From positions 1 through 42,740 of the forward strand of contig CANRPN010000006.1 of the NCBI GenBank assembly GCA_947632505.1: a DNA stretch of 42,740 nucleotides. The letters run 5' to 3'. The position numbers and the translations under genes were made by a program. This document shows positions 1-42,740 of the stretch, piece by piece (within the stretch, counting starts at the first letter, position 1; the number at the start of each line of letters is the position of its first letter). Source of the DNA: an uncultured Clostridia bacterium (GTDB lineage Bacteria > Bacillota > Clostridia > Christensenellales > Borkfalkiaceae). Below the pieces are notes generated by a model. The model did no database searches and was not told where the DNA came from. It saw only the letters and a program-made list of their open reading frames with translations.

Positions 1-5
1 TCCAT
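1..5 (-). CDS. Start of a minus-strand gene leaving the window
   Basis: Read on the minus strand, the first 16 bases give GGAGAATGATTATGGA: a GGAGA ribosome binding site six bases before an ATG (complement of 3-5). Only the start codon and two bases are inside the window, so the product is unknown. A second ATG at 9-11 sits too close to the GGAGA to be preferred. The call rests on the ribosome binding site alone. Confidence 0.4.
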
Positions 6-72
6 AATCATTCTCCTTTCCTTATTTTTTTCTGAAATGATCCAAAAGTGCGCGCTTAACTGCATATTACGA

Positions 73-151
73 CACTTCTCATTCGCCACGGCATAGACGT
101 GGCGCCTTCGTGAGAAGGCGTCTGCCGTTTTCGGCAGACGAATGAGGGGTG
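73..151. repeat. Perfect four-way-junction palindrome (cloverleaf)
   Basis: An outer stem of 13 pairs (73-85 with 139-151, two of them G-T) encloses three hairpins that abut with no unpaired base at the junction: CCACG/CGTGG at 86-102, CGCCTTC-GTGA-GAAGGCG at 103-120, and TCTGCCG-TTTT-CGGCAGA at 121-138. It lies between a minus-strand start and obgE. It is not a tRNA: the outer stem is too long and no canonical loops are present. It could be a structured RNA, a palindromic mobile repeat, or a bidirectional terminator-like element. Confidence 0.75.
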
Positions 152-170
152 CGGAGACAAAGCGATATAC

Positions 171-208
171 CCCGAGGGCCTCCCCCGCAAGCGGGAGAGG
201 CCCTCGGG
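171..208. repeat. Long GC-rich hairpin
   Basis: CCCGAGGGCCTC (171-182) pairs perfectly with GAGGCCCTCGGG (197-208). After one mismatch the stem continues as CCCG/CGGG around CAAG. No T run follows, so a simple intrinsic terminator is unlikely. The core CTCCCCC-AA-GGGGAG style resembles the hairpin at 42424-42457, suggesting a repeat family. Confidence 0.7.
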
Positions 209-277
209 AGGAAGCCACATTGCCCAAGACCAAACAAATCTCCCGCGCCCAATTACGCCTGCGGGGAAGGGAATTTC

Positions 278-306
278 TTGCTATTTTTTTTGTTTTCTGT
301 TATACT
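278..306 (+). promoter_or_regulatory. Promoter of obgE (extended -10)
   Basis: TTGCTA (278-283), a 17-base spacer, then TATACT (301-306) preceded by TG one base upstream (extended -10). The expected transcription start, about seven bases after the -10, falls on or next to the obgE ATG at 313, so the mRNA would be leaderless. Confidence 0.65.
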
Positions 307-312
307 GTTCTT

Positions 313-1593
313 ATGGACAACAGACCTTTTATCGATAAAGTGAAAATTACCGTTAAGGCGGGCGACGGCGGCGACGGCATGAATTCCTTCAAGGCCTATA
401 AAGGAAAGCCTGCTTGCGGCCCTGACGGCGGCGACGGCGGCGATGGCGGCTCGGTCTATCTTCTCGCTGACAGAAATACGACAGACCTGCTTGCATTCCG
501 CTTTACATCGAAATTTTTTGCGCAAAACGGCGAACGGGGCGGCTCCAACCAATGTACGGGCAAACGCGGGGAGGACGTCGTCATCAAAGTCCCCTGCGGC
601 ACCCTCGTGCGCGATAGCGAGAGCGGCAAGATCGTCTGCGATGTCTTTGAGGACGGCGAAAAGATCCTCTTGCTCTCCGGCGGAAGGGGAGGCAAGGGAA
701 ACGTCCGCTTTACCACAGCGCGCCGCCATGCCCCCAATTTTGCGCAAAAAGGGGTAGCTACCAAACCGCACGTCCTGATCCTCGAAATGAAGGTCATTGC
801 GGATGTCGGGCTTGTCGGATTCCCCAACGTGGGCAAGAGCACCCTTCTTTCTAAAATTTCGGCAGCGAAGCCCAAGATCGCAGACTATCATTTTACGACC
901 CTGTCTCCCAATTTGGGCGTGGTGAAGTACTATGACGACAGCTTTGTCGCTGCGGACATCCCCGGTCTCATCGAGGGGGCGAGCGATGGGGCGGGACTTG
1001 GACACGACTTTTTGCGCCACATCGAACGTACGCGCATGATCGTGCACGTCTTAGATATTTCGGGCATCGAGGGGCGGGATCCGCTCGACGATTTTGTCAA
1101 GATCAATGCAGAGCTTGCCGCCTATTCCGAAAAGCTGGCCGCGCTGCCCATGCTCATTGCCTGCAATAAGTGTGACTGTTTCGGTGCGGAGGAAAACCTC
1201 AAAAAATTCAAAAAAAAGTATGGCAAAAAATACCGCATTTTCCCCATTACCGCGCTGACGGGCGAGGGGACGGAGGAACTTGTGCGTGCATGTGCAGAGC
1301 TTTTGGCGACCTTGCCGTCGCAGGAACGGATCCCCGCAGACGAGGACTTTGCGCTCGAATCGGACGAGGGACTCACCTGCGAGATCTTCATCGACGAGGA
1401 TGGTGCCTATGTCCTTACGGGCGGGCTTATCGATATGCTCTGCCGCAACGTCGTGATGAACAACCCCGATTCGATGATGTATTTCCAGCGTGTTCTCAAA
1501 TTGCGGGGCGTATTCAAGCAACTTGCGGAGATGGGCTGTAAAGAAGGGGACACTGTCGTCGTGGGCGAGACGGAATTTGAATTTGTGCCGTAA
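313..1593 (+). CDS. obgE: Obg family GTPase (ObgE/CgtA)
   Basis: A ribosome-associated GTPase that acts in 50S subunit maturation and stress control. The 426-residue protein has the glycine-rich Obg fold at the N-terminus (FIDKVKITVKAGDGGDG), a G domain with the P-loop GFPNVGKST from about residue 169, switch II DIPGLIEGASDGAGLGHDFLRHIERT, and NKCD at about 285. A C-terminal OCT domain follows from about 350. The ORF track starts 57 codons earlier at 142, but that part is low-complexity, overlaps palindromes and lacks Obg similarity; family alignment places the start at MDNRPFIDKV. No Shine-Dalgarno sequence precedes this ATG, and the promoter -10 ends only six bases upstream, so a leaderless mRNA is likely. 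The yhbY gene follows after 42 bases. Confidence 0.97.
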   Translation: MDNRPFIDKVKITVKAGDGGDGMNSFKAYKGKPACGPDGGDGGDGGSVYLLADRNTTDLLAFRFTSKFFAQNGERGGSNQCTGKRGEDVVIKVPCGTLVRDSESGKIVCDVFEDGEKILLLSGGRGGKGNVRFTTARRHAPNFAQKGVATKPHVLILEMKVIADVGLVGFPNVGKSTLLSKISAAKPKIADYHFTTLSPNLGVVKYYDDSFVAADIPGLIEGASDGAGLGHDFLRHIERTRMIVHVLDISGIEGRDPLDDFVKINAELAAYSEKLAALPMLIACNKCDCFGAEENLKKFKKKYGKKYRIFPITALTGEGTEELVRACAELLATLPSQERIPADEDFALESDEGLTCEIFIDEDGAYVLTGGLIDMLCRNVVMNNPDSMMYFQRVLKLRGVFKQLAEMGCKEGDTVVVGETEFEFVP

Positions 1594-1635
1594 GACAAAA
1601 GACGGCAGACGGAATCTTACAAGGAGGAAAAGAAG

Positions 1636-1929
1636 ATGTTTACATCCAAACAGCGGGCGCACTTAAAATCGCTTGCAAGCGTCATAAAACCGATCGCGCA
1701 GGTCGGGAAAGAGGGGGTCACGGAGAACCTTTTAAGCGGCATTTCCGACGCTTTGGAGGCGCATGAACTGATCAAAGTTCATCTGCTGCCTGCGGCGGGC
1801 GAGGACGGTGAAAATCTCGCCGCAAACATTGCCGATCTTCTGGGCGCGGAAGTGGTCGCAGTCATCGGACGGAAGGCGATCTTTTACAGACGTTCGAGCA
1901 GGGAAAACTTCGAACATATTGAGATATAG
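1636..1929 (+). CDS. yhbY: YhbY family RNA-binding protein (CRM domain)
   Basis: A 97-residue single CRM domain protein. It begins LTSKQ-like (MFTSKQRAHLKSLA) and carries the family's VGKEGVTENLL (GxxG-type RNA-binding loop) and a C-terminal VIGRKAIFYRRSS strand. Bacterial YhbY binds 50S precursors, so pairing with the ribosome-assembly GTPase obgE makes sense and is common in Firmicutes. A strong AAGGAGGAAAAGAAG site precedes the ATG. It probably shares the obgE transcript. Confidence 0.93.
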   Translation: MFTSKQRAHLKSLASVIKPIAQVGKEGVTENLLSGISDALEAHELIKVHLLPAAGEDGENLAANIADLLGAEVVAVIGRKAIFYRRSSRENFEHIEI

Positions 1930-2043
1930 GTCCACGAAAAATCTCGCTGCGCGGTCTCTTTCCGTGAGGAAATGAGCTACCTTCCACAACAAGCAGGGGG
2001 CAAAGGGAGATGTCCGAAAATATAAATTTTTTGCTGCAAGGAC

Positions 2044-2072
2044 TTGTATTTACTGCCAAAATGTGGTAGAAT
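2044..2072 (+). promoter_or_regulatory. Promoter of the Fe-S scaffold / GGGtGRT unit
   Basis: TTGTAT (2044-2049), 17 bases, TAGAAT (2067-2072). It lies 55 bases before the ATG at 2127. The 2075-2105 leader has a short C-run/G-run hairpin (CCCCCGAGGGGGG). Confidence 0.6.
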
Positions 2073-2126
2073 GAGTTTTGGAATCAAGCCCCCGAGGGGG
2101 GAATAGAAAAATGGAGGAAAATCACA

Positions 2127-2828
2127 ATGCAATATTCTCGCGAAGTGGAAGAGATGTGCTGTGTTGCGAAGGGGCCCAAGCACGACCCCGCTCCCATTCC
2201 CGAAGAGGGAAAATGGGTCGCGGCCAAGCAGATCACCGACATCAGCGGCTTCACGCACGGCATTGGCTGGTGCGCGCCGCAGCAGGGCGCATGTAAGCTC
2301 ACCCTCAATGTCAAACAGGGCGTCATTCAAGAGGCGCTTGTGGAAACCATCGGCTGCTCGGGCATGACCCATTCGGCGGCGATGGCGGCGGAGATCCTGC
2401 CCCACAAGACCATTCTCGAAGCGCTCAACACCGACCTCGTGTGTGACGCGATCAACACCGCCATGCGCGAACTTTTCTTGCAGATCGTCTATGGCAGAAC
2501 GCAGTCCGCATTCTCCGATGACGGGCTTGTCGTCGGCGCGGGGCTTGAAGACCTCGGCAAGGGCCTTCGCTCGCAGGTGGGCACCATGTACGGTACGGCC
2601 GCAAAGGGCGTCCGCTATCTGGAAATGGCGGAGGGCTATGTCACCCGCCTTGCGCTCGATGAGGACAATCAGGTCATCGGCTATGAGTTCGTTTCTTTGG
2701 GCAAGATGACCGACTTCATCAAGAAGGGGCTCGAACCCAACGAGGCTTGGCAGAAGGCGATGGGACACTACGGCAGATTCGAGAAAGAACAGGGCGCGGT
2801 GAAGTACATCGACCCTCGGAAGGAGTAA
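2127..2828 (+). CDS. Iron-sulfur cluster assembly scaffold-like protein (IscU/NifU-like)
   Basis: The 233-residue cytosolic protein carries a region like the IscU/NifU core: IGCSGMTHSAAMAAEIL (Cys77) matches the IscU GCGSAIASSS motif. Further cysteines stand at about 49 and 56 (GWCAPQQGAC) and as a CC pair at 11-12. The family is annotated as an Fe-S scaffold in anaerobes; metal binding here is inferred, not shown. It is longer than IscU (about 130 residues), and the other two canonical IscU cysteines are not obvious. A GGAGG site precedes the ATG. The GGGtGRT gene follows after 11 bases, a pairing I know from other Clostridia. Confidence 0.8.
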   Translation: MQYSREVEEMCCVAKGPKHDPAPIPEEGKWVAAKQITDISGFTHGIGWCAPQQGACKLTLNVKQGVIQEALVETIGCSGMTHSAAMAAEILPHKTILEALNTDLVCDAINTAMRELFLQIVYGRTQSAFSDDGLVVGAGLEDLGKGLRSQVGTMYGTAAKGVRYLEMAEGYVTRLALDEDNQVIGYEFVSLGKMTDFIKKGLEPNEAWQKAMGHYGRFEKEQGAVKYIDPRKE

Positions 2829-2839
2829 GGAGGTGCAAC

Positions 2840-3841
2840 ATGGCTCTGTTTGAAGGTTATGAAAGAAGAATCGAAAAAATCAATGCAACGCTCAAAGAGT
2901 ACGGCATCTCCTCCGTGGAAGAGTGCAGAGAGATCTGCCTTTCCAAGGGCGTAGATTGCGATAAACTTGTGCGCGGGACCCAGCCCATTTGCTTCGAGAA
3001 TGCCGTTTGGGCATACACCGTCGGCGCGGCGATCGCGATCAAGAAAGGCTGCACAAAGGCAGCGGACGCAGCGGCTGCGATCGGCATTGGGCTGCAATCG
3101 TTCTGCATTCCCGGCTCCGTCGCCGAGAACAGAAAGGTGGGCCTCGGCCACGGCAATCTCGGCAAAATGCTCCTGTCCGAAGAGACCGATTGCTTCTGCT
3201 TCCTCGCGGGACATGAGTCCTTTGCGGCCGCAGAGGGCGCGATCTCCATTGCGATGAACGCCAACAAGGTGCGTAAAAATCCGCTCCGCGTCATCCTGAA
3301 CGGCCTCGGAAAGGACGCCGCATTCATCATCTCCCGTATCAACGGCTTCACCTATTGCGAGACCGTGTTCGATCCCTACACCGAGACCGTCACCGTTACC
3401 AAGGAAGTTCCTTATTCGAACGGCCCCCGCGCAAAGGTCAAGTGCTACGGCGCGGACAACGTTCCGGAGGGCGTCGCGATCATGAAGCTGGAAAAGGTCG
3501 GCGTGTCCATTACGGGCAACTCCACCAACCCCACGCGCTTCCAGCACCCCGTCGCAGGCACCTACAAGAAGTGGTGCAACGAGAACGGTGTGAATTATTT
3601 CTCCGTGGCCTCTGGCGGCGGCACGGGCAGGACCCTCCATCCCGACAACATGGCGGCGGGCCCTTCCTCCTACGGCATGACCGATACGATGGGCAGAATG
3701 CACTCCGACGCGCAGTTCGCAGGCTCTTCCTCCGTTCCCGCGCACGTGGAGATGATGGGACTGATCGGCATGGGCAACAATCCGATGGTCGGCGCAACGG
3801 TTGCCGTCGCAGTCGCCGTGCAAGAGGGAATGAACAAGTAA
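2840..3841 (+). CDS. GGGtGRT family protein
   Basis: A 333-residue protein named for its signature, seen here as ASGGGTGRTLHPDN at about residues 257-270. It is followed by a conserved MGRMHSDAQFAGSS segment and a glycine/alanine-rich C-terminus (LIGMGNNPMVGATVAVAVAV). No signal peptide or membrane segment is visible. The function of the family is not established to my knowledge. The ORF track starts at 2747, but AAGGAGGTGCAACATG places the start at 2840, after the stop of the scaffold gene. The tight two-gene unit suggests the two products work together, perhaps in Fe-S or redox chemistry (inference). Confidence 0.88.
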   Translation: MALFEGYERRIEKINATLKEYGISSVEECREICLSKGVDCDKLVRGTQPICFENAVWAYTVGAAIAIKKGCTKAADAAAAIGIGLQSFCIPGSVAENRKVGLGHGNLGKMLLSEETDCFCFLAGHESFAAAEGAISIAMNANKVRKNPLRVILNGLGKDAAFIISRINGFTYCETVFDPYTETVTVTKEVPYSNGPRAKVKCYGADNVPEGVAIMKLEKVGVSITGNSTNPTRFQHPVAGTYKKWCNENGVNYFSVASGGGTGRTLHPDNMAAGPSSYGMTDTMGRMHSDAQFAGSSSVPAHVEMMGLIGMGNNPMVGATVAVAVAVQEGMNK

Positions 3842-3860
3842 TCACCGAAAAAAATGAAAG

Positions 3861-3892
3861 AAGAGATTTCCTGTTTGGGGATCTCTTTTTTT
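3861..3892 (+). terminator. Rho-independent terminator
   Basis: AAGAGAT (3861-3867) pairs with ATCTCTT (3881-3887), extended inward by TTCC/GGGG around TGTTT, followed by a T run to 3892. It ends the scaffold/GGGtGRT unit. Confidence 0.85.
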
Positions 3893-4412
3893 ATGCAGGC
3901 AGAGAAAATCGCAGGGCGGCGGCCTTTTCCCGAACAAAAACGACCGTCCTTTGAGCGTTTTTTTATATCCGCACGCGCAAAAATTTTTGGCGGAAATGAA
4001 ATACGGGTGTCGATTTTGCAGGCAAAATTGCGGTTTTGAAAAATTACACCACTATATCTTGTGGTACAAGCCCGCCCAAAAAAATTTCACGCATTTTTCA
4101 CTTTTTTTCTCGCCGATGTATGAAAAAAATTTTTCGGCGCTCCCTGATTTTTCCGCGAATGTTTCTCGTTTACAGAAAGTGTTTGAAACTTTCTTTTTTT
4201 GCGAAGGTTTGGAAAGCGGACATTTTTTTTGTTTAATTCATTGAAGGAAAATTTGTCAGCAATTTGAATATATACGAATAACTGCCCAAAATATAAGTAG
4301 GGCTTATAGCTTGATTTATGAATAGAAATGAATATTTTCACAAAATAATCATTCATTTTGAATAAATTCTTTTTATAAAGGAGAAGCGGGTATTTTTGAC
4401 CCATTGAAATGC
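3893..4412. other. AT-rich gene-free intergenic stretch
   Basis: About 520 bases with a sharp drop in GC compared with the flanking genes and many A and T runs. Track ORFs here (3854, 3951, 4036 on plus; 4087 on minus) show low-complexity F/K/N-rich products without ribosome binding sites and are not credible. I see no RNA gene. It may act as an upstream region for the strong promoter at 4413. Confidence 0.6.
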
Positions 4413-4454
4413 TTGCAAAAAAATTTTTCATCGGTTATAATAGTACGGTATAAT
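4413..4454 (+). promoter_or_regulatory. Promoter of the protease-Opp operon
   Basis: TTGCAA (4413-4418), 17 bases, TATAAT (4436-4441). A second TATAAT lies at 4449-4454 but has no good -35 at standard spacing. A tract of A and T precedes it. The first ATG of the operon is 37 bases beyond the second box, with a CTCGGAGGTAAAACACT ribosome binding site. Confidence 0.75.
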
Positions 4455-4490
4455 GCTCAAAGAAAGAATCTCTCTCGGAGGTAAAACACT

Positions 4491-7400
4491 ATGAAGTCCA
4501 AAAGGAAACTTCTTTTCGGAATTTCCGCAATGATACTCTCCGGCACGATGGTGTTTTCGGCGGTGCTGCCCAATTTGCAGCCGTCCGGGAACACGTTGTC
4601 TGCCAACGGCGGAAGCGAAAAGGGTGAAGTGACCGATGTTACCGGTTCAGTCAGCGCCGATCTCACGCAATATTTCGATAGCTCTGTTGTAGAAAAACTT
4701 CCGGAGGCGGTAACCGGGGATCAGGAGATCTCCGTGATCCTCAGCCTGGATACCGATACCGTGCTCGATCAATATCATGCCGCCGACACCGACCTGTCGA
4801 TGGGCGAGTATGCCGCGTCCCGCGCGGGCAAAGCCGTTTCCGCTTCCATCGAAAAACAGTGCAATGCGCTCCTCACCAAACTCTCGAATGCGGGCGTCAA
4901 ATACGAAGTGGGCAACCGCTTCGATACCCTTCTCGGCGGCGTGGAGGTCACCGTGAAGGCGAGCGCGTTTGATCAGCTCTGCAATGCCGTCAAGGGCAAA
5001 GCGGGGGTCATGGTCGGCGAAGTGTATGCTCCGTGCGAAACGCAAGTCGTCGAAAATGACGTCAACGTCTACGATACGGGTATTTTCGACAGCTCCGATT
5101 CCGAATACGACGGCACCGGTACGGTCATCGCCGTGCTCGATACCGGACTTGACTATACGCACACCGCGTTCGATCCCGCCCGTTTCACCACGGACACCGC
5201 TTCGGACGTGATCACCATGGACACTCTCCGTACTGTCATCGGCCAGCTCGAAGCTGCGCAGACGACGCCCGGCCTTCAACCCGCAAACGTCTATCTCAAC
5301 CGCAAGGTGCCCTATGCGTACGACTATGCGGACGGGGACGATGACGTTTCTCCCATCAACAACGAACACGGCACGCACGTTGCGGGCATCATGGTCGGCA
5401 ACGACATTGACGTCAATCCCGAAGGCATCAGAGGGGTCGCGCCCAATGCGCAGCTCGCCGTGATGAAGACTTTCTCGGAAAAAGCGGACGGCGCAAAAAC
5501 TTCGTGGATCATCGCCGCTTTGGAGGACTGCGTCAAACTCAAAGTGGACGTCATCAACATGTCCCTCGGTACGGCCGCAGGCTTTTCGAGAGAAGTGGAC
5601 GAGGACATCCGCTATGCGGTGTACGACAGGATCAAGGAAGAGGGCATCAGCCTTGTGGCGGCCGCTTCCAACAACTACAACGCGACCTTCGGTTCGGAAA
5701 AGAACGGCAACCTCGGCCTTACGAGCAACCCCGACTCCGCGACCGTCGGCGCGCCCTCCACTTACGACGCGGCGCTCTCCGTCGCCTCTATCAGCGGCGT
5801 TAAAACGCCCTATCTCGTCTACAACGGACAGATCGTCTATTTCACCGAGGCTTCGGACAGCGCGGCAAAGCCCAAGGATTTCGTGAACGAAATTCTTGCG
5901 GAAGGCGTACGGCAGGGCATTGTCTCCGCGGCGGAAGATACCCATGAATTTGAGTACGTCATCATCGACGGTATCGGGAATGCGCAGCAGTTTGTACCCT
6001 ATGCGGATGGCAGCCTCAACGGCAAGATCGCCCTGGTCAAGAGAGGACAAACCAATTTCGAAGAGAAGGCCGGTCTTGCCCGCCAATACGGCGCGGTCGG
6101 CTGCATCATCTTCAACAATGTCTCCGGCGATATTTCGATGAACGTCGGCCGTTTGGGCGACTTCCCCGTCTGTTCCCTTTCCCAGGTGGACGGCGAAATG
6201 TTGCAGAGGGGAGGCAACGGCAAGATCACGATCAGCCGCAGCCAAAAGGCGGGTCCCTTCATGTCCGATTTCTCCTCTTGGGGCCCCACTCCAGACCTTC
6301 GTATCAAGCCCGAGATCACGGCCCACGGCGGCGATATTTATTCGGCGATCCCCGGCCAGAGCTACGACCGTATGTCGGGCACTTCTATGGCGTCGCCCAA
6401 CCAGGCGGGCGTCACGGCGCTTGTCCGCCAATACGTAAAGGACAACTTCGGTTTCGACGGAAACGATCCCGCCACGAGACAGCAGATCGCTGCGACCGTC
6501 AACCAGATCATGATGTCCACGACCGACATCGCGACCAACAAGAACGGGCTTCCTTTCTCGGTCAGAAAACAGGGCTCCGGGCTCGCCAATCTTGAAAAGG
6601 CGACTCACTCCAAGGGCTATTTGCAGACCTTCGACCGCGACACGCACGAGATCATGGACAAGGCCAAGATCGAACTCGGCGACGATCCCGATAAGACGGG
6701 CGTCTATACGATGAAATTCAACATCGTCAACATCGGGCAGAGCGCGCTCAGCTATGACGTGAGCGCCGTCGTGATGACGGAGGGCGTGAGCGAGATCCTC
6801 ACCTACAAGGGCGATACCACCGTCACGCAGGAAGGGTATCTCCTCGAAGGTGCGGACATTTCGGTGACAGCCGTTGAAAACTGCACAAATTCGGACAACA
6901 AGGTCACGGTGGAAGCGGGCAAAACAGGTACGGTCACCCTCACTGTCACCCTCTCCGAAGAGAACAAGAAATATATCGACAGTTCTTTTAAGAACGGTAT
7001 GTACGTAGAGGGCTTTGTCACCTTAAAGGCAAACGGCACGTCTTACGACTTGAACGCGCCGTTCCTCGCCTATTACGGTTCCTGGCACACGGCGCCGATG
7101 TTCGACCTCGACTATTTTGCGACCAACGCAGACGAGCTCGACGACAGCAAGGAGACCCTGGAAAAGACGCTCCCCGATGCCTATGCCACCCGTCCCGTCG
7201 GCGGATTGTATAACGATTACATCTCGTATCTCGGCTCCTTCCCTTATTTGCAGGATCCCAACAGCACGAATAAGATCGCGGCGGACAGAGATCACATCGC
7301 GCTCACCAACCAAACGGGCGAATACGGCGGCATCAACTCCATCAACAGCGTACAGCTCGGGCTTCTTCGCGGCGCAAAGCGCATGGTGGCGACCGTCACC

Positions 7401-10400
7401 GATACCTCGACCGGGAAAGTGATCTTCGAGAAAACGCAGCTCAATCTGAGCAAGTCCTATAATTACGGCGGCGCGATTTACGGCAGCAGCTTTGACGTCG
7501 ATTTCAACCTCGCCGACTATGACCTCAAAAACAACACCAAATATATATTCCGTTTGACGGGCTATATCGATTACGAGGACGGCAGCGTTTCGAACAACAC
7601 CTTCGAATTTCCGTTCTATACCGACTTTACCGCGCCCATCGTCACCGGCGTGGAGTACACCTACGAGTATGACAGAGACAGCGAGACGAACCGCCTCTTT
7701 GCCAACATCAGCGTTTACGACAACCATTATGTGCGCGGCTTGGTCCCGGGCTATATCGGTTACAGCGATCCCGGCGCAAGCGCTCCGTACACGATCTATG
7801 GATTCGGGCAGTATGTTGTTCCCGTGATCGGCGAGCGCAACTCCACGAGCGTTGTGCAGATCGAATTGACCGATTATCTGCAACAGATCAAGGATAAGTC
7901 TTATAATAACCGGAGTTTTATGGTGCAGCTTATGGACTGCGCCCAGAACACCTCCACCTTTGAGCTCACCATTCCGGACAATATCGTCCATATCGATTTC
8001 AAAGAGGAGGAGATCAGAATTTCTCCCAACGAGATCTATATTCTCGACCCCAACATCACGCCGACCGAAGATGAGGCCTGGAAAGAGAGCATCAACTATA
8101 CCACAGACGACGAAAGCATTGCACGCGTCGTCAACGGTAAGCTGATCGGGATCAAGTCGGGGGACGTCACGCTCACGGCAACGAGCAACCGTAACGCCAA
8201 TGCCATCGCGTCGGTCAAGGTGCACGTCAAGTCTCCCGATGAGCCCGATTACAAATCGTTCGACCGCCCGATCGCAGAGAATTTCCGTTTAACGGGGTAT
8301 GTTGTCAATAAAGTCTACTACTTCCTTGCCAGCGAGGATCGTGATCTCGGGGCGAGCGAAGCGGGCACGACGGTGCATTTCACGGGTTCTACCTATTCTC
8401 TGAAAATGCTCCCCTCCGAGTCTGTTACCATTGAATATGACTTGCGCGGATACTTTGACGAAAAGAACTATAAGGTCGAGTTCACTTCCAGCAAACCCAG
8501 CGTTGTGGAGGTTGAACCGGACACGGGGAAGATCACGGCAAAGAACGTGAACGACGCGGGCGAGGCACTCAATTCCGAACGTACCGCGACCATATCCGTC
8601 CGTCTTTTGATGCTCGATCCCGAAACGGGCGAATATAAGCCGACGATCACCACGCGTACGATCTTCGTGACGGTGAAAGCTCCGTACGAGACGAACGGGC
8701 CTTACCTGATGGGTTACAAGGGGCTCGGCGGCAAAGTCGTCATTCCCGAGGACCTCGGCATCACCGAGATCCAGCAGTTTGCTTTCTCGAATTACGACCT
8801 CGTTCCCAAGGATCTTTCCGCGGGCGACGAGATCACCGAAGAGGACCCTTATTACAGCAAGCAATGGTATATCGGCGATAACACCATTACGGAGGTCGTG
8901 ATCCCGGAGGGCGTTAAAACCATCGGAATGTATGCCTTTGCCAACCTCACGGCACTTCGCTCCATCACGTTGCCGTCGACATTGACAAAGATCCAAACGG
9001 GCGCTTTTATCGGCTGCACCTCCCTTGTAGAAGTGAAATTCAACAAGAATAATTTGCAGTTCATCAACCAGCGCGCGTTTGAAGGATGCTCGAAACTTGC
9101 AAGTTTCGATTTCAGTTCCATTGTCGCCATCGGCGATGCAGCCTTCATGAATACTCGTCTGATCAGCGTGCAGCTTCCCGCGACCACGCAATCGATCGGC
9201 GCGGCAGCGTTCGCGGGCACCGGCGAGCTCAAAACGGTGACGATCGCGGCCAACAAGATCAAAGTCGGTGCGCAGGCCTTTGCGGGTTGTGCCGTTTCCA
9301 GCATGGAGATCAACGCTTCCGTGTTCCCCGCACAGATCTTCTTGGATTGCACCAATCTGACCCGTTTGAAACTCGGTGCGGATGTAGAAGTCATCGGCGA
9401 ATATTCGCTTCGCGGCACGCGCATCAGCAGGCTCGAAGTCGACGCGAACAATTCCCATTACGAAGCTGCTGCCAACGGAAAATATCTGCTGGAAAAGGGC
9501 ACGGGCGTGCTCGCGCTTGTCGCACCCACGACGGTGACCTTTACGGCAAGAGACGTTACGGGCACCACGATCACCAAGATCGGGTCGGGCGCTTTCTCCG
9601 CCGCGGCGAGCCTCACTTCCGTGAATTTGCCGAGCGTCACCGAGATCGGGGACTATGCATTCGCAGAGTGCTCCGCCCTGGGCAGTGCGCAGTTCGGCAC
9701 GTTGAAGAGCGTGGGCAATTACGCCTTCTTCGGGACTTCTCTCAGAACGCTTCCCGCATTTGAAACGGGGATCTCCGTCGGGGAACGCGCGTTCTCTATG
9801 ACGGGCATCACCACGGCAGATGTGCCCGCAGAAGCCGAGATCGGAAGCTATGCCTTTGCCCAAAACTATAATTTAACGACCGTCACCATTGGAAACGGCG
9901 CCGAGCTCGAAGAGGGCGCGTTCTTCGCAAGCCCCGCACTGGCCACTGTTACGATTGGCAATGATGTTGTGCTCGGGGATGGCGCATTCTCCGCGATCGA
10001 CATGGTATCCCGTTATGGGGATTTGCTCATCAGCGGCAATACTTTCACATACAACCAACAATCGGTACCGACGAGCATCGATCCTTATATCTCCGCACTG
10101 ACGAATCTGACGATCGGAGACAATGTGACGATCGGCAACTATGCCTTCCAGGGCGTCGGCTCGGGCCGCTATTCCGGACAGGGACAGAGCGGGCAGATCC
10201 GTAACTTCGGCGCAGAATTGAGGTCGGTCTCTCTCGGCGAGAATGTGACGATCGGCGCCTATGCGTTCAACGGCTGTCACTACCTGAGCAACATCGATCT
10301 TTCCCACGCCGCATTCATCGGCGACTATGCCTTCTCCGGCCAGCAAGCCGAATATGTTCTTTTCGACACGGGTCTTATGGTCGTACGCATCAATCCTTAC

Positions 10401-12011
10401 GGCGCTGCATTTGCGGAGGCAGACCTTAGCGGATTGGATCCCGAGGCAAGCAGGCCGCTCGGAGACGGGGTGTTTGCTTACAGCGCCATAAAGCGCGTAC
10501 AGCTTCCGGAAACGCTCACCGCGATCGGTAATTCCGCGTTCCTCGAATGTACGGAACTCGCGGAGATAAACCTTTCCAATGCTACCTTGATCGGGAACAA
10601 CGCGTTTGCAGGAACTGCGCTTACGTCGGTCGACCTTGCGGAAGGAGCTTCGCTCGGCAACGGCGCCTTTGAGGGATGTACGCAGCTCGCGGCAGTCGGC
10701 AATCTCGAAACGGCTGTTCAGATCGGCGCACGCGCCTTGAAGGAAACCGCGCTCACCTCGGCCGACCTCTCCGCAGCCGTCGCGATCGGAGACTTTGCCT
10801 TTGCGGACAGCGCTCTGACTTCGGTAAAATTGGGCGAGAAGCTGGGATCTCTCGGCGAGAATCCTTTTGCGGGCTGTAAAATCGGCGACTTCACCAATGC
10901 GTCCGGCAATACCACCTTCGATGTGAATGCAGCGGTGAAAGTGATAGACGGCGTACTGTACGCCTCCTGCCCCAACGGATACGAGCTTATTACCTATCCT
11001 ATGGAGAAAGCGGGAAAGTACTTTACCGTTGCGAAGAATGTCGTGCGGATCGGCGCAGAGGCATTCCGCGGCGCCGAGCTTTCCGCGGTGGAGATCAGCC
11101 GCCGTGTGGCTGCGATCGGCGACAAGGCGTTCTACGGCTGCGACAATCTGATCGCCGTGACCTTTACAAGTATCCAGGCGCCCATTCTCGAAGAACAGTA
11201 TGATACGGCGTTGGAGGGGAACGACGAGAACGGACGGCCGCTCTATCTCACGAATAACTTTGCGCACTACATCGATGTGAATAATAACGAGCACGGCCTG
11301 AGAATCGTTCCTTACCAAATTTGGAATGCCGATCCTACTTGCGTGTTGCAGGGCGCTACGTTTGTGGCGGAGATCGGTACGGCGGAGGGCCGCTCGGTAC
11401 TCGCCGCGAAATCTCTCGTGATGGTCCGTCCCATCAACGGCACCGGGTATGAGAACTTCATCTTCGAACAGTACTTCGACTTGATCCTCGATGGCCGCCT
11501 CGCGATCAGTGACGACGCACAGACCGTCATTGATATGATCGAAGCGCTGCCCGAAAGCGTCACCCTCGACGACCGCGCGACGGTCGAACAGATCCGTGCG
11601 CTCTACAATGCGCTTCCCGCAGACCAGCAGGGTTGCGTTTTCACCGACGTAAATTACAGCAAGCTTGAAGCGGCGGAGAACCGTATCGCCTACCTGCTTG
11701 CCGAGGAAGAAAAGAACAAGCCTCAGCCTTCCGAGCCTACGGGGATCCCTTATCTTTGGGCTTATATCGTTGCAGGCGTTGTTGCGGTGGCAGCCGTTGT
11801 TGCGGTTGTGCTCATTGTTCTTTTGAAAAAGAAGAACACAACTTCCGAAGAGGAAGAGAGCGAGACAGCCGAAGAGAAAGAGGGCGAACCCGAAGCGGGC
11901 GGCCCCAATGATGTTCCCGAGACCGAAACGGGCGAAGGGACAGGCGAAGAAGAGACAAGCGAAAAAAAGTCAAGCGAAGAAGAGACCGAACAATCATCGG
12001 ACGAAGAATAA
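4491..12011 (+). CDS. Giant surface S8 (subtilisin) protease with PA, Ig-like and BspA-type LRR domains
   Basis: This 2506-residue cell-wall-side protease has a signal peptide (residues 1 to about 33) and a catalytic triad Asp217 (VLDTGLDYTH), His296 (EHGTHVAG) and Ser632 (SGTSMASP). A PA domain is inserted between His and Ser at about 497-563 (GKIALVKRGQTNFEEKA). Then come Fn3-like beta domains (about 680-1150), BIG2-like Ig domains (about 1200-1250 and 1308-1400), and a long run of BspA-type (LRR_5) repeats at about 1405-2225 with units such as IGDYAFAECSAL. A C-terminal membrane helix (about 2420-2443) and a KKK stop-transfer sequence precede a Glu/Ser/Thr-rich acidic tail. It is the first gene of the operon; the lipoprotein starts one base after its stop. 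Presumed role: cutting external proteins to feed the Opp importer (inference). All catalytic residues are intact. Confidence 0.95.
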   Translation: MKSKRKLLFGISAMILSGTMVFSAVLPNLQPSGNTLSANGGSEKGEVTDVTGSVSADLTQYFDSSVVEKLPEAVTGDQEISVILSLDTDTVLDQYHAADTDLSMGEYAASRAGKAVSASIEKQCNALLTKLSNAGVKYEVGNRFDTLLGGVEVTVKASAFDQLCNAVKGKAGVMVGEVYAPCETQVVENDVNVYDTGIFDSSDSEYDGTGTVIAVLDTGLDYTHTAFDPARFTTDTASDVITMDTLRTVIGQLEAAQTTPGLQPANVYLNRKVPYAYDYADGDDDVSPINNEHGTHVAGIMVGNDIDVNPEGIRGVAPNAQLAVMKTFSEKADGAKTSWIIAALEDCVKLKVDVINMSLGTAAGFSREVDEDIRYAVYDRIKEEGISLVAAASNNYNATFGSEKNGNLGLTSNPDSATVGAPSTYDAALSVASISGVKTPYLVYNGQIVYFTEASDSAAKPKDFVNEILAEGVRQGIVSAAEDTHEFEYVIIDGIGNAQQFVPYADGSLNGKIALVKRGQTNFEEKAGLARQYGAVGCIIFNNVSGDISMNVGRLGDFPVCSLSQVDGEMLQRGGNGKITISRSQKAGPFMSDFSSWGPTPDLRIKPEITAHGGDIYSAIPGQSYDRMSGTSMASPNQAGVTALVRQYVKDNFGFDGNDPATRQQIAATVNQIMMSTTDIATNKNGLPFSVRKQGSGLANLEKATHSKGYLQTFDRDTHEIMDKAKIELGDDPDKTGVYTMKFNIVNIGQSALSYDVSAVVMTEGVSEILTYKGDTTVTQEGYLLEGADISVTAVENCTNSDNKVTVEAGKTGTVTLTVTLSEENKKYIDSSFKNGMYVEGFVTLKANGTSYDLNAPFLAYYGSWHTAPMFDLDYFATNADELDDSKETLEKTLPDAYATRPVGGLYNDYISYLGSFPYLQDPNSTNKIAADRDHIALTNQTGEYGGINSINSVQLGLLRGAKRMVATVTDTSTGKVIFEKTQLNLSKSYNYGGAIYGSSFDVDFNLADYDLKNNTKYIFRLTGYIDYEDGSVSNNTFEFPFYTDFTAPIVTGVEYTYEYDRDSETNRLFANISVYDNHYVRGLVPGYIGYSDPGASAPYTIYGFGQYVVPVIGERNSTSVVQIELTDYLQQIKDKSYNNRSFMVQLMDCAQNTSTFELTIPDNIVHIDFKEEEIRISPNEIYILDPNITPTEDEAWKESINYTTDDESIARVVNGKLIGIKSGDVTLTATSNRNANAIASVKVHVKSPDEPDYKSFDRPIAENFRLTGYVVNKVYYFLASEDRDLGASEAGTTVHFTGSTYSLKMLPSESVTIEYDLRGYFDEKNYKVEFTSSKPSVVEVEPDTGKITAKNVNDAGEALNSERTATISVRLLMLDPETGEYKPTITTRTIFVTVKAPYETNGPYLMGYKGLGGKVVIPEDLGITEIQQFAFSNYDLVPKDLSAGDEITEEDPYYSKQWYIGDNTITEVVIPEGVKTIGMYAFANLTALRSITLPSTLTKIQTGAFIGCTSLVEVKFNKNNLQFINQRAFEGCSKLASFDFSSIVAIGDAAFMNTRLISVQLPATTQSIGAAAFAGTGELKTVTIAANKIKVGAQAFAGCAVSSMEINASVFPAQIFLDCTNLTRLKLGADVEVIGEYSLRGTRISRLEVDANNSHYEAAANGKYLLEKGTGVLALVAPTTVTFTARDVTGTTITKIGSGAFSAAASLTSVNLPSVTEIGDYAFAECSALGSAQFGTLKSVGNYAFFGTSLRTLPAFETGISVGERAFSMTGITTADVPAEAEIGSYAFAQNYNLTTVTIGNGAELEEGAFFASPALATVTIGNDVVLGDGAFSAIDMVSRYGDLLISGNTFTYNQQSVPTSIDPYISALTNLTIGDNVTIGNYAFQGVGSGRYSGQGQSGQIRNFGAELRSVSLGENVTIGAYAFNGCHYLSNIDLSHAAFIGDYAFSGQQAEYVLFDTGLMVVRINPYGAAFAEADLSGLDPEASRPLGDGVFAYSAIKRVQLPETLTAIGNSAFLECTELAEINLSNATLIGNNAFAGTALTSVDLAEGASLGNGAFEGCTQLAAVGNLETAVQIGARALKETALTSADLSAAVAIGDFAFADSALTSVKLGEKLGSLGENPFAGCKIGDFTNASGNTTFDVNAAVKVIDGVLYASCPNGYELITYPMEKAGKYFTVAKNVVRIGAEAFRGAELSAVEISRRVAAIGDKAFYGCDNLIAVTFTSIQAPILEEQYDTALEGNDENGRPLYLTNNFAHYIDVNNNEHGLRIVPYQIWNADPTCVLQGATFVAEIGTAEGRSVLAAKSLVMVRPINGTGYENFIFEQYFDLILDGRLAISDDAQTVIDMIEALPESVTLDDRATVEQIRALYNALPADQQGCVFTDVNYSKLEAAENRIAYLLAEEEKNKPQPSEPTGIPYLWAYIVAGVVAVAAVVAVVLIVLLKKKNTTSEEEESETAEEKEGEPEAGGPNDVPETETGEGTGEEETSEKKSSEEETEQSSDEE

Positions 12012-12012
12012 T

Positions 12013-13638
12013 ATGAGAAAGAGAACAAAGATCATCATCGGGCTTGCCGCACTCTGTGCGGGGACGCTCATTTTCGGCGCATGTAGCTCTAACAACGGGC
12101 CCTACAAGGATTACGCCAAAGAGGGGTTCAATTTCTCCGTGTGCTATGATGCAAACGGCGGGAAAGCTGCGGGCAAAAACAACAGCAGCATTGTAGATAC
12201 CTACCCCTATGAGCAGGTGAAGGAAGGGATCAAACTCTATGCTCCCAACGATACCGCCCGCGGAACGGGGAACTTCTACAATGTTGAGCGCAACGGCTAC
12301 TTTCTTGCGGGTTGGTACGCCGTCCGCGCTCCCCGCGTAGACGAGAACGGAAACCCGCTCGACGAAGAGGGCAACATCTGCGATGTGGAGACCGATCTCT
12401 TGGACGCGAGCGGCAATCCCGTTGAGGATGAAGAGGGGAACCCTCAAAAAGTCTATTATTCCAAATACGGAAAACCGCAAGGTTATACCTATTCGGAAGA
12501 ATGGGACTTTAACACACTGTTGCAGCGGGACGATTTTGTCTACGAAGAGGGCAGCGGTTACGCCTTTACGCTCTATGCTGCATGGGTGCCCGAATTTTCC
12601 TACCAGCTGCAAGGGCAGGAACAGGAATGGATCTGCGAAAACTGCGGCGCGGCGTACCACCAGTTCGTACAACCCGATCACTGCATCGCCACCGTCGAGG
12701 TGGAGGGCGCGAACGGCCAAACCGAGGAGAAAACCTGCGGCAGCACCGAGTTCCGCGACAACGGAACGGTGTGGTATTCCGTTTCTTCCTATCAATATAA
12801 TCCCGAATATGCAACGGAAGAGGACTATTCTCTGATCATTCCCGAATGGAACGATGAGACGGGCGCGCTTGAATACGGAAAGTTTTCCAACCCGAGCGAC
12901 AAAACTTTTGTCAAGGTATACGGCACGGAGGAAGATTTCAATCGCGGAACGGGCGCGTTGCAGCGTCTCGAAAACCACGGGACTTGGGACGAGAAAACCG
13001 CGACCGCCACGGGCAATGTCGTGCGCTTCTATGCCGAATGGGAAGAGGGCGTTTGGTACCGCATCAAGACCAAGGAACAGCTCGCCACCCATGCGGGAGG
13101 GGGCCGCAGCTTCGACCTTTTGGCCGACCTCGAATATACCGAGGAGGACGTGTGGCCCACTGCGTTCAGCGAAGGCATCTTTTCGGGCGTTTTCCGCGGC
13201 AACAATCATACGATTTCCGGCGTCACCGTACATCAGACGGGCGCGCAGGACAATACCGGCGGACTTTTCGGCAGTATCAGTGCAACGGCGTCTTTCGAAA
13301 ACATCACATTCGAGTCGGTGACTTACAGCTTGGAGGCGGCCTCCACAAAGGTGGGCTCCATGTTCGGACTGTTTGCGGGCGACCTGAATGAGGCGGCTAA
13401 ACTGACGAATGTCAACGTGTCGGGCATCTTTTACATCCGCGATTCGATCTACATTCCGAGAGGAACGATCGACTTTGAAACAGGGGAGATCGGACCTGCT
13501 CCGCATGTATACGATTTGGGGCTCTTCTCGGGGAACTTCGTCACGGGAGGCGTTTCTATCCAAAACATTACGTTAAAAACCGATCGGGTCACGGCCTCTG
13601 TGGTAAATAGCGCGACAGGCGAAATCAAAATCGGTTGA
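12013..13638 (+). CDS. Surface lipoprotein with InlB-like repeat, CxxC knuckle and GLUG-like region
   Basis: A 541-residue lipoprotein with a lipobox LIFGAC, lipidated at Cys24. It contains a Listeria-Bacteroides (InlB B)-type repeat at about 38-105 (VCYDANGGK...GYFLAGWYAV) and an acidic repeat-like segment RVDENGNPLDEEGN...LDASGNPVEDEEGNP. There is a possible metal knuckle ICENC (Cys208, Cys211) with Cys224 and Cys242. Near 395-470 lies a GLUG-like stretch (TGGLFGSISATASFENITF). The track start at 11908 lies inside the protease; the ATG one base after the protease stop directly precedes a signal peptide and is preferred, probably by translational coupling. Function is not recognised; a peptide- or protein-binding surface partner of the protease is a guess. 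Confidence 0.82.
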   Translation: MRKRTKIIIGLAALCAGTLIFGACSSNNGPYKDYAKEGFNFSVCYDANGGKAAGKNNSSIVDTYPYEQVKEGIKLYAPNDTARGTGNFYNVERNGYFLAGWYAVRAPRVDENGNPLDEEGNICDVETDLLDASGNPVEDEEGNPQKVYYSKYGKPQGYTYSEEWDFNTLLQRDDFVYEEGSGYAFTLYAAWVPEFSYQLQGQEQEWICENCGAAYHQFVQPDHCIATVEVEGANGQTEEKTCGSTEFRDNGTVWYSVSSYQYNPEYATEEDYSLIIPEWNDETGALEYGKFSNPSDKTFVKVYGTEEDFNRGTGALQRLENHGTWDEKTATATGNVVRFYAEWEEGVWYRIKTKEQLATHAGGGRSFDLLADLEYTEEDVWPTAFSEGIFSGVFRGNNHTISGVTVHQTGAQDNTGGLFGSISATASFENITFESVTYSLEAASTKVGSMFGLFAGDLNEAAKLTNVNVSGIFYIRDSIYIPRGTIDFETGEIGPAPHVYDLGLFSGNFVTGGVSIQNITLKTDRVTASVVNSATGEIKIG

Positions 13639-13680
13639 ATTTTATAGAATATAAAGCAGAATAAAAAAGGAGAAAGGAAA

Positions 13681-16449
13681 ATGAAAAGTAAACTTGCTCT
13701 TCGTGCGATTGCAATGACGGTCGGAACAGCCCTGTGCATGGGCAGCGCCGGTCTTCTTGTGGGCTGCGGCGGCATTCCCGCCGATAAGGACGCGCTTGTG
13801 ATCATGACGGAAGATCTGAACGAGCTCTACAACCCGTTCTATTCCACAGCCGGCACCGACATGGACGTCGTCGGCCAGACGCAGATCTCCATGCTCTCCA
13901 CCAACGAAAACGGCGAGCTTGCCTACGGGAAAGACGAACCCACGGTTGTGCTGGATTACAAGGAGGAATATAGCTCCGCTGACGACACGACAAGCTATTA
14001 CTACGTGCTCAAAAACGGGCTCAAATTTTCGGACGGCGTGCCGCTCACGATGAACGACGTCATGTTCAATCTGTATGTCTATCTCGATCCCGCCTATACG
14101 GGCTCCACGACCATGTATTCGACGGACATCGTCGGTTTGCAGGCGTACAGAACGCAGTCGAATACAAGCGATGATAAGTCGGACGACGACATCAGCGAAA
14201 CGGCGCAGACGTGGGCAATCAACCGCAGACAGGAGCTCATCGACCTTTATAAAGAGACGGCGGGCATCGACGATCCCAGCGGGAAAAAGATGGCGACCGA
14301 GGAAGAGATGAGAGCGGCGATCGCGCAGCATAATTGCAGCGAAAGCTATCTGAATGCAACGGGCTTGAAGACGGCGGAAGCGGCTCGCGAGCAGCTCAAA
14401 GCCGACTACGATGACACCCTTGAAAAGTTCAGAGACGAGCTGGAAAGCGATTACAAGAGTGCGGGCAACTCCTATACGGAGGAACCCTATAAGTCCGCTC
14501 CCATCTATTACAACGGCAAAGAGATCGGGAAGGGCTTCAATGAGATCATCTCCTTCATGTATGCGGAACGCAATGTCGAGATCGAATATCCCCGTGGGGA
14601 GAACGGTCAGTATGACAGAAGCAAGATCGAAAAAGCGACTCTGAACTACAACCCCGATACGATCCAGACGGAGGAAGCTGCGATTAATTACGTCTATATC
14701 AACAATGTAAGGGGCGCCTTTGACCAAGTTTTGCAGTATTGGGCGACCGGCACGCAGATGCTTACAGAGTTCATCGGTAAGGCGAAAGATGTTCTCCTTC
14801 ACGGCCAGGTGAGCAGCGACGAGCTCAGATATAAGAATATCTCCGGGATCGTCTCCCTCGGCCACAATACGCAGGAGACCGAAGTGACGATCGGCAGCAA
14901 CACCTATCATGTTGCGCAGGAGCATAACACAGACGGCACTCCCAAGAATGCGAACGAATACGACGTTTTGCGTATCACGATCAACAAGATCGACCCCAAG
15001 GCGAAGTGGAACTTCGGTTTCACCGTGGCCCCGTATCATTATTACTCCGATAAGGGCGGCGTTACATCGACCACAAAGAACAAGCTCGCGGGCGACGACG
15101 CGCTCACCAAGTCCTGTTGGGAGAACGTCACCGAGGTCGATATTGAGAACAATAAGTTCGGCGTTGCATGGGCGGACTTCGACTTCCAGACGGATATTTT
15201 GCAGGGCGACAACACGTGGGGTGTGAAAAAGACCAAGGTGCCGCTCGGCGCAGGTCCCTACATTGCTTCCGACAAGAACGACGGCAAACAGCCTACCGCA
15301 GAGGGCTTCTTCAACAACAATATCGTCTACTATATCGCAAACGAGAACTTCTCGCTCAACGGCGTAGAAGCGGACGGCGGCAAGTTTGTGCCCAAGATCA
15401 GAAAGATGCGCTATATGGAGACGCCGATCGCGAACGCGCTCTCCTCCCTCGAAAGCGGACAGGTCCACTTCGTCAGCCCGCAGTTCACCAAGGAGAACGC
15501 GGAGAAGATCGATGATCTGAAAGGCAAGGGCGTAGGCTCTGTTTCGAGCTGGCAGCTCGGCTACGGCTACATCGGCATCAACGCTGCAAAGGTTCCGAAG
15601 CTCGAACTCCGTAAAGCGATCATGGCGGCCATGAACACCTCGCTCGCACTCGAATACTATCAGTCGGGTACCGCGGAAAACATCTTCTGGCCGATGTCCT
15701 GCGTCAGCTGGGCTTATCCGAGAAAGGCGGGTACCTCCTATAACGGTGCAAATCCCATCGCGAACAAGGACGACGACAACAAGCATGAATATACCATGTA
15801 CACCACCAAGGAAAACGCGGTGAAGCAGATCAAGCAGTACATGCAGCAGGCGGGCGTGCAGACGGGGAACTCCGCACTTGAAATCGAGTTCACGATCGCG
15901 GGCGCCAACATGTACGACCACCCCGCATATCTCGTGTTCAAGAATGCAGTGGATATTCTGAACGACGAATGCGGCTGGGATGTCACGATCAAGCCCGACG
16001 CCAACGCGCTCACCAAGCTCGCCACCGGCTCTCTCGCCGTATGGGCGGCAGCATGGGGCTCCACGATCGACCCCGACATGTATCAGGTCTATCATAAAAA
16101 TTCCACCGCAACGAGCGTGCTTGCATGGGGCTATACCGCCATCAAAGACACTGCGCAGAGGGAATACGACGAAGAGCGCAACACACTCAATCTGCTCTCT
16201 GAGAAGATCGACGCGGCGCGCGAAACGAACAATCAGGATGAGCGTGCGTCCATCTACAAAGAGGCAATGAGCCTGGTGCTCGACCTTGCGGTGGAGCTTC
16301 CTCTCTACCAGAGACAGACGCTGTACGCCTATAACCTCAACGTCATCGACAAGGCGACCATGCCGCACGACGAAAACGGCAACGTCAAGATCAATCCCTA
16401 CACCTCGCCCCTTGCGAAGATCTGGGAGATCAACTTTGTCGCAGACTAA
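13681..16449 (+). CDS. oppA: Oligopeptide ABC transporter substrate-binding lipoprotein (OppA-like), enlarged
   Basis: The 922-residue extracellular binding protein of the SBP_bac_5 family delivers peptides to the OppBC permease. Signal peptide with lipobox LLVGC (lipid-anchored Cys29). N-terminal lobe motif YYVLKNGLKFSDGVPLTMNDVMFNL; C-terminal lobe contains IGINAAKVPKLELRKAIMAAMN and the typical WGSTIDPDMYQVYHK region, ending near KIWEINFVAD. Usual family members are 500-600 residues; about 300 extra residues lie mostly between about 140 and 400 (charged, partly helical, for example EEEMRAAIAQHN). An AAAAGGAGAAAGGAAA site precedes the ATG, 42 bases after the lipoprotein stop, with no terminator between. 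Substrate range is unknown; peptides are inferred from the family and the neighbouring protease. Confidence 0.93.
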   Translation: MKSKLALRAIAMTVGTALCMGSAGLLVGCGGIPADKDALVIMTEDLNELYNPFYSTAGTDMDVVGQTQISMLSTNENGELAYGKDEPTVVLDYKEEYSSADDTTSYYYVLKNGLKFSDGVPLTMNDVMFNLYVYLDPAYTGSTTMYSTDIVGLQAYRTQSNTSDDKSDDDISETAQTWAINRRQELIDLYKETAGIDDPSGKKMATEEEMRAAIAQHNCSESYLNATGLKTAEAAREQLKADYDDTLEKFRDELESDYKSAGNSYTEEPYKSAPIYYNGKEIGKGFNEIISFMYAERNVEIEYPRGENGQYDRSKIEKATLNYNPDTIQTEEAAINYVYINNVRGAFDQVLQYWATGTQMLTEFIGKAKDVLLHGQVSSDELRYKNISGIVSLGHNTQETEVTIGSNTYHVAQEHNTDGTPKNANEYDVLRITINKIDPKAKWNFGFTVAPYHYYSDKGGVTSTTKNKLAGDDALTKSCWENVTEVDIENNKFGVAWADFDFQTDILQGDNTWGVKKTKVPLGAGPYIASDKNDGKQPTAEGFFNNNIVYYIANENFSLNGVEADGGKFVPKIRKMRYMETPIANALSSLESGQVHFVSPQFTKENAEKIDDLKGKGVGSVSSWQLGYGYIGINAAKVPKLELRKAIMAAMNTSLALEYYQSGTAENIFWPMSCVSWAYPRKAGTSYNGANPIANKDDDNKHEYTMYTTKENAVKQIKQYMQQAGVQTGNSALEIEFTIAGANMYDHPAYLVFKNAVDILNDECGWDVTIKPDANALTKLATGSLAVWAAAWGSTIDPDMYQVYHKNSTATSVLAWGYTAIKDTAQREYDEERNTLNLLSEKIDAARETNNQDERASIYKEAMSLVLDLAVELPLYQRQTLYAYNLNVIDKATMPHDENGNVKINPYTSPLAKIWEINFVAD

Positions 16450-16516
16450 GTCCGTCGGCTGTATCTCCCGCGCTTCCGCAAGAGCGGAACGCAAGCCGCT
16501 TTACTAAAAACCGAAA

Positions 16517-16543
16517 AGTCCTGCCGAGAGCCTCGGCAGGACT
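16517..16543. other. Intercistronic hairpin between oppA and oppB
   Basis: AGTCCTGCCGAG (16517-16528) pairs perfectly with CTCGGCAGGACT (16532-16543) around AGC. No T run follows; instead the oppB ribosome binding site GGAG (16546-16549) begins three bases later. Likely a partial terminator or 3'-end stabiliser that gives more oppA than oppB mRNA, as known for transport operons (inference). Confidence 0.75.
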
Positions 16544-16555
16544 ATGGAGTAAATT

Positions 16556-17551
16556 ATGCTCAAATACATTCTCAAAAGATTGGGGCTCTCGATCATCATT
16601 CTGCTCGGAGTTTCCTTGATCATCTACATCCTCGTCAGATGTATGCCCGTTGACTTCGTCATGCGGCGTTTGACCGAGATGAACCAAGGCGGGGCGACGA
16701 TCCCGCAGGAGACCGTAGAGGCGATGTACAAGCGGTACGGGCTCTCCGATTCGAGCTTTTTAGGCATCTTGCAGGGCTACGGTTCGTGGCTTTGGTCGCT
16801 GTGCCGTCTCGACTTCGGCGTGAGCTTCGTCTCCGGCGGCGAAGTCGTTTCCGAGATCGCCAACCACATGGGCGTTTCCTTTGCGGTCGCTTTCATCGCG
16901 ATCATCTTCGAATATATGATCGCGATCCCGCTCGGCGTCACGGCTGCCACGCACCAATATTCCATCCGTGACTATGTCGTCACCGTGCTCGTCATGATCG
17001 GCATTTCCCTGCCGAGTTTCTTCCTCGGCAGAGTGCTGCAAAAGGCGTTCGCCACCGCACCCTTGAATTGGTTCTATCCTTCCGGGCTCGAAAATCCCGC
17101 TGTCGACTTTACTTTCTTCGGGAAGATCGGCGACTACCTGCGCCACATCACCTTGCCCGTCCTGTCCACGATCATCTTGGGCATCGGCGGAACGATGCGC
17201 TATATGCGTACGAACATGCTCGAAGTTCTGAACTCCGATTATATCCGCACGGCGCGCGCAAAGGGGCTCAAAGAGAACAAGGTCATCTATAAGCATGCCT
17301 TCCGCAATACGATGATCCCCATCGTCACAATGATGGCGGGCGTGCTTCCCTCCCTCTTCTCGGGCGCAATGATCACGGAGAATGTGTTCGGCCTTCCCGG
17401 AATCGGGAACTGGGCTCTCACTGCAACGCAGGCGGGCGATATTCCCGTCATCATGACCTATAACATGTTCCTTGCACTCCTTTCCGTCATCGGCGTGCTG
17501 CTGTCCGACCTCATGTACATGGTCGTAGACCCTCGGGTGAAACTTGCTTAA
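16556..17551 (+). CDS. oppB: Oligopeptide ABC transporter permease OppB
   Basis: A 331-residue inner membrane permease of the binding-protein-dependent transport family. It opens with the first helix LGLSIIILLGVSLIIYILVRCMPVD and contains the cytoplasmic EAA loop DYIRTARAKGLKENKVIYKHAFRNTMIPIV that docks on the ATPases. The motif PGIGNWALTATQAGDIPVIMTY and the C-terminal VDPRVKLA are typical of OppB/DppB. Length is normal. GGAG sits six bases before the ATG, right after the hairpin. oppC follows after 12 bases. Confidence 0.95.
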   Translation: MLKYILKRLGLSIIILLGVSLIIYILVRCMPVDFVMRRLTEMNQGGATIPQETVEAMYKRYGLSDSSFLGILQGYGSWLWSLCRLDFGVSFVSGGEVVSEIANHMGVSFAVAFIAIIFEYMIAIPLGVTAATHQYSIRDYVVTVLVMIGISLPSFFLGRVLQKAFATAPLNWFYPSGLENPAVDFTFFGKIGDYLRHITLPVLSTIILGIGGTMRYMRTNMLEVLNSDYIRTARAKGLKENKVIYKHAFRNTMIPIVTMMAGVLPSLFSGAMITENVFGLPGIGNWALTATQAGDIPVIMTYNMFLALLSVIGVLLSDLMYMVVDPRVKLA

Positions 17552-17563
17552 AGGAGGCTTTCA

Positions 17564-18706
17564 ATGAGCGACGAATTGAACGAAAATTTAACGCCCGAAA
17601 CGGTAGCTCCCGAAGGTCTCCCCGAAAACGGCGCGGGTGCAGAGGACGGCGAAAAACCCCTCGACAAGAACGTAAGGCTCATGTCCCCGGGACGGATGGT
17701 CGCGCGGCGGTTCTTCCGCTCGAAGCTGTCCATCATCGGCCTTGTCATGATCCTCTCCCTCATTTTGTTTGCGTGGGTGGGGCCGCTCATCATGTCCGCC
17801 ATTCCCAACGAATACGGCGGATGGGGAGAGACGGAGACCGACTACAACGGACCCACGAGCTATGAAAACTCCAAACTTTTGGAGATCCCCCGCGTGGACG
17901 AGAACGGCGATCCCGTGCTCGACGCAAGCGGAAAGCAGATCATAGACCGCTTCTATCAGGTAGTGGAGACGCACTCCCTCATCAATAAACGCTCCTATCC
18001 GAGCGCTTCCCACTGGCTCGGGACCGATCAGACGGGCCTCGATGTGTTTGTCCGTCTCATGTACGGCGGACAGAAGTCCATTCTCATCAGCTTTATCGCC
18101 GTGTTCGCCATCATGATCATCGGCGTCATCTTCGGCGGCATTGCGGGGTACTTCGGCGGAAAAGTCGATAACGTCATCATGCGTATCTGCGATATTCTGA
18201 TGTGTCTGCCGGGACTTCCCATTCTGCTGATCTTAGGCTCGGTGCTGGACGCCATCGGCATCAAGGGCTCAGACCGGATATACTATCTGATGATCTTCCT
18301 CACCGTGTTCTCGTGGTCGGGGACGGCGCGGCTCGTCCGCGGACAGATCTTGTTCCTGCGAGAGCAAGAATATATGGTGGCGGCGGAGGCAATGGGCTAT
18401 TCCACGGCGCGCAAGATCTTCAAACACCTCGTGCCCAACGTCATGCCGCAGCTCATCGTCTCCATGACGCTCTCGCTCGGTAGCATGATCTTGTACGAAG
18501 CCTCCCTCTCCTATCTCGGGCTCGGCGTACAGGCTCCCTACGCTTCGTGGGGCTCCATGGTCAACGCGGCGGAGGATTCGGCAATTCTCGAAAATTACTT
18601 CAACATCTGGGGCCCGCCCGGAATTTGCATCATCATTGCGGTGCTCGGGTTCAACTTTGTGGGCGACGGCCTGAGAGACGCGCTCGACCCCAAGATGAGG
18701 AGATAA
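17564..18706 (+). CDS. oppC: Oligopeptide ABC transporter permease OppC
   Basis: The 380-residue partner permease. An acidic cytoplasmic N-terminal tail of about 50 residues precedes the first helix (LSIIGLVMILSLILFAWVGPLIM). The periplasmic loop carries a repeat-like insertion IPRVDENGDPVLDASGKQIIDRF before the family motif HWLGTDQTGLDVFVRLMYG. The EAA loop is EYMVAAEAMGYSTARKIFKHLVPNVMPQL, and the protein ends FVGDGLRDALDPKMRR. Family length is about 300, so the extra residues are the N-tail and the loop insertion. AAAGGAGGCTTTCA precedes the ATG. oppD starts one base after its stop. Confidence 0.95.
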   Translation: MSDELNENLTPETVAPEGLPENGAGAEDGEKPLDKNVRLMSPGRMVARRFFRSKLSIIGLVMILSLILFAWVGPLIMSAIPNEYGGWGETETDYNGPTSYENSKLLEIPRVDENGDPVLDASGKQIIDRFYQVVETHSLINKRSYPSASHWLGTDQTGLDVFVRLMYGGQKSILISFIAVFAIMIIGVIFGGIAGYFGGKVDNVIMRICDILMCLPGLPILLILGSVLDAIGIKGSDRIYYLMIFLTVFSWSGTARLVRGQILFLREQEYMVAAEAMGYSTARKIFKHLVPNVMPQLIVSMTLSLGSMILYEASLSYLGLGVQAPYASWGSMVNAAEDSAILENYFNIWGPPGICIIIAVLGFNFVGDGLRDALDPKMRR

Positions 18707-18707
18707 T

Positions 18708-20246
18708 ATGAATTTGTTCAAGAAAAAGACGGATGGCGAAACGGAAGCGCCCGTAAAAGAGGAAAAACATTACCTCTCGGGCAAGGAAGTCCGCGCCATC
18801 GCCAAAGAAAACAATAAGGTGATGAAGAGCCTTGAAAAGTTCAAGAACCGCAAGGCAGAGGAATCCGAGTTCGTCACCCAAATGAAAGATCCTTCGAACA
18901 TCTTGGAGGTCGAAAACCTGCACTCCTACTTCTTCACCGACCAAGGCGTGGTGAAAGCAGTGAACGGGGTCACTTTCAACGTGCCGCAGGGCGCCACGGT
19001 CGGCATCGTGGGCGAATCGGGCTGCGGAAAGTCGGTCACGAGCATGTCCGTCATGCGCCTGTTGCAGGGTCCGCAGGGACAGATCGTCGAAGGCAGTATC
19101 CGTTTCAAATCCTTTGATTTCAAGCTCGGCGAGGACGGCAAGCCCATTCCCATTTGGGAGGACGACGAAAACGGCCAGCCGATCTTCGACCCTGTCTATG
19201 TCAAAAAAGGGAAGAAGCCCGTTTGGGAAGACGACGAAAACGGCCAGCCCATTTATGATCCTGTGGTCGATAAAAACGGCGGCCCCGTGCTCGACGAAGA
19301 GGGCAACCCCAAGACCGAGCGCAGACAAAAACGGGATGAGAACGGCAAGAAACTGTTCGAGGCCGAGAAAGTCCCCAAGCTCGACAAAGAGGGCAACCCC
19401 GTCACCGAACGCAGACAGAAGCGGGACGAATACGGCACCAAACTCTACGAAATGGAGGAGAAAGTGTTCGACATCGCGCAGATGCCCATCAAGGAGATGT
19501 ACCGTCTCCGCGGGCGGCAGATCGCGATGATCTTCCAGGAGCCGATGACTTCCCTCAATCCCGTATTTACGATCGGGAACCAGCTCGACGAAGTTACCCT
19601 CCTGCATGTTCCCGGGGCCACGAAGGAAGAGGCGAAGCGCCGCTCCATAGAAATGCTCAATCTCGTGGGTATCGCCATGCCCGAGCGGGTATATAAGTCC
19701 TATCCGCACGAGCTCTCGGGCGGCATGCGCCAGCGCGTCATGATCGCCATGGCACTCGAAGGAAATCCCCGCCTCATCATTGCCGACGAGCCGACGACCG
19801 CGCTCGACGTCACCATTCAGGCGCAGATCCTCGACCTTTTGCGCGGCCTCAAAGACCGCATCAACGGCTCCATTCTGCTCATCACGCACGATTTGGGCGT
19901 CATTGCGGAGATGGCGGATTATGTCGTCGTCATGTACGCGGGCAGGATCATAGAGCAGGGCACGGCGAGTGAGATCTTCCACGATCCCAGGCACCCTTAC
20001 ACGATCGGCCTGCAAAAGAGCAAACCCACGATGGATTCCAAGTCCGATTCTCTCTTTAATATTCCGGGAAATGTGCCCAACCCTGTCAACATGCCCAACT
20101 ATTGCTATTTCCGCGAGCGTTGTTCGGGATGCAGTGAGAAATGTTACGGAGATTATCCCGAGATGGTGCAGGTGAGCCCCACCCATTGGGTCGCCTGCCA
20201 CCTTTACGGACAGGAGAACGCCAAGGAGAAAGTAGATGAGTATTAA
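18708..20246 (+). CDS. oppD: Oligopeptide ABC transporter ATPase OppD with a repeat insertion
   Basis: A 512-residue ATPase; the family norm is about 330-350. Motifs: Walker A GESGCGKS (about 102-109), Q-loop [11 protein letters not shown], signature LSGGMRQR, Walker [14 protein letters not shown]-loop ITHDLGV, and the C-terminal oligo_HPY domain with clustered cysteines ([14 protein letters not shown]). Two oddities: a charged N-terminal extension of about 65 residues, and an insertion of about 110 residues (about 141-252) between Walker A and the Q-loop. The insertion consists of [14 protein letters not shown] twice and [23 protein letters not shown] twice, in frame. All catalytic motifs remain intact, so the protein is probably active. 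It overlaps oppF by 11 bases. Confidence 0.95.
19155..19290 (+). repeat. In-frame direct repeat 1 within oppD (69-base period)
   Basis: TGGGAGGACGACGAAAACGG at 19155 recurs as TGGGAAGACGACGAAAACGG at 19224, encoding [14 protein letters not shown] and [14 protein letters not shown]. The two units are exactly 69 bases (23 codons) apart, so repeat copy number changes keep the frame. Confidence 0.85.
19290..19449 (+). repeat. In-frame direct repeat 2 within oppD (90-base period)
   Basis: The segment from 19291 (TCGACGAAGAGGGCAACCCC) recurs at 19381 (TCGACAAAGAGGGCAACCCC), encoding [24 protein letters not shown] and [24 protein letters not shown]. The period is 90 bases (30 codons); the second copy is incomplete. 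Confidence 0.85.
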
Positions 20247-21435
20247 AAAGACAGAATCTTACGAAGAGGCGCTCGAAAAAGAGGAACAAAAAGAGGAGCA
20301 GGCACAGAAAAGCGGTGAATTTGCTCAATTCGACGACGTTGCCGAGGCCGAAAAGGAACAGGCGGCGCGCGATGCGCAGGCAAAGGCCGATTTGGAGCTT
20401 CCTCCCGACCCCGAAGCTCTTCTCGAAGTGCGGCATCTCAAAAAGTATTTCCCCATCAAAAAGACTGTCACGGGCAAAGTGCTCGTATCTCTCCGCGCGG
20501 TCGACGACGTCTCTTTCAAATTGAGGGCGGGTGAAACGCTCGGCATCGTCGGCGAGTCCGGCTGCGGAAAAACCACGCTCGGGAGAACGATCCTGAAACT
20601 ACACGAGCCTACCGACGGACAGATCTTCTTTGAGGGCCAGGATATCGCAAAATTCAAGCCCTCCAAAATGCGCCCGCTGCGTACGCAGATGCAGATCATC
20701 TTCCAGGACCCTTACTCTTCTCTGCCCCCGCGCAGTACGGTGGGGGGGATCTTATCCGAGCCCGTCAAAGTGCATAAGATCGTGCCGCCCTCCGAAGTTA
20801 AGGACTATGTCCTCAAAATCATGGAGCAGTGCGGCCTGCGCGACTATTATTACGAACGCTATCCGCACGAGTTCTCGGGCGGCCAACGCCAAAGAATTTG
20901 TATCGCCCGCGCACTCACGGTAAATCCCAAGCTCGTCATCTGCGACGAGCCCGTCTCCGCGCTCGACGTATCCATCCAGGCGCAGATCATCAACCTGCTC
21001 AAACAGCTGCAAACGACCATGGGCTTTACCTATGTGTTCATCTCGCACGATTTGTCCGTCGTCAAGCATATTTCGGACCGGATCGGCGTCATGTATCTTG
21101 GTTCGATGGTGGAGTTCGGCGACAAGAAGAGCATTTTCGAGAATCCGCTGCACCCCTATACGCAGGCGCTCTTTTCGGCGGTGCCCAATCCCAATCCCGA
21201 CGTCAAGATGAACCGGATCGTGCTAAAAGGAGATATTCCTTCGCCTGCAAATCCTCCCAAGGGGTGCAAGTTCCATACCCGTTGTCCCATGGCAAAGGAA
21301 ATTTGCAGCCATATTGCACCTGCATACAAGGAGTATGAACCGGGGCACTTCGCCGCCTGCCATTGCTACCCGCAGGGGGATGTGACAGAGTCCGTCAAAG
21401 CTGTGTCCTTATCCGATAATGCCGAGGCAAATTGA
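20236..21435 (+). CDS. oppF: Oligopeptide ABC transporter ATPase OppF
   Basis: A 399-residue ATPase that pairs with OppD under the OppBC permease. Motifs: Walker A GESGCGKTT, Q-loop IFQDPYSSLPPRSTV (most relatives have SLNPR, so the second residue change N to P is notable), signature FSGGQRQRI, Walker B LVICDEPVSALDVS, H-loop ISHDLSVV, and the C-terminal oligo_HPY domain (GCKFHTRCPMAKEIC). A Glu/Lys/Ala-rich N-terminal extension of about 60 residues precedes the ABC core (VRHLKKYFPIKK). The start overlaps the end of oppD by 11 bases, consistent with translational coupling. Confidence 0.95.
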   Translation: MSIKKTESYEEALEKEEQKEEQAQKSGEFAQFDDVAEAEKEQAARDAQAKADLELPPDPEALLEVRHLKKYFPIKKTVTGKVLVSLRAVDDVSFKLRAGETLGIVGESGCGKTTLGRTILKLHEPTDGQIFFEGQDIAKFKPSKMRPLRTQMQIIFQDPYSSLPPRSTVGGILSEPVKVHKIVPPSEVKDYVLKIMEQCGLRDYYYERYPHEFSGGQRQRICIARALTVNPKLVICDEPVSALDVSIQAQIINLLKQLQTTMGFTYVFISHDLSVVKHISDRIGVMYLGSMVEFGDKKSIFENPLHPYTQALFSAVPNPNPDVKMNRIVLKGDIPSPANPPKGCKFHTRCPMAKEICSHIAPAYKEYEPGHFAACHCYPQGDVTESVKAVSLSDNAEAN

Positions 21436-21707
21436 TGTCCAAAAAAGAAAAACAACCGATTGAACAGCCCCCGGAAGAGAAGCCGCGCGAAAAAAAGGTG
21501 AAAGTCATCTACTATGACGACGGCTCTACCGTCGCCGACATGAGCGGCACAAAAAGGGAAAAGACGCCGCGGCAGAAGGCGACCTTCAAAGAGCAGGCGC
21601 GCACCTTCTTCGGCGTGATGAAAAAGATGGTGCTTCCCATGCTCGCAACGCTCGCTGCGCTGACGATCGTGTATATCATCATTCTTGCCGCCGCAGGCAG
21701 GCTGTAA
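21435..21707 (+). CDS. Small membrane protein at the end of the opp operon
   Basis: A 90-residue protein with a charged, proline-rich cytoplasmic N-terminus (about 65 residues) and one C-terminal membrane helix (LPMLATLAALTIVYIIILAAAG). A central segment VKVIYYDDGSTVADMSGTKR looks conserved in style, as in small clostridial proteins of unknown function. The ORF track begins at a TTG (21432), but the ATG at 21435 overlaps the oppF stop as TGATG, the usual coupling form. No family recognised. The position suggests an accessory to the Opp complex (inference). Confidence 0.75.
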   Translation: MSKKEKQPIEQPPEEKPREKKVKVIYYDDGSTVADMSGTKREKTPRQKATFKEQARTFFGVMKKMVLPMLATLAALTIVYIIILAAAGRL

Positions 21708-21723
21708 CCTTACAAAGAAAGAG

Positions 21724-21749
21724 GAAGAGAGTTCATCTCTTCTTTTTTT
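21724..21749 (+). terminator. Rho-independent terminator of the protease-Opp operon
   Basis: GAAGAGA (21724-21730) and TCTCTTC (21736-21742) around GTTCA, followed by TTTTTTT. It closes the 17-kb operon. Confidence 0.88.
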
Positions 21750-21789
21750 ATGGAAAATTATGTAAAATGGCGGATATTTCTGTTTCTTC

Positions 21790-21818
21790 TTGACATTTGA
21801 TAAAATGTAAAGTATAAT
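21790..21818 (+). promoter_or_regulatory. Consensus sigma-A promoter of the lipid operon
   Basis: TTGACA (21790-21795), 17 bases, TATAAT (21813-21818): a perfect match in both boxes and spacing. It sits 40 bases before the ATG at 21858. Confidence 0.85.
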
Positions 21819-21857
21819 GTATGATGTATTTTGTAAAATTTTCATTGCAGGTAGCGC

Positions 21858-22979
21858 ATGGGTAAGAAACTGAGCAAACAAGTTAAGAAACAACTTTTGA
21901 ATGTTCTTTTTCTTGTCATTCTCGTCGGAATTACGGTCGTGGTGCTCGTCACGAGCAACAGGGAACTTAATTTTGATACGATCGCGCAGTTTTTGCATGC
22001 AAGTGACCCCTGGTGGATGGTCGCAGCCATTGCGGCGATGCTGGGGTTTATTCTCTTCGAAGCGGCGAGCGTGCACTGCATTTTGAAGAGCCTCGGAGAG
22101 AAACCGAAACTCCGCTCCTCGTTGGTGTACTCCACGGCGGACATCTATTATTCCGCCATCACGCCCTCGGCCTCGGGCGGACAGCCCGCTTCCGCCTTTT
22201 ACATGGTAAAGGACGGTATTGCGGCGGGGAAAGCGTCCTTCGCCCTCGTCTTTAATCTCATCGGATATACAAGTGCGATCATCGTGATCGGGATCGTTGC
22301 CTTCTGCGTCCGTCCTGATTTTTTCGGCGCGATCGATAATTGGTTCGTACACTTGCTCATCATCTTGGGATTTGTGATACAGGGGCTGCTCCTTGCGTTT
22401 TTCGTAGCGTGCATGTTCTGCGGGAGGGCAGTCATCAAACTCGGGAATTGGCTCATCACGCTGCTTGTCAAGCTGCACCTTGTAAAAAAGCCGGACAAAT
22501 GGAGAAACCGTCTCGCCGAGGAAGTGGAAAAGTTCAAGGATTGCCGTCGCGCCATCCGCGAAAAACCGCTCATGTCGCTCGCGAATTTTACGTTGAATCT
22601 TTGCCAGCGCGTGTGTCATGTCCTTGTTTCCTGTTTCGTCTGTCTTGCAGCTTCCCCAACGGCGAACTTTTGGGATCTGTTCGTATTGCAAGCGCTCGTG
22701 CTCGTGGGCTATAATTCCATTCCGCTTCCCGGCGGCGTGGGAGCATTTGAATTTTTATATCTGCAAATCTATTGCATCCTGTTCGAGGACGCCTTTATTT
22801 TGGTCGCGATGATGATCACCCGCGTAATCTCCTACTATCTGTGCATGATGTTGAGCGGTATCTATACCCTTGGGTATCACGTACATTTGGTGAAAAAGAT
22901 GGGAAAGCGGGAACATACGGAGAATGTTGAAAAAAACGGAGAGTATGCCAATGAAAACAACGCAGGAGAACAAACGTAA
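21858..22979 (+). CDS. Flippase-like membrane protein (LPG synthase transmembrane / UPF0104 family)
   Basis: A 373-residue protein with about eight hydrophobic helices, matching the membrane half of MprF (lysylphosphatidylglycerol_synth_TM) without the aminoacyltransferase half. Family features: ITPSASGGQPASAFYMVKDG in the middle and the PLPGGVGAFEFLYLQIYC segment near the end. The family includes lipid or glycolipid flippases; the substrate here is unknown. It is the first gene of a unit with pssA and psd, so an aminophospholipid-related role is reasonable (inference). The start ATG follows GCAGGTAGCGC, a weak ribosome binding site, behind a consensus promoter. The end overlaps pssA. Confidence 0.88.
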   Translation: MGKKLSKQVKKQLLNVLFLVILVGITVVVLVTSNRELNFDTIAQFLHASDPWWMVAAIAAMLGFILFEAASVHCILKSLGEKPKLRSSLVYSTADIYYSAITPSASGGQPASAFYMVKDGIAAGKASFALVFNLIGYTSAIIVIGIVAFCVRPDFFGAIDNWFVHLLIILGFVIQGLLLAFFVACMFCGRAVIKLGNWLITLLVKLHLVKKPDKWRNRLAEEVEKFKDCRRAIREKPLMSLANFTLNLCQRVCHVLVSCFVCLAASPTANFWDLFVLQALVLVGYNSIPLPGGVGAFEFLYLQIYCILFEDAFILVAMMITRVISYYLCMMLSGIYTLGYHVHLVKKMGKREHTENVEKNGEYANENNAGEQT

Positions 22980-23682
22980 AGGCCCCTTTGTCGGCTTTTG
23001 GCATTATGGGGTCATCCTCACCTACCTCTCTGCGGTAGCGGGAGTCGTGGGGATTTTCCTCTGCGCAGCGGTCGGGCCCTTTTGGGGCGTGGTCTGCCTG
23101 TTCGTCTCGGGCCTCTGCGACGCCTTTGACGGCATTGTCGCCGGGACCCGCAAAAACCGAACGGACGAGGACAGAAAATTCGGCGAGCAGATAGATTCGC
23201 TCAGCGATCTCGTTGCCTTTGGCGTTGCGCCCGTCGCCATCGGGTTTTTCAAGGGCATGCAAGAGTGGTATTTCATGATCCCGCTCTGCATTTTTACCCT
23301 CTGCGCGCTCATACGGCTCGCCTATTATAATATAACGGAGGAAGCGCGCGTCTCCTCGGGAGCGGGGAAGCGCACCTCGTTCGAAGGGCTCCCCGTCACC
23401 AACGTCGCGATCGCCATTCCCACCTTCTATGTCATCGCAACGATGTTTACAGACCCGCTCGTAACGTCTATCGTGCTCACGGTGGGGTATCTTCTCACGG
23501 CGTTTTTGATGGTATTCCGTTTCCGCATGCCCAAGGCGGGCCCGAAAGGGCTCCTCATCGCCATCGGCATCTATACCGTCGTCATCATTTCTCTTGTGCT
23601 CGTGCGCACCTTCGTGTGCGACGTGCCCTTGACGGCGCAGGAAAATATTCAATATCTTTTAAGTACGGGGGGGGGGTGCTGA
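22951..23682 (+). CDS. pssA: CDP-diacylglycerol-serine O-phosphatidyltransferase (phosphatidylserine synthase)
   Basis: Makes phosphatidylserine from CDP-diacylglycerol and L-serine at the membrane. The 243-residue, multi-helix protein has the CDP-alcohol phosphotransferase motif D57-x2-D60-G61-x2-A64...G78-x3-D82-x3-D86, but the usual Arg after Ala is Gly65 (AGT in place of ART). The ORF track starts at 22924; the ATG at 22951 has GGAGAG seven bases upstream and is preferred (22945 is too close to it). It overlaps the previous gene by 29 bases. The C-terminus is encoded by a ten-G run (STGGGC then TGA). psd lies downstream in the same frame, only this TGA apart. Confidence 0.92.
   Translation: MKTTQENKRKGPFVGFWHYGVILTYLSAVAGVVGIFLCAAVGPFWGVVCLFVSGLCDAFDGIVAGTRKNRTDEDRKFGEQIDSLSDLVAFGVAPVAIGFFKGMQEWYFMIPLCIFTLCALIRLAYYNITEEARVSSGAGKRTSFEGLPVTNVAIAIPTFYVIATMFTDPLVTSIVLTVGYLLTAFLMVFRFRMPKAGPKGLLIAIGIYTVVIISLVLVRTFVCDVPLTAQENIQYLLSTGGGC
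23667..23676 (+). repeat. Homopolymeric tract of ten G at the 3' end of pssA
   Basis: Ten consecutive G encode three glycines just before the pssA stop. With nine G the frame would run on as GGADFSAFALR and stop at TGA 23705-23707, overlapping the possible psd TTG start. Such tracts are prone to slippage and to sequencing error. Confidence 0.9.
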
Positions 23683-23727
23683 TTTTTCGGCTTTTGCTCT
23701 CCGTTGAGCAAAGCGGGCACGTATTTC

Positions 23728-24573
23728 ATGAGAGAAACGATTTTGGCGCAGCCTTCCAAGGGCGGTCCGCGGTTCCTGTACTCTAATCCGTTCGGAAAAT
23801 TGGTCCGTCCGCTTCTCACCGCGCGGTGGGTCTCCCGCCTCGCGGGGATTTTTCTCGACAGTCCGCTCTCCAAGCCCCGTATCAAAGCATTTATCAAAAA
23901 ACACGGCATTGCGATGGGGGACTATCTTCCCGAGGATTACCGAAGTTTCAACGCCTTTTTCACCCGCCGTATCCGTCCCGAACTGCGCCCGTTCGATTTT
24001 CATCCCGCAGCGCTTTGCTCTCCCTGCGACGGGGCCGTCACCGTCTTTCCCGTTACGGGGGAGGGGACTTTCTGTGTGAAAGGGTTCGATTATACCGTGG
24101 AGACGCTTCTCCGAGATCCCGCGCTCGCCGAAAAATATCTCGGCGGGCTATGTATTGTTTTCAGACTGACAGTCAATGATTATCACCGGTATCACTTCTT
24201 CGACGGCGGAACGGGGGGAGAGAGGAAATTCATCCGGGGGAAACTCCATACGGTACAGCCTGCCGCGCTGGAAAAGAAAAAAGTCTTTGCAGAGAATTGC
24301 CGCGAATATACCGTGCTCCATACCGAAAATTTCGGCGACGTCACGCAGGTGGAGGTGGGGGCGATGTTCGTCGGGCGTATCGTCAACGAAGAGAAGCAGT
24401 CGTTCTGCCGGGGAGAGGAGAAGGGTTGCTTCGAATTTGGGGGCTCCACCGTCATCCTGCTCTTCGAAAAGGACAGAGCCGTGCTCGATGCGGAATTTTT
24501 CTCCAATACGGCGGCGGGCAAAGAGACCTGCGTCAAGTGCGGAGAAAAAATCGGCGAAAAAGCGGTCCGATAG
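23728..24573 (+). CDS. psd: Phosphatidylserine decarboxylase proenzyme
   Basis: Converts phosphatidylserine to phosphatidylethanolamine, the step after PssA. The 281-residue protein includes CSPCDGAVTVFP, the VNDYHRYHFFDGG histidine motif and the self-cleavage site FGGST, where Ser240 would become the pyruvoyl group. The C-terminus carries a CVKCGEKIGE tail with a CxxC pair. The ORF track starts at a TTG (23704), eight codons earlier; I prefer the ATG, but neither has a clear ribosome binding site, so coupling to pssA translation is likely. The TTG is a real alternative. Confidence 0.93.
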   Translation: MRETILAQPSKGGPRFLYSNPFGKLVRPLLTARWVSRLAGIFLDSPLSKPRIKAFIKKHGIAMGDYLPEDYRSFNAFFTRRIRPELRPFDFHPAALCSPCDGAVTVFPVTGEGTFCVKGFDYTVETLLRDPALAEKYLGGLCIVFRLTVNDYHRYHFFDGGTGGERKFIRGKLHTVQPAALEKKKVFAENCREYTVLHTENFGDVTQVEVGAMFVGRIVNEEKQSFCRGEEKGCFEFGGSTVILLFEKDRAVLDAEFFSNTAAGKETCVKCGEKIGEKAVR

Positions 24574-24636
24574 GGTAAAAAAGACGGAAAAACCCATCTT
24601 TCGACGGAAAAAAATAGAAAATACGCATAAAATCAT

Positions 24637-24666
24637 TTGACAGTCGGCTTGACAATATGGTATTAT
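24637..24666 (+). promoter_or_regulatory. Promoter of the S10 ribosomal protein operon
   Basis: TTGACA (24637-24642), 18 bases, TATTAT (24661-24666). A second TTGACA overlaps at 24649-24654. It is the only good promoter in the gene-free stretch 24574-24911. Confidence 0.75.
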
Positions 24667-24671
24667 TATCA

Positions 24672-24911
24672 AGCTGCGTTATTGTGGCGTATAGGGTTGA
24701 GACGGGAAGTTACTGAAAAAGCGAGGTTCGAAAGCCCCTCGGCAGATAATTTCCGTTGACAAGTGTGGGAGCACGACTCCTGCGACTAACCGAGGCTTTT
24801 GCGTAGAACACCGCAAAAACAAAAGGTGTTTTTTACTGTCAAAAACTTCGATACGCACGGAAAAGTTGACGCAAGCAAAAAACAGTTAGTATAAAAAAGG
24901 AGAAGGAACAA
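24672..24911 (+). promoter_or_regulatory. Structured 5' leader of the S10 operon with attenuator-like hairpin
   Basis: About 240 bases of untranslated leader. A composite helix runs GGAAGTTA/TAATTTCC (one G-U), CTG/CAG and CGAGG/CCTCG; then comes a GGAG/CTCC hairpin. Near the end are two mutually exclusive hairpins: TTTTGCG (24797-24803) with CGCAAAA (24812-24818), or AACACC (24807-24812) with GGTGTT (24825-24830) followed by a T run. The second looks like a weak terminator. This fits autoregulation by a ribosomal protein, as known for S10 operons, but the ligand is inferred. Confidence 0.6.
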
Positions 24912-25214
24912 ATGGCAGGTCAGAAAATCAGAATCAAGTTGTCGGCATACGATCATGAACTCGTCGATCAGGCGGCAAGCAGGATCGTGGAAACGATGCA
25001 AAAGGGCGGCGCCAAGATCTCCGGTCCCATTCCGCTTCCCACGGAACGCGAGATCGTCACCATCCTCCGTTGCCCGCACAAAGATAAGGATTCCCGCGAG
25101 CAATTTGAAATGAGAACGCACAAGCGCATCATCGACATCTATTCCCCCAACGCGAAGCTCCTCGATTCCATTCATTTGCCCGCCGGCGTAGACATCAAAG
25201 TCAAGCTGGGCTAA
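24912..25214 (+). CDS. rpsJ: 30S ribosomal protein S10
   Basis: The 100-residue protein of the 30S head, which also pairs with NusB in antitermination. Starts [21 protein letters not shown] and has the conserved [32 protein letters not shown] loop. First gene of the S10 operon. AAAAGGAGAAGGAACAA precedes the ATG. Full length. Confidence 0.99.
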
Positions 25215-25310
25215 TCAAAAAGAGCATTTCGCCATTCGGCAAAACATGAAGTTGAAATACTGCAAGAAGCGGTATTCACAAATAAAAATTTTAAGGAGTG
25301 AACTTTATCC

Positions 25311-25952
25311 ATGAATAAAGCAATCATCGGGCGCAAAGCAGGCATGACGCAGATCTTTGCGCCGGACGGGAAGATGATCCCCGTCACGGTAGTGGAAGCA
25401 GGTCCCTGCCCCGTCGTTCAGATCAAGACGGCGGAGAGCGACGGCTATACCGCGCTCAAACTCGGATTTGACGAGACGAGCGAAAAATCCTTGAACAAAC
25501 CCGAGCTCGGGCAGTTCAAAAAAGCGGGCGTAAAACCCTGCAAAGTTTTGAAAGAAGTGCGTCTCGACAATGTGGACAGCTACAAGGTCGGCGACTTCGT
25601 GAAGGCGGATGTGTTTGCGGCGGGCGACAAGGTAGACGTCGCGGGCGTCAGCAAGGGACACGGATTTACGGGCGTCATCAAGAAATGGAACCAGCACCGC
25701 CTCAAAGAAACGCACGGCGTCGGGCCTGTCCACAGAGAACCCGGTTCCATGGGCTCGATCAGCGATCCCTCGCGCGTATTCAAGCACAAGCACCTCGCAG
25801 GCCATTGGGGCGTAGAGAACGTCACCGTTCAGAACCTCGAAGTCGTGAGAGTCGACCTCGCGCGGAATGCGATCCTCATCAAAGGCGCGGTCCCCGGTCC
25901 CAAAGGCAGCGTCGTCACCATTTCGAACAGTGTAAAGCAGAAGGAGAACTGA
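25311..25952 (+). CDS. rplC: 50S ribosomal protein L3
   Basis: The 213-residue protein near the peptidyl transferase centre. Starts [12 protein letters not shown] and contains the long loop with [12 protein letters not shown] and [37 protein letters not shown] lies unusually far (about 13 bases) from the ATG. The 96-base gap after rpsJ holds a hairpin (AATACTGC/GCGGTATT). rplD begins one base after its stop. Confidence 0.99.
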
Positions 25953-25953
25953 A

Positions 25954-26580
25954 ATGGCAAACGTGAAAGTTTATAATATGAAAGGCGCCGAGGTCGGCGA
26001 GTTGGAGCTTTCCGATGCAGTGTTCGGCGTGGAATACAACGAACCCCTCATCCATCAGGCGGTCGTGACCTATCTTTCCAACCAACGCCAGGGAACAAAG
26101 AGCACCCTCACCCGCACCGAAGTGCGTGGCGGCGGTGTGAAACCTTGGAGACAGAAGGGCACCGGCCGTGCGCGTCAGGGCTCCATCCGTGCTCCTCAAT
26201 GGACGAAGGGCGGCGTCGTGTTCGCACCCAAGAGCCGCGACTTCTCCAAGAAGATGAACGACAAGGCGAAGAAAGGCGCGCTCCTCTCCGCACTCTCCAA
26301 GAAAGTGGCGGACGGCGAACTCCTCGTCGTGGACGAGCTGAAAGTCGCCGAGGCGAAAACCAAGGAGATGGCAGCCTTCCAAAAGGCCCTGCACCTTGAC
26401 AAGCGCACCGTCGTCATCATGGACGAAAACGACGAGGACGTGATCCTTGCGGCGAGAAACCTCGCGGGGCTCACCACCATCTCCGTCGAAGAGATCAACA
26501 CTTATGAAATCGTTGCCAACGCCGTTGTGGTCCTCACTGCGGGTTCGGTGAAAAAACTCGAGGAGGCCTATGCGGTATGA
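25954..26580 (+). CDS. rplD: 50S ribosomal protein L4
   Basis: The 208-residue protein, which lines the exit tunnel and in several bacteria represses the S10 operon. The tunnel loop is visible as GGGVKPWRQKGTGRARQGSIRAPQWTKGGVVFAPK. Its AAGGAGAACTGAA ribosome binding site lies in the end of rplC. The stop overlaps the rplW start as ATGA. It is a candidate ligand for the leader before rpsJ. Confidence 0.99.
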   Translation: MANVKVYNMKGAEVGELELSDAVFGVEYNEPLIHQAVVTYLSNQRQGTKSTLTRTEVRGGGVKPWRQKGTGRARQGSIRAPQWTKGGVVFAPKSRDFSKKMNDKAKKGALLSALSKKVADGELLVVDELKVAEAKTKEMAAFQKALHLDKRTVVIMDENDEDVILAARNLAGLTTISVEEINTYEIVANAVVVLTAGSVKKLEEAYAV

Positions 26581-26867
26581 CATCCGAAGATATCATTTTG
26601 AAACCCGTGCTCACCGAGAAGGGATATGACGGGATCGCCGATAAGCGCTATACCTTCGTGGTGCTTAAATCCGCGAACAAGACGCAGATCAAGATCGCCG
26701 TCGAGCAGATGTTCGGTGTACAGGTGAAGAGCGTGAACACAGTGACGCAGCGCGGCAAGCTCAAAAGACAGGGACGGACCCAGGGATATACTCCCGTCAC
26801 CAAGAAGGCGATCGTGCAGCTGAAAGAAAGCAGCAAACCCATCGAATACTTCAATTCGTTGTCGTAA
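26577..26867 (+). CDS. rplW: 50S ribosomal protein L23
   Basis: The 96-residue tunnel-exit protein, docking site for trigger factor and SRP. Begins SEDIILKPVLTEKGYDG, with the VEQMFGVQVKSVNTVTQRGK core. It overlaps rplD by four bases (ATGA), with GGAGG inside the rplD end. Normal length. Confidence 0.98.
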   Translation: MTSEDIILKPVLTEKGYDGIADKRYTFVVLKSANKTQIKIAVEQMFGVQVKSVNTVTQRGKLKRQGRTQGYTPVTKKAIVQLKESSKPIEYFNSLS

Positions 26868-26885
26868 AACCGGAGGAGAAGAGAA

Positions 26886-27713
26886 ATGGCAGTCAAGAGA
26901 TATAAACCCACGTCCGCGGCCCGCCGCTTCATGACCGTTCCCGATTATTCGGAACTGTCGAAAGACAAGGCTGAGCGTGCGCTTTTGGAAGACCAGCGCA
27001 AGTCGGGCGGCAGAAATAACGCAGGACGCATTACCGTCCGTCATATCGGCGGCGGCAATAAGCGCAAATATCGCATCATCGACTTCAAGCGGAACAAGGA
27101 TAACATCCCCGCCAAAGTCAAGAGCATCCAATACGATCCCAACCGCAGCGCCAATATCGCTCTTCTCGTCTATGCGGACGGCGAAAAGCGCTATATCCTC
27201 GCTCCCGTCGGCCTCAACGTCGGCGACACGATCATGAGCGGCGAAACTGCGGACATCAAGGTCGGCAACAACCTTCCCCTCAAAAATATCCCCGTCGGTA
27301 CTTTGGTGCACAACATCGAGATGAAACCGGGCCGCGGCGGACAGGTCGCAAGAAGCGCAGGCATCTTTGCGCAGATCATGGCCTGCGAGGGCAAGTATGC
27401 AACCATCAAGATGCCTTCGGGTGAGATGAGACTCATTCCCGCGGAATGCAAGGCGACGGTCGGGCAGGTCGGCAACCTCGAACATGACATCATCCGCGTC
27501 GGCAAGGCCGGTAAGACCCGTCACCTCGGGATCCGTCCCACCGTCCGCGGCTCGGTCATGAACCCCAACGATCACCCTCACGGCGGCGGCGAAGGCAAGT
27601 CCCCTGTCGGCCATGCGGGTCCCGAAACGCCTTGGGGCAAGCCCGCTCTCGGCTATAAGACGAGAAAGAAGAAGAATCCTACGAGCAAGTTCATCTTGAA
27701 GAGGATCAACTAA
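26886..27713 (+). CDS. rplB: 50S ribosomal protein L2
   Basis: The 275-residue protein needed for subunit joining and peptidyl transferase assembly. Starts [17 protein letters not shown], with the C-terminal signature [26 protein letters not shown] containing the conserved functional histidine. GGAGGAGAAGAGAA precedes the ATG. Full length. Confidence 0.99.
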
Positions 27714-27728
27714 TAGGAGGGAGAAAAA

Positions 27729-28007
27729 ATGTCGAGAAGTATTAAGAAAGGCCCTTACGTCGAAGCCAAACTTCTGCAAAGGATCGAGGCGATGAACGAG
27801 GCGAATGAGAAGAAAGTACTCAAAACATGGTCGAGAGCATCGACGATCTTCCCTCAGATGGTAGGGCACACGATCGCTGTCTACGACGGCAGGAAGCACG
27901 TACCTGTCTATATCACAGAGGACATGGTGGGCTGCAAGCTCGGTGAGTTCGCTCCCACGAGAACGTTCAGAGGGCATACGGCCAAGACGACGACGCCCGG
28001 GAAATAA
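27729..28007 (+). CDS. rpsS: 30S ribosomal protein S19
   Basis: The 92-residue head protein contacting S13 and the A-site finger. Sequence [23 protein letters not shown] through [23 protein letters not shown] is canonical. AGGAGGGAGAAAAA precedes the ATG. rplV follows after 11 bases. Confidence 0.99.
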
Positions 28008-28018
28008 GGAGAAGAGCA

Positions 28019-28420
28019 ATGGCAGGTAATATGAAGAAAAAAGCAGAGCGGGTCGCACAGATCAAAGAGAAGCGCCCCTATGCAGTCGCAAAATATATCC
28101 GGATCTCGCCCTATAAGGTAAGAACGGTGCTCGATCTCATTCGCGGCAAGAGCGTTGCGGAAGCAAAGGCCGTTTTGGAGCATATGCCCAACGGCGGCGC
28201 GGCTCCCACCCTCAAAGTGCTCATGAGCGCGGTTGCCAACGCGGAACACAACCAGGGCATGGACAGAAGCGACCTTATCGTCGCGGAATGCTTTGCAAAC
28301 GGCGGCACGAGCCTGAAACGCATGCAGCCCGTTTCCAAAGGCAGAGGCCATGCGATCCTCAAAAGAACGAGCCACATTACGGTTATCCTCGATGTAAAGA
28401 AAGCGGAAGGAGATATTTAA
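28019..28420 (+). CDS. rplV: 50S ribosomal protein L22
   Basis: The 133-residue protein contacts all domains of 23S rRNA and the tunnel constriction. Core [25 protein letters not shown] and the tunnel hairpin [28 protein letters not shown] are present. A short basic N-terminal extension ([20 protein letters not shown]) precedes the core. rpsC starts one base after its stop. Confidence 0.99.
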
Positions 28421-28421
28421 C

Positions 28422-29084
28422 ATGGGACAGAAAGTTAATCCTCACGGTTTGAGAGTCGGCGTCATCAAAGGCTGGGATACGCAGTGGTATGCCGATAAAA
28501 AGGAATTTAGCGCATATCTCAAAGAAGATTACACCATCCGCACTTTCCTCAAAAAGAAGTACTATTCGGCGGCCATTTCCCGCATCCTCATCGAGAGGGC
28601 GGCGGGCAAGATCGTCGTCACCATTCAAACGGGCCGTCCCGGCGTGCTCATCGGCAAAGCGGGCTCCGAGATCGAGGTCATCAAGAAGGACCTTTCCAAG
28701 CTCACCAAGGGCAAGCAGGTCGGTATCAACGTCACCGAAGTGAGAAAACCCGATGCGGACGCTCAGCTCGTCGCGGAGGGCGTAGCTGCCCAGCTCGAAA
28801 AGCGTGTTGCGTTCAGAAGAGCCATAAAGCAGGCGATCGGCAGAACTATGCGCGCCGGCGTAAAGGGCGTTAAAATGCAGGTCTCCGGCCGTTTGGACGG
28901 GCGCGAGATCGCGGGCAGCGAGCATTATCACGACGGCAGTATCCCCCTTCAAACCCTCCGCGCAGACATCGATTACGGGTTTGCGGAAGCGCATACCACG
29001 TTCGGCATGATCGGCGTGAAGTGTTGGATCTATAAGGGAGAAGTCCTGAAAGCCGCGAAAAAGGCGGAAGGAGGCAACAAGTAA
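28422..29084 (+). CDS. rpsC: 30S ribosomal protein S3
   Basis: The 220-residue mRNA-entry protein with an N-terminal KH domain ([21 protein letters not shown]) and a C-terminal domain with [21 protein letters not shown]. The start [13 protein letters not shown] is canonical. Its stop overlaps the rplP start by one base (TAATG). Confidence 0.99.
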
Positions 29085-29527
29085 TGTTAATTCCGAAGAG
29101 AGTCAAGAGAAGAAAGCAGCACCGCGGCTCCTTGAAGGGCGCGGCGCATAAGGGCAATATCGTGGCATACGGCGATTACGGTCTCGTCGCAGAGGAAGCG
29201 GGCAGGATCAAGTCCAACCAGATCGAGGCAGCCCGTATCGCCATGACCCGTTTCATCAAACGTGGCGGACAAGTGTGGATCGACATCTTCCCCCACAAGC
29301 CCATCACCCGTCACCCCGCCGAGGCCCGTATGGGTTCCGGGAAAGGCGCGGTGGAATATTGGGTCGCGATCGTCAAACCGGGCAGAGTGATGTTCGAAAT
29401 GGCGGGCGTGCCCGAGGACGTTGCGCGCGAGGCGATGCGCCTTGCGGGACATAAACTTCCCGTCAAGTGCAAATTCGTCAAGAAGGCGGACTTTGAAAAT
29501 CCGGCAGAAGGCGGTGAAATCAAATGA
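29084..29527 (+). CDS. rplP: 50S ribosomal protein L16
   Basis: The 147-residue protein at the A-site tRNA. Starts [19 protein letters not shown] and contains [46 protein letters not shown] lies in the end of rpsC. It overlaps rpsC by one base and rpmC by four (ATGA). Confidence 0.99.
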
Positions 29528-29718
29528 AAGGCAATGAATTTCACAACATGACCGATGTTGAGCTCGAAAAGAAGCTCAAAGAACTCAAAACGGAGCTCTT
29601 TAACCTCCGTTTCCGCCATGCTTCGGGGCAGCTCGAAAATCCCCTGTCCATCAGGACTTGCAAACGGGACATCGCAAGAGTCAACACCGAGATCCGCGCA
29701 CGGGAATTAAAGGCGTGA
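29524..29718 (+). CDS. rpmC: 50S ribosomal protein L29
   Basis: The 64-residue two-helix protein next to the tunnel exit. Contains [42 protein letters not shown], the classic pattern. Overlaps the end of rplP by four bases, with AAGGCGGTGAAATCA as a modest ribosome binding site, consistent with coupling. Confidence 0.98.
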
Positions 29719-29729
29719 GGTAGACGAAA

Positions 29730-29984
29730 ATGGAAAGAAATCTGAGAAAAGAAAGAGTCGGTATCGTTGTTTCCGACAAGATGGATAAAACGGTGGTCGT
29801 CGCCGTTACGGATAAGCGCAAGCACCCCGTCTATAAAAAGACGATCACCCGCACCAAGAAATTCAAGGCGCACGATGCGGAAAACGAATGCGGCGTAGGC
29901 GACAAGGTGCTTATCGTCGAGACAAGAAAGCTCTCGAAGGATAAGAATTGGCGCGTGGCCGAGATCGTGGAAAAGGCGAAGTAA
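29730..29984 (+). CDS. rpsQ: 30S ribosomal protein S17
   Basis: The 84-residue early-assembly protein with the OB fold. Starts [24 protein letters not shown], with [43 protein letters not shown] is a fairly weak ribosome binding site. Normal length. Confidence 0.98.
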
Positions 29985-30005
29985 GGACAAGGAGGAGAGC
30001 AAATT

Positions 30006-30374
30006 ATGATTCAACCCCAAACAAGACTCAAAGCTGCGGATAACTCGGGCGCGAAAGAGCTCATGTGCATCCGCGTATTGGGCGGCTCCTTCCGCAGAAC
30101 AGGCAACATCGGCGACGTCATCGTAGCATCCGTCAAGACCGCAACCCCCGGCGGCGCGGTCAAGAAGGGCGAGGTCGTAAAAGCAGTCATCGTGAGAAGC
30201 GCAAAGGGCATCCGCCGCCAAGACGGCACCTATATCCGCTTTGACGATAATGCAGCCGTCATTATCGACGCGCAGAAGCAACCCAAGGGCACCCGTATCT
30301 TTGGACCCATCGCAAGAGAACTCAGAGAGAAGGATTACATGAGAATCATTTCCCTCGCTCCGGAGGTGCTGTAA
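30006..30374 (+). CDS. rplN: 50S ribosomal protein L14
   Basis: The 122-residue subunit-interface protein, partner of RsfS and L19. Begins [28 protein letters not shown] and ends [16 protein letters not shown], all canonical. AAGGAGGAGAGCAAATT precedes the ATG. rplX starts three bases after its stop. Confidence 0.99.
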
Positions 30375-30377
30375 GTC

Positions 30378-30812
30378 ATGGAAATTAAAGTAAACGACAA
30401 TGTGCTCGTGCTTACGGGCAAGTACAAGGGGAAGCAGGGAAAAGTCCTTGCGACCTTCCCCAAGAACAACACCGTAGTTGTAGAGGGCGTTGCGATCGTG
30501 CATAAGCATGAAAAGGCGAGAAAGGCCAACGAAAACAGCAAGATCGTCACGGAAGAGGCGCCCATCGACATCTCCAACGTGGAGATCGTCTGCGACAAGT
30601 GCGGAAAGGCGACGAGGATCGGTCACACCGTGATAGACGGAAAGAAGGTCCGCGTTTGCAAGAAGTGCGGCGCCGTGCTCGACAAAGCGTACGCGAAGAA
30701 GTCCAAAAAGGCGGCTCCCGTCGAAGAAAAGACGGAAGAGGCGCCCAAGAAGAGGACGAGAAAGCGCAGCCAAAAGACCGAAGAAGCCAACAAGGAGGCA
30801 CCCGTCGAGTAA
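30378..30812 (+). CDS. rplX: 50S ribosomal protein L24 with C-terminal tail
   Basis: An assembly-initiating protein with an N-terminal KOW motif (VLVLTGKYKGKQGKVLATFPKNNTVVVEGV) and a zinc-like CDKCGKATRIGHTVIDGKKVRVCKKCG segment (CxxC twice). The usual L24 is about 100-105 residues; this one is 144 because of a Lys/Glu/Pro-rich tail (APVEEKTEEAPKKRTRKRSQ). The next gene, rplE, has a matching-style N-terminal tail. GGAGGTGCTGTAAGTC precedes the ATG. Confidence 0.97.
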   Translation: MEIKVNDNVLVLTGKYKGKQGKVLATFPKNNTVVVEGVAIVHKHEKARKANENSKIVTEEAPIDISNVEIVCDKCGKATRIGHTVIDGKKVRVCKKCGAVLDKAYAKKSKKAAPVEEKTEEAPKKRTRKRSQKTEEANKEAPVE

Positions 30813-30859
30813 ACGTCCGCTGTTACGGGCGAAAACCAGGCCGACGGTAAGGAGTAAAT

Positions 30860-31510
30860 ATGGCAGAAAAGAAAGAGCCCGCGGAGAATACCGCAAAGAA
30901 GAAGGCTCCCGCAGAGAAGGGCGCAAAGGCGTCCGCGGGAAAGAAAGAGGCTCCCGCAGCAAAGCGCGAGCCCAGCAGAGTCCTTGTGCAGTACCGTGAA
31001 GAAGTCGTTCCCTATCTCATGAAGAAGTTCGGCTACAAGACGGTGATGCAGGTCCCCAAGATCGAAAAAATCGTGATCAACACGGGTCTTGGAGACATCA
31101 AGGACAACCAAAAGTCCATGCAGATCATCGAAAACGAGCTCAAGCTCATTACGGGCCAAAAACCCATATACTGCAAGGCGACCAAGTCCGTTGCAAACTT
31201 CAAGGTGAGAGAGGGCATGAACATCGGCCTCAAAGTCACCTTACGCGGAACCAGAATGTACGATTTCTTTGACAAATTCGTCTCCATCGCTCTTCCCCGC
31301 GTGCGTGACTTCCGCGGCGTATCCGCAACTGCTTTTGACGGCAGAGGAAATTACGCGGTTGGCTTGAAGGAGCAGCTGATCTTCCCGGAAATTACTTACG
31401 ACCAGGTGGAAAAGATCAGGGGTATGGACGTGTGCATCGTGACCACGGCGCAGACGGACGAGGAAGCGAGAGAGCTGTTGAGGGCGCTCGGAATGCCCTT
31501 CAAGAAGTGA
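30860..31510 (+). CDS. rplE: 50S ribosomal protein L5 with N-terminal extension
   Basis: The 5S rRNA-binding protein of the central protuberance. Core from about residue 38: [40 protein letters not shown], with [31 protein letters not shown]. The usual length is about 180; this is 216 because of a Lys/Ala/Glu/Pro-rich start ([19 protein letters not shown]). TAAGGAGTAAAT directly before this ATG supports the long form; no internal start has a comparable site. Confidence 0.97.
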
Positions 31511-31520
31511 GGAGAAGAAC

Positions 31521-31706
31521 ATGGCAAAAAAGTCAATGATCAATAAACAGCAACGAACCCCTAAGTTTTCCACGAGAGCGTACACCCGTTGCTCTATCTG
31601 CGGAAGACCCCACGCGGTTTTGCGGAAGTATGGCATCTGCCGTATTTGCTTCCGGAATCTCGCCTATAAGGGACAGATCCCCGGCGTGAAAAAATCGAGC
31701 TGGTAA
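31521..31706 (+). CDS. rpsN: 30S ribosomal protein S14, zinc (type Z) form
   Basis: The 61-residue head protein with the zinc ribbon [10 protein letters not shown]...GICRICFRN (two CxxC pairs) and C-terminal GVKKSSW. This is the zinc-dependent form expected in the spc operon of Firmicutes. TGAGGAGAAGAAC precedes the ATG. Confidence 0.99.
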
Positions 31707-31717
31707 GGAGGCAAGAG

Positions 31718-32107
31718 ATGACAGATCCTATTGCAGATATGCTCACGAGAATCAGAAACGCGCTCATGGTCAAAAAAGAGACGGTGGAGATCCCCGCTTC
31801 TAAAATGAAGTCGGAGATCGCGCGCATTCTTCTCGAAGAAGGTTATGTAGCAAATGTAGAAAAAGTGGAGGACGGCTACAACGGGAAGCTCGTTCTTACG
31901 CTCAAATATGCAGACGGGCGTTCCGTGATCGGCGGGCTCGAAAGAGTGAGCAAGCCGGGACTGAGAACGTACAGCGGGGCCCAGGAAATGCCCAAAGTCA
32001 TGGGCGGATTCGGCATCGCGATCGTCTCTACCAATCAAGGGATCATGACGGATAAGCAGGCGAAGAAGCTCAATGTGGGCGGCGAAGTGCTCTGCTACGT
32101 CTATTAA
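31718..32107 (+). CDS. rpsH: 30S ribosomal protein S8
   Basis: The 129-residue protein that binds helix 21 of 16S rRNA and represses the spc operon in E. coli. Starts [25 protein letters not shown] and ends with [42 protein letters not shown] precedes the ATG. Normal length. Confidence 0.99.
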
Positions 32108-32119
32108 GGAGGGGAACTT

Positions 32120-32671
32120 ATGTCGAGAATCGGTAAAATGAGTATCGCGGTCCCCGCCGGCGTCAGCTTCGGTTACGAAGATTCCGTCGTTACCGTAAAG
32201 GGCCCGAAGGGGACGCTCACACGCAAAGTTGTGACCAATGCGATCGATTTCAAAGTAGAGGATGGACATATCACTCTCACCGCCCTCAACAACGCCACCG
32301 AGACAGGCGCGCTTCACGGACTTTACAGAGCTCTGATCGCGGGCATGGTGAAGGGCGTCTCCGAAGGTTTCACCAAGGGCCTCGAAGTCAAAGGCGTCGG
32401 TTGGAAAGTCGCAAAACAGGGCAACAAACTTGTCCTCAACGTCGGCTATTCCCACCCCGTCGAATTTGAGGAACCCGAGGGGATCAAGCTCGATTGTCCT
32501 TCGCCGACGGAGATCACCGTCAGCGGAGTGGATAAGGTTTTGGTGGGACAGGTCGCGGCGAATCTGCGTGCGATCCGCGTTCCGGAGCCCTATCACGGAT
32601 ACGGCATCCGCTATAAGGGTGAACAGGTCGAGCATAAGGAAGGCAAGACTTCGGGCAAGGGCAAGAAGTAA
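32120..32671 (+). CDS. rplF: 50S ribosomal protein L6
   Basis: The 183-residue protein near the sarcin-ricin loop. Starts SRIGKMSIAVPAGV and has the C-terminal signature PEPYHGYGIRYKGEQVEHKEGKTSGKGKK. TAAGGAGGGGAACTT precedes the ATG. Normal length. Confidence 0.99.
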   Translation: MSRIGKMSIAVPAGVSFGYEDSVVTVKGPKGTLTRKVVTNAIDFKVEDGHITLTALNNATETGALHGLYRALIAGMVKGVSEGFTKGLEVKGVGWKVAKQGNKLVLNVGYSHPVEFEEPEGIKLDCPSPTEITVSGVDKVLVGQVAANLRAIRVPEPYHGYGIRYKGEQVEHKEGKTSGKGKK

Positions 32672-32684
32672 AGGAGCGTAAATC

Positions 32685-33053
32685 ATGATAACGAAAATTG
32701 ATAAAAATTCGGTCAGACAGCGCCGTCACGCCCGCGTCCGCAAGCACGTATCGGGCACGGCGGAAACGCCTCGTTTGAACGTTTACAGAAGTCTGAATCA
32801 CATCTATGTTCAGGTGATCGACGACGTGAAAGGCGTCACCCTCGCATCCGCGTCCACGTTGGAGAAGTCCATCCGTGAAAAGGTCGCAGGCAAGACCAAA
32901 ACGGAGGCTGCGAAGATCGTTGGGACCACGGTCGGCGAACGCGCCAAGGATAAGGGCATTGAGACTGTCGTATTCGACAGAGGCGGTTACCTCTATACGG
33001 GGCGCGTAAAGGCGGTCGCAGACGGCGCACGGGAAGCCGGTCTGAAATTCTGA
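32685..33053 (+). CDS. rplR: 50S ribosomal protein L18
   Basis: The 122-residue 5S rRNA-binding protein. Contains [37 protein letters not shown] and a C-terminal [26 protein letters not shown], all canonical. AAAGGAGCGTAAATC precedes the ATG. Confidence 0.99.
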
Positions 33054-33069
33054 GCGAGGAGAGATGATT

Positions 33070-33588
33070 ATGGCAAGAGAAAACAGACCTCAAAGAAAAC
33101 AGGAACAGGATGACGGCTTCATCAAGAAACTCATCGGGATCAACCGCGTCAGCAAGACCGTCAAGGGCGGCAGAAATATGAGATTTGCGGCGCTTGTCGT
33201 TGTCGGCGACGGCAACGGAAAGGTGGGCTATGGCCAGGGCAAGGCGAAGGAAGTGCCCGAGGCGATCGAAAAGGCGACGCAGGCCGCCAAGAAGAACCTC
33301 GTGCGCGTTCCCATCGTGGATACCACCATTCCCCACGAGATCCTTGGAAAGTTCGGCCGCGGCGCGGTTTTGATGATGCCCGCCGAAGAAGGTACCGGCG
33401 TAATTGCGGGCGGTCCCGTCCGTGCCGTCATGGAAGCCGCCGGCATCAAAAATATCAGAACCAAGTCCCATGGGACGCAGAACCCCGTCAACTGTGTGAA
33501 GGCGACCGTACAAGGTCTTGCTTCGCTCAAAACGGTGGAGGAAGTCGCTCTCCTTCGCGGCAAGTCCGTGGAAGAGATCGTGGGCTGA
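33070..33588 (+). CDS. rpsE: 30S ribosomal protein S5
   Basis: The 172-residue protein at the mRNA entry and fidelity centre. Core [50 protein letters not shown]. The ORF track starts two codons earlier (33064), but AGGAG ends only two bases before that ATG; the ATG at 33070 has an 8-base spacing and is preferred. rpmD follows after 10 bases. Confidence 0.98.
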
Positions 33589-33598
33589 GGAGGATGTT

Positions 33599-33772
33599 AT
33601 GGTAAAAGTAACGCTTGTAAAGAGCCCAATCGGCGAAGTGAAGTCCGTTAAGGGGACGATCGCCGCGCTCGGGCTCAAAAAAATCCGTTCTGAAAAGACC
33701 TTCGAGGACAGCCCCACTTTGCAGGGCCAGCTCAAAAAGGTCGCGCACCTTGTCAAGGTGGAGAACGTATAA
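33599..33772 (+). CDS. rpmD: 50S ribosomal protein L30
   Basis: The 57-residue protein [39 protein letters not shown] is a typical L30. The track ORF begins at 33518 inside rpsE; TGAGGAGGATGTT places the start at 33599. Normal length, between rpsE and rplO as usual. Confidence 0.98.
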
Positions 33773-33782
33773 GGAGACAGCA

Positions 33783-34232
33783 ATGAGAGTAGATACTTTA
33801 TCTCCCGCAGAGGGAGCAAGAACTTCCGCAAAGCGGCTTGGACGGGGCATCGGTTCCGGACTTGGCAAAACGAGCGGCAAGGGTCACAAGGGTCAATGGG
33901 CGCGTTCGGGCGGCGGAGTTCGTCCCGGCTTCGAAGGCGGCCAGATGCCTCTTGCAAGACGGCTTCCCAAGCGCGGGTTCCACAACAAGTGGGGCAAGAG
34001 CTATGTCATCGTCAATCTTTCCGCTCTCAGCGAGCTTGCTGCCGGAACGGTAGTGGACTATGGCTTTGTCATGGAGAACGGACTTGCAAAAGAAGTCAAA
34101 AACAATGCCGGGTTAAAGGTGCTCGGGAACGGGGAGCTGAGCGTAGCGCTTACGGTGCGCGCGAAGAAATTCTCCGAAGCCGCAAAAGCCGCCATTGAAA
34201 AGGCGGGCGGCACGGCGGAAGTTGTTGAATAA
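33783..34232 (+). CDS. rplO: 50S ribosomal protein L15
   Basis: The 149-residue late-assembly protein with the long glycine-rich N-terminus ([49 protein letters not shown]). The ORF track starts 11 codons upstream; AAGGAGACAGCA before the ATG at 33783 and family alignment ([11 protein letters not shown]) set the start. secY follows after 50 bases. Confidence 0.98.
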
Positions 34233-34282
34233 CTTCTTCTTGCCGCGGCATTCACGTAAATCGGCAAAACAGGAGTAAAATC

Positions 34283-35605
34283 ATGTTTGAAACAATCAAA
34301 AACGCCTTTCTGAACAAAGACATCAGAAAGAAGATCATCATTACCCTGTTGCTCCTTCTCGTGTTCCGCTTAGGGTGCTATATCCCCGTCCCGGGACTTG
34401 CAAGAGGCTTCATTGAGGAGCAAATCAGTGCAACGGGAAACAGCTTCCTTGCACTCATGAGCAGCGTCACCGGCGGCGCGCTTGCCAACGGGACCCTGTT
34501 TGCGCTCGGGATCGGACCGTACATCAACGCATCCATTATCGTGGAACTGTTGACGGTCGGTATTCCCGCTCTCGAACGGCTGAGCAAGCAGGGCGAAGAG
34601 GGCAGAAAGAAGATCACCACCATCACTCGTATCATTACCATCGTGCTAGCGGTCGTGCAGTCCATCGGCATCATTGTCAACTTTGCAGGCGGTTTCGGCT
34701 CGATGGGCGAGAGCGATGCGGTCAACTGGGCGCTCTTCTTTAACCAGCAATGGCTGGCGATCATTTATATCACTGTGATCTATACGGGCGGCGCAATGCT
34801 CGTCATGTGGCTCGGCGAACGCATCACCGACTACGGCGTGGGCAACGGCATCTCCCTCATCATCTTTATCGGTATCATCTCCACGGCAGGCGATAGCATC
34901 GTCGGCAAATTCGCGGAGATCACGGGGAATAACCTTGCGCCTTTGTTTGAGGTCCTCGGCTTCCTTGCACTTGCAGTGATCATCTTCTTCTGCATCGTCT
35001 ATGTCGACCTCGCGGAACGCAAGATCCACGTGCAGTACGCAAAACAGGTGCGCGGCACCAAGATGTACGGCGGCCAAAGCTCCGTGATCCCTATGAAGAT
35101 CACGGGAAGCGGCGTCATGCCCCTCATCTTCGCGTTTGCGATCATCTCCTTCCCCAGCATGATCATGAGCCTTGTCCCCGCATGGAGCGATGCGCTCGCT
35201 TGGTGGAACACCAACTTCGCAAGCGGTACCTGGGCGTATGTGCTCGTACTTGTCGTCCTCATCTTCGTCTTTGCATTCTTCTATGCACAGATCCAGTTCA
35301 ATCCCGAGGACGTCTCGAAGAACATTCAGCAGAACGGCGGCTTTATCCAAGGTATCCGCCCCGGCAAGCCCACGGCGCAGTACTTGAAGAAGATCAACAA
35401 CCGCATTACGTTGTTCGGCGCGATCTTCCTTGCGCTCGTCGCGTTCATCCCTTCCTTCATTTTCAGTTTCGTGACGAAGGACAGCACACTCCTCAACGCG
35501 TTCTCCACGACGGGACTTTTGATCGTTGTCTCCGTAGCGCTGGAATTTGATAAGCAGTTGCAGTCCCAGATCATGATGAAGAATTACAAAGGATTCCTGA
35601 AATAA
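34283..35605 (+). CDS. secY: Preprotein translocase subunit SecY
   Basis: The 440-residue channel of the Sec translocase with ten membrane helices. The plug/early region GCYIPVPGL, GIGPYINASIIVELL, and the cytoplasmic loop RKIHVQYAKQVRGTKMYGGQSSVIPMKI are present. It ends with the conserved basic tail QIMMKNYKGFLK. CAGGAGTAAAATC precedes the ATG. It would export the surface protease and lipoproteins of this window. Confidence 0.99.
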   Translation: MFETIKNAFLNKDIRKKIIITLLLLLVFRLGCYIPVPGLARGFIEEQISATGNSFLALMSSVTGGALANGTLFALGIGPYINASIIVELLTVGIPALERLSKQGEEGRKKITTITRIITIVLAVVQSIGIIVNFAGGFGSMGESDAVNWALFFNQQWLAIIYITVIYTGGAMLVMWLGERITDYGVGNGISLIIFIGIISTAGDSIVGKFAEITGNNLAPLFEVLGFLALAVIIFFCIVYVDLAERKIHVQYAKQVRGTKMYGGQSSVIPMKITGSGVMPLIFAFAIISFPSMIMSLVPAWSDALAWWNTNFASGTWAYVLVLVVLIFVFAFFYAQIQFNPEDVSKNIQQNGGFIQGIRPGKPTAQYLKKINNRITLFGAIFLALVAFIPSFIFSFVTKDSTLLNAFSTTGLLIVVSVALEFDKQLQSQIMMKNYKGFLK

Positions 35606-35677
35606 GACTATTTTGTGCCTTGCGGGCGCCCTCAAAAGCGGCCCGCGGGGCCGGATCGACCGATAAGGGGAAAAGTT

Positions 35678-36313
35678 ATGAATTTGATTCTTCTCGGTGC
35701 GCCCGGTGCGGGAAAAGGCACCCAGGCCACAAAGATCTCCGACAAATACGGTTTGGTGCATATTTCCACGGGGGACATCTTCCGTGAAAATATCAAAAAG
35801 GGTACCGAGATCGGGTTACTTGCCAAGTCCTATACCGAAAAGGGCGAGCTTGTGCCCGACGAAGTGACCGTCGCTATCGTCAAAGACAGGCTGACGTGGG
35901 AGGACTGTAAGAACGGCTATTTGCTCGACGGTTTTCCCCGCAACCTCTTTCAGGCGGAGGAGCTTGATAAATTTGCCCGCATCGACGGCGTTGTGAACAT
36001 CAACATCGACCATGCGCTGCTCATGGACCGTCTCTGCGGACGGAGAGTGTGCAGAGAGTGCGGCGAGAGCTATCATGTCTCCACTCTGAACGGTGCGACC
36101 ACATGCGCGCGCTGCGGCGGCGAGCTCTATCAAAGAAAGGACGACAATCCCGAAACGGTAGGGGCGCGGCTCGAAGTCTATAACGCCCAGACGGCTCCCC
36201 TGATCGACTATTACACCAAGCAGGGCAAGATCCTGAACTTCACCGGCACCGAGGCGCCCGCCGAAGTGCTCTTTGAAGAAGTGCAGGCAGTGCTCGACAA
36301 GCTCATCGGCTGA
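35678..36313 (+). CDS. adk: Adenylate kinase, zinc-LID form
   Basis: Interconverts ATP plus AMP and two ADP in the cytosol. The 211-residue protein has P-loop GAPGAGKGTQ (residues 7-16), NMP-binding STGDIFRE, DGFPRNLFQAEEL, and a LID domain with four cysteines CRECGESYH...CARCGGELY (two CxxC pairs, zinc). The ORF track begins 21 codons early; AAGGGGAAAAGTT and family alignment give MNLILLG. map follows after two bases. Confidence 0.98.
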   Translation: MNLILLGAPGAGKGTQATKISDKYGLVHISTGDIFRENIKKGTEIGLLAKSYTEKGELVPDEVTVAIVKDRLTWEDCKNGYLLDGFPRNLFQAEELDKFARIDGVVNINIDHALLMDRLCGRRVCRECGESYHVSTLNGATTCARCGGELYQRKDDNPETVGARLEVYNAQTAPLIDYYTKQGKILNFTGTEAPAEVLFEEVQAVLDKLIG

Positions 36314-36315
36314 TT

Positions 36316-37059
36316 ATGATCATTCCGAAAAGCGAAGAAGAGATCGGGCTCATGCGCGAACCCTGCCGTATCGTGCGGGACTGCCTCGCCTTTGTGGGAG
36401 ATCGTATCCGCGCGGGCATGACGACGAAAGAAGTGGACGCTCTCGTCTACAATTTTATCAAAGGCAGCGGCGCAGAGCCGAGCTGTCTCGGCTATTACGG
36501 CTATCCCGCATCTGCCTGCGTCTCCGTGAATGAAGTCGTGGTGCACGGCATCCCCGATGAGCGCATGCTCATGGAGGGGGACATCGTAAGCGTCGATTTG
36601 TGTGCCTATAAAAACGGCTTCCACGGCGACGGAGCGAGGACGTTCCGGATCGGCGAGGTCTCTCCCGAGAAGGAAAAACTCGTGCGCGTCACGGAGGAGT
36701 GCTTTTTTGAGGGGATACAGGGCCTGAAAGCGGGCGTTCCGCTCTATGACATCGGCTACCGGGTGCAGAAATACGCAGAAGCAAATGGCTTTTCGGTCAT
36801 CCGCGCCTATACGGGGCACGGGATCGGAAGGGAAATGCACGAGGATCCCTCCGTGCCGAATTTCGGCAGAAAGGGAACAGGGGTGCGCCTTGCGGCGGGA
36901 ACGGTCATCTGTGTAGAGCCGATGATCGCCGCGGGAGGCTGGCGCGTAAAGGTACTCGACGACGGTTGGACGGCGGTGACACTCGACAGAAAGCCCGCCG
37001 CGCATTACGAAAACACCCTCGTTGTCCGTGAGGACGGCGTGGAAATTTTGACGCTTTAA
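36316..37059 (+). CDS. map: Methionine aminopeptidase type I
   Basis: Removes the N-terminal methionine from nascent proteins. The 247-residue protein has all five metal ligands: Asp94, Asp105, His168, Glu201 and Glu232, plus substrate-site His78 (VVHGIP). There is no N-terminal zinc finger, so it is the short type I form. It starts two bases after the adk stop and lacks a clear ribosome binding site, so coupling is likely. infA follows after 10 bases. Confidence 0.98.
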
Positions 37060-37069
37060 GGAGAGATTT

Positions 37070-37291
37070 ATGTCCAAAGACGACGTGATTGAGGCAGAGG
37101 GCAGAGTGATCGAGGCGCTCCCGAACGCAACGTTCAAGGTGCAGCTCTCCAACGGCCATATCATTACTGCTTATATCTCGGGAAAACTGAGAATGAACTA
37201 CATCCGCATTATCGAAGGGGACGGCGTAAAACTTGAAATGAGCCCGTACGACCTCACCAAAGGGCGGATCACGTGGAGAAGCAAGAATTAG
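37070..37291 (+). CDS. infA: Translation initiation factor IF-1
   Basis: The 73-residue OB-fold factor that occupies the ribosomal A site during initiation. Sequence [46 protein letters not shown]...[23 protein letters not shown] is typical. TAAGGAGAGATTT precedes the ATG. The usual KOW-domain gene between map and infA in some Clostridia is absent. Confidence 0.99.
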
Positions 37292-37297
37292 TTTCGT

Positions 37298-37325
37298 TCA
37301 ATTCTTTCCCTGCGGAAAGAATTGA
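37298..37325. other. Intercistronic hairpin between infA and rpmJ
   Basis: TCAATTCTTTCC (37298-37309) pairs perfectly with GGAAAGAATTGA (37314-37325) around CTGC. No T run follows, so full termination is unlikely; an mRNA processing or stability element is more plausible. Confidence 0.75.
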
Positions 37326-37399
37326 GCAATTCCGGCTAAGGCAAGAGGATTTAGAAATACAGAACACCGTTCCAAAAATTAAAACAGAGGTATTGAAAA

Positions 37400-37516
37400 A
37401 TGAAAGTACGTCCTTCCGTAAAGCCCATGTGCGACAAGTGCAAGGTCATCAAGAGAAACGGAAAAGTGATGGTCATTTGTTCCAAGAACAAGTCGCACAA
37501 GCAAAGACAGGGTTAA
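37400..37516 (+). CDS. rpmJ: 50S ribosomal protein L36 (missed by the ORF track)
   Basis: A 38-residue protein, [38 protein letters not shown], typical of the zinc form (CxxC, Cys27 and a histidine). It is too short for the ORF list; the listed ORF 37273-37527 is another frame. CAGAGGTATTGAAAA precedes the ATG. The position between infA and rpsM is the usual one. The final SHKQRQG is the common L36 ending. Confidence 0.97.
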
Positions 37517-37523
37517 AAAACAG

Positions 37524-37553
37524 TTGACATCTTGTTTTCATTTGTGTTATAAT
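37524..37553 (+). promoter_or_regulatory. Internal promoter before the alpha operon (rpsM)
   Basis: TTGACA (37524-37529), 18 bases, TATAAT (37548-37553): both boxes match consensus. It starts eight bases after the rpmJ stop and drives rpsM-rpsK-rpsD-rpoA-rplQ in addition to read-through. Confidence 0.8.
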
Positions 37554-37559
37554 CTACCT

Positions 37560-37752
37560 TGCGGTTCTATGCGAGGAGCCGCTGAATTGATGCAAAAAGG
37601 CTGAATTTCCGCACAAAAGCGTGCGGAAAATCGGCTTGCTTTGCGCTTAAAACAGAAAAAGAAAGGATTTTTACCAAGAAATATTTTCCACTGTTTCCGT
37701 GAAAGTCCGTAGAAATATATCCTGACATTAAAATTTTTTTCGGAGGTTTTCA
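37560..37752 (+). promoter_or_regulatory. Structured leader of rpsM
   Basis: About 190 untranslated bases. CGGTTCT/GGAGCCG (37562-37581 area, two G-U pairs) and TTTCCGCAC (37606-37614) with GTGCGGAAA (37621-37629) form hairpins. An AT-rich part and CGGAGGTTTTCA follow. In E. coli the alpha operon leader is bound by S4; a similar role here is only inferred. Confidence 0.5.
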
Positions 37753-38121
37753 ATGGCACGTATTGCCGGTGTCGATTTGCCCAGAGAAAAACGGGTAGAA
37801 ATCGGTCTCACCTACATTTACGGAATCGGTCTTACGACGTCCAAGAAAATTCTCGCGGAGACGGGCATCGACCCCGACACCCGCGTGAAGGATCTCGACG
37901 AAACAGCCGTTTCCAAGTTGAGAGAATATATCGACCACCACTATGTTGTGGAGGGCGAGCTCAGAGGACAGAAGAGCCTCAACATCAAGCGGCTGATGGA
38001 AATCGGCTGCTATCGCGGTGTTCGCCACAGAAAGGGTCTTCCCGTGCGCGGCCAAAGCACCAAGCGCAACGCAAGAACGCGGAAGGGACCTCGCCGCACG
38101 GTCGCGAACAAGAAGAAGTAA
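37753..38121 (+). CDS. rpsM: 30S ribosomal protein S13
   Basis: The 122-residue head protein contacting the P-site tRNA and the 50S subunit. Starts [26 protein letters not shown], with [34 protein letters not shown] at the end. CGGAGGTTTTCA precedes the ATG. First gene of the alpha group. Normal length. Confidence 0.99.
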
Positions 38122-38135
38122 GGAGCGTGTAAGAA

Positions 38136-38534
38136 ATGGCAGATAAAAGAAGAACAGTCTCTCGCGGTAAGAAGAGAGAAATCAAAAAGATCGACAAAGG
38201 ACAAGTTCATATTCAGTCCACTTTCAACAACACGCTTGTCACCATTACAGATATGAGCGGTAATGCGATCAGCTGGTCGAGCGCAGGCTCTCTCGGCTTT
38301 AAGGGTTCGAGAAAAGGTACCCCGTTCGCCGCACAGATGGCGACCGAGACGGCAGCCAAGGCCGCGAAAGAACACGGGCTTCGCTTTGTGGAAGTGTACG
38401 TGAAGGGGCCCGGCGCGGGCAGAGAATCCGCGATCCGCGCGCTCGCAAATTGCGAATTGCAGGTCACCCTCATTTCGGATGTGTCGCCCATCCCCCACAA
38501 CGGATGCAGACCGCCCAAGCGCAGAAGAGTATAA
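38136..38534 (+). CDS. rpsK: 30S ribosomal protein S11
   Basis: The 132-residue platform protein. Contains [48 protein letters not shown] and the C-terminal [20 protein letters not shown], all canonical. TAAGGAGCGTGTAAGAA precedes the ATG. Confidence 0.99.
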
Positions 38535-38546
38535 GGAGGCAAGAAG

Positions 38547-39173
38547 ATGGCAGTATACAGAGACGCAAAATGTAAACTTTGCAGAAGAGAGGGTGGCAAG
38601 CTCTTTTTGAAGGGCGAGAAGTGCTACCTCGATAAGTGCCCCTTCAACAAACGCCCCACTCCTCCCGGAAAGGCGCCTTCGGCAGTCCGTAAAAAGGTTT
38701 CCGAGTATGGCTTGCAGCTCCGCGAGAAGCAAAAGACAAAGCGCATCTATGGCGTGCAGGAAGGACAATTCCGCCACTACTACGAACTTGCGGACCGCAT
38801 GAAGGGTATCACGGGCGAGAACATGCTCTCCCTGCTCGAAAGAAGGCTCGACAATGTGATCTACCGCATGGGCGTGGGAGCATCTCGTACGCAGGCGCGT
38901 CAGCTTGTCAATCATTCCCACTTTATGGTGAATGGCAGAACGGTCAACGTTCCCTCTTACAGCGTGAAAGTCGGCGATGTCATTGCCGTCAAGGAAAACC
39001 GCAAGAACAACAAATTTTTCGAACAAATCAAAACGATGAAGGTTGCGAATATGCCCAAGTGGCTGGAATTCGATCCCGAGAAACTGGAAGGCAAAATTTT
39101 GGCGCTTCCTACCCGTGAGGACGTTGACAGCCAGATTGCAGAGCATATGATTGTCGAATTGTACTCCAAGTAA
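38547..39173 (+). CDS. rpsD: 30S ribosomal protein S4 (cysteine-containing form)
   Basis: The 208-residue primary binder of 16S rRNA, which in many bacteria also regulates the alpha operon. The N-terminus has a zinc-type motif [28 protein letters not shown] (four cysteines), and the S4 RNA-binding domain is [54 protein letters not shown] precedes the ATG. Confidence 0.99.
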
Positions 39174-39197
39174 TTTTATATAAAAGGAGGTAACTTT

Positions 39198-40151
39198 ATG
39201 ATCGAAATGGATATGCCCAAAATCGAAGTGGTGGAAAACGAGGAGAAATCGTATGCGAAGATCGTTGTAGAACCGCTCGAAAAGGGTTTCGGTCTTACGA
39301 TAGGCAACTGTCTCAGAAGAATCTTGTTGTCGGCGCTTCCCGGCGCTGCGGCGCAGGGGATCCGGTTTATGGACGGCAGCGTAAAACATGAGTTTTGCGC
39401 AATTCCGGGCGTCAAAGAGGACGTCACCGAGATCATTCTCAACTTAAAACTCCTCGCGATCAAGACGAAAATTACCGATAAAGATTATACCAAGACCCTT
39501 CGGCTCTGCAAGGAAGGTCCCGCAGTCATTCATGCGAGCGACATTGCACAGGACGCCGAAGTGGAGATCGTGAATGCCGACCAATACATCTGCACGGTGG
39601 ATGCGGGCGGCAAGATCGACATGGAGATCACCATCGGCAGAGGCAGAGGGTATCACCCCGCCAAGGATAACAAGCAGCCCATCATCGATTATATCCCCAT
39701 AGACTCCATCTATACGCCCGTCCAAAAGGTCAACTATAATGTGGACCCGGCGCGTGTGGGGCAGAATATCGACCATGACAGGCTCACGATCGAAGTTTGG
39801 ACGAACGGTACTTTCTCCGGGAAAGAGATCGTTTCGCTCGCCGCAAAAATCATGCAGGATCATATCAGTCTGTTCGTCAACCTTTCCGACAGTATCAAGG
39901 ACATGGACATCCTTGTCAAGACGGACGACGACAAACAGCAGCAAATTCTCTCCATGAAGATCGAGGAAATGGACTTCTCCGTCCGTTCTTACAACTGCTT
40001 GAAGAGAGCAAACATTCATACCGTGGAAGACCTCATTTCCAAGACAGAGGACGAAATGCTCAAAGTGCGCAACCTCGGCAAAAAGTCCCTCGACGAAGTG
40101 ATCCAAAAACTCGAACAGTACGGTCTTTCGCTGGAAAAAAAGGAGGATTAA
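39198..40151 (+). CDS. rpoA: DNA-directed RNA polymerase subunit alpha
   Basis: The 317-residue assembly scaffold of RNA polymerase. N-terminal dimer domain (LEKGFGLTIGNCLRRILLSALPGAAAQGI) and C-terminal domain for UP elements and activators (SVRSYNCLKRANIHTVEDLISKTEDEMLKVRNLGKKSLDEVIQKL). AAAAGGAGGTAACTTT precedes the ATG. rplQ begins three bases after its stop. Confidence 0.99.
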   Translation: MIEMDMPKIEVVENEEKSYAKIVVEPLEKGFGLTIGNCLRRILLSALPGAAAQGIRFMDGSVKHEFCAIPGVKEDVTEIILNLKLLAIKTKITDKDYTKTLRLCKEGPAVIHASDIAQDAEVEIVNADQYICTVDAGGKIDMEITIGRGRGYHPAKDNKQPIIDYIPIDSIYTPVQKVNYNVDPARVGQNIDHDRLTIEVWTNGTFSGKEIVSLAAKIMQDHISLFVNLSDSIKDMDILVKTDDDKQQQILSMKIEEMDFSVRSYNCLKRANIHTVEDLISKTEDEMLKVRNLGKKSLDEVIQKLEQYGLSLEKKED

Positions 40152-40154
40152 ATT

Positions 40155-40661
40155 ATGCCGGGTAAATTGGGCAAGACAACCAAACAGAGAATTGCATTAC
40201 TGAGAGGGCAGGCTTCTCAGCTCCTTTGGTACGGAAAGATCGAAACAACGGCGTCTCGCGCAAAGGAACTTCAATCCTATGTCGAGAAACTGATCACCAA
40301 GGCGGTCAACACGTATGACGACGTGGTAGAATACGACGTCATCATCAAGGACAAGAAGGGCAAGGACGTCAAGACGACTTCTGTCAAAGACGGACCCAAG
40401 AAACTTGCTGCTCGCCGCGCGATCATCGCCAAAACGTACGACTTGCAGGAGATCAAGCAGTTCAGCGAGAGCAAGAAGGATTATAAAAAGCGCACGGAGC
40501 AGATCCGTCATCCTCTTGTAGAGAAGCTGTTCAACGAAATCGCACCCAAGTATGCTCAGCGGAAGGAAGAGCTCGGCCAAGGCGGCGGATATACGAGAAT
40601 TTATCTTCTCGGCCAACGCCGCGGCGACGCAGCCGAAACCGCGATCATCGAATTGGTGTAA
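40155..40661 (+). CDS. rplQ: 50S ribosomal protein L17 (clostridial long form)
   Basis: The 168-residue tunnel-exit protein. N-terminal KLGKTTKQRIALLRGQASQLLWYGKIETTASRAKELQSYVEKLITKA and C-terminal LFNEIAPKYAQR...GGYTRIYLLGQRRGDAAETAIIELV bracket an insertion of about 45 residues (YDVIIKDKKGKDVKTTSVKDGPK and onward). The E. coli form is 127 residues; long forms are common in Clostridia. The ribosome binding site AAAAAGGAGGATTAAATT lies in the end of rpoA. Confidence 0.97.
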   Translation: MPGKLGKTTKQRIALLRGQASQLLWYGKIETTASRAKELQSYVEKLITKAVNTYDDVVEYDVIIKDKKGKDVKTTSVKDGPKKLAARRAIIAKTYDLQEIKQFSESKKDYKKRTEQIRHPLVEKLFNEIAPKYAQRKEELGQGGGYTRIYLLGQRRGDAAETAIIELV

Positions 40662-40676
40662 AGAGTTCTATTGCAA

Positions 40677-40712
40677 CGCCGCCCGAGGCATTTCGCCTTG
40701 GGCGGCGTATTT
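40677..40712 (+). terminator. Terminator of the ribosomal operon, within a repeat copy
   Basis: CGCCGCCCGAGGC (40677-40689) pairs with GCCTTGGGCGGCG (40695-40707) around ATTTC, with one G-T pair, then TATTTTG. It is the first hairpin of a 55-bp repeat found again at 41858. Confidence 0.75.
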
Positions 40713-40733
40713 TGTTGTCGCAAATAACAACGC
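40679..40733 (+). repeat. 55-bp two-hairpin repeat, copy 1
   Basis: CCGCCCGAGGCATTTCGCCT, then GGGCGGCGTATTTTGTTG and CGCAAA..AACAACGC. It matches 41858-41912 at 52 of 55 positions, all three differences being C to T type. A GC-rich hairpin is followed by a small TTGTTG/TAACAA hairpin. Confidence 0.85.
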
Positions 40734-40770
40734 AGCAAGGGGTAAGCGTAGAGCAAAATGCCAAATAAAA

Positions 40771-40803
40771 AAGCGCCCCGCGATTTTATACCGTGGGGCG
40801 CTT
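40771..40803 (-). terminator. Terminator of the minus-strand zinc-ribbon gene
   Basis: AAGCGCCCC (40771-40779) and GGGGCGCTT (40795-40803) form a nine-pair stem. On the minus strand it is followed by TTTTTTATTT, placing it just after the stop of the minus gene at 40819. Confidence 0.8.
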
Positions 40804-40818
40804 ATACAAACGAAACCG

Positions 40819-41280
40819 TTATTTGTTCGTTAGCTTTAAGATGGATTTCAGTTTCTTATCCATCATCACGCTTGCTTTGGACGCGTCTTTCGAGGTCATC
40901 TTTTGAAGGAATGAAACGGTGTTCCCGCAGTGTGGGCAAGTGATCATGCAGGTAAAACTGAACGTGGTTCCCGTATATTTCCCAGCGTTGTCGTACTTAT
41001 CTTCCTTTTGATGGCACACATAGGAATATTCCACCCGCTCGTCCGTATCCCCCATATATTTCTGACATTCTGGGCAAATGGCGTGAAGTCTATCTTTGGC
41101 AATGGCATATGCGCATATAGCCGCCACAATGCCTGCAAACAGAAAGACGAATCCGATGTACGTAAGCCACGTAACACCCGTCATTCCAATCGCAATCAGC
41201 ACGATGCCGAGGACAAGTCCCACAACCGCGGCGAGTGCAAAGCCCTTGACCGATTTGAATACTGCTTTGAATCTGTTCAT
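40819..41280 (-). CDS. Small membrane protein with a cytosolic zinc-ribbon-like tail
   Basis: A 153-residue protein on the minus strand with two adjacent hydrophobic helices (about 14-36 and 38-62). The C-terminal part carries CPECQKYMGD, a lone Cys in YVCHQKED, and TCMITCPHCGNTVSF, a likely zinc ribbon from two CxxC pairs. The ribosome binding site GGAGAAAAATAAA precedes its ATG. No known family recognised. It is divergent from an XRE-type regulator and its own terminator lies at 40771-40803. Both probably respond to the shared operators (inference). Confidence 0.8.
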   Translation of the reverse strand: MNRFKAVFKSVKGFALAAVVGLVLGIVLIAIGMTGVTWLTYIGFVFLFAGIVAAICAYAIAKDRLHAICPECQKYMGDTDERVEYSYVCHQKEDKYDNAGKYTGTTFSFTCMITCPHCGNTVSFLQKMTSKDASKASVMMDKKLKSILKLTNK

Positions 41281-41301
41281 TTTATTTTTCTCCTGTGATT
41301 A

Positions 41302-41323
41302 TTTGCACCTATATAAGTGCAAA
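41302..41323. promoter_or_regulatory. Operator 1, 22-bp palindrome
   Basis: TTTGCACCTATATAAGTGCAAA: half sites TTTGCACCTAT and TTTGCACTTAT agree at 10 of 11 positions. It covers the expected transcription start of the minus-strand gene. The same 22-bp form recurs at 41360. Confidence 0.75.
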
Positions 41324-41326
41324 ACT

Positions 41327-41355
41327 ATCATAACATTTGATTATAATAAAGTCAA
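41327..41355 (-). promoter_or_regulatory. Promoter of the minus-strand zinc-ribbon gene
   Basis: On the minus strand: TTGACT (complement of 41350-41355), 17 bases, TATGAT (complement of 41327-41332). The start site would fall in operator 1. Confidence 0.75.
41342..41347 (+). promoter_or_regulatory. Likely -10 box of the XRE regulator gene
   Basis: TATAAT on the plus strand; the -35 at about 41319-41324 (GCAAAA) is poor and overlaps operator 1. A start near 41354 would sit just before operator 2. It lies within the minus promoter spacer, so the two promoters overlap. Confidence 0.5.
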
Positions 41356-41359
41356 GCGT

Positions 41360-41381
41360 TTTGCGCCTATTTAGGAGCAAA
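41360..41381. promoter_or_regulatory. Operator 2, 22-bp palindrome over the regulator's ribosome binding site
   Basis: TTTGCGCCTATTTAGGAGCAAA shares 17 of 22 positions with operator 1; its half sites agree at 9 of 11. Its AGGAG (41373-41377) is the ribosome binding site of the regulator gene. The two sites are 58 bp apart, centre to centre. Confidence 0.75.
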
Positions 41382-41387
41382 AAATTC

Positions 41388-41618
41388 ATGAATATTGTAG
41401 TGGAAAAAAAGATCGGAGCAAATCTCAGAAAAATTCGGGAGCGAGCCGGCATGACGCAAGAAGAATTATCGGTAAAATTGCAACTCAACGGGTGCGATAT
41501 TACGCGGAGTGCGGTTGCAAAAATCGAGGTAGGACAACGCCACTTGTATCCGGATGAAATCGTTTTGATGCGGGCGATCCTCAAAACGACTTATGAAGAA
41601 ATATTTTTGCTCGAATAA
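41388..41618 (+). CDS. XRE-family helix-turn-helix transcriptional regulator
   Basis: A 76-residue, single-domain Cro/CI-type DNA-binding protein: IGANLRKIRERAGMTQEELSVKLQ (helices 1-2), then DITRSAVAKIEVGQRHLYPDEIVLMRAIL (recognition helix and core) and a short YEEIFLLE end. The track ORF starts at 41337 inside the promoter; the ATG at 41388 follows AGGAGCAAAAAATTC. It has no ligand domain. It is divergent from the zinc-ribbon membrane gene, and twin palindromes between them suggest it controls both (inference). Confidence 0.88.
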   Translation: MNIVVEKKIGANLRKIRERAGMTQEELSVKLQLNGCDITRSAVAKIEVGQRHLYPDEIVLMRAILKTTYEEIFLLE

Positions 41619-41630
41619 CCTTGTTATTTA

Positions 41631-41668
41631 AGTAGACCCCGCGTCGCTTTTGCGACGCGGGGTCTACT
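41631..41668. repeat. Perfect 17-bp hairpin downstream of the regulator
   Basis: AGTAGACCCCGCGTCGC, loop TTTT, GCGACGCGGGGTCTACT: 17 perfect pairs. No T run follows on the plus strand. It may stop transcription of the regulator in a non-canonical way or be a palindromic repeat; the TTTT-loop style resembles the third arm of the 73-151 cloverleaf. Confidence 0.8.
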
Positions 41669-41691
41669 GCCATTATTGTTTGCGTAAATCA

Positions 41692-41857
41692 TCAAAGCAT
41701 AGGCTTATGAAAATGCCGCGGGCTTGCATTACCCTTGATCTGCCTCTTCGGAATGACAAACGTGAGCGAATAGTATCCGCCTTTGGTATAGCGGTCGGGT
41801 TTCTCCTCGTTGCCTTCGGCAACACCCGTGCCGTTGTTCACATACACGAAGTTGCTT
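41692..41857 (-). pseudogene. C-terminal gene fragment, cut by a repeat
   Basis: On the minus strand this stretch reads GSNFVYVNNGTGVAEGNEEKPDRYTKGGYYSLTFVIPKRQ... to a TGA at 41692-41694. Codon choice is like real genes of this window (AAC, GGC, ACC, TAT; many C or G third bases). It has no start codon or ribosome binding site; its upstream end meets repeat copy 2 at 41858. The last 15 or so codons may be repeat sequence (GTCATTCCGA). The parent family is not recognised. Listed ORFs here are other frames. Confidence 0.45.
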
Positions 41858-41912
41858 CCGCCCGAGGCATTTCGCCTCGGGCGGCGTATTTTGTTGCCGC
41901 AAACAACAACGC
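41858..41912 (+). repeat. 55-bp two-hairpin repeat, copy 2
   Basis: CCGCCCGAGGC (11 bases) pairs perfectly with GCCTCGGGCGG around ATTTC; then TTGTTG-CCGCAAA-CAACAA forms a second hairpin. A T run (GTTTTTTG) follows at 41913-41919. It matches copy 1 at 52 of 55 positions. Confidence 0.85.
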
Positions 41913-41947
41913 TGTTTTTTGCGTGCGTTAGGGGTAGGGGAGGGCCG

Positions 41948-42130
41948 CGTCATGCTGAGCCGAAATACAGATACGCATTCCGCAGAAGAAAGTCTGCGAG
42001 TAATTGTCATTTCGACCGAAGCCGAAGGCAGAGCGGAGAAATCTCAACATTGTTTTTAATAATGAGGTAGAGATTTCTCGACTACGCTCGGAATGACATT
42101 TTTTAGAACATTGCGCGGCTCGGAATGACG
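41948..42130. repeat. Nested palindromic REP/MITE-like unit A
   Basis: Outer arms CGTCATGCTGAGCCG (41948-41962) and CGGCTCGGAATGACG (42116-42130) match at 12 of 15. Inside, 42006-42097 runs from GTCATTTCGACCGAAG..GGAGAAATCTC to GAGATTTCTCGACTACGCTCGGAATGAC, another inverted pair. The type (GTCATTTCGACCGAAG...GAGAAATCTC) is a known kind of intergenic repeat in many bacteria. It has no coding sense. Confidence 0.85.
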
Positions 42131-42152
42131 GAAGAGCAAAGATGGTGGGCCG

Positions 42153-42326
42153 CGTCATGCTGAGCCGAAATGTGGATACGTAAGAAAGTCTGCGAGTAAT
42201 TGTCATTTCGACCGATGCCGAAGGCAGAGCGGAGAAATCTCAACATTGTTTTTAATAATGAGATAGAGATTCGTCGACTACGCTCGGAATGACATTTTTT
42301 AGAACGTTGCGCGGCTCGGAATGACG
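42153..42326. repeat. Nested palindromic REP/MITE-like unit B
   Basis: A second copy of unit A, 205 bp downstream, with the same outer arms (42153-42167 and 42312-42326) and inner element (42202-42293, 92 bp as in A). It differs by small indels in the left part and a few base changes (GATTCGTCGAC in place of GATTTCTCGAC). Confidence 0.85.
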
Positions 42327-42336
42327 CGAGGGGCGG

Positions 42337-42396
42337 GTCGAAATGACAAATGATAAAAATTTCACGGGGTGCATTTCTTAAAATTGTCATGTCGAC
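42337..42396. repeat. Short related palindromic element C
   Basis: GTCGAAATGACAA (42337-42349) is the inverse of TTGTCATGTCGAC (42384-42396) at 12 of 13 positions. The flank GACCGAAGTGGAGACATCTC resembles the left inner arm of units A and B, so it is a partial or related copy. Confidence 0.7.
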
Positions 42397-42423
42397 CGAA
42401 GTGGAGACATCTCTACCTTATTT

Positions 42424-42457
42424 CTTGCCCTCCCCCAACAAGTTGGGGGAGAGCAAG
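42424..42457. repeat. Long hairpin CTCCCCCAAC/GTTGGGGGAG
   Basis: CTTGC, one mismatch, CTCCCCCAAC, loop AA, GTTGGGGGAG, one mismatch, GCAAG: 15 pairs. No T run. Similar in design to the 171-208 hairpin. Confidence 0.75.
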
Positions 42458-42548
42458 AACTTCACCTGCTTTCTGTGTTTGTCGCAAACAATACCTTAAC
42501 AAAGTTCGATAGGAAAATTATAAATCAAATTTTTCCCAAAAAGGTATA

Positions 42549-42572
42549 AATTCCGAATTTCGGAATTTTTTT
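42549..42572 (+). terminator. Orphan terminator-like hairpin
   Basis: AATTCCG (42549-42555), loop AATTT, CGGAATT (42561-42567), then TTTTT. No intact plus-strand gene lies directly upstream (the nearest ends at 41618), so it may be left over from a lost gene or act on read-through. Confidence 0.65.
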
Positions 42573-42644
42573 ATCGCTTTCCGGATTGAAAACCGCATAG
42601 GCCGCTCTATCACGTATCATAAAATGAAAAATTGCCATCTATCG

Positions 42645-42673
42645 TTGCGTTTTTGTTTGAACAGTGCTATAAT
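42645..42673 (+). promoter_or_regulatory. Promoter of the gene starting at 42706
   Basis: TTGCGT (42645-42650), 17 bases, TATAAT (42668-42673), 32 bases before the ATG. Confidence 0.7.
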
Positions 42674-42705
42674 GGTGGTATAAAAAAGAAAAAACGGAGG
42701 ACGTT

Positions 42706-42740
42706 ATGTCTGAAAAAAAGAGCAAGGGGCAGGAGCTCAT
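42706..42740 (+). CDS. Start of a gene running out of the window
   Basis: ATG preceded by AACGGAGGACGTT and a good promoter; the first residues are MSEKKSKGQEL. Only 35 bases are present, so the product cannot be named. Confidence 0.75.
   Translation, partial: MSEKKSKGQEL

Follow-up and report, generated by a model that had tools for sequence, protein, structure and literature searches.

When the CI repressor of phage lambda acts at OR, the site that closes one promoter is placed so that it activates the regulator's own weak promoter. In the C-protein systems that control restriction-modification (R-M) genes, polymerase is recruited to the gene of the controller itself from a distal operator, and a proximal operator represses that gene at high level (PMC4321490). 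RcoLS20 of Bacillus subtilis pLS20 is a single regulator that acts through two operators on overlapping divergent promoters and operates as a real switch (PMC4207663). In Streptomyces the XRE-DUF397 and WhiJ-BldB pairs consist of small XRE genes beside small partner genes (PMC6262351, PMC10294661). The locus described here has features in common with all of these; it probably encodes a dedicated local repressor, itself autoregulated, of a divergent gene that can be exchanged.

The window (the whole stretch of DNA that was analysed, 42,740 nucleotides) carries two matching 22-bp dyads exactly where the original prediction had placed a pair of operators between an XRE regulator gene and a divergent membrane protein gene. 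Operator 1 (TTTGCACCTATATAAGTGCAAA, 41302-41323) has 10 of 11 dyad pairs and operator 2 (TTTGCGCCTATTTAGGAGCAAA, 41360-41381) has 9 of 11; the two are 58 bp apart, start to start. A combined dyad pattern, with up to three mismatches allowed, matched only these two sites in the window, where 100 shuffles gave an expectation of 0, and the genome search that had been proposed as a check also returned these two sites only (draft genome, 1,794,184 bases in 130 contigs). Operator 1, the strong dyad, overlaps both the predicted start of the minus-strand transcript (about 41320) and the -35 position of the xre promoter; the claim that it covers the start of the minus-strand gene therefore holds for the transcription start and not for the start codon at 41280. 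Operator 2, the weaker dyad, lies over the xre leader, just upstream of the minus-strand -35, and does contain the xre ribosome binding site as claimed (AGGAG, plus strand, 41372-41376, 11 nt before the ATG at 41388).

A search with the XRE protein in 201 genomes of the same family gave 15 close matches (L003-L017). The upstream regions of 14 of these, from six genera, were compared, L016 being left out because of a start region that could not be aligned; the upstream arrangement is shared by all 14, with the second site barely or not recognisable in two (L008 and L010). A scan of GTDB genomes with the alignment of these proteins added 80 further loci, mostly from uncultured gut Clostridia of rabbit, goat, deer, sheep and other animals and from Ruminococcus flavefaciens; the scan patterns required [VIL]AKIEVGQ or RH[LI]YPDE[IV][IV], so the conservation of those residues is partly built in. 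A class-wide protein search yielded 17 new loci, 15 of them with operator 1. The operators had no role in any of these three protein-based selections. After duplicates were removed there were 100 distinct loci, 85 found via the protein and 15 via the operator. The opposite of a lack of conservation upstream of homologues was seen: operator 1 scored at least 17 bits in 94 of the 100 distinct loci and in 80 of the 85 relatives selected by protein. Its consensus, TTTGCACCTATATAGGTGCAAA, is near-invariant (columns 1-20 are 67-100% conserved in the 94 loci), and conservation drops to background directly upstream, no column exceeding 60% before position 0. Operator 2 was found in 79 of the 94 loci, at a score which shuffled spacers reach in 0.09% of cases, and is weak or absent in some. 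The spacing between the operators in these 79 loci is 58 bp in 47, 57 bp in 21, 59 bp in seven, 60 bp in three and 55 bp in one. One further locus, L176, has the operator pair with the strong site second.

The strongest test of the pairing between operator and XRE is the search made with the operator only: among 396 genomes of the order it found one site in each of 23 genomes, and all 23 sites adjoin an XRE homologue, with identities from 45% up. In the 14 family genomes every site with 0-2 mismatches is at the xre locus, and two weak sites with three mismatches lie elsewhere. The finding of one operator locus per genome led to the rejection of a regulon and speaks for control that is local, of xre and of its divergent neighbour; the operators and XRE are best described as a dedicated local pair. 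The original prediction of the operators, and of a local XRE regulator acting in both directions, is thus well supported by the comparison as far as sequence tells, the overlapping promoters and the exchange of partners having been overlooked. Upstream of more distant XRE genes (L018, L019 and L021) there is possibly the same two-site layout with a different operator, about TTCTTTATTACGAAAC; it scores above all shuffles only in L021, is suggestive and not significant in L018 and L019, and may point to a further specificity within one switch design.

Two predicted promoters in opposed orientation occupy the DNA between the operators. That of the partner, on the minus strand, is near consensus, with a -35 hexamer TTGACT at 41350-41355 (consensus TTGACA, at the exact place with 0-2 mismatches in 90 of 94 loci) and, after a 17-bp spacer, a -10 hexamer TATGAT at 41327-41332 preceded by TG; the spacer is 17 bp in 85 of 94 loci, and the predicted start falls inside operator 1. 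The xre promoter, on the plus strand, has the -10 hexamer TATAAT at 41342-41347, found at the exact offset in 92 of 94 loci (perfect in 78), with a start predicted near 41354, and lacks a recognisable -35, the best match in any of the 94 loci being 3 of 6. When operator 1 is numbered 0-21 in the 94-locus alignment, the minus-strand -10 (TATAAT) reads from 30 to 25, the plus-strand -10 (TATAAT) occupies 40-45, the minus-strand -35 (TTGACA) reads from 53 to 48 and operator 2 lies at about 58-79. Since the two opposed promoters share the same DNA they could hardly be occupied together. The centre of operator 1 is at about -41.5 relative to the predicted xre start, a start placed from the -10 alone; a centre at about -41.5 is the position of class II activators and of lambda CI on PRM. 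The first candidate for the xre promoter (TTGCAC/TTTGCA-TATCAT) was dropped in favour of the invariant TATAAT at 41342-41347, as its -10 needs a column with 54% T.

The xre gene (41388-41618, plus strand) encodes a 76-aa protein that consists of a DNA-binding domain only and belongs to HTH_3 (PF01381; 34.5 bits against a curated cut-off of 23, residues 13-71). Its model is a five-helix domain (pLDDT 95.6), and the best solved fold matches are the R-M controllers C.BclI (2b5a) and C.AhdI (1y7y), nearly full length, with TM scores of 0.82 and 0.81 and Foldseek E-values of 0.0015-0.002; C.AhdI is also matched by a sequence profile (E 0.0011). The recognition-helix region, residues 35-52, is almost invariant, as is GCDITRSA (residues 35-42), which lies outside the scan patterns. 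Cys36 (41493-41495), which directly precedes the recognition helix, does not vary in any aligned row with residues at that place, and might possibly act as a redox sensor. Otherwise no signal, inducer or sensor domain for the switch is apparent. A type II antitoxin of the HipB/Y4mF type is not indicated, TIGR03070 giving 23.9 bits against an NCBIfam cut-off of 71.65, and Xtr of C. difficile, a 47-kDa protein with a different site, was rejected as the same regulator.

The R-M controllers (C.BclI, C.AhdI, C.Esp1396I and C.Csp231I) are among the closest known systems: they too are small single-domain XRE proteins with this fold and no further domains, and they likewise have two operators ahead of the controller gene, of which the distal one sits in a position for activation and the proximal one covers the start of that gene (PMC4321490). 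However, no R-M genes adjoin xre and no R-M family appears in the Pfam tallies shown for 77 partners; the operator is built on TTGCACC and not on GACT/AGTC; the distal site here additionally covers the start of a strong divergent promoter; and the main target is divergent, with a promoter that overlaps the regulator's, the partners being unrelated to each other. With RcoLS20 the locus shares a helix-turn-helix regulator, two operators and overlapping divergent promoters (here predicted), of which the strong one serves the target and the other the regulator, but the sites are single 22-bp dyads 58 bp apart rather than multi-site operators of CAGTGAAA repeats separated by a 75-bp gap, the divergent gene in the window is not a conjugation gene, and no anti-repressor or signal peptide is seen (PMC4207663). 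The likeness to lambda CI at OR lies in the repressor fold (1lmb is among the fold matches of the XRE model) and in the position of operator 1, which could close one promoter from where it can activate the regulator's own weak promoter; unlike OR, there are two sites instead of three, no Cro and no lytic genes, and XRE lacks the C-terminal cooperativity or cleavage domain. The module in the window has no prophage or lytic genes next to it, as a CI/Cro immunity region would, and a search of viral contigs with XRE found one distant relative (51%) without the operators. In the Streptomyces pairs there is one recurrent partner family beside xre, whereas here the partner varies by species and the operators stay constant.

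The divergent partner in the window (40819-41280, minus strand) is a membrane protein of 153 aa with CxxC pairs; its matches to zinc ribbons all stay below curated cut-offs. The membrane gene named in the original prediction holds for the window, but it is only one among more than 40 types of partner, the version that this species has of an exchangeable gene. As a conserved partner it was rejected: the close orthologues L004-L017 do not have it next to them, and L033 is the single named relative that does. In 83 of 94 loci a divergent ORF was accepted (p 4e-15 against one half), the median distance from operator 1 being 24 nt. Among the 78 loci whose divergent ORF is well formed there are 44 clusters of partners, 35 of them single. 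Pfam searches on 77 partners gave zinc ribbons (10), BspA-type leucine-rich repeats (6), YpsA SLOG (4), DUF6809 (3), MazE/AbrB-like proteins (3), collagen-like proteins and many single families; by a crude composition check about 12 are lipoprotein-like and 15 combine CxxC with a transmembrane segment. PADLOC matches that might point to a defence role of the partners are only scattered, with one or two members each. In a control on the same 74 loci the downstream neighbours of xre fall into 71 clusters and the partners into 43; partners recur more than random neighbours, yet are far from fixed. When the nine recurrent partner families are placed on the xre tree (219 columns, most branches weak), 20 changes are needed where the minimum is eight. 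The SLOG and the repeat/lipoprotein groups are scattered on it, and recruitment of the same SLOG family on repeated occasions is suggested. SLOG-like (YpsA) partners are found on scattered branches at L044, L052, L058, L104, L106 and L174.

No divergent ORF was accepted in 11 of the 94 loci; some of these have more distant genes, and in at least five (L070, L092, L093, L094 and L110) no divergent gene is evident. A decay of the partner promoter in the absence of a partner was looked for and not seen (n=11); the outward promoter is intact, and in those of the 11 loci that lack any divergent gene each hexamer has 0-1 mismatches. Either the partner has been lost in recent times or the promoter also serves the switch itself; selection on it may not come solely from the partner. 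In L078, also one of the 11, a T-box leader (4521-4734) precedes a large ORF in the divergent transcript beside the module. This ORF is presumably valS, in which case the target there would be a core translation gene.

Six Ruminococcus loci (L062, L082, L086, L095, L100 and L105) have kept both xre and the genes further upstream, which we take, from their sequences, to be a DUF3794-like gene and spoIVA, with different genes in between; L095 is from the cultured Ruminococcus flavefaciens SAb67. L105 and L086/L095 are well-supported tree neighbours (SH-aLRT 98 and 96) with 87% DNA identity over the stretch that runs from operator 1 through xre. The alignment of L105 with L095 starts at base 4896 of both, which is the first base of operator 1; identity is 2/10 just before this junction and 9/10 just after it, the upstream value being background. 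The partner appears to have been changed in place between spoIVA and xre, at a site that stays fixed, and homology returns at the operator 1 edge. The module is patchy, present in 19 of 391 genomes of the class and with a close match in only three same-genus genomes among those listed, which fits gain and loss.

The proposed mechanism treats the two operators, the opposed promoters that overlap between them and the small xre gene as a self-contained control module, the target of which would be whichever gene sits divergently upstream. A dimer of XRE would take operator 1 first and block the strong partner promoter at its start site, and repression of the partner by XRE is likely. From the same site XRE would recruit polymerase to xre; this step is proposed because operator 1 is centred about 41.5 bp upstream of the predicted start and the xre promoter has no -35, and by itself it is about as likely as not. 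The layout agrees with activation from a distal and repression from a proximal site as in C-protein systems, and resembles self-activating switches such as the R-M controllers and lambda PRM. At higher levels XRE would fill the weaker operator 2 in the xre leader and so cap its own synthesis. At low levels, polymerase on the partner promoter would exclude the overlapping xre promoter, so that the state in which the partner is ON would tend to maintain itself. Bistability on this basis is a tentative suggestion, rather doubtful at present. Over evolution the module would stay while the partner is replaced, the junction lying at the edge of operator 1 in the resolved case. Equally speculative is the fullest form of the idea, a portable switch of gut Clostridia capable of memory, in which a self-activating regulator and its bidirectional promoter are kept as a unit, unrelated surface, zinc-ribbon, SLOG and other genes have repeatedly been grafted at the operator 1 edge, and the ON and OFF states are heritable.

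The arrangement could be read more simply. Many small XRE proteins are simple autorepressors, and here XRE might use operator 1 to repress the two promoters and operator 2 to block its own leader; there would be neither activation nor memory, and the partner would be held at a low, tuned level. Operator 1, which overlaps both the partner start and the xre -35 position, could indeed repress both genes, and the layout alone is compatible with this; but the xre promoter lacks a -35 in every locus, operator 1 lies at an activator-like offset, the nearest folds are those of dual activator-repressors, and so fixed a geometry is not obviously needed for repression alone. Plain negative autoregulation is a serious alternative, though not the favoured one. 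Alternatively, dimers on the two operators could join and loop out the promoter region in the manner of RcoLS20, where two operators also accompany overlapping divergent promoters (PMC4207663); the spacing held at 57-60 bp would suit this, and C.Csp231I also bridges separated sites. However, 58 bp is about 5.5 helical turns, which places the sites on opposite faces, a loop formed here would fall short of the 75 bp seen in pLS20, and some loci have operator 2 only in weak form or not at all; looping seems improbable.

The role of the partner may also be questioned, for its families change freely and the outward promoter is retained in those loci that have no divergent gene: the module might regulate only itself, the upstream gene being a passenger on a conserved outward promoter that is kept since promoter competition serves xre control. 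A one-site regulator without a target has no obvious benefit, however, and divergent ORFs occur much more often than chance would give and lie near operator 1, with families that recur far more than those of the downstream neighbours; this explanation is unlikely. More weight attaches to the suggestion that the module is a mobile unit which inserts upstream of genes and not a fixed gene whose partner is replaced. Its patchy distribution, its different sites in most species and its presence on a fragment filed as phage would all be expected of such a unit, but no flanking repeat common to the loci and no integration signal was found, the Ruminococcus flanks that were searched for repeats holding only terminators and dispersed repeats, and in Ruminococcus flank and xre stay while the partner changes. 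Insertion of a mobile unit is thus a possibility to be kept in mind, if the less probable one. The fragment in question (L199; MT837333.1, reverse complement) comes from the human gut, is filed as unverified phage and may be bacterial DNA; it carries operator 1 with three mismatches at 2911-2932 and an XRE 74% identical at 3001-3219.

Returning to the preferred reading of a local repressor with an exchangeable target, no description of the module was found in the open-access literature, nor a paper on its core operator or on DUF6809, and such a motif is absent from the text of a C. thermocellum binding-site survey. As a rule a local regulator and its target evolve jointly. In this case the regulator, the operators and the geometry of the promoters have hardly changed in many genera and the target appears to have been replaced repeatedly, at least one exchange having its junction at the edge of the operator; this combination of an almost unchanging switch with an exchangeable target is, on the comparative evidence, the larger finding. 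If confirmed, the module would be a plug-in control part provided by nature and would account for the way in which genes newly acquired by gut bacteria obtain ready-made regulation. With a promoter block of about 80 bp and a protein of 76 aa, lambda-like bistability without a sensor domain is directly testable.

In the window the module lies beside a ribosomal protein operon, its neighbours being rplQ, a membrane protein gene and a truncated remnant. A hairpin with a T-run (40771-40802, minus strand) is the likely terminator of the partner gene, and a perfect GC-rich hairpin (41631-41668, plus strand) follows xre, which consequently appears to be a one-gene transcript. A terminator-like 55-bp repeat, 95% identical between its copies at 40679-40733 and 41858-41912, lies on either side of the module and has no further copy in the draft genome; as a mobility signal it was rejected, as it looks like a local rearrangement involving the rplQ terminator. 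A junction at CCGCCCGA links the second copy with the remnant of a gene of which the relative L033 has a longer version. Further along, at 41986-42326, are two direct repeats of 145 nt (97% identical, 196 bp from start to start), with many smaller dispersed repeats nearby.
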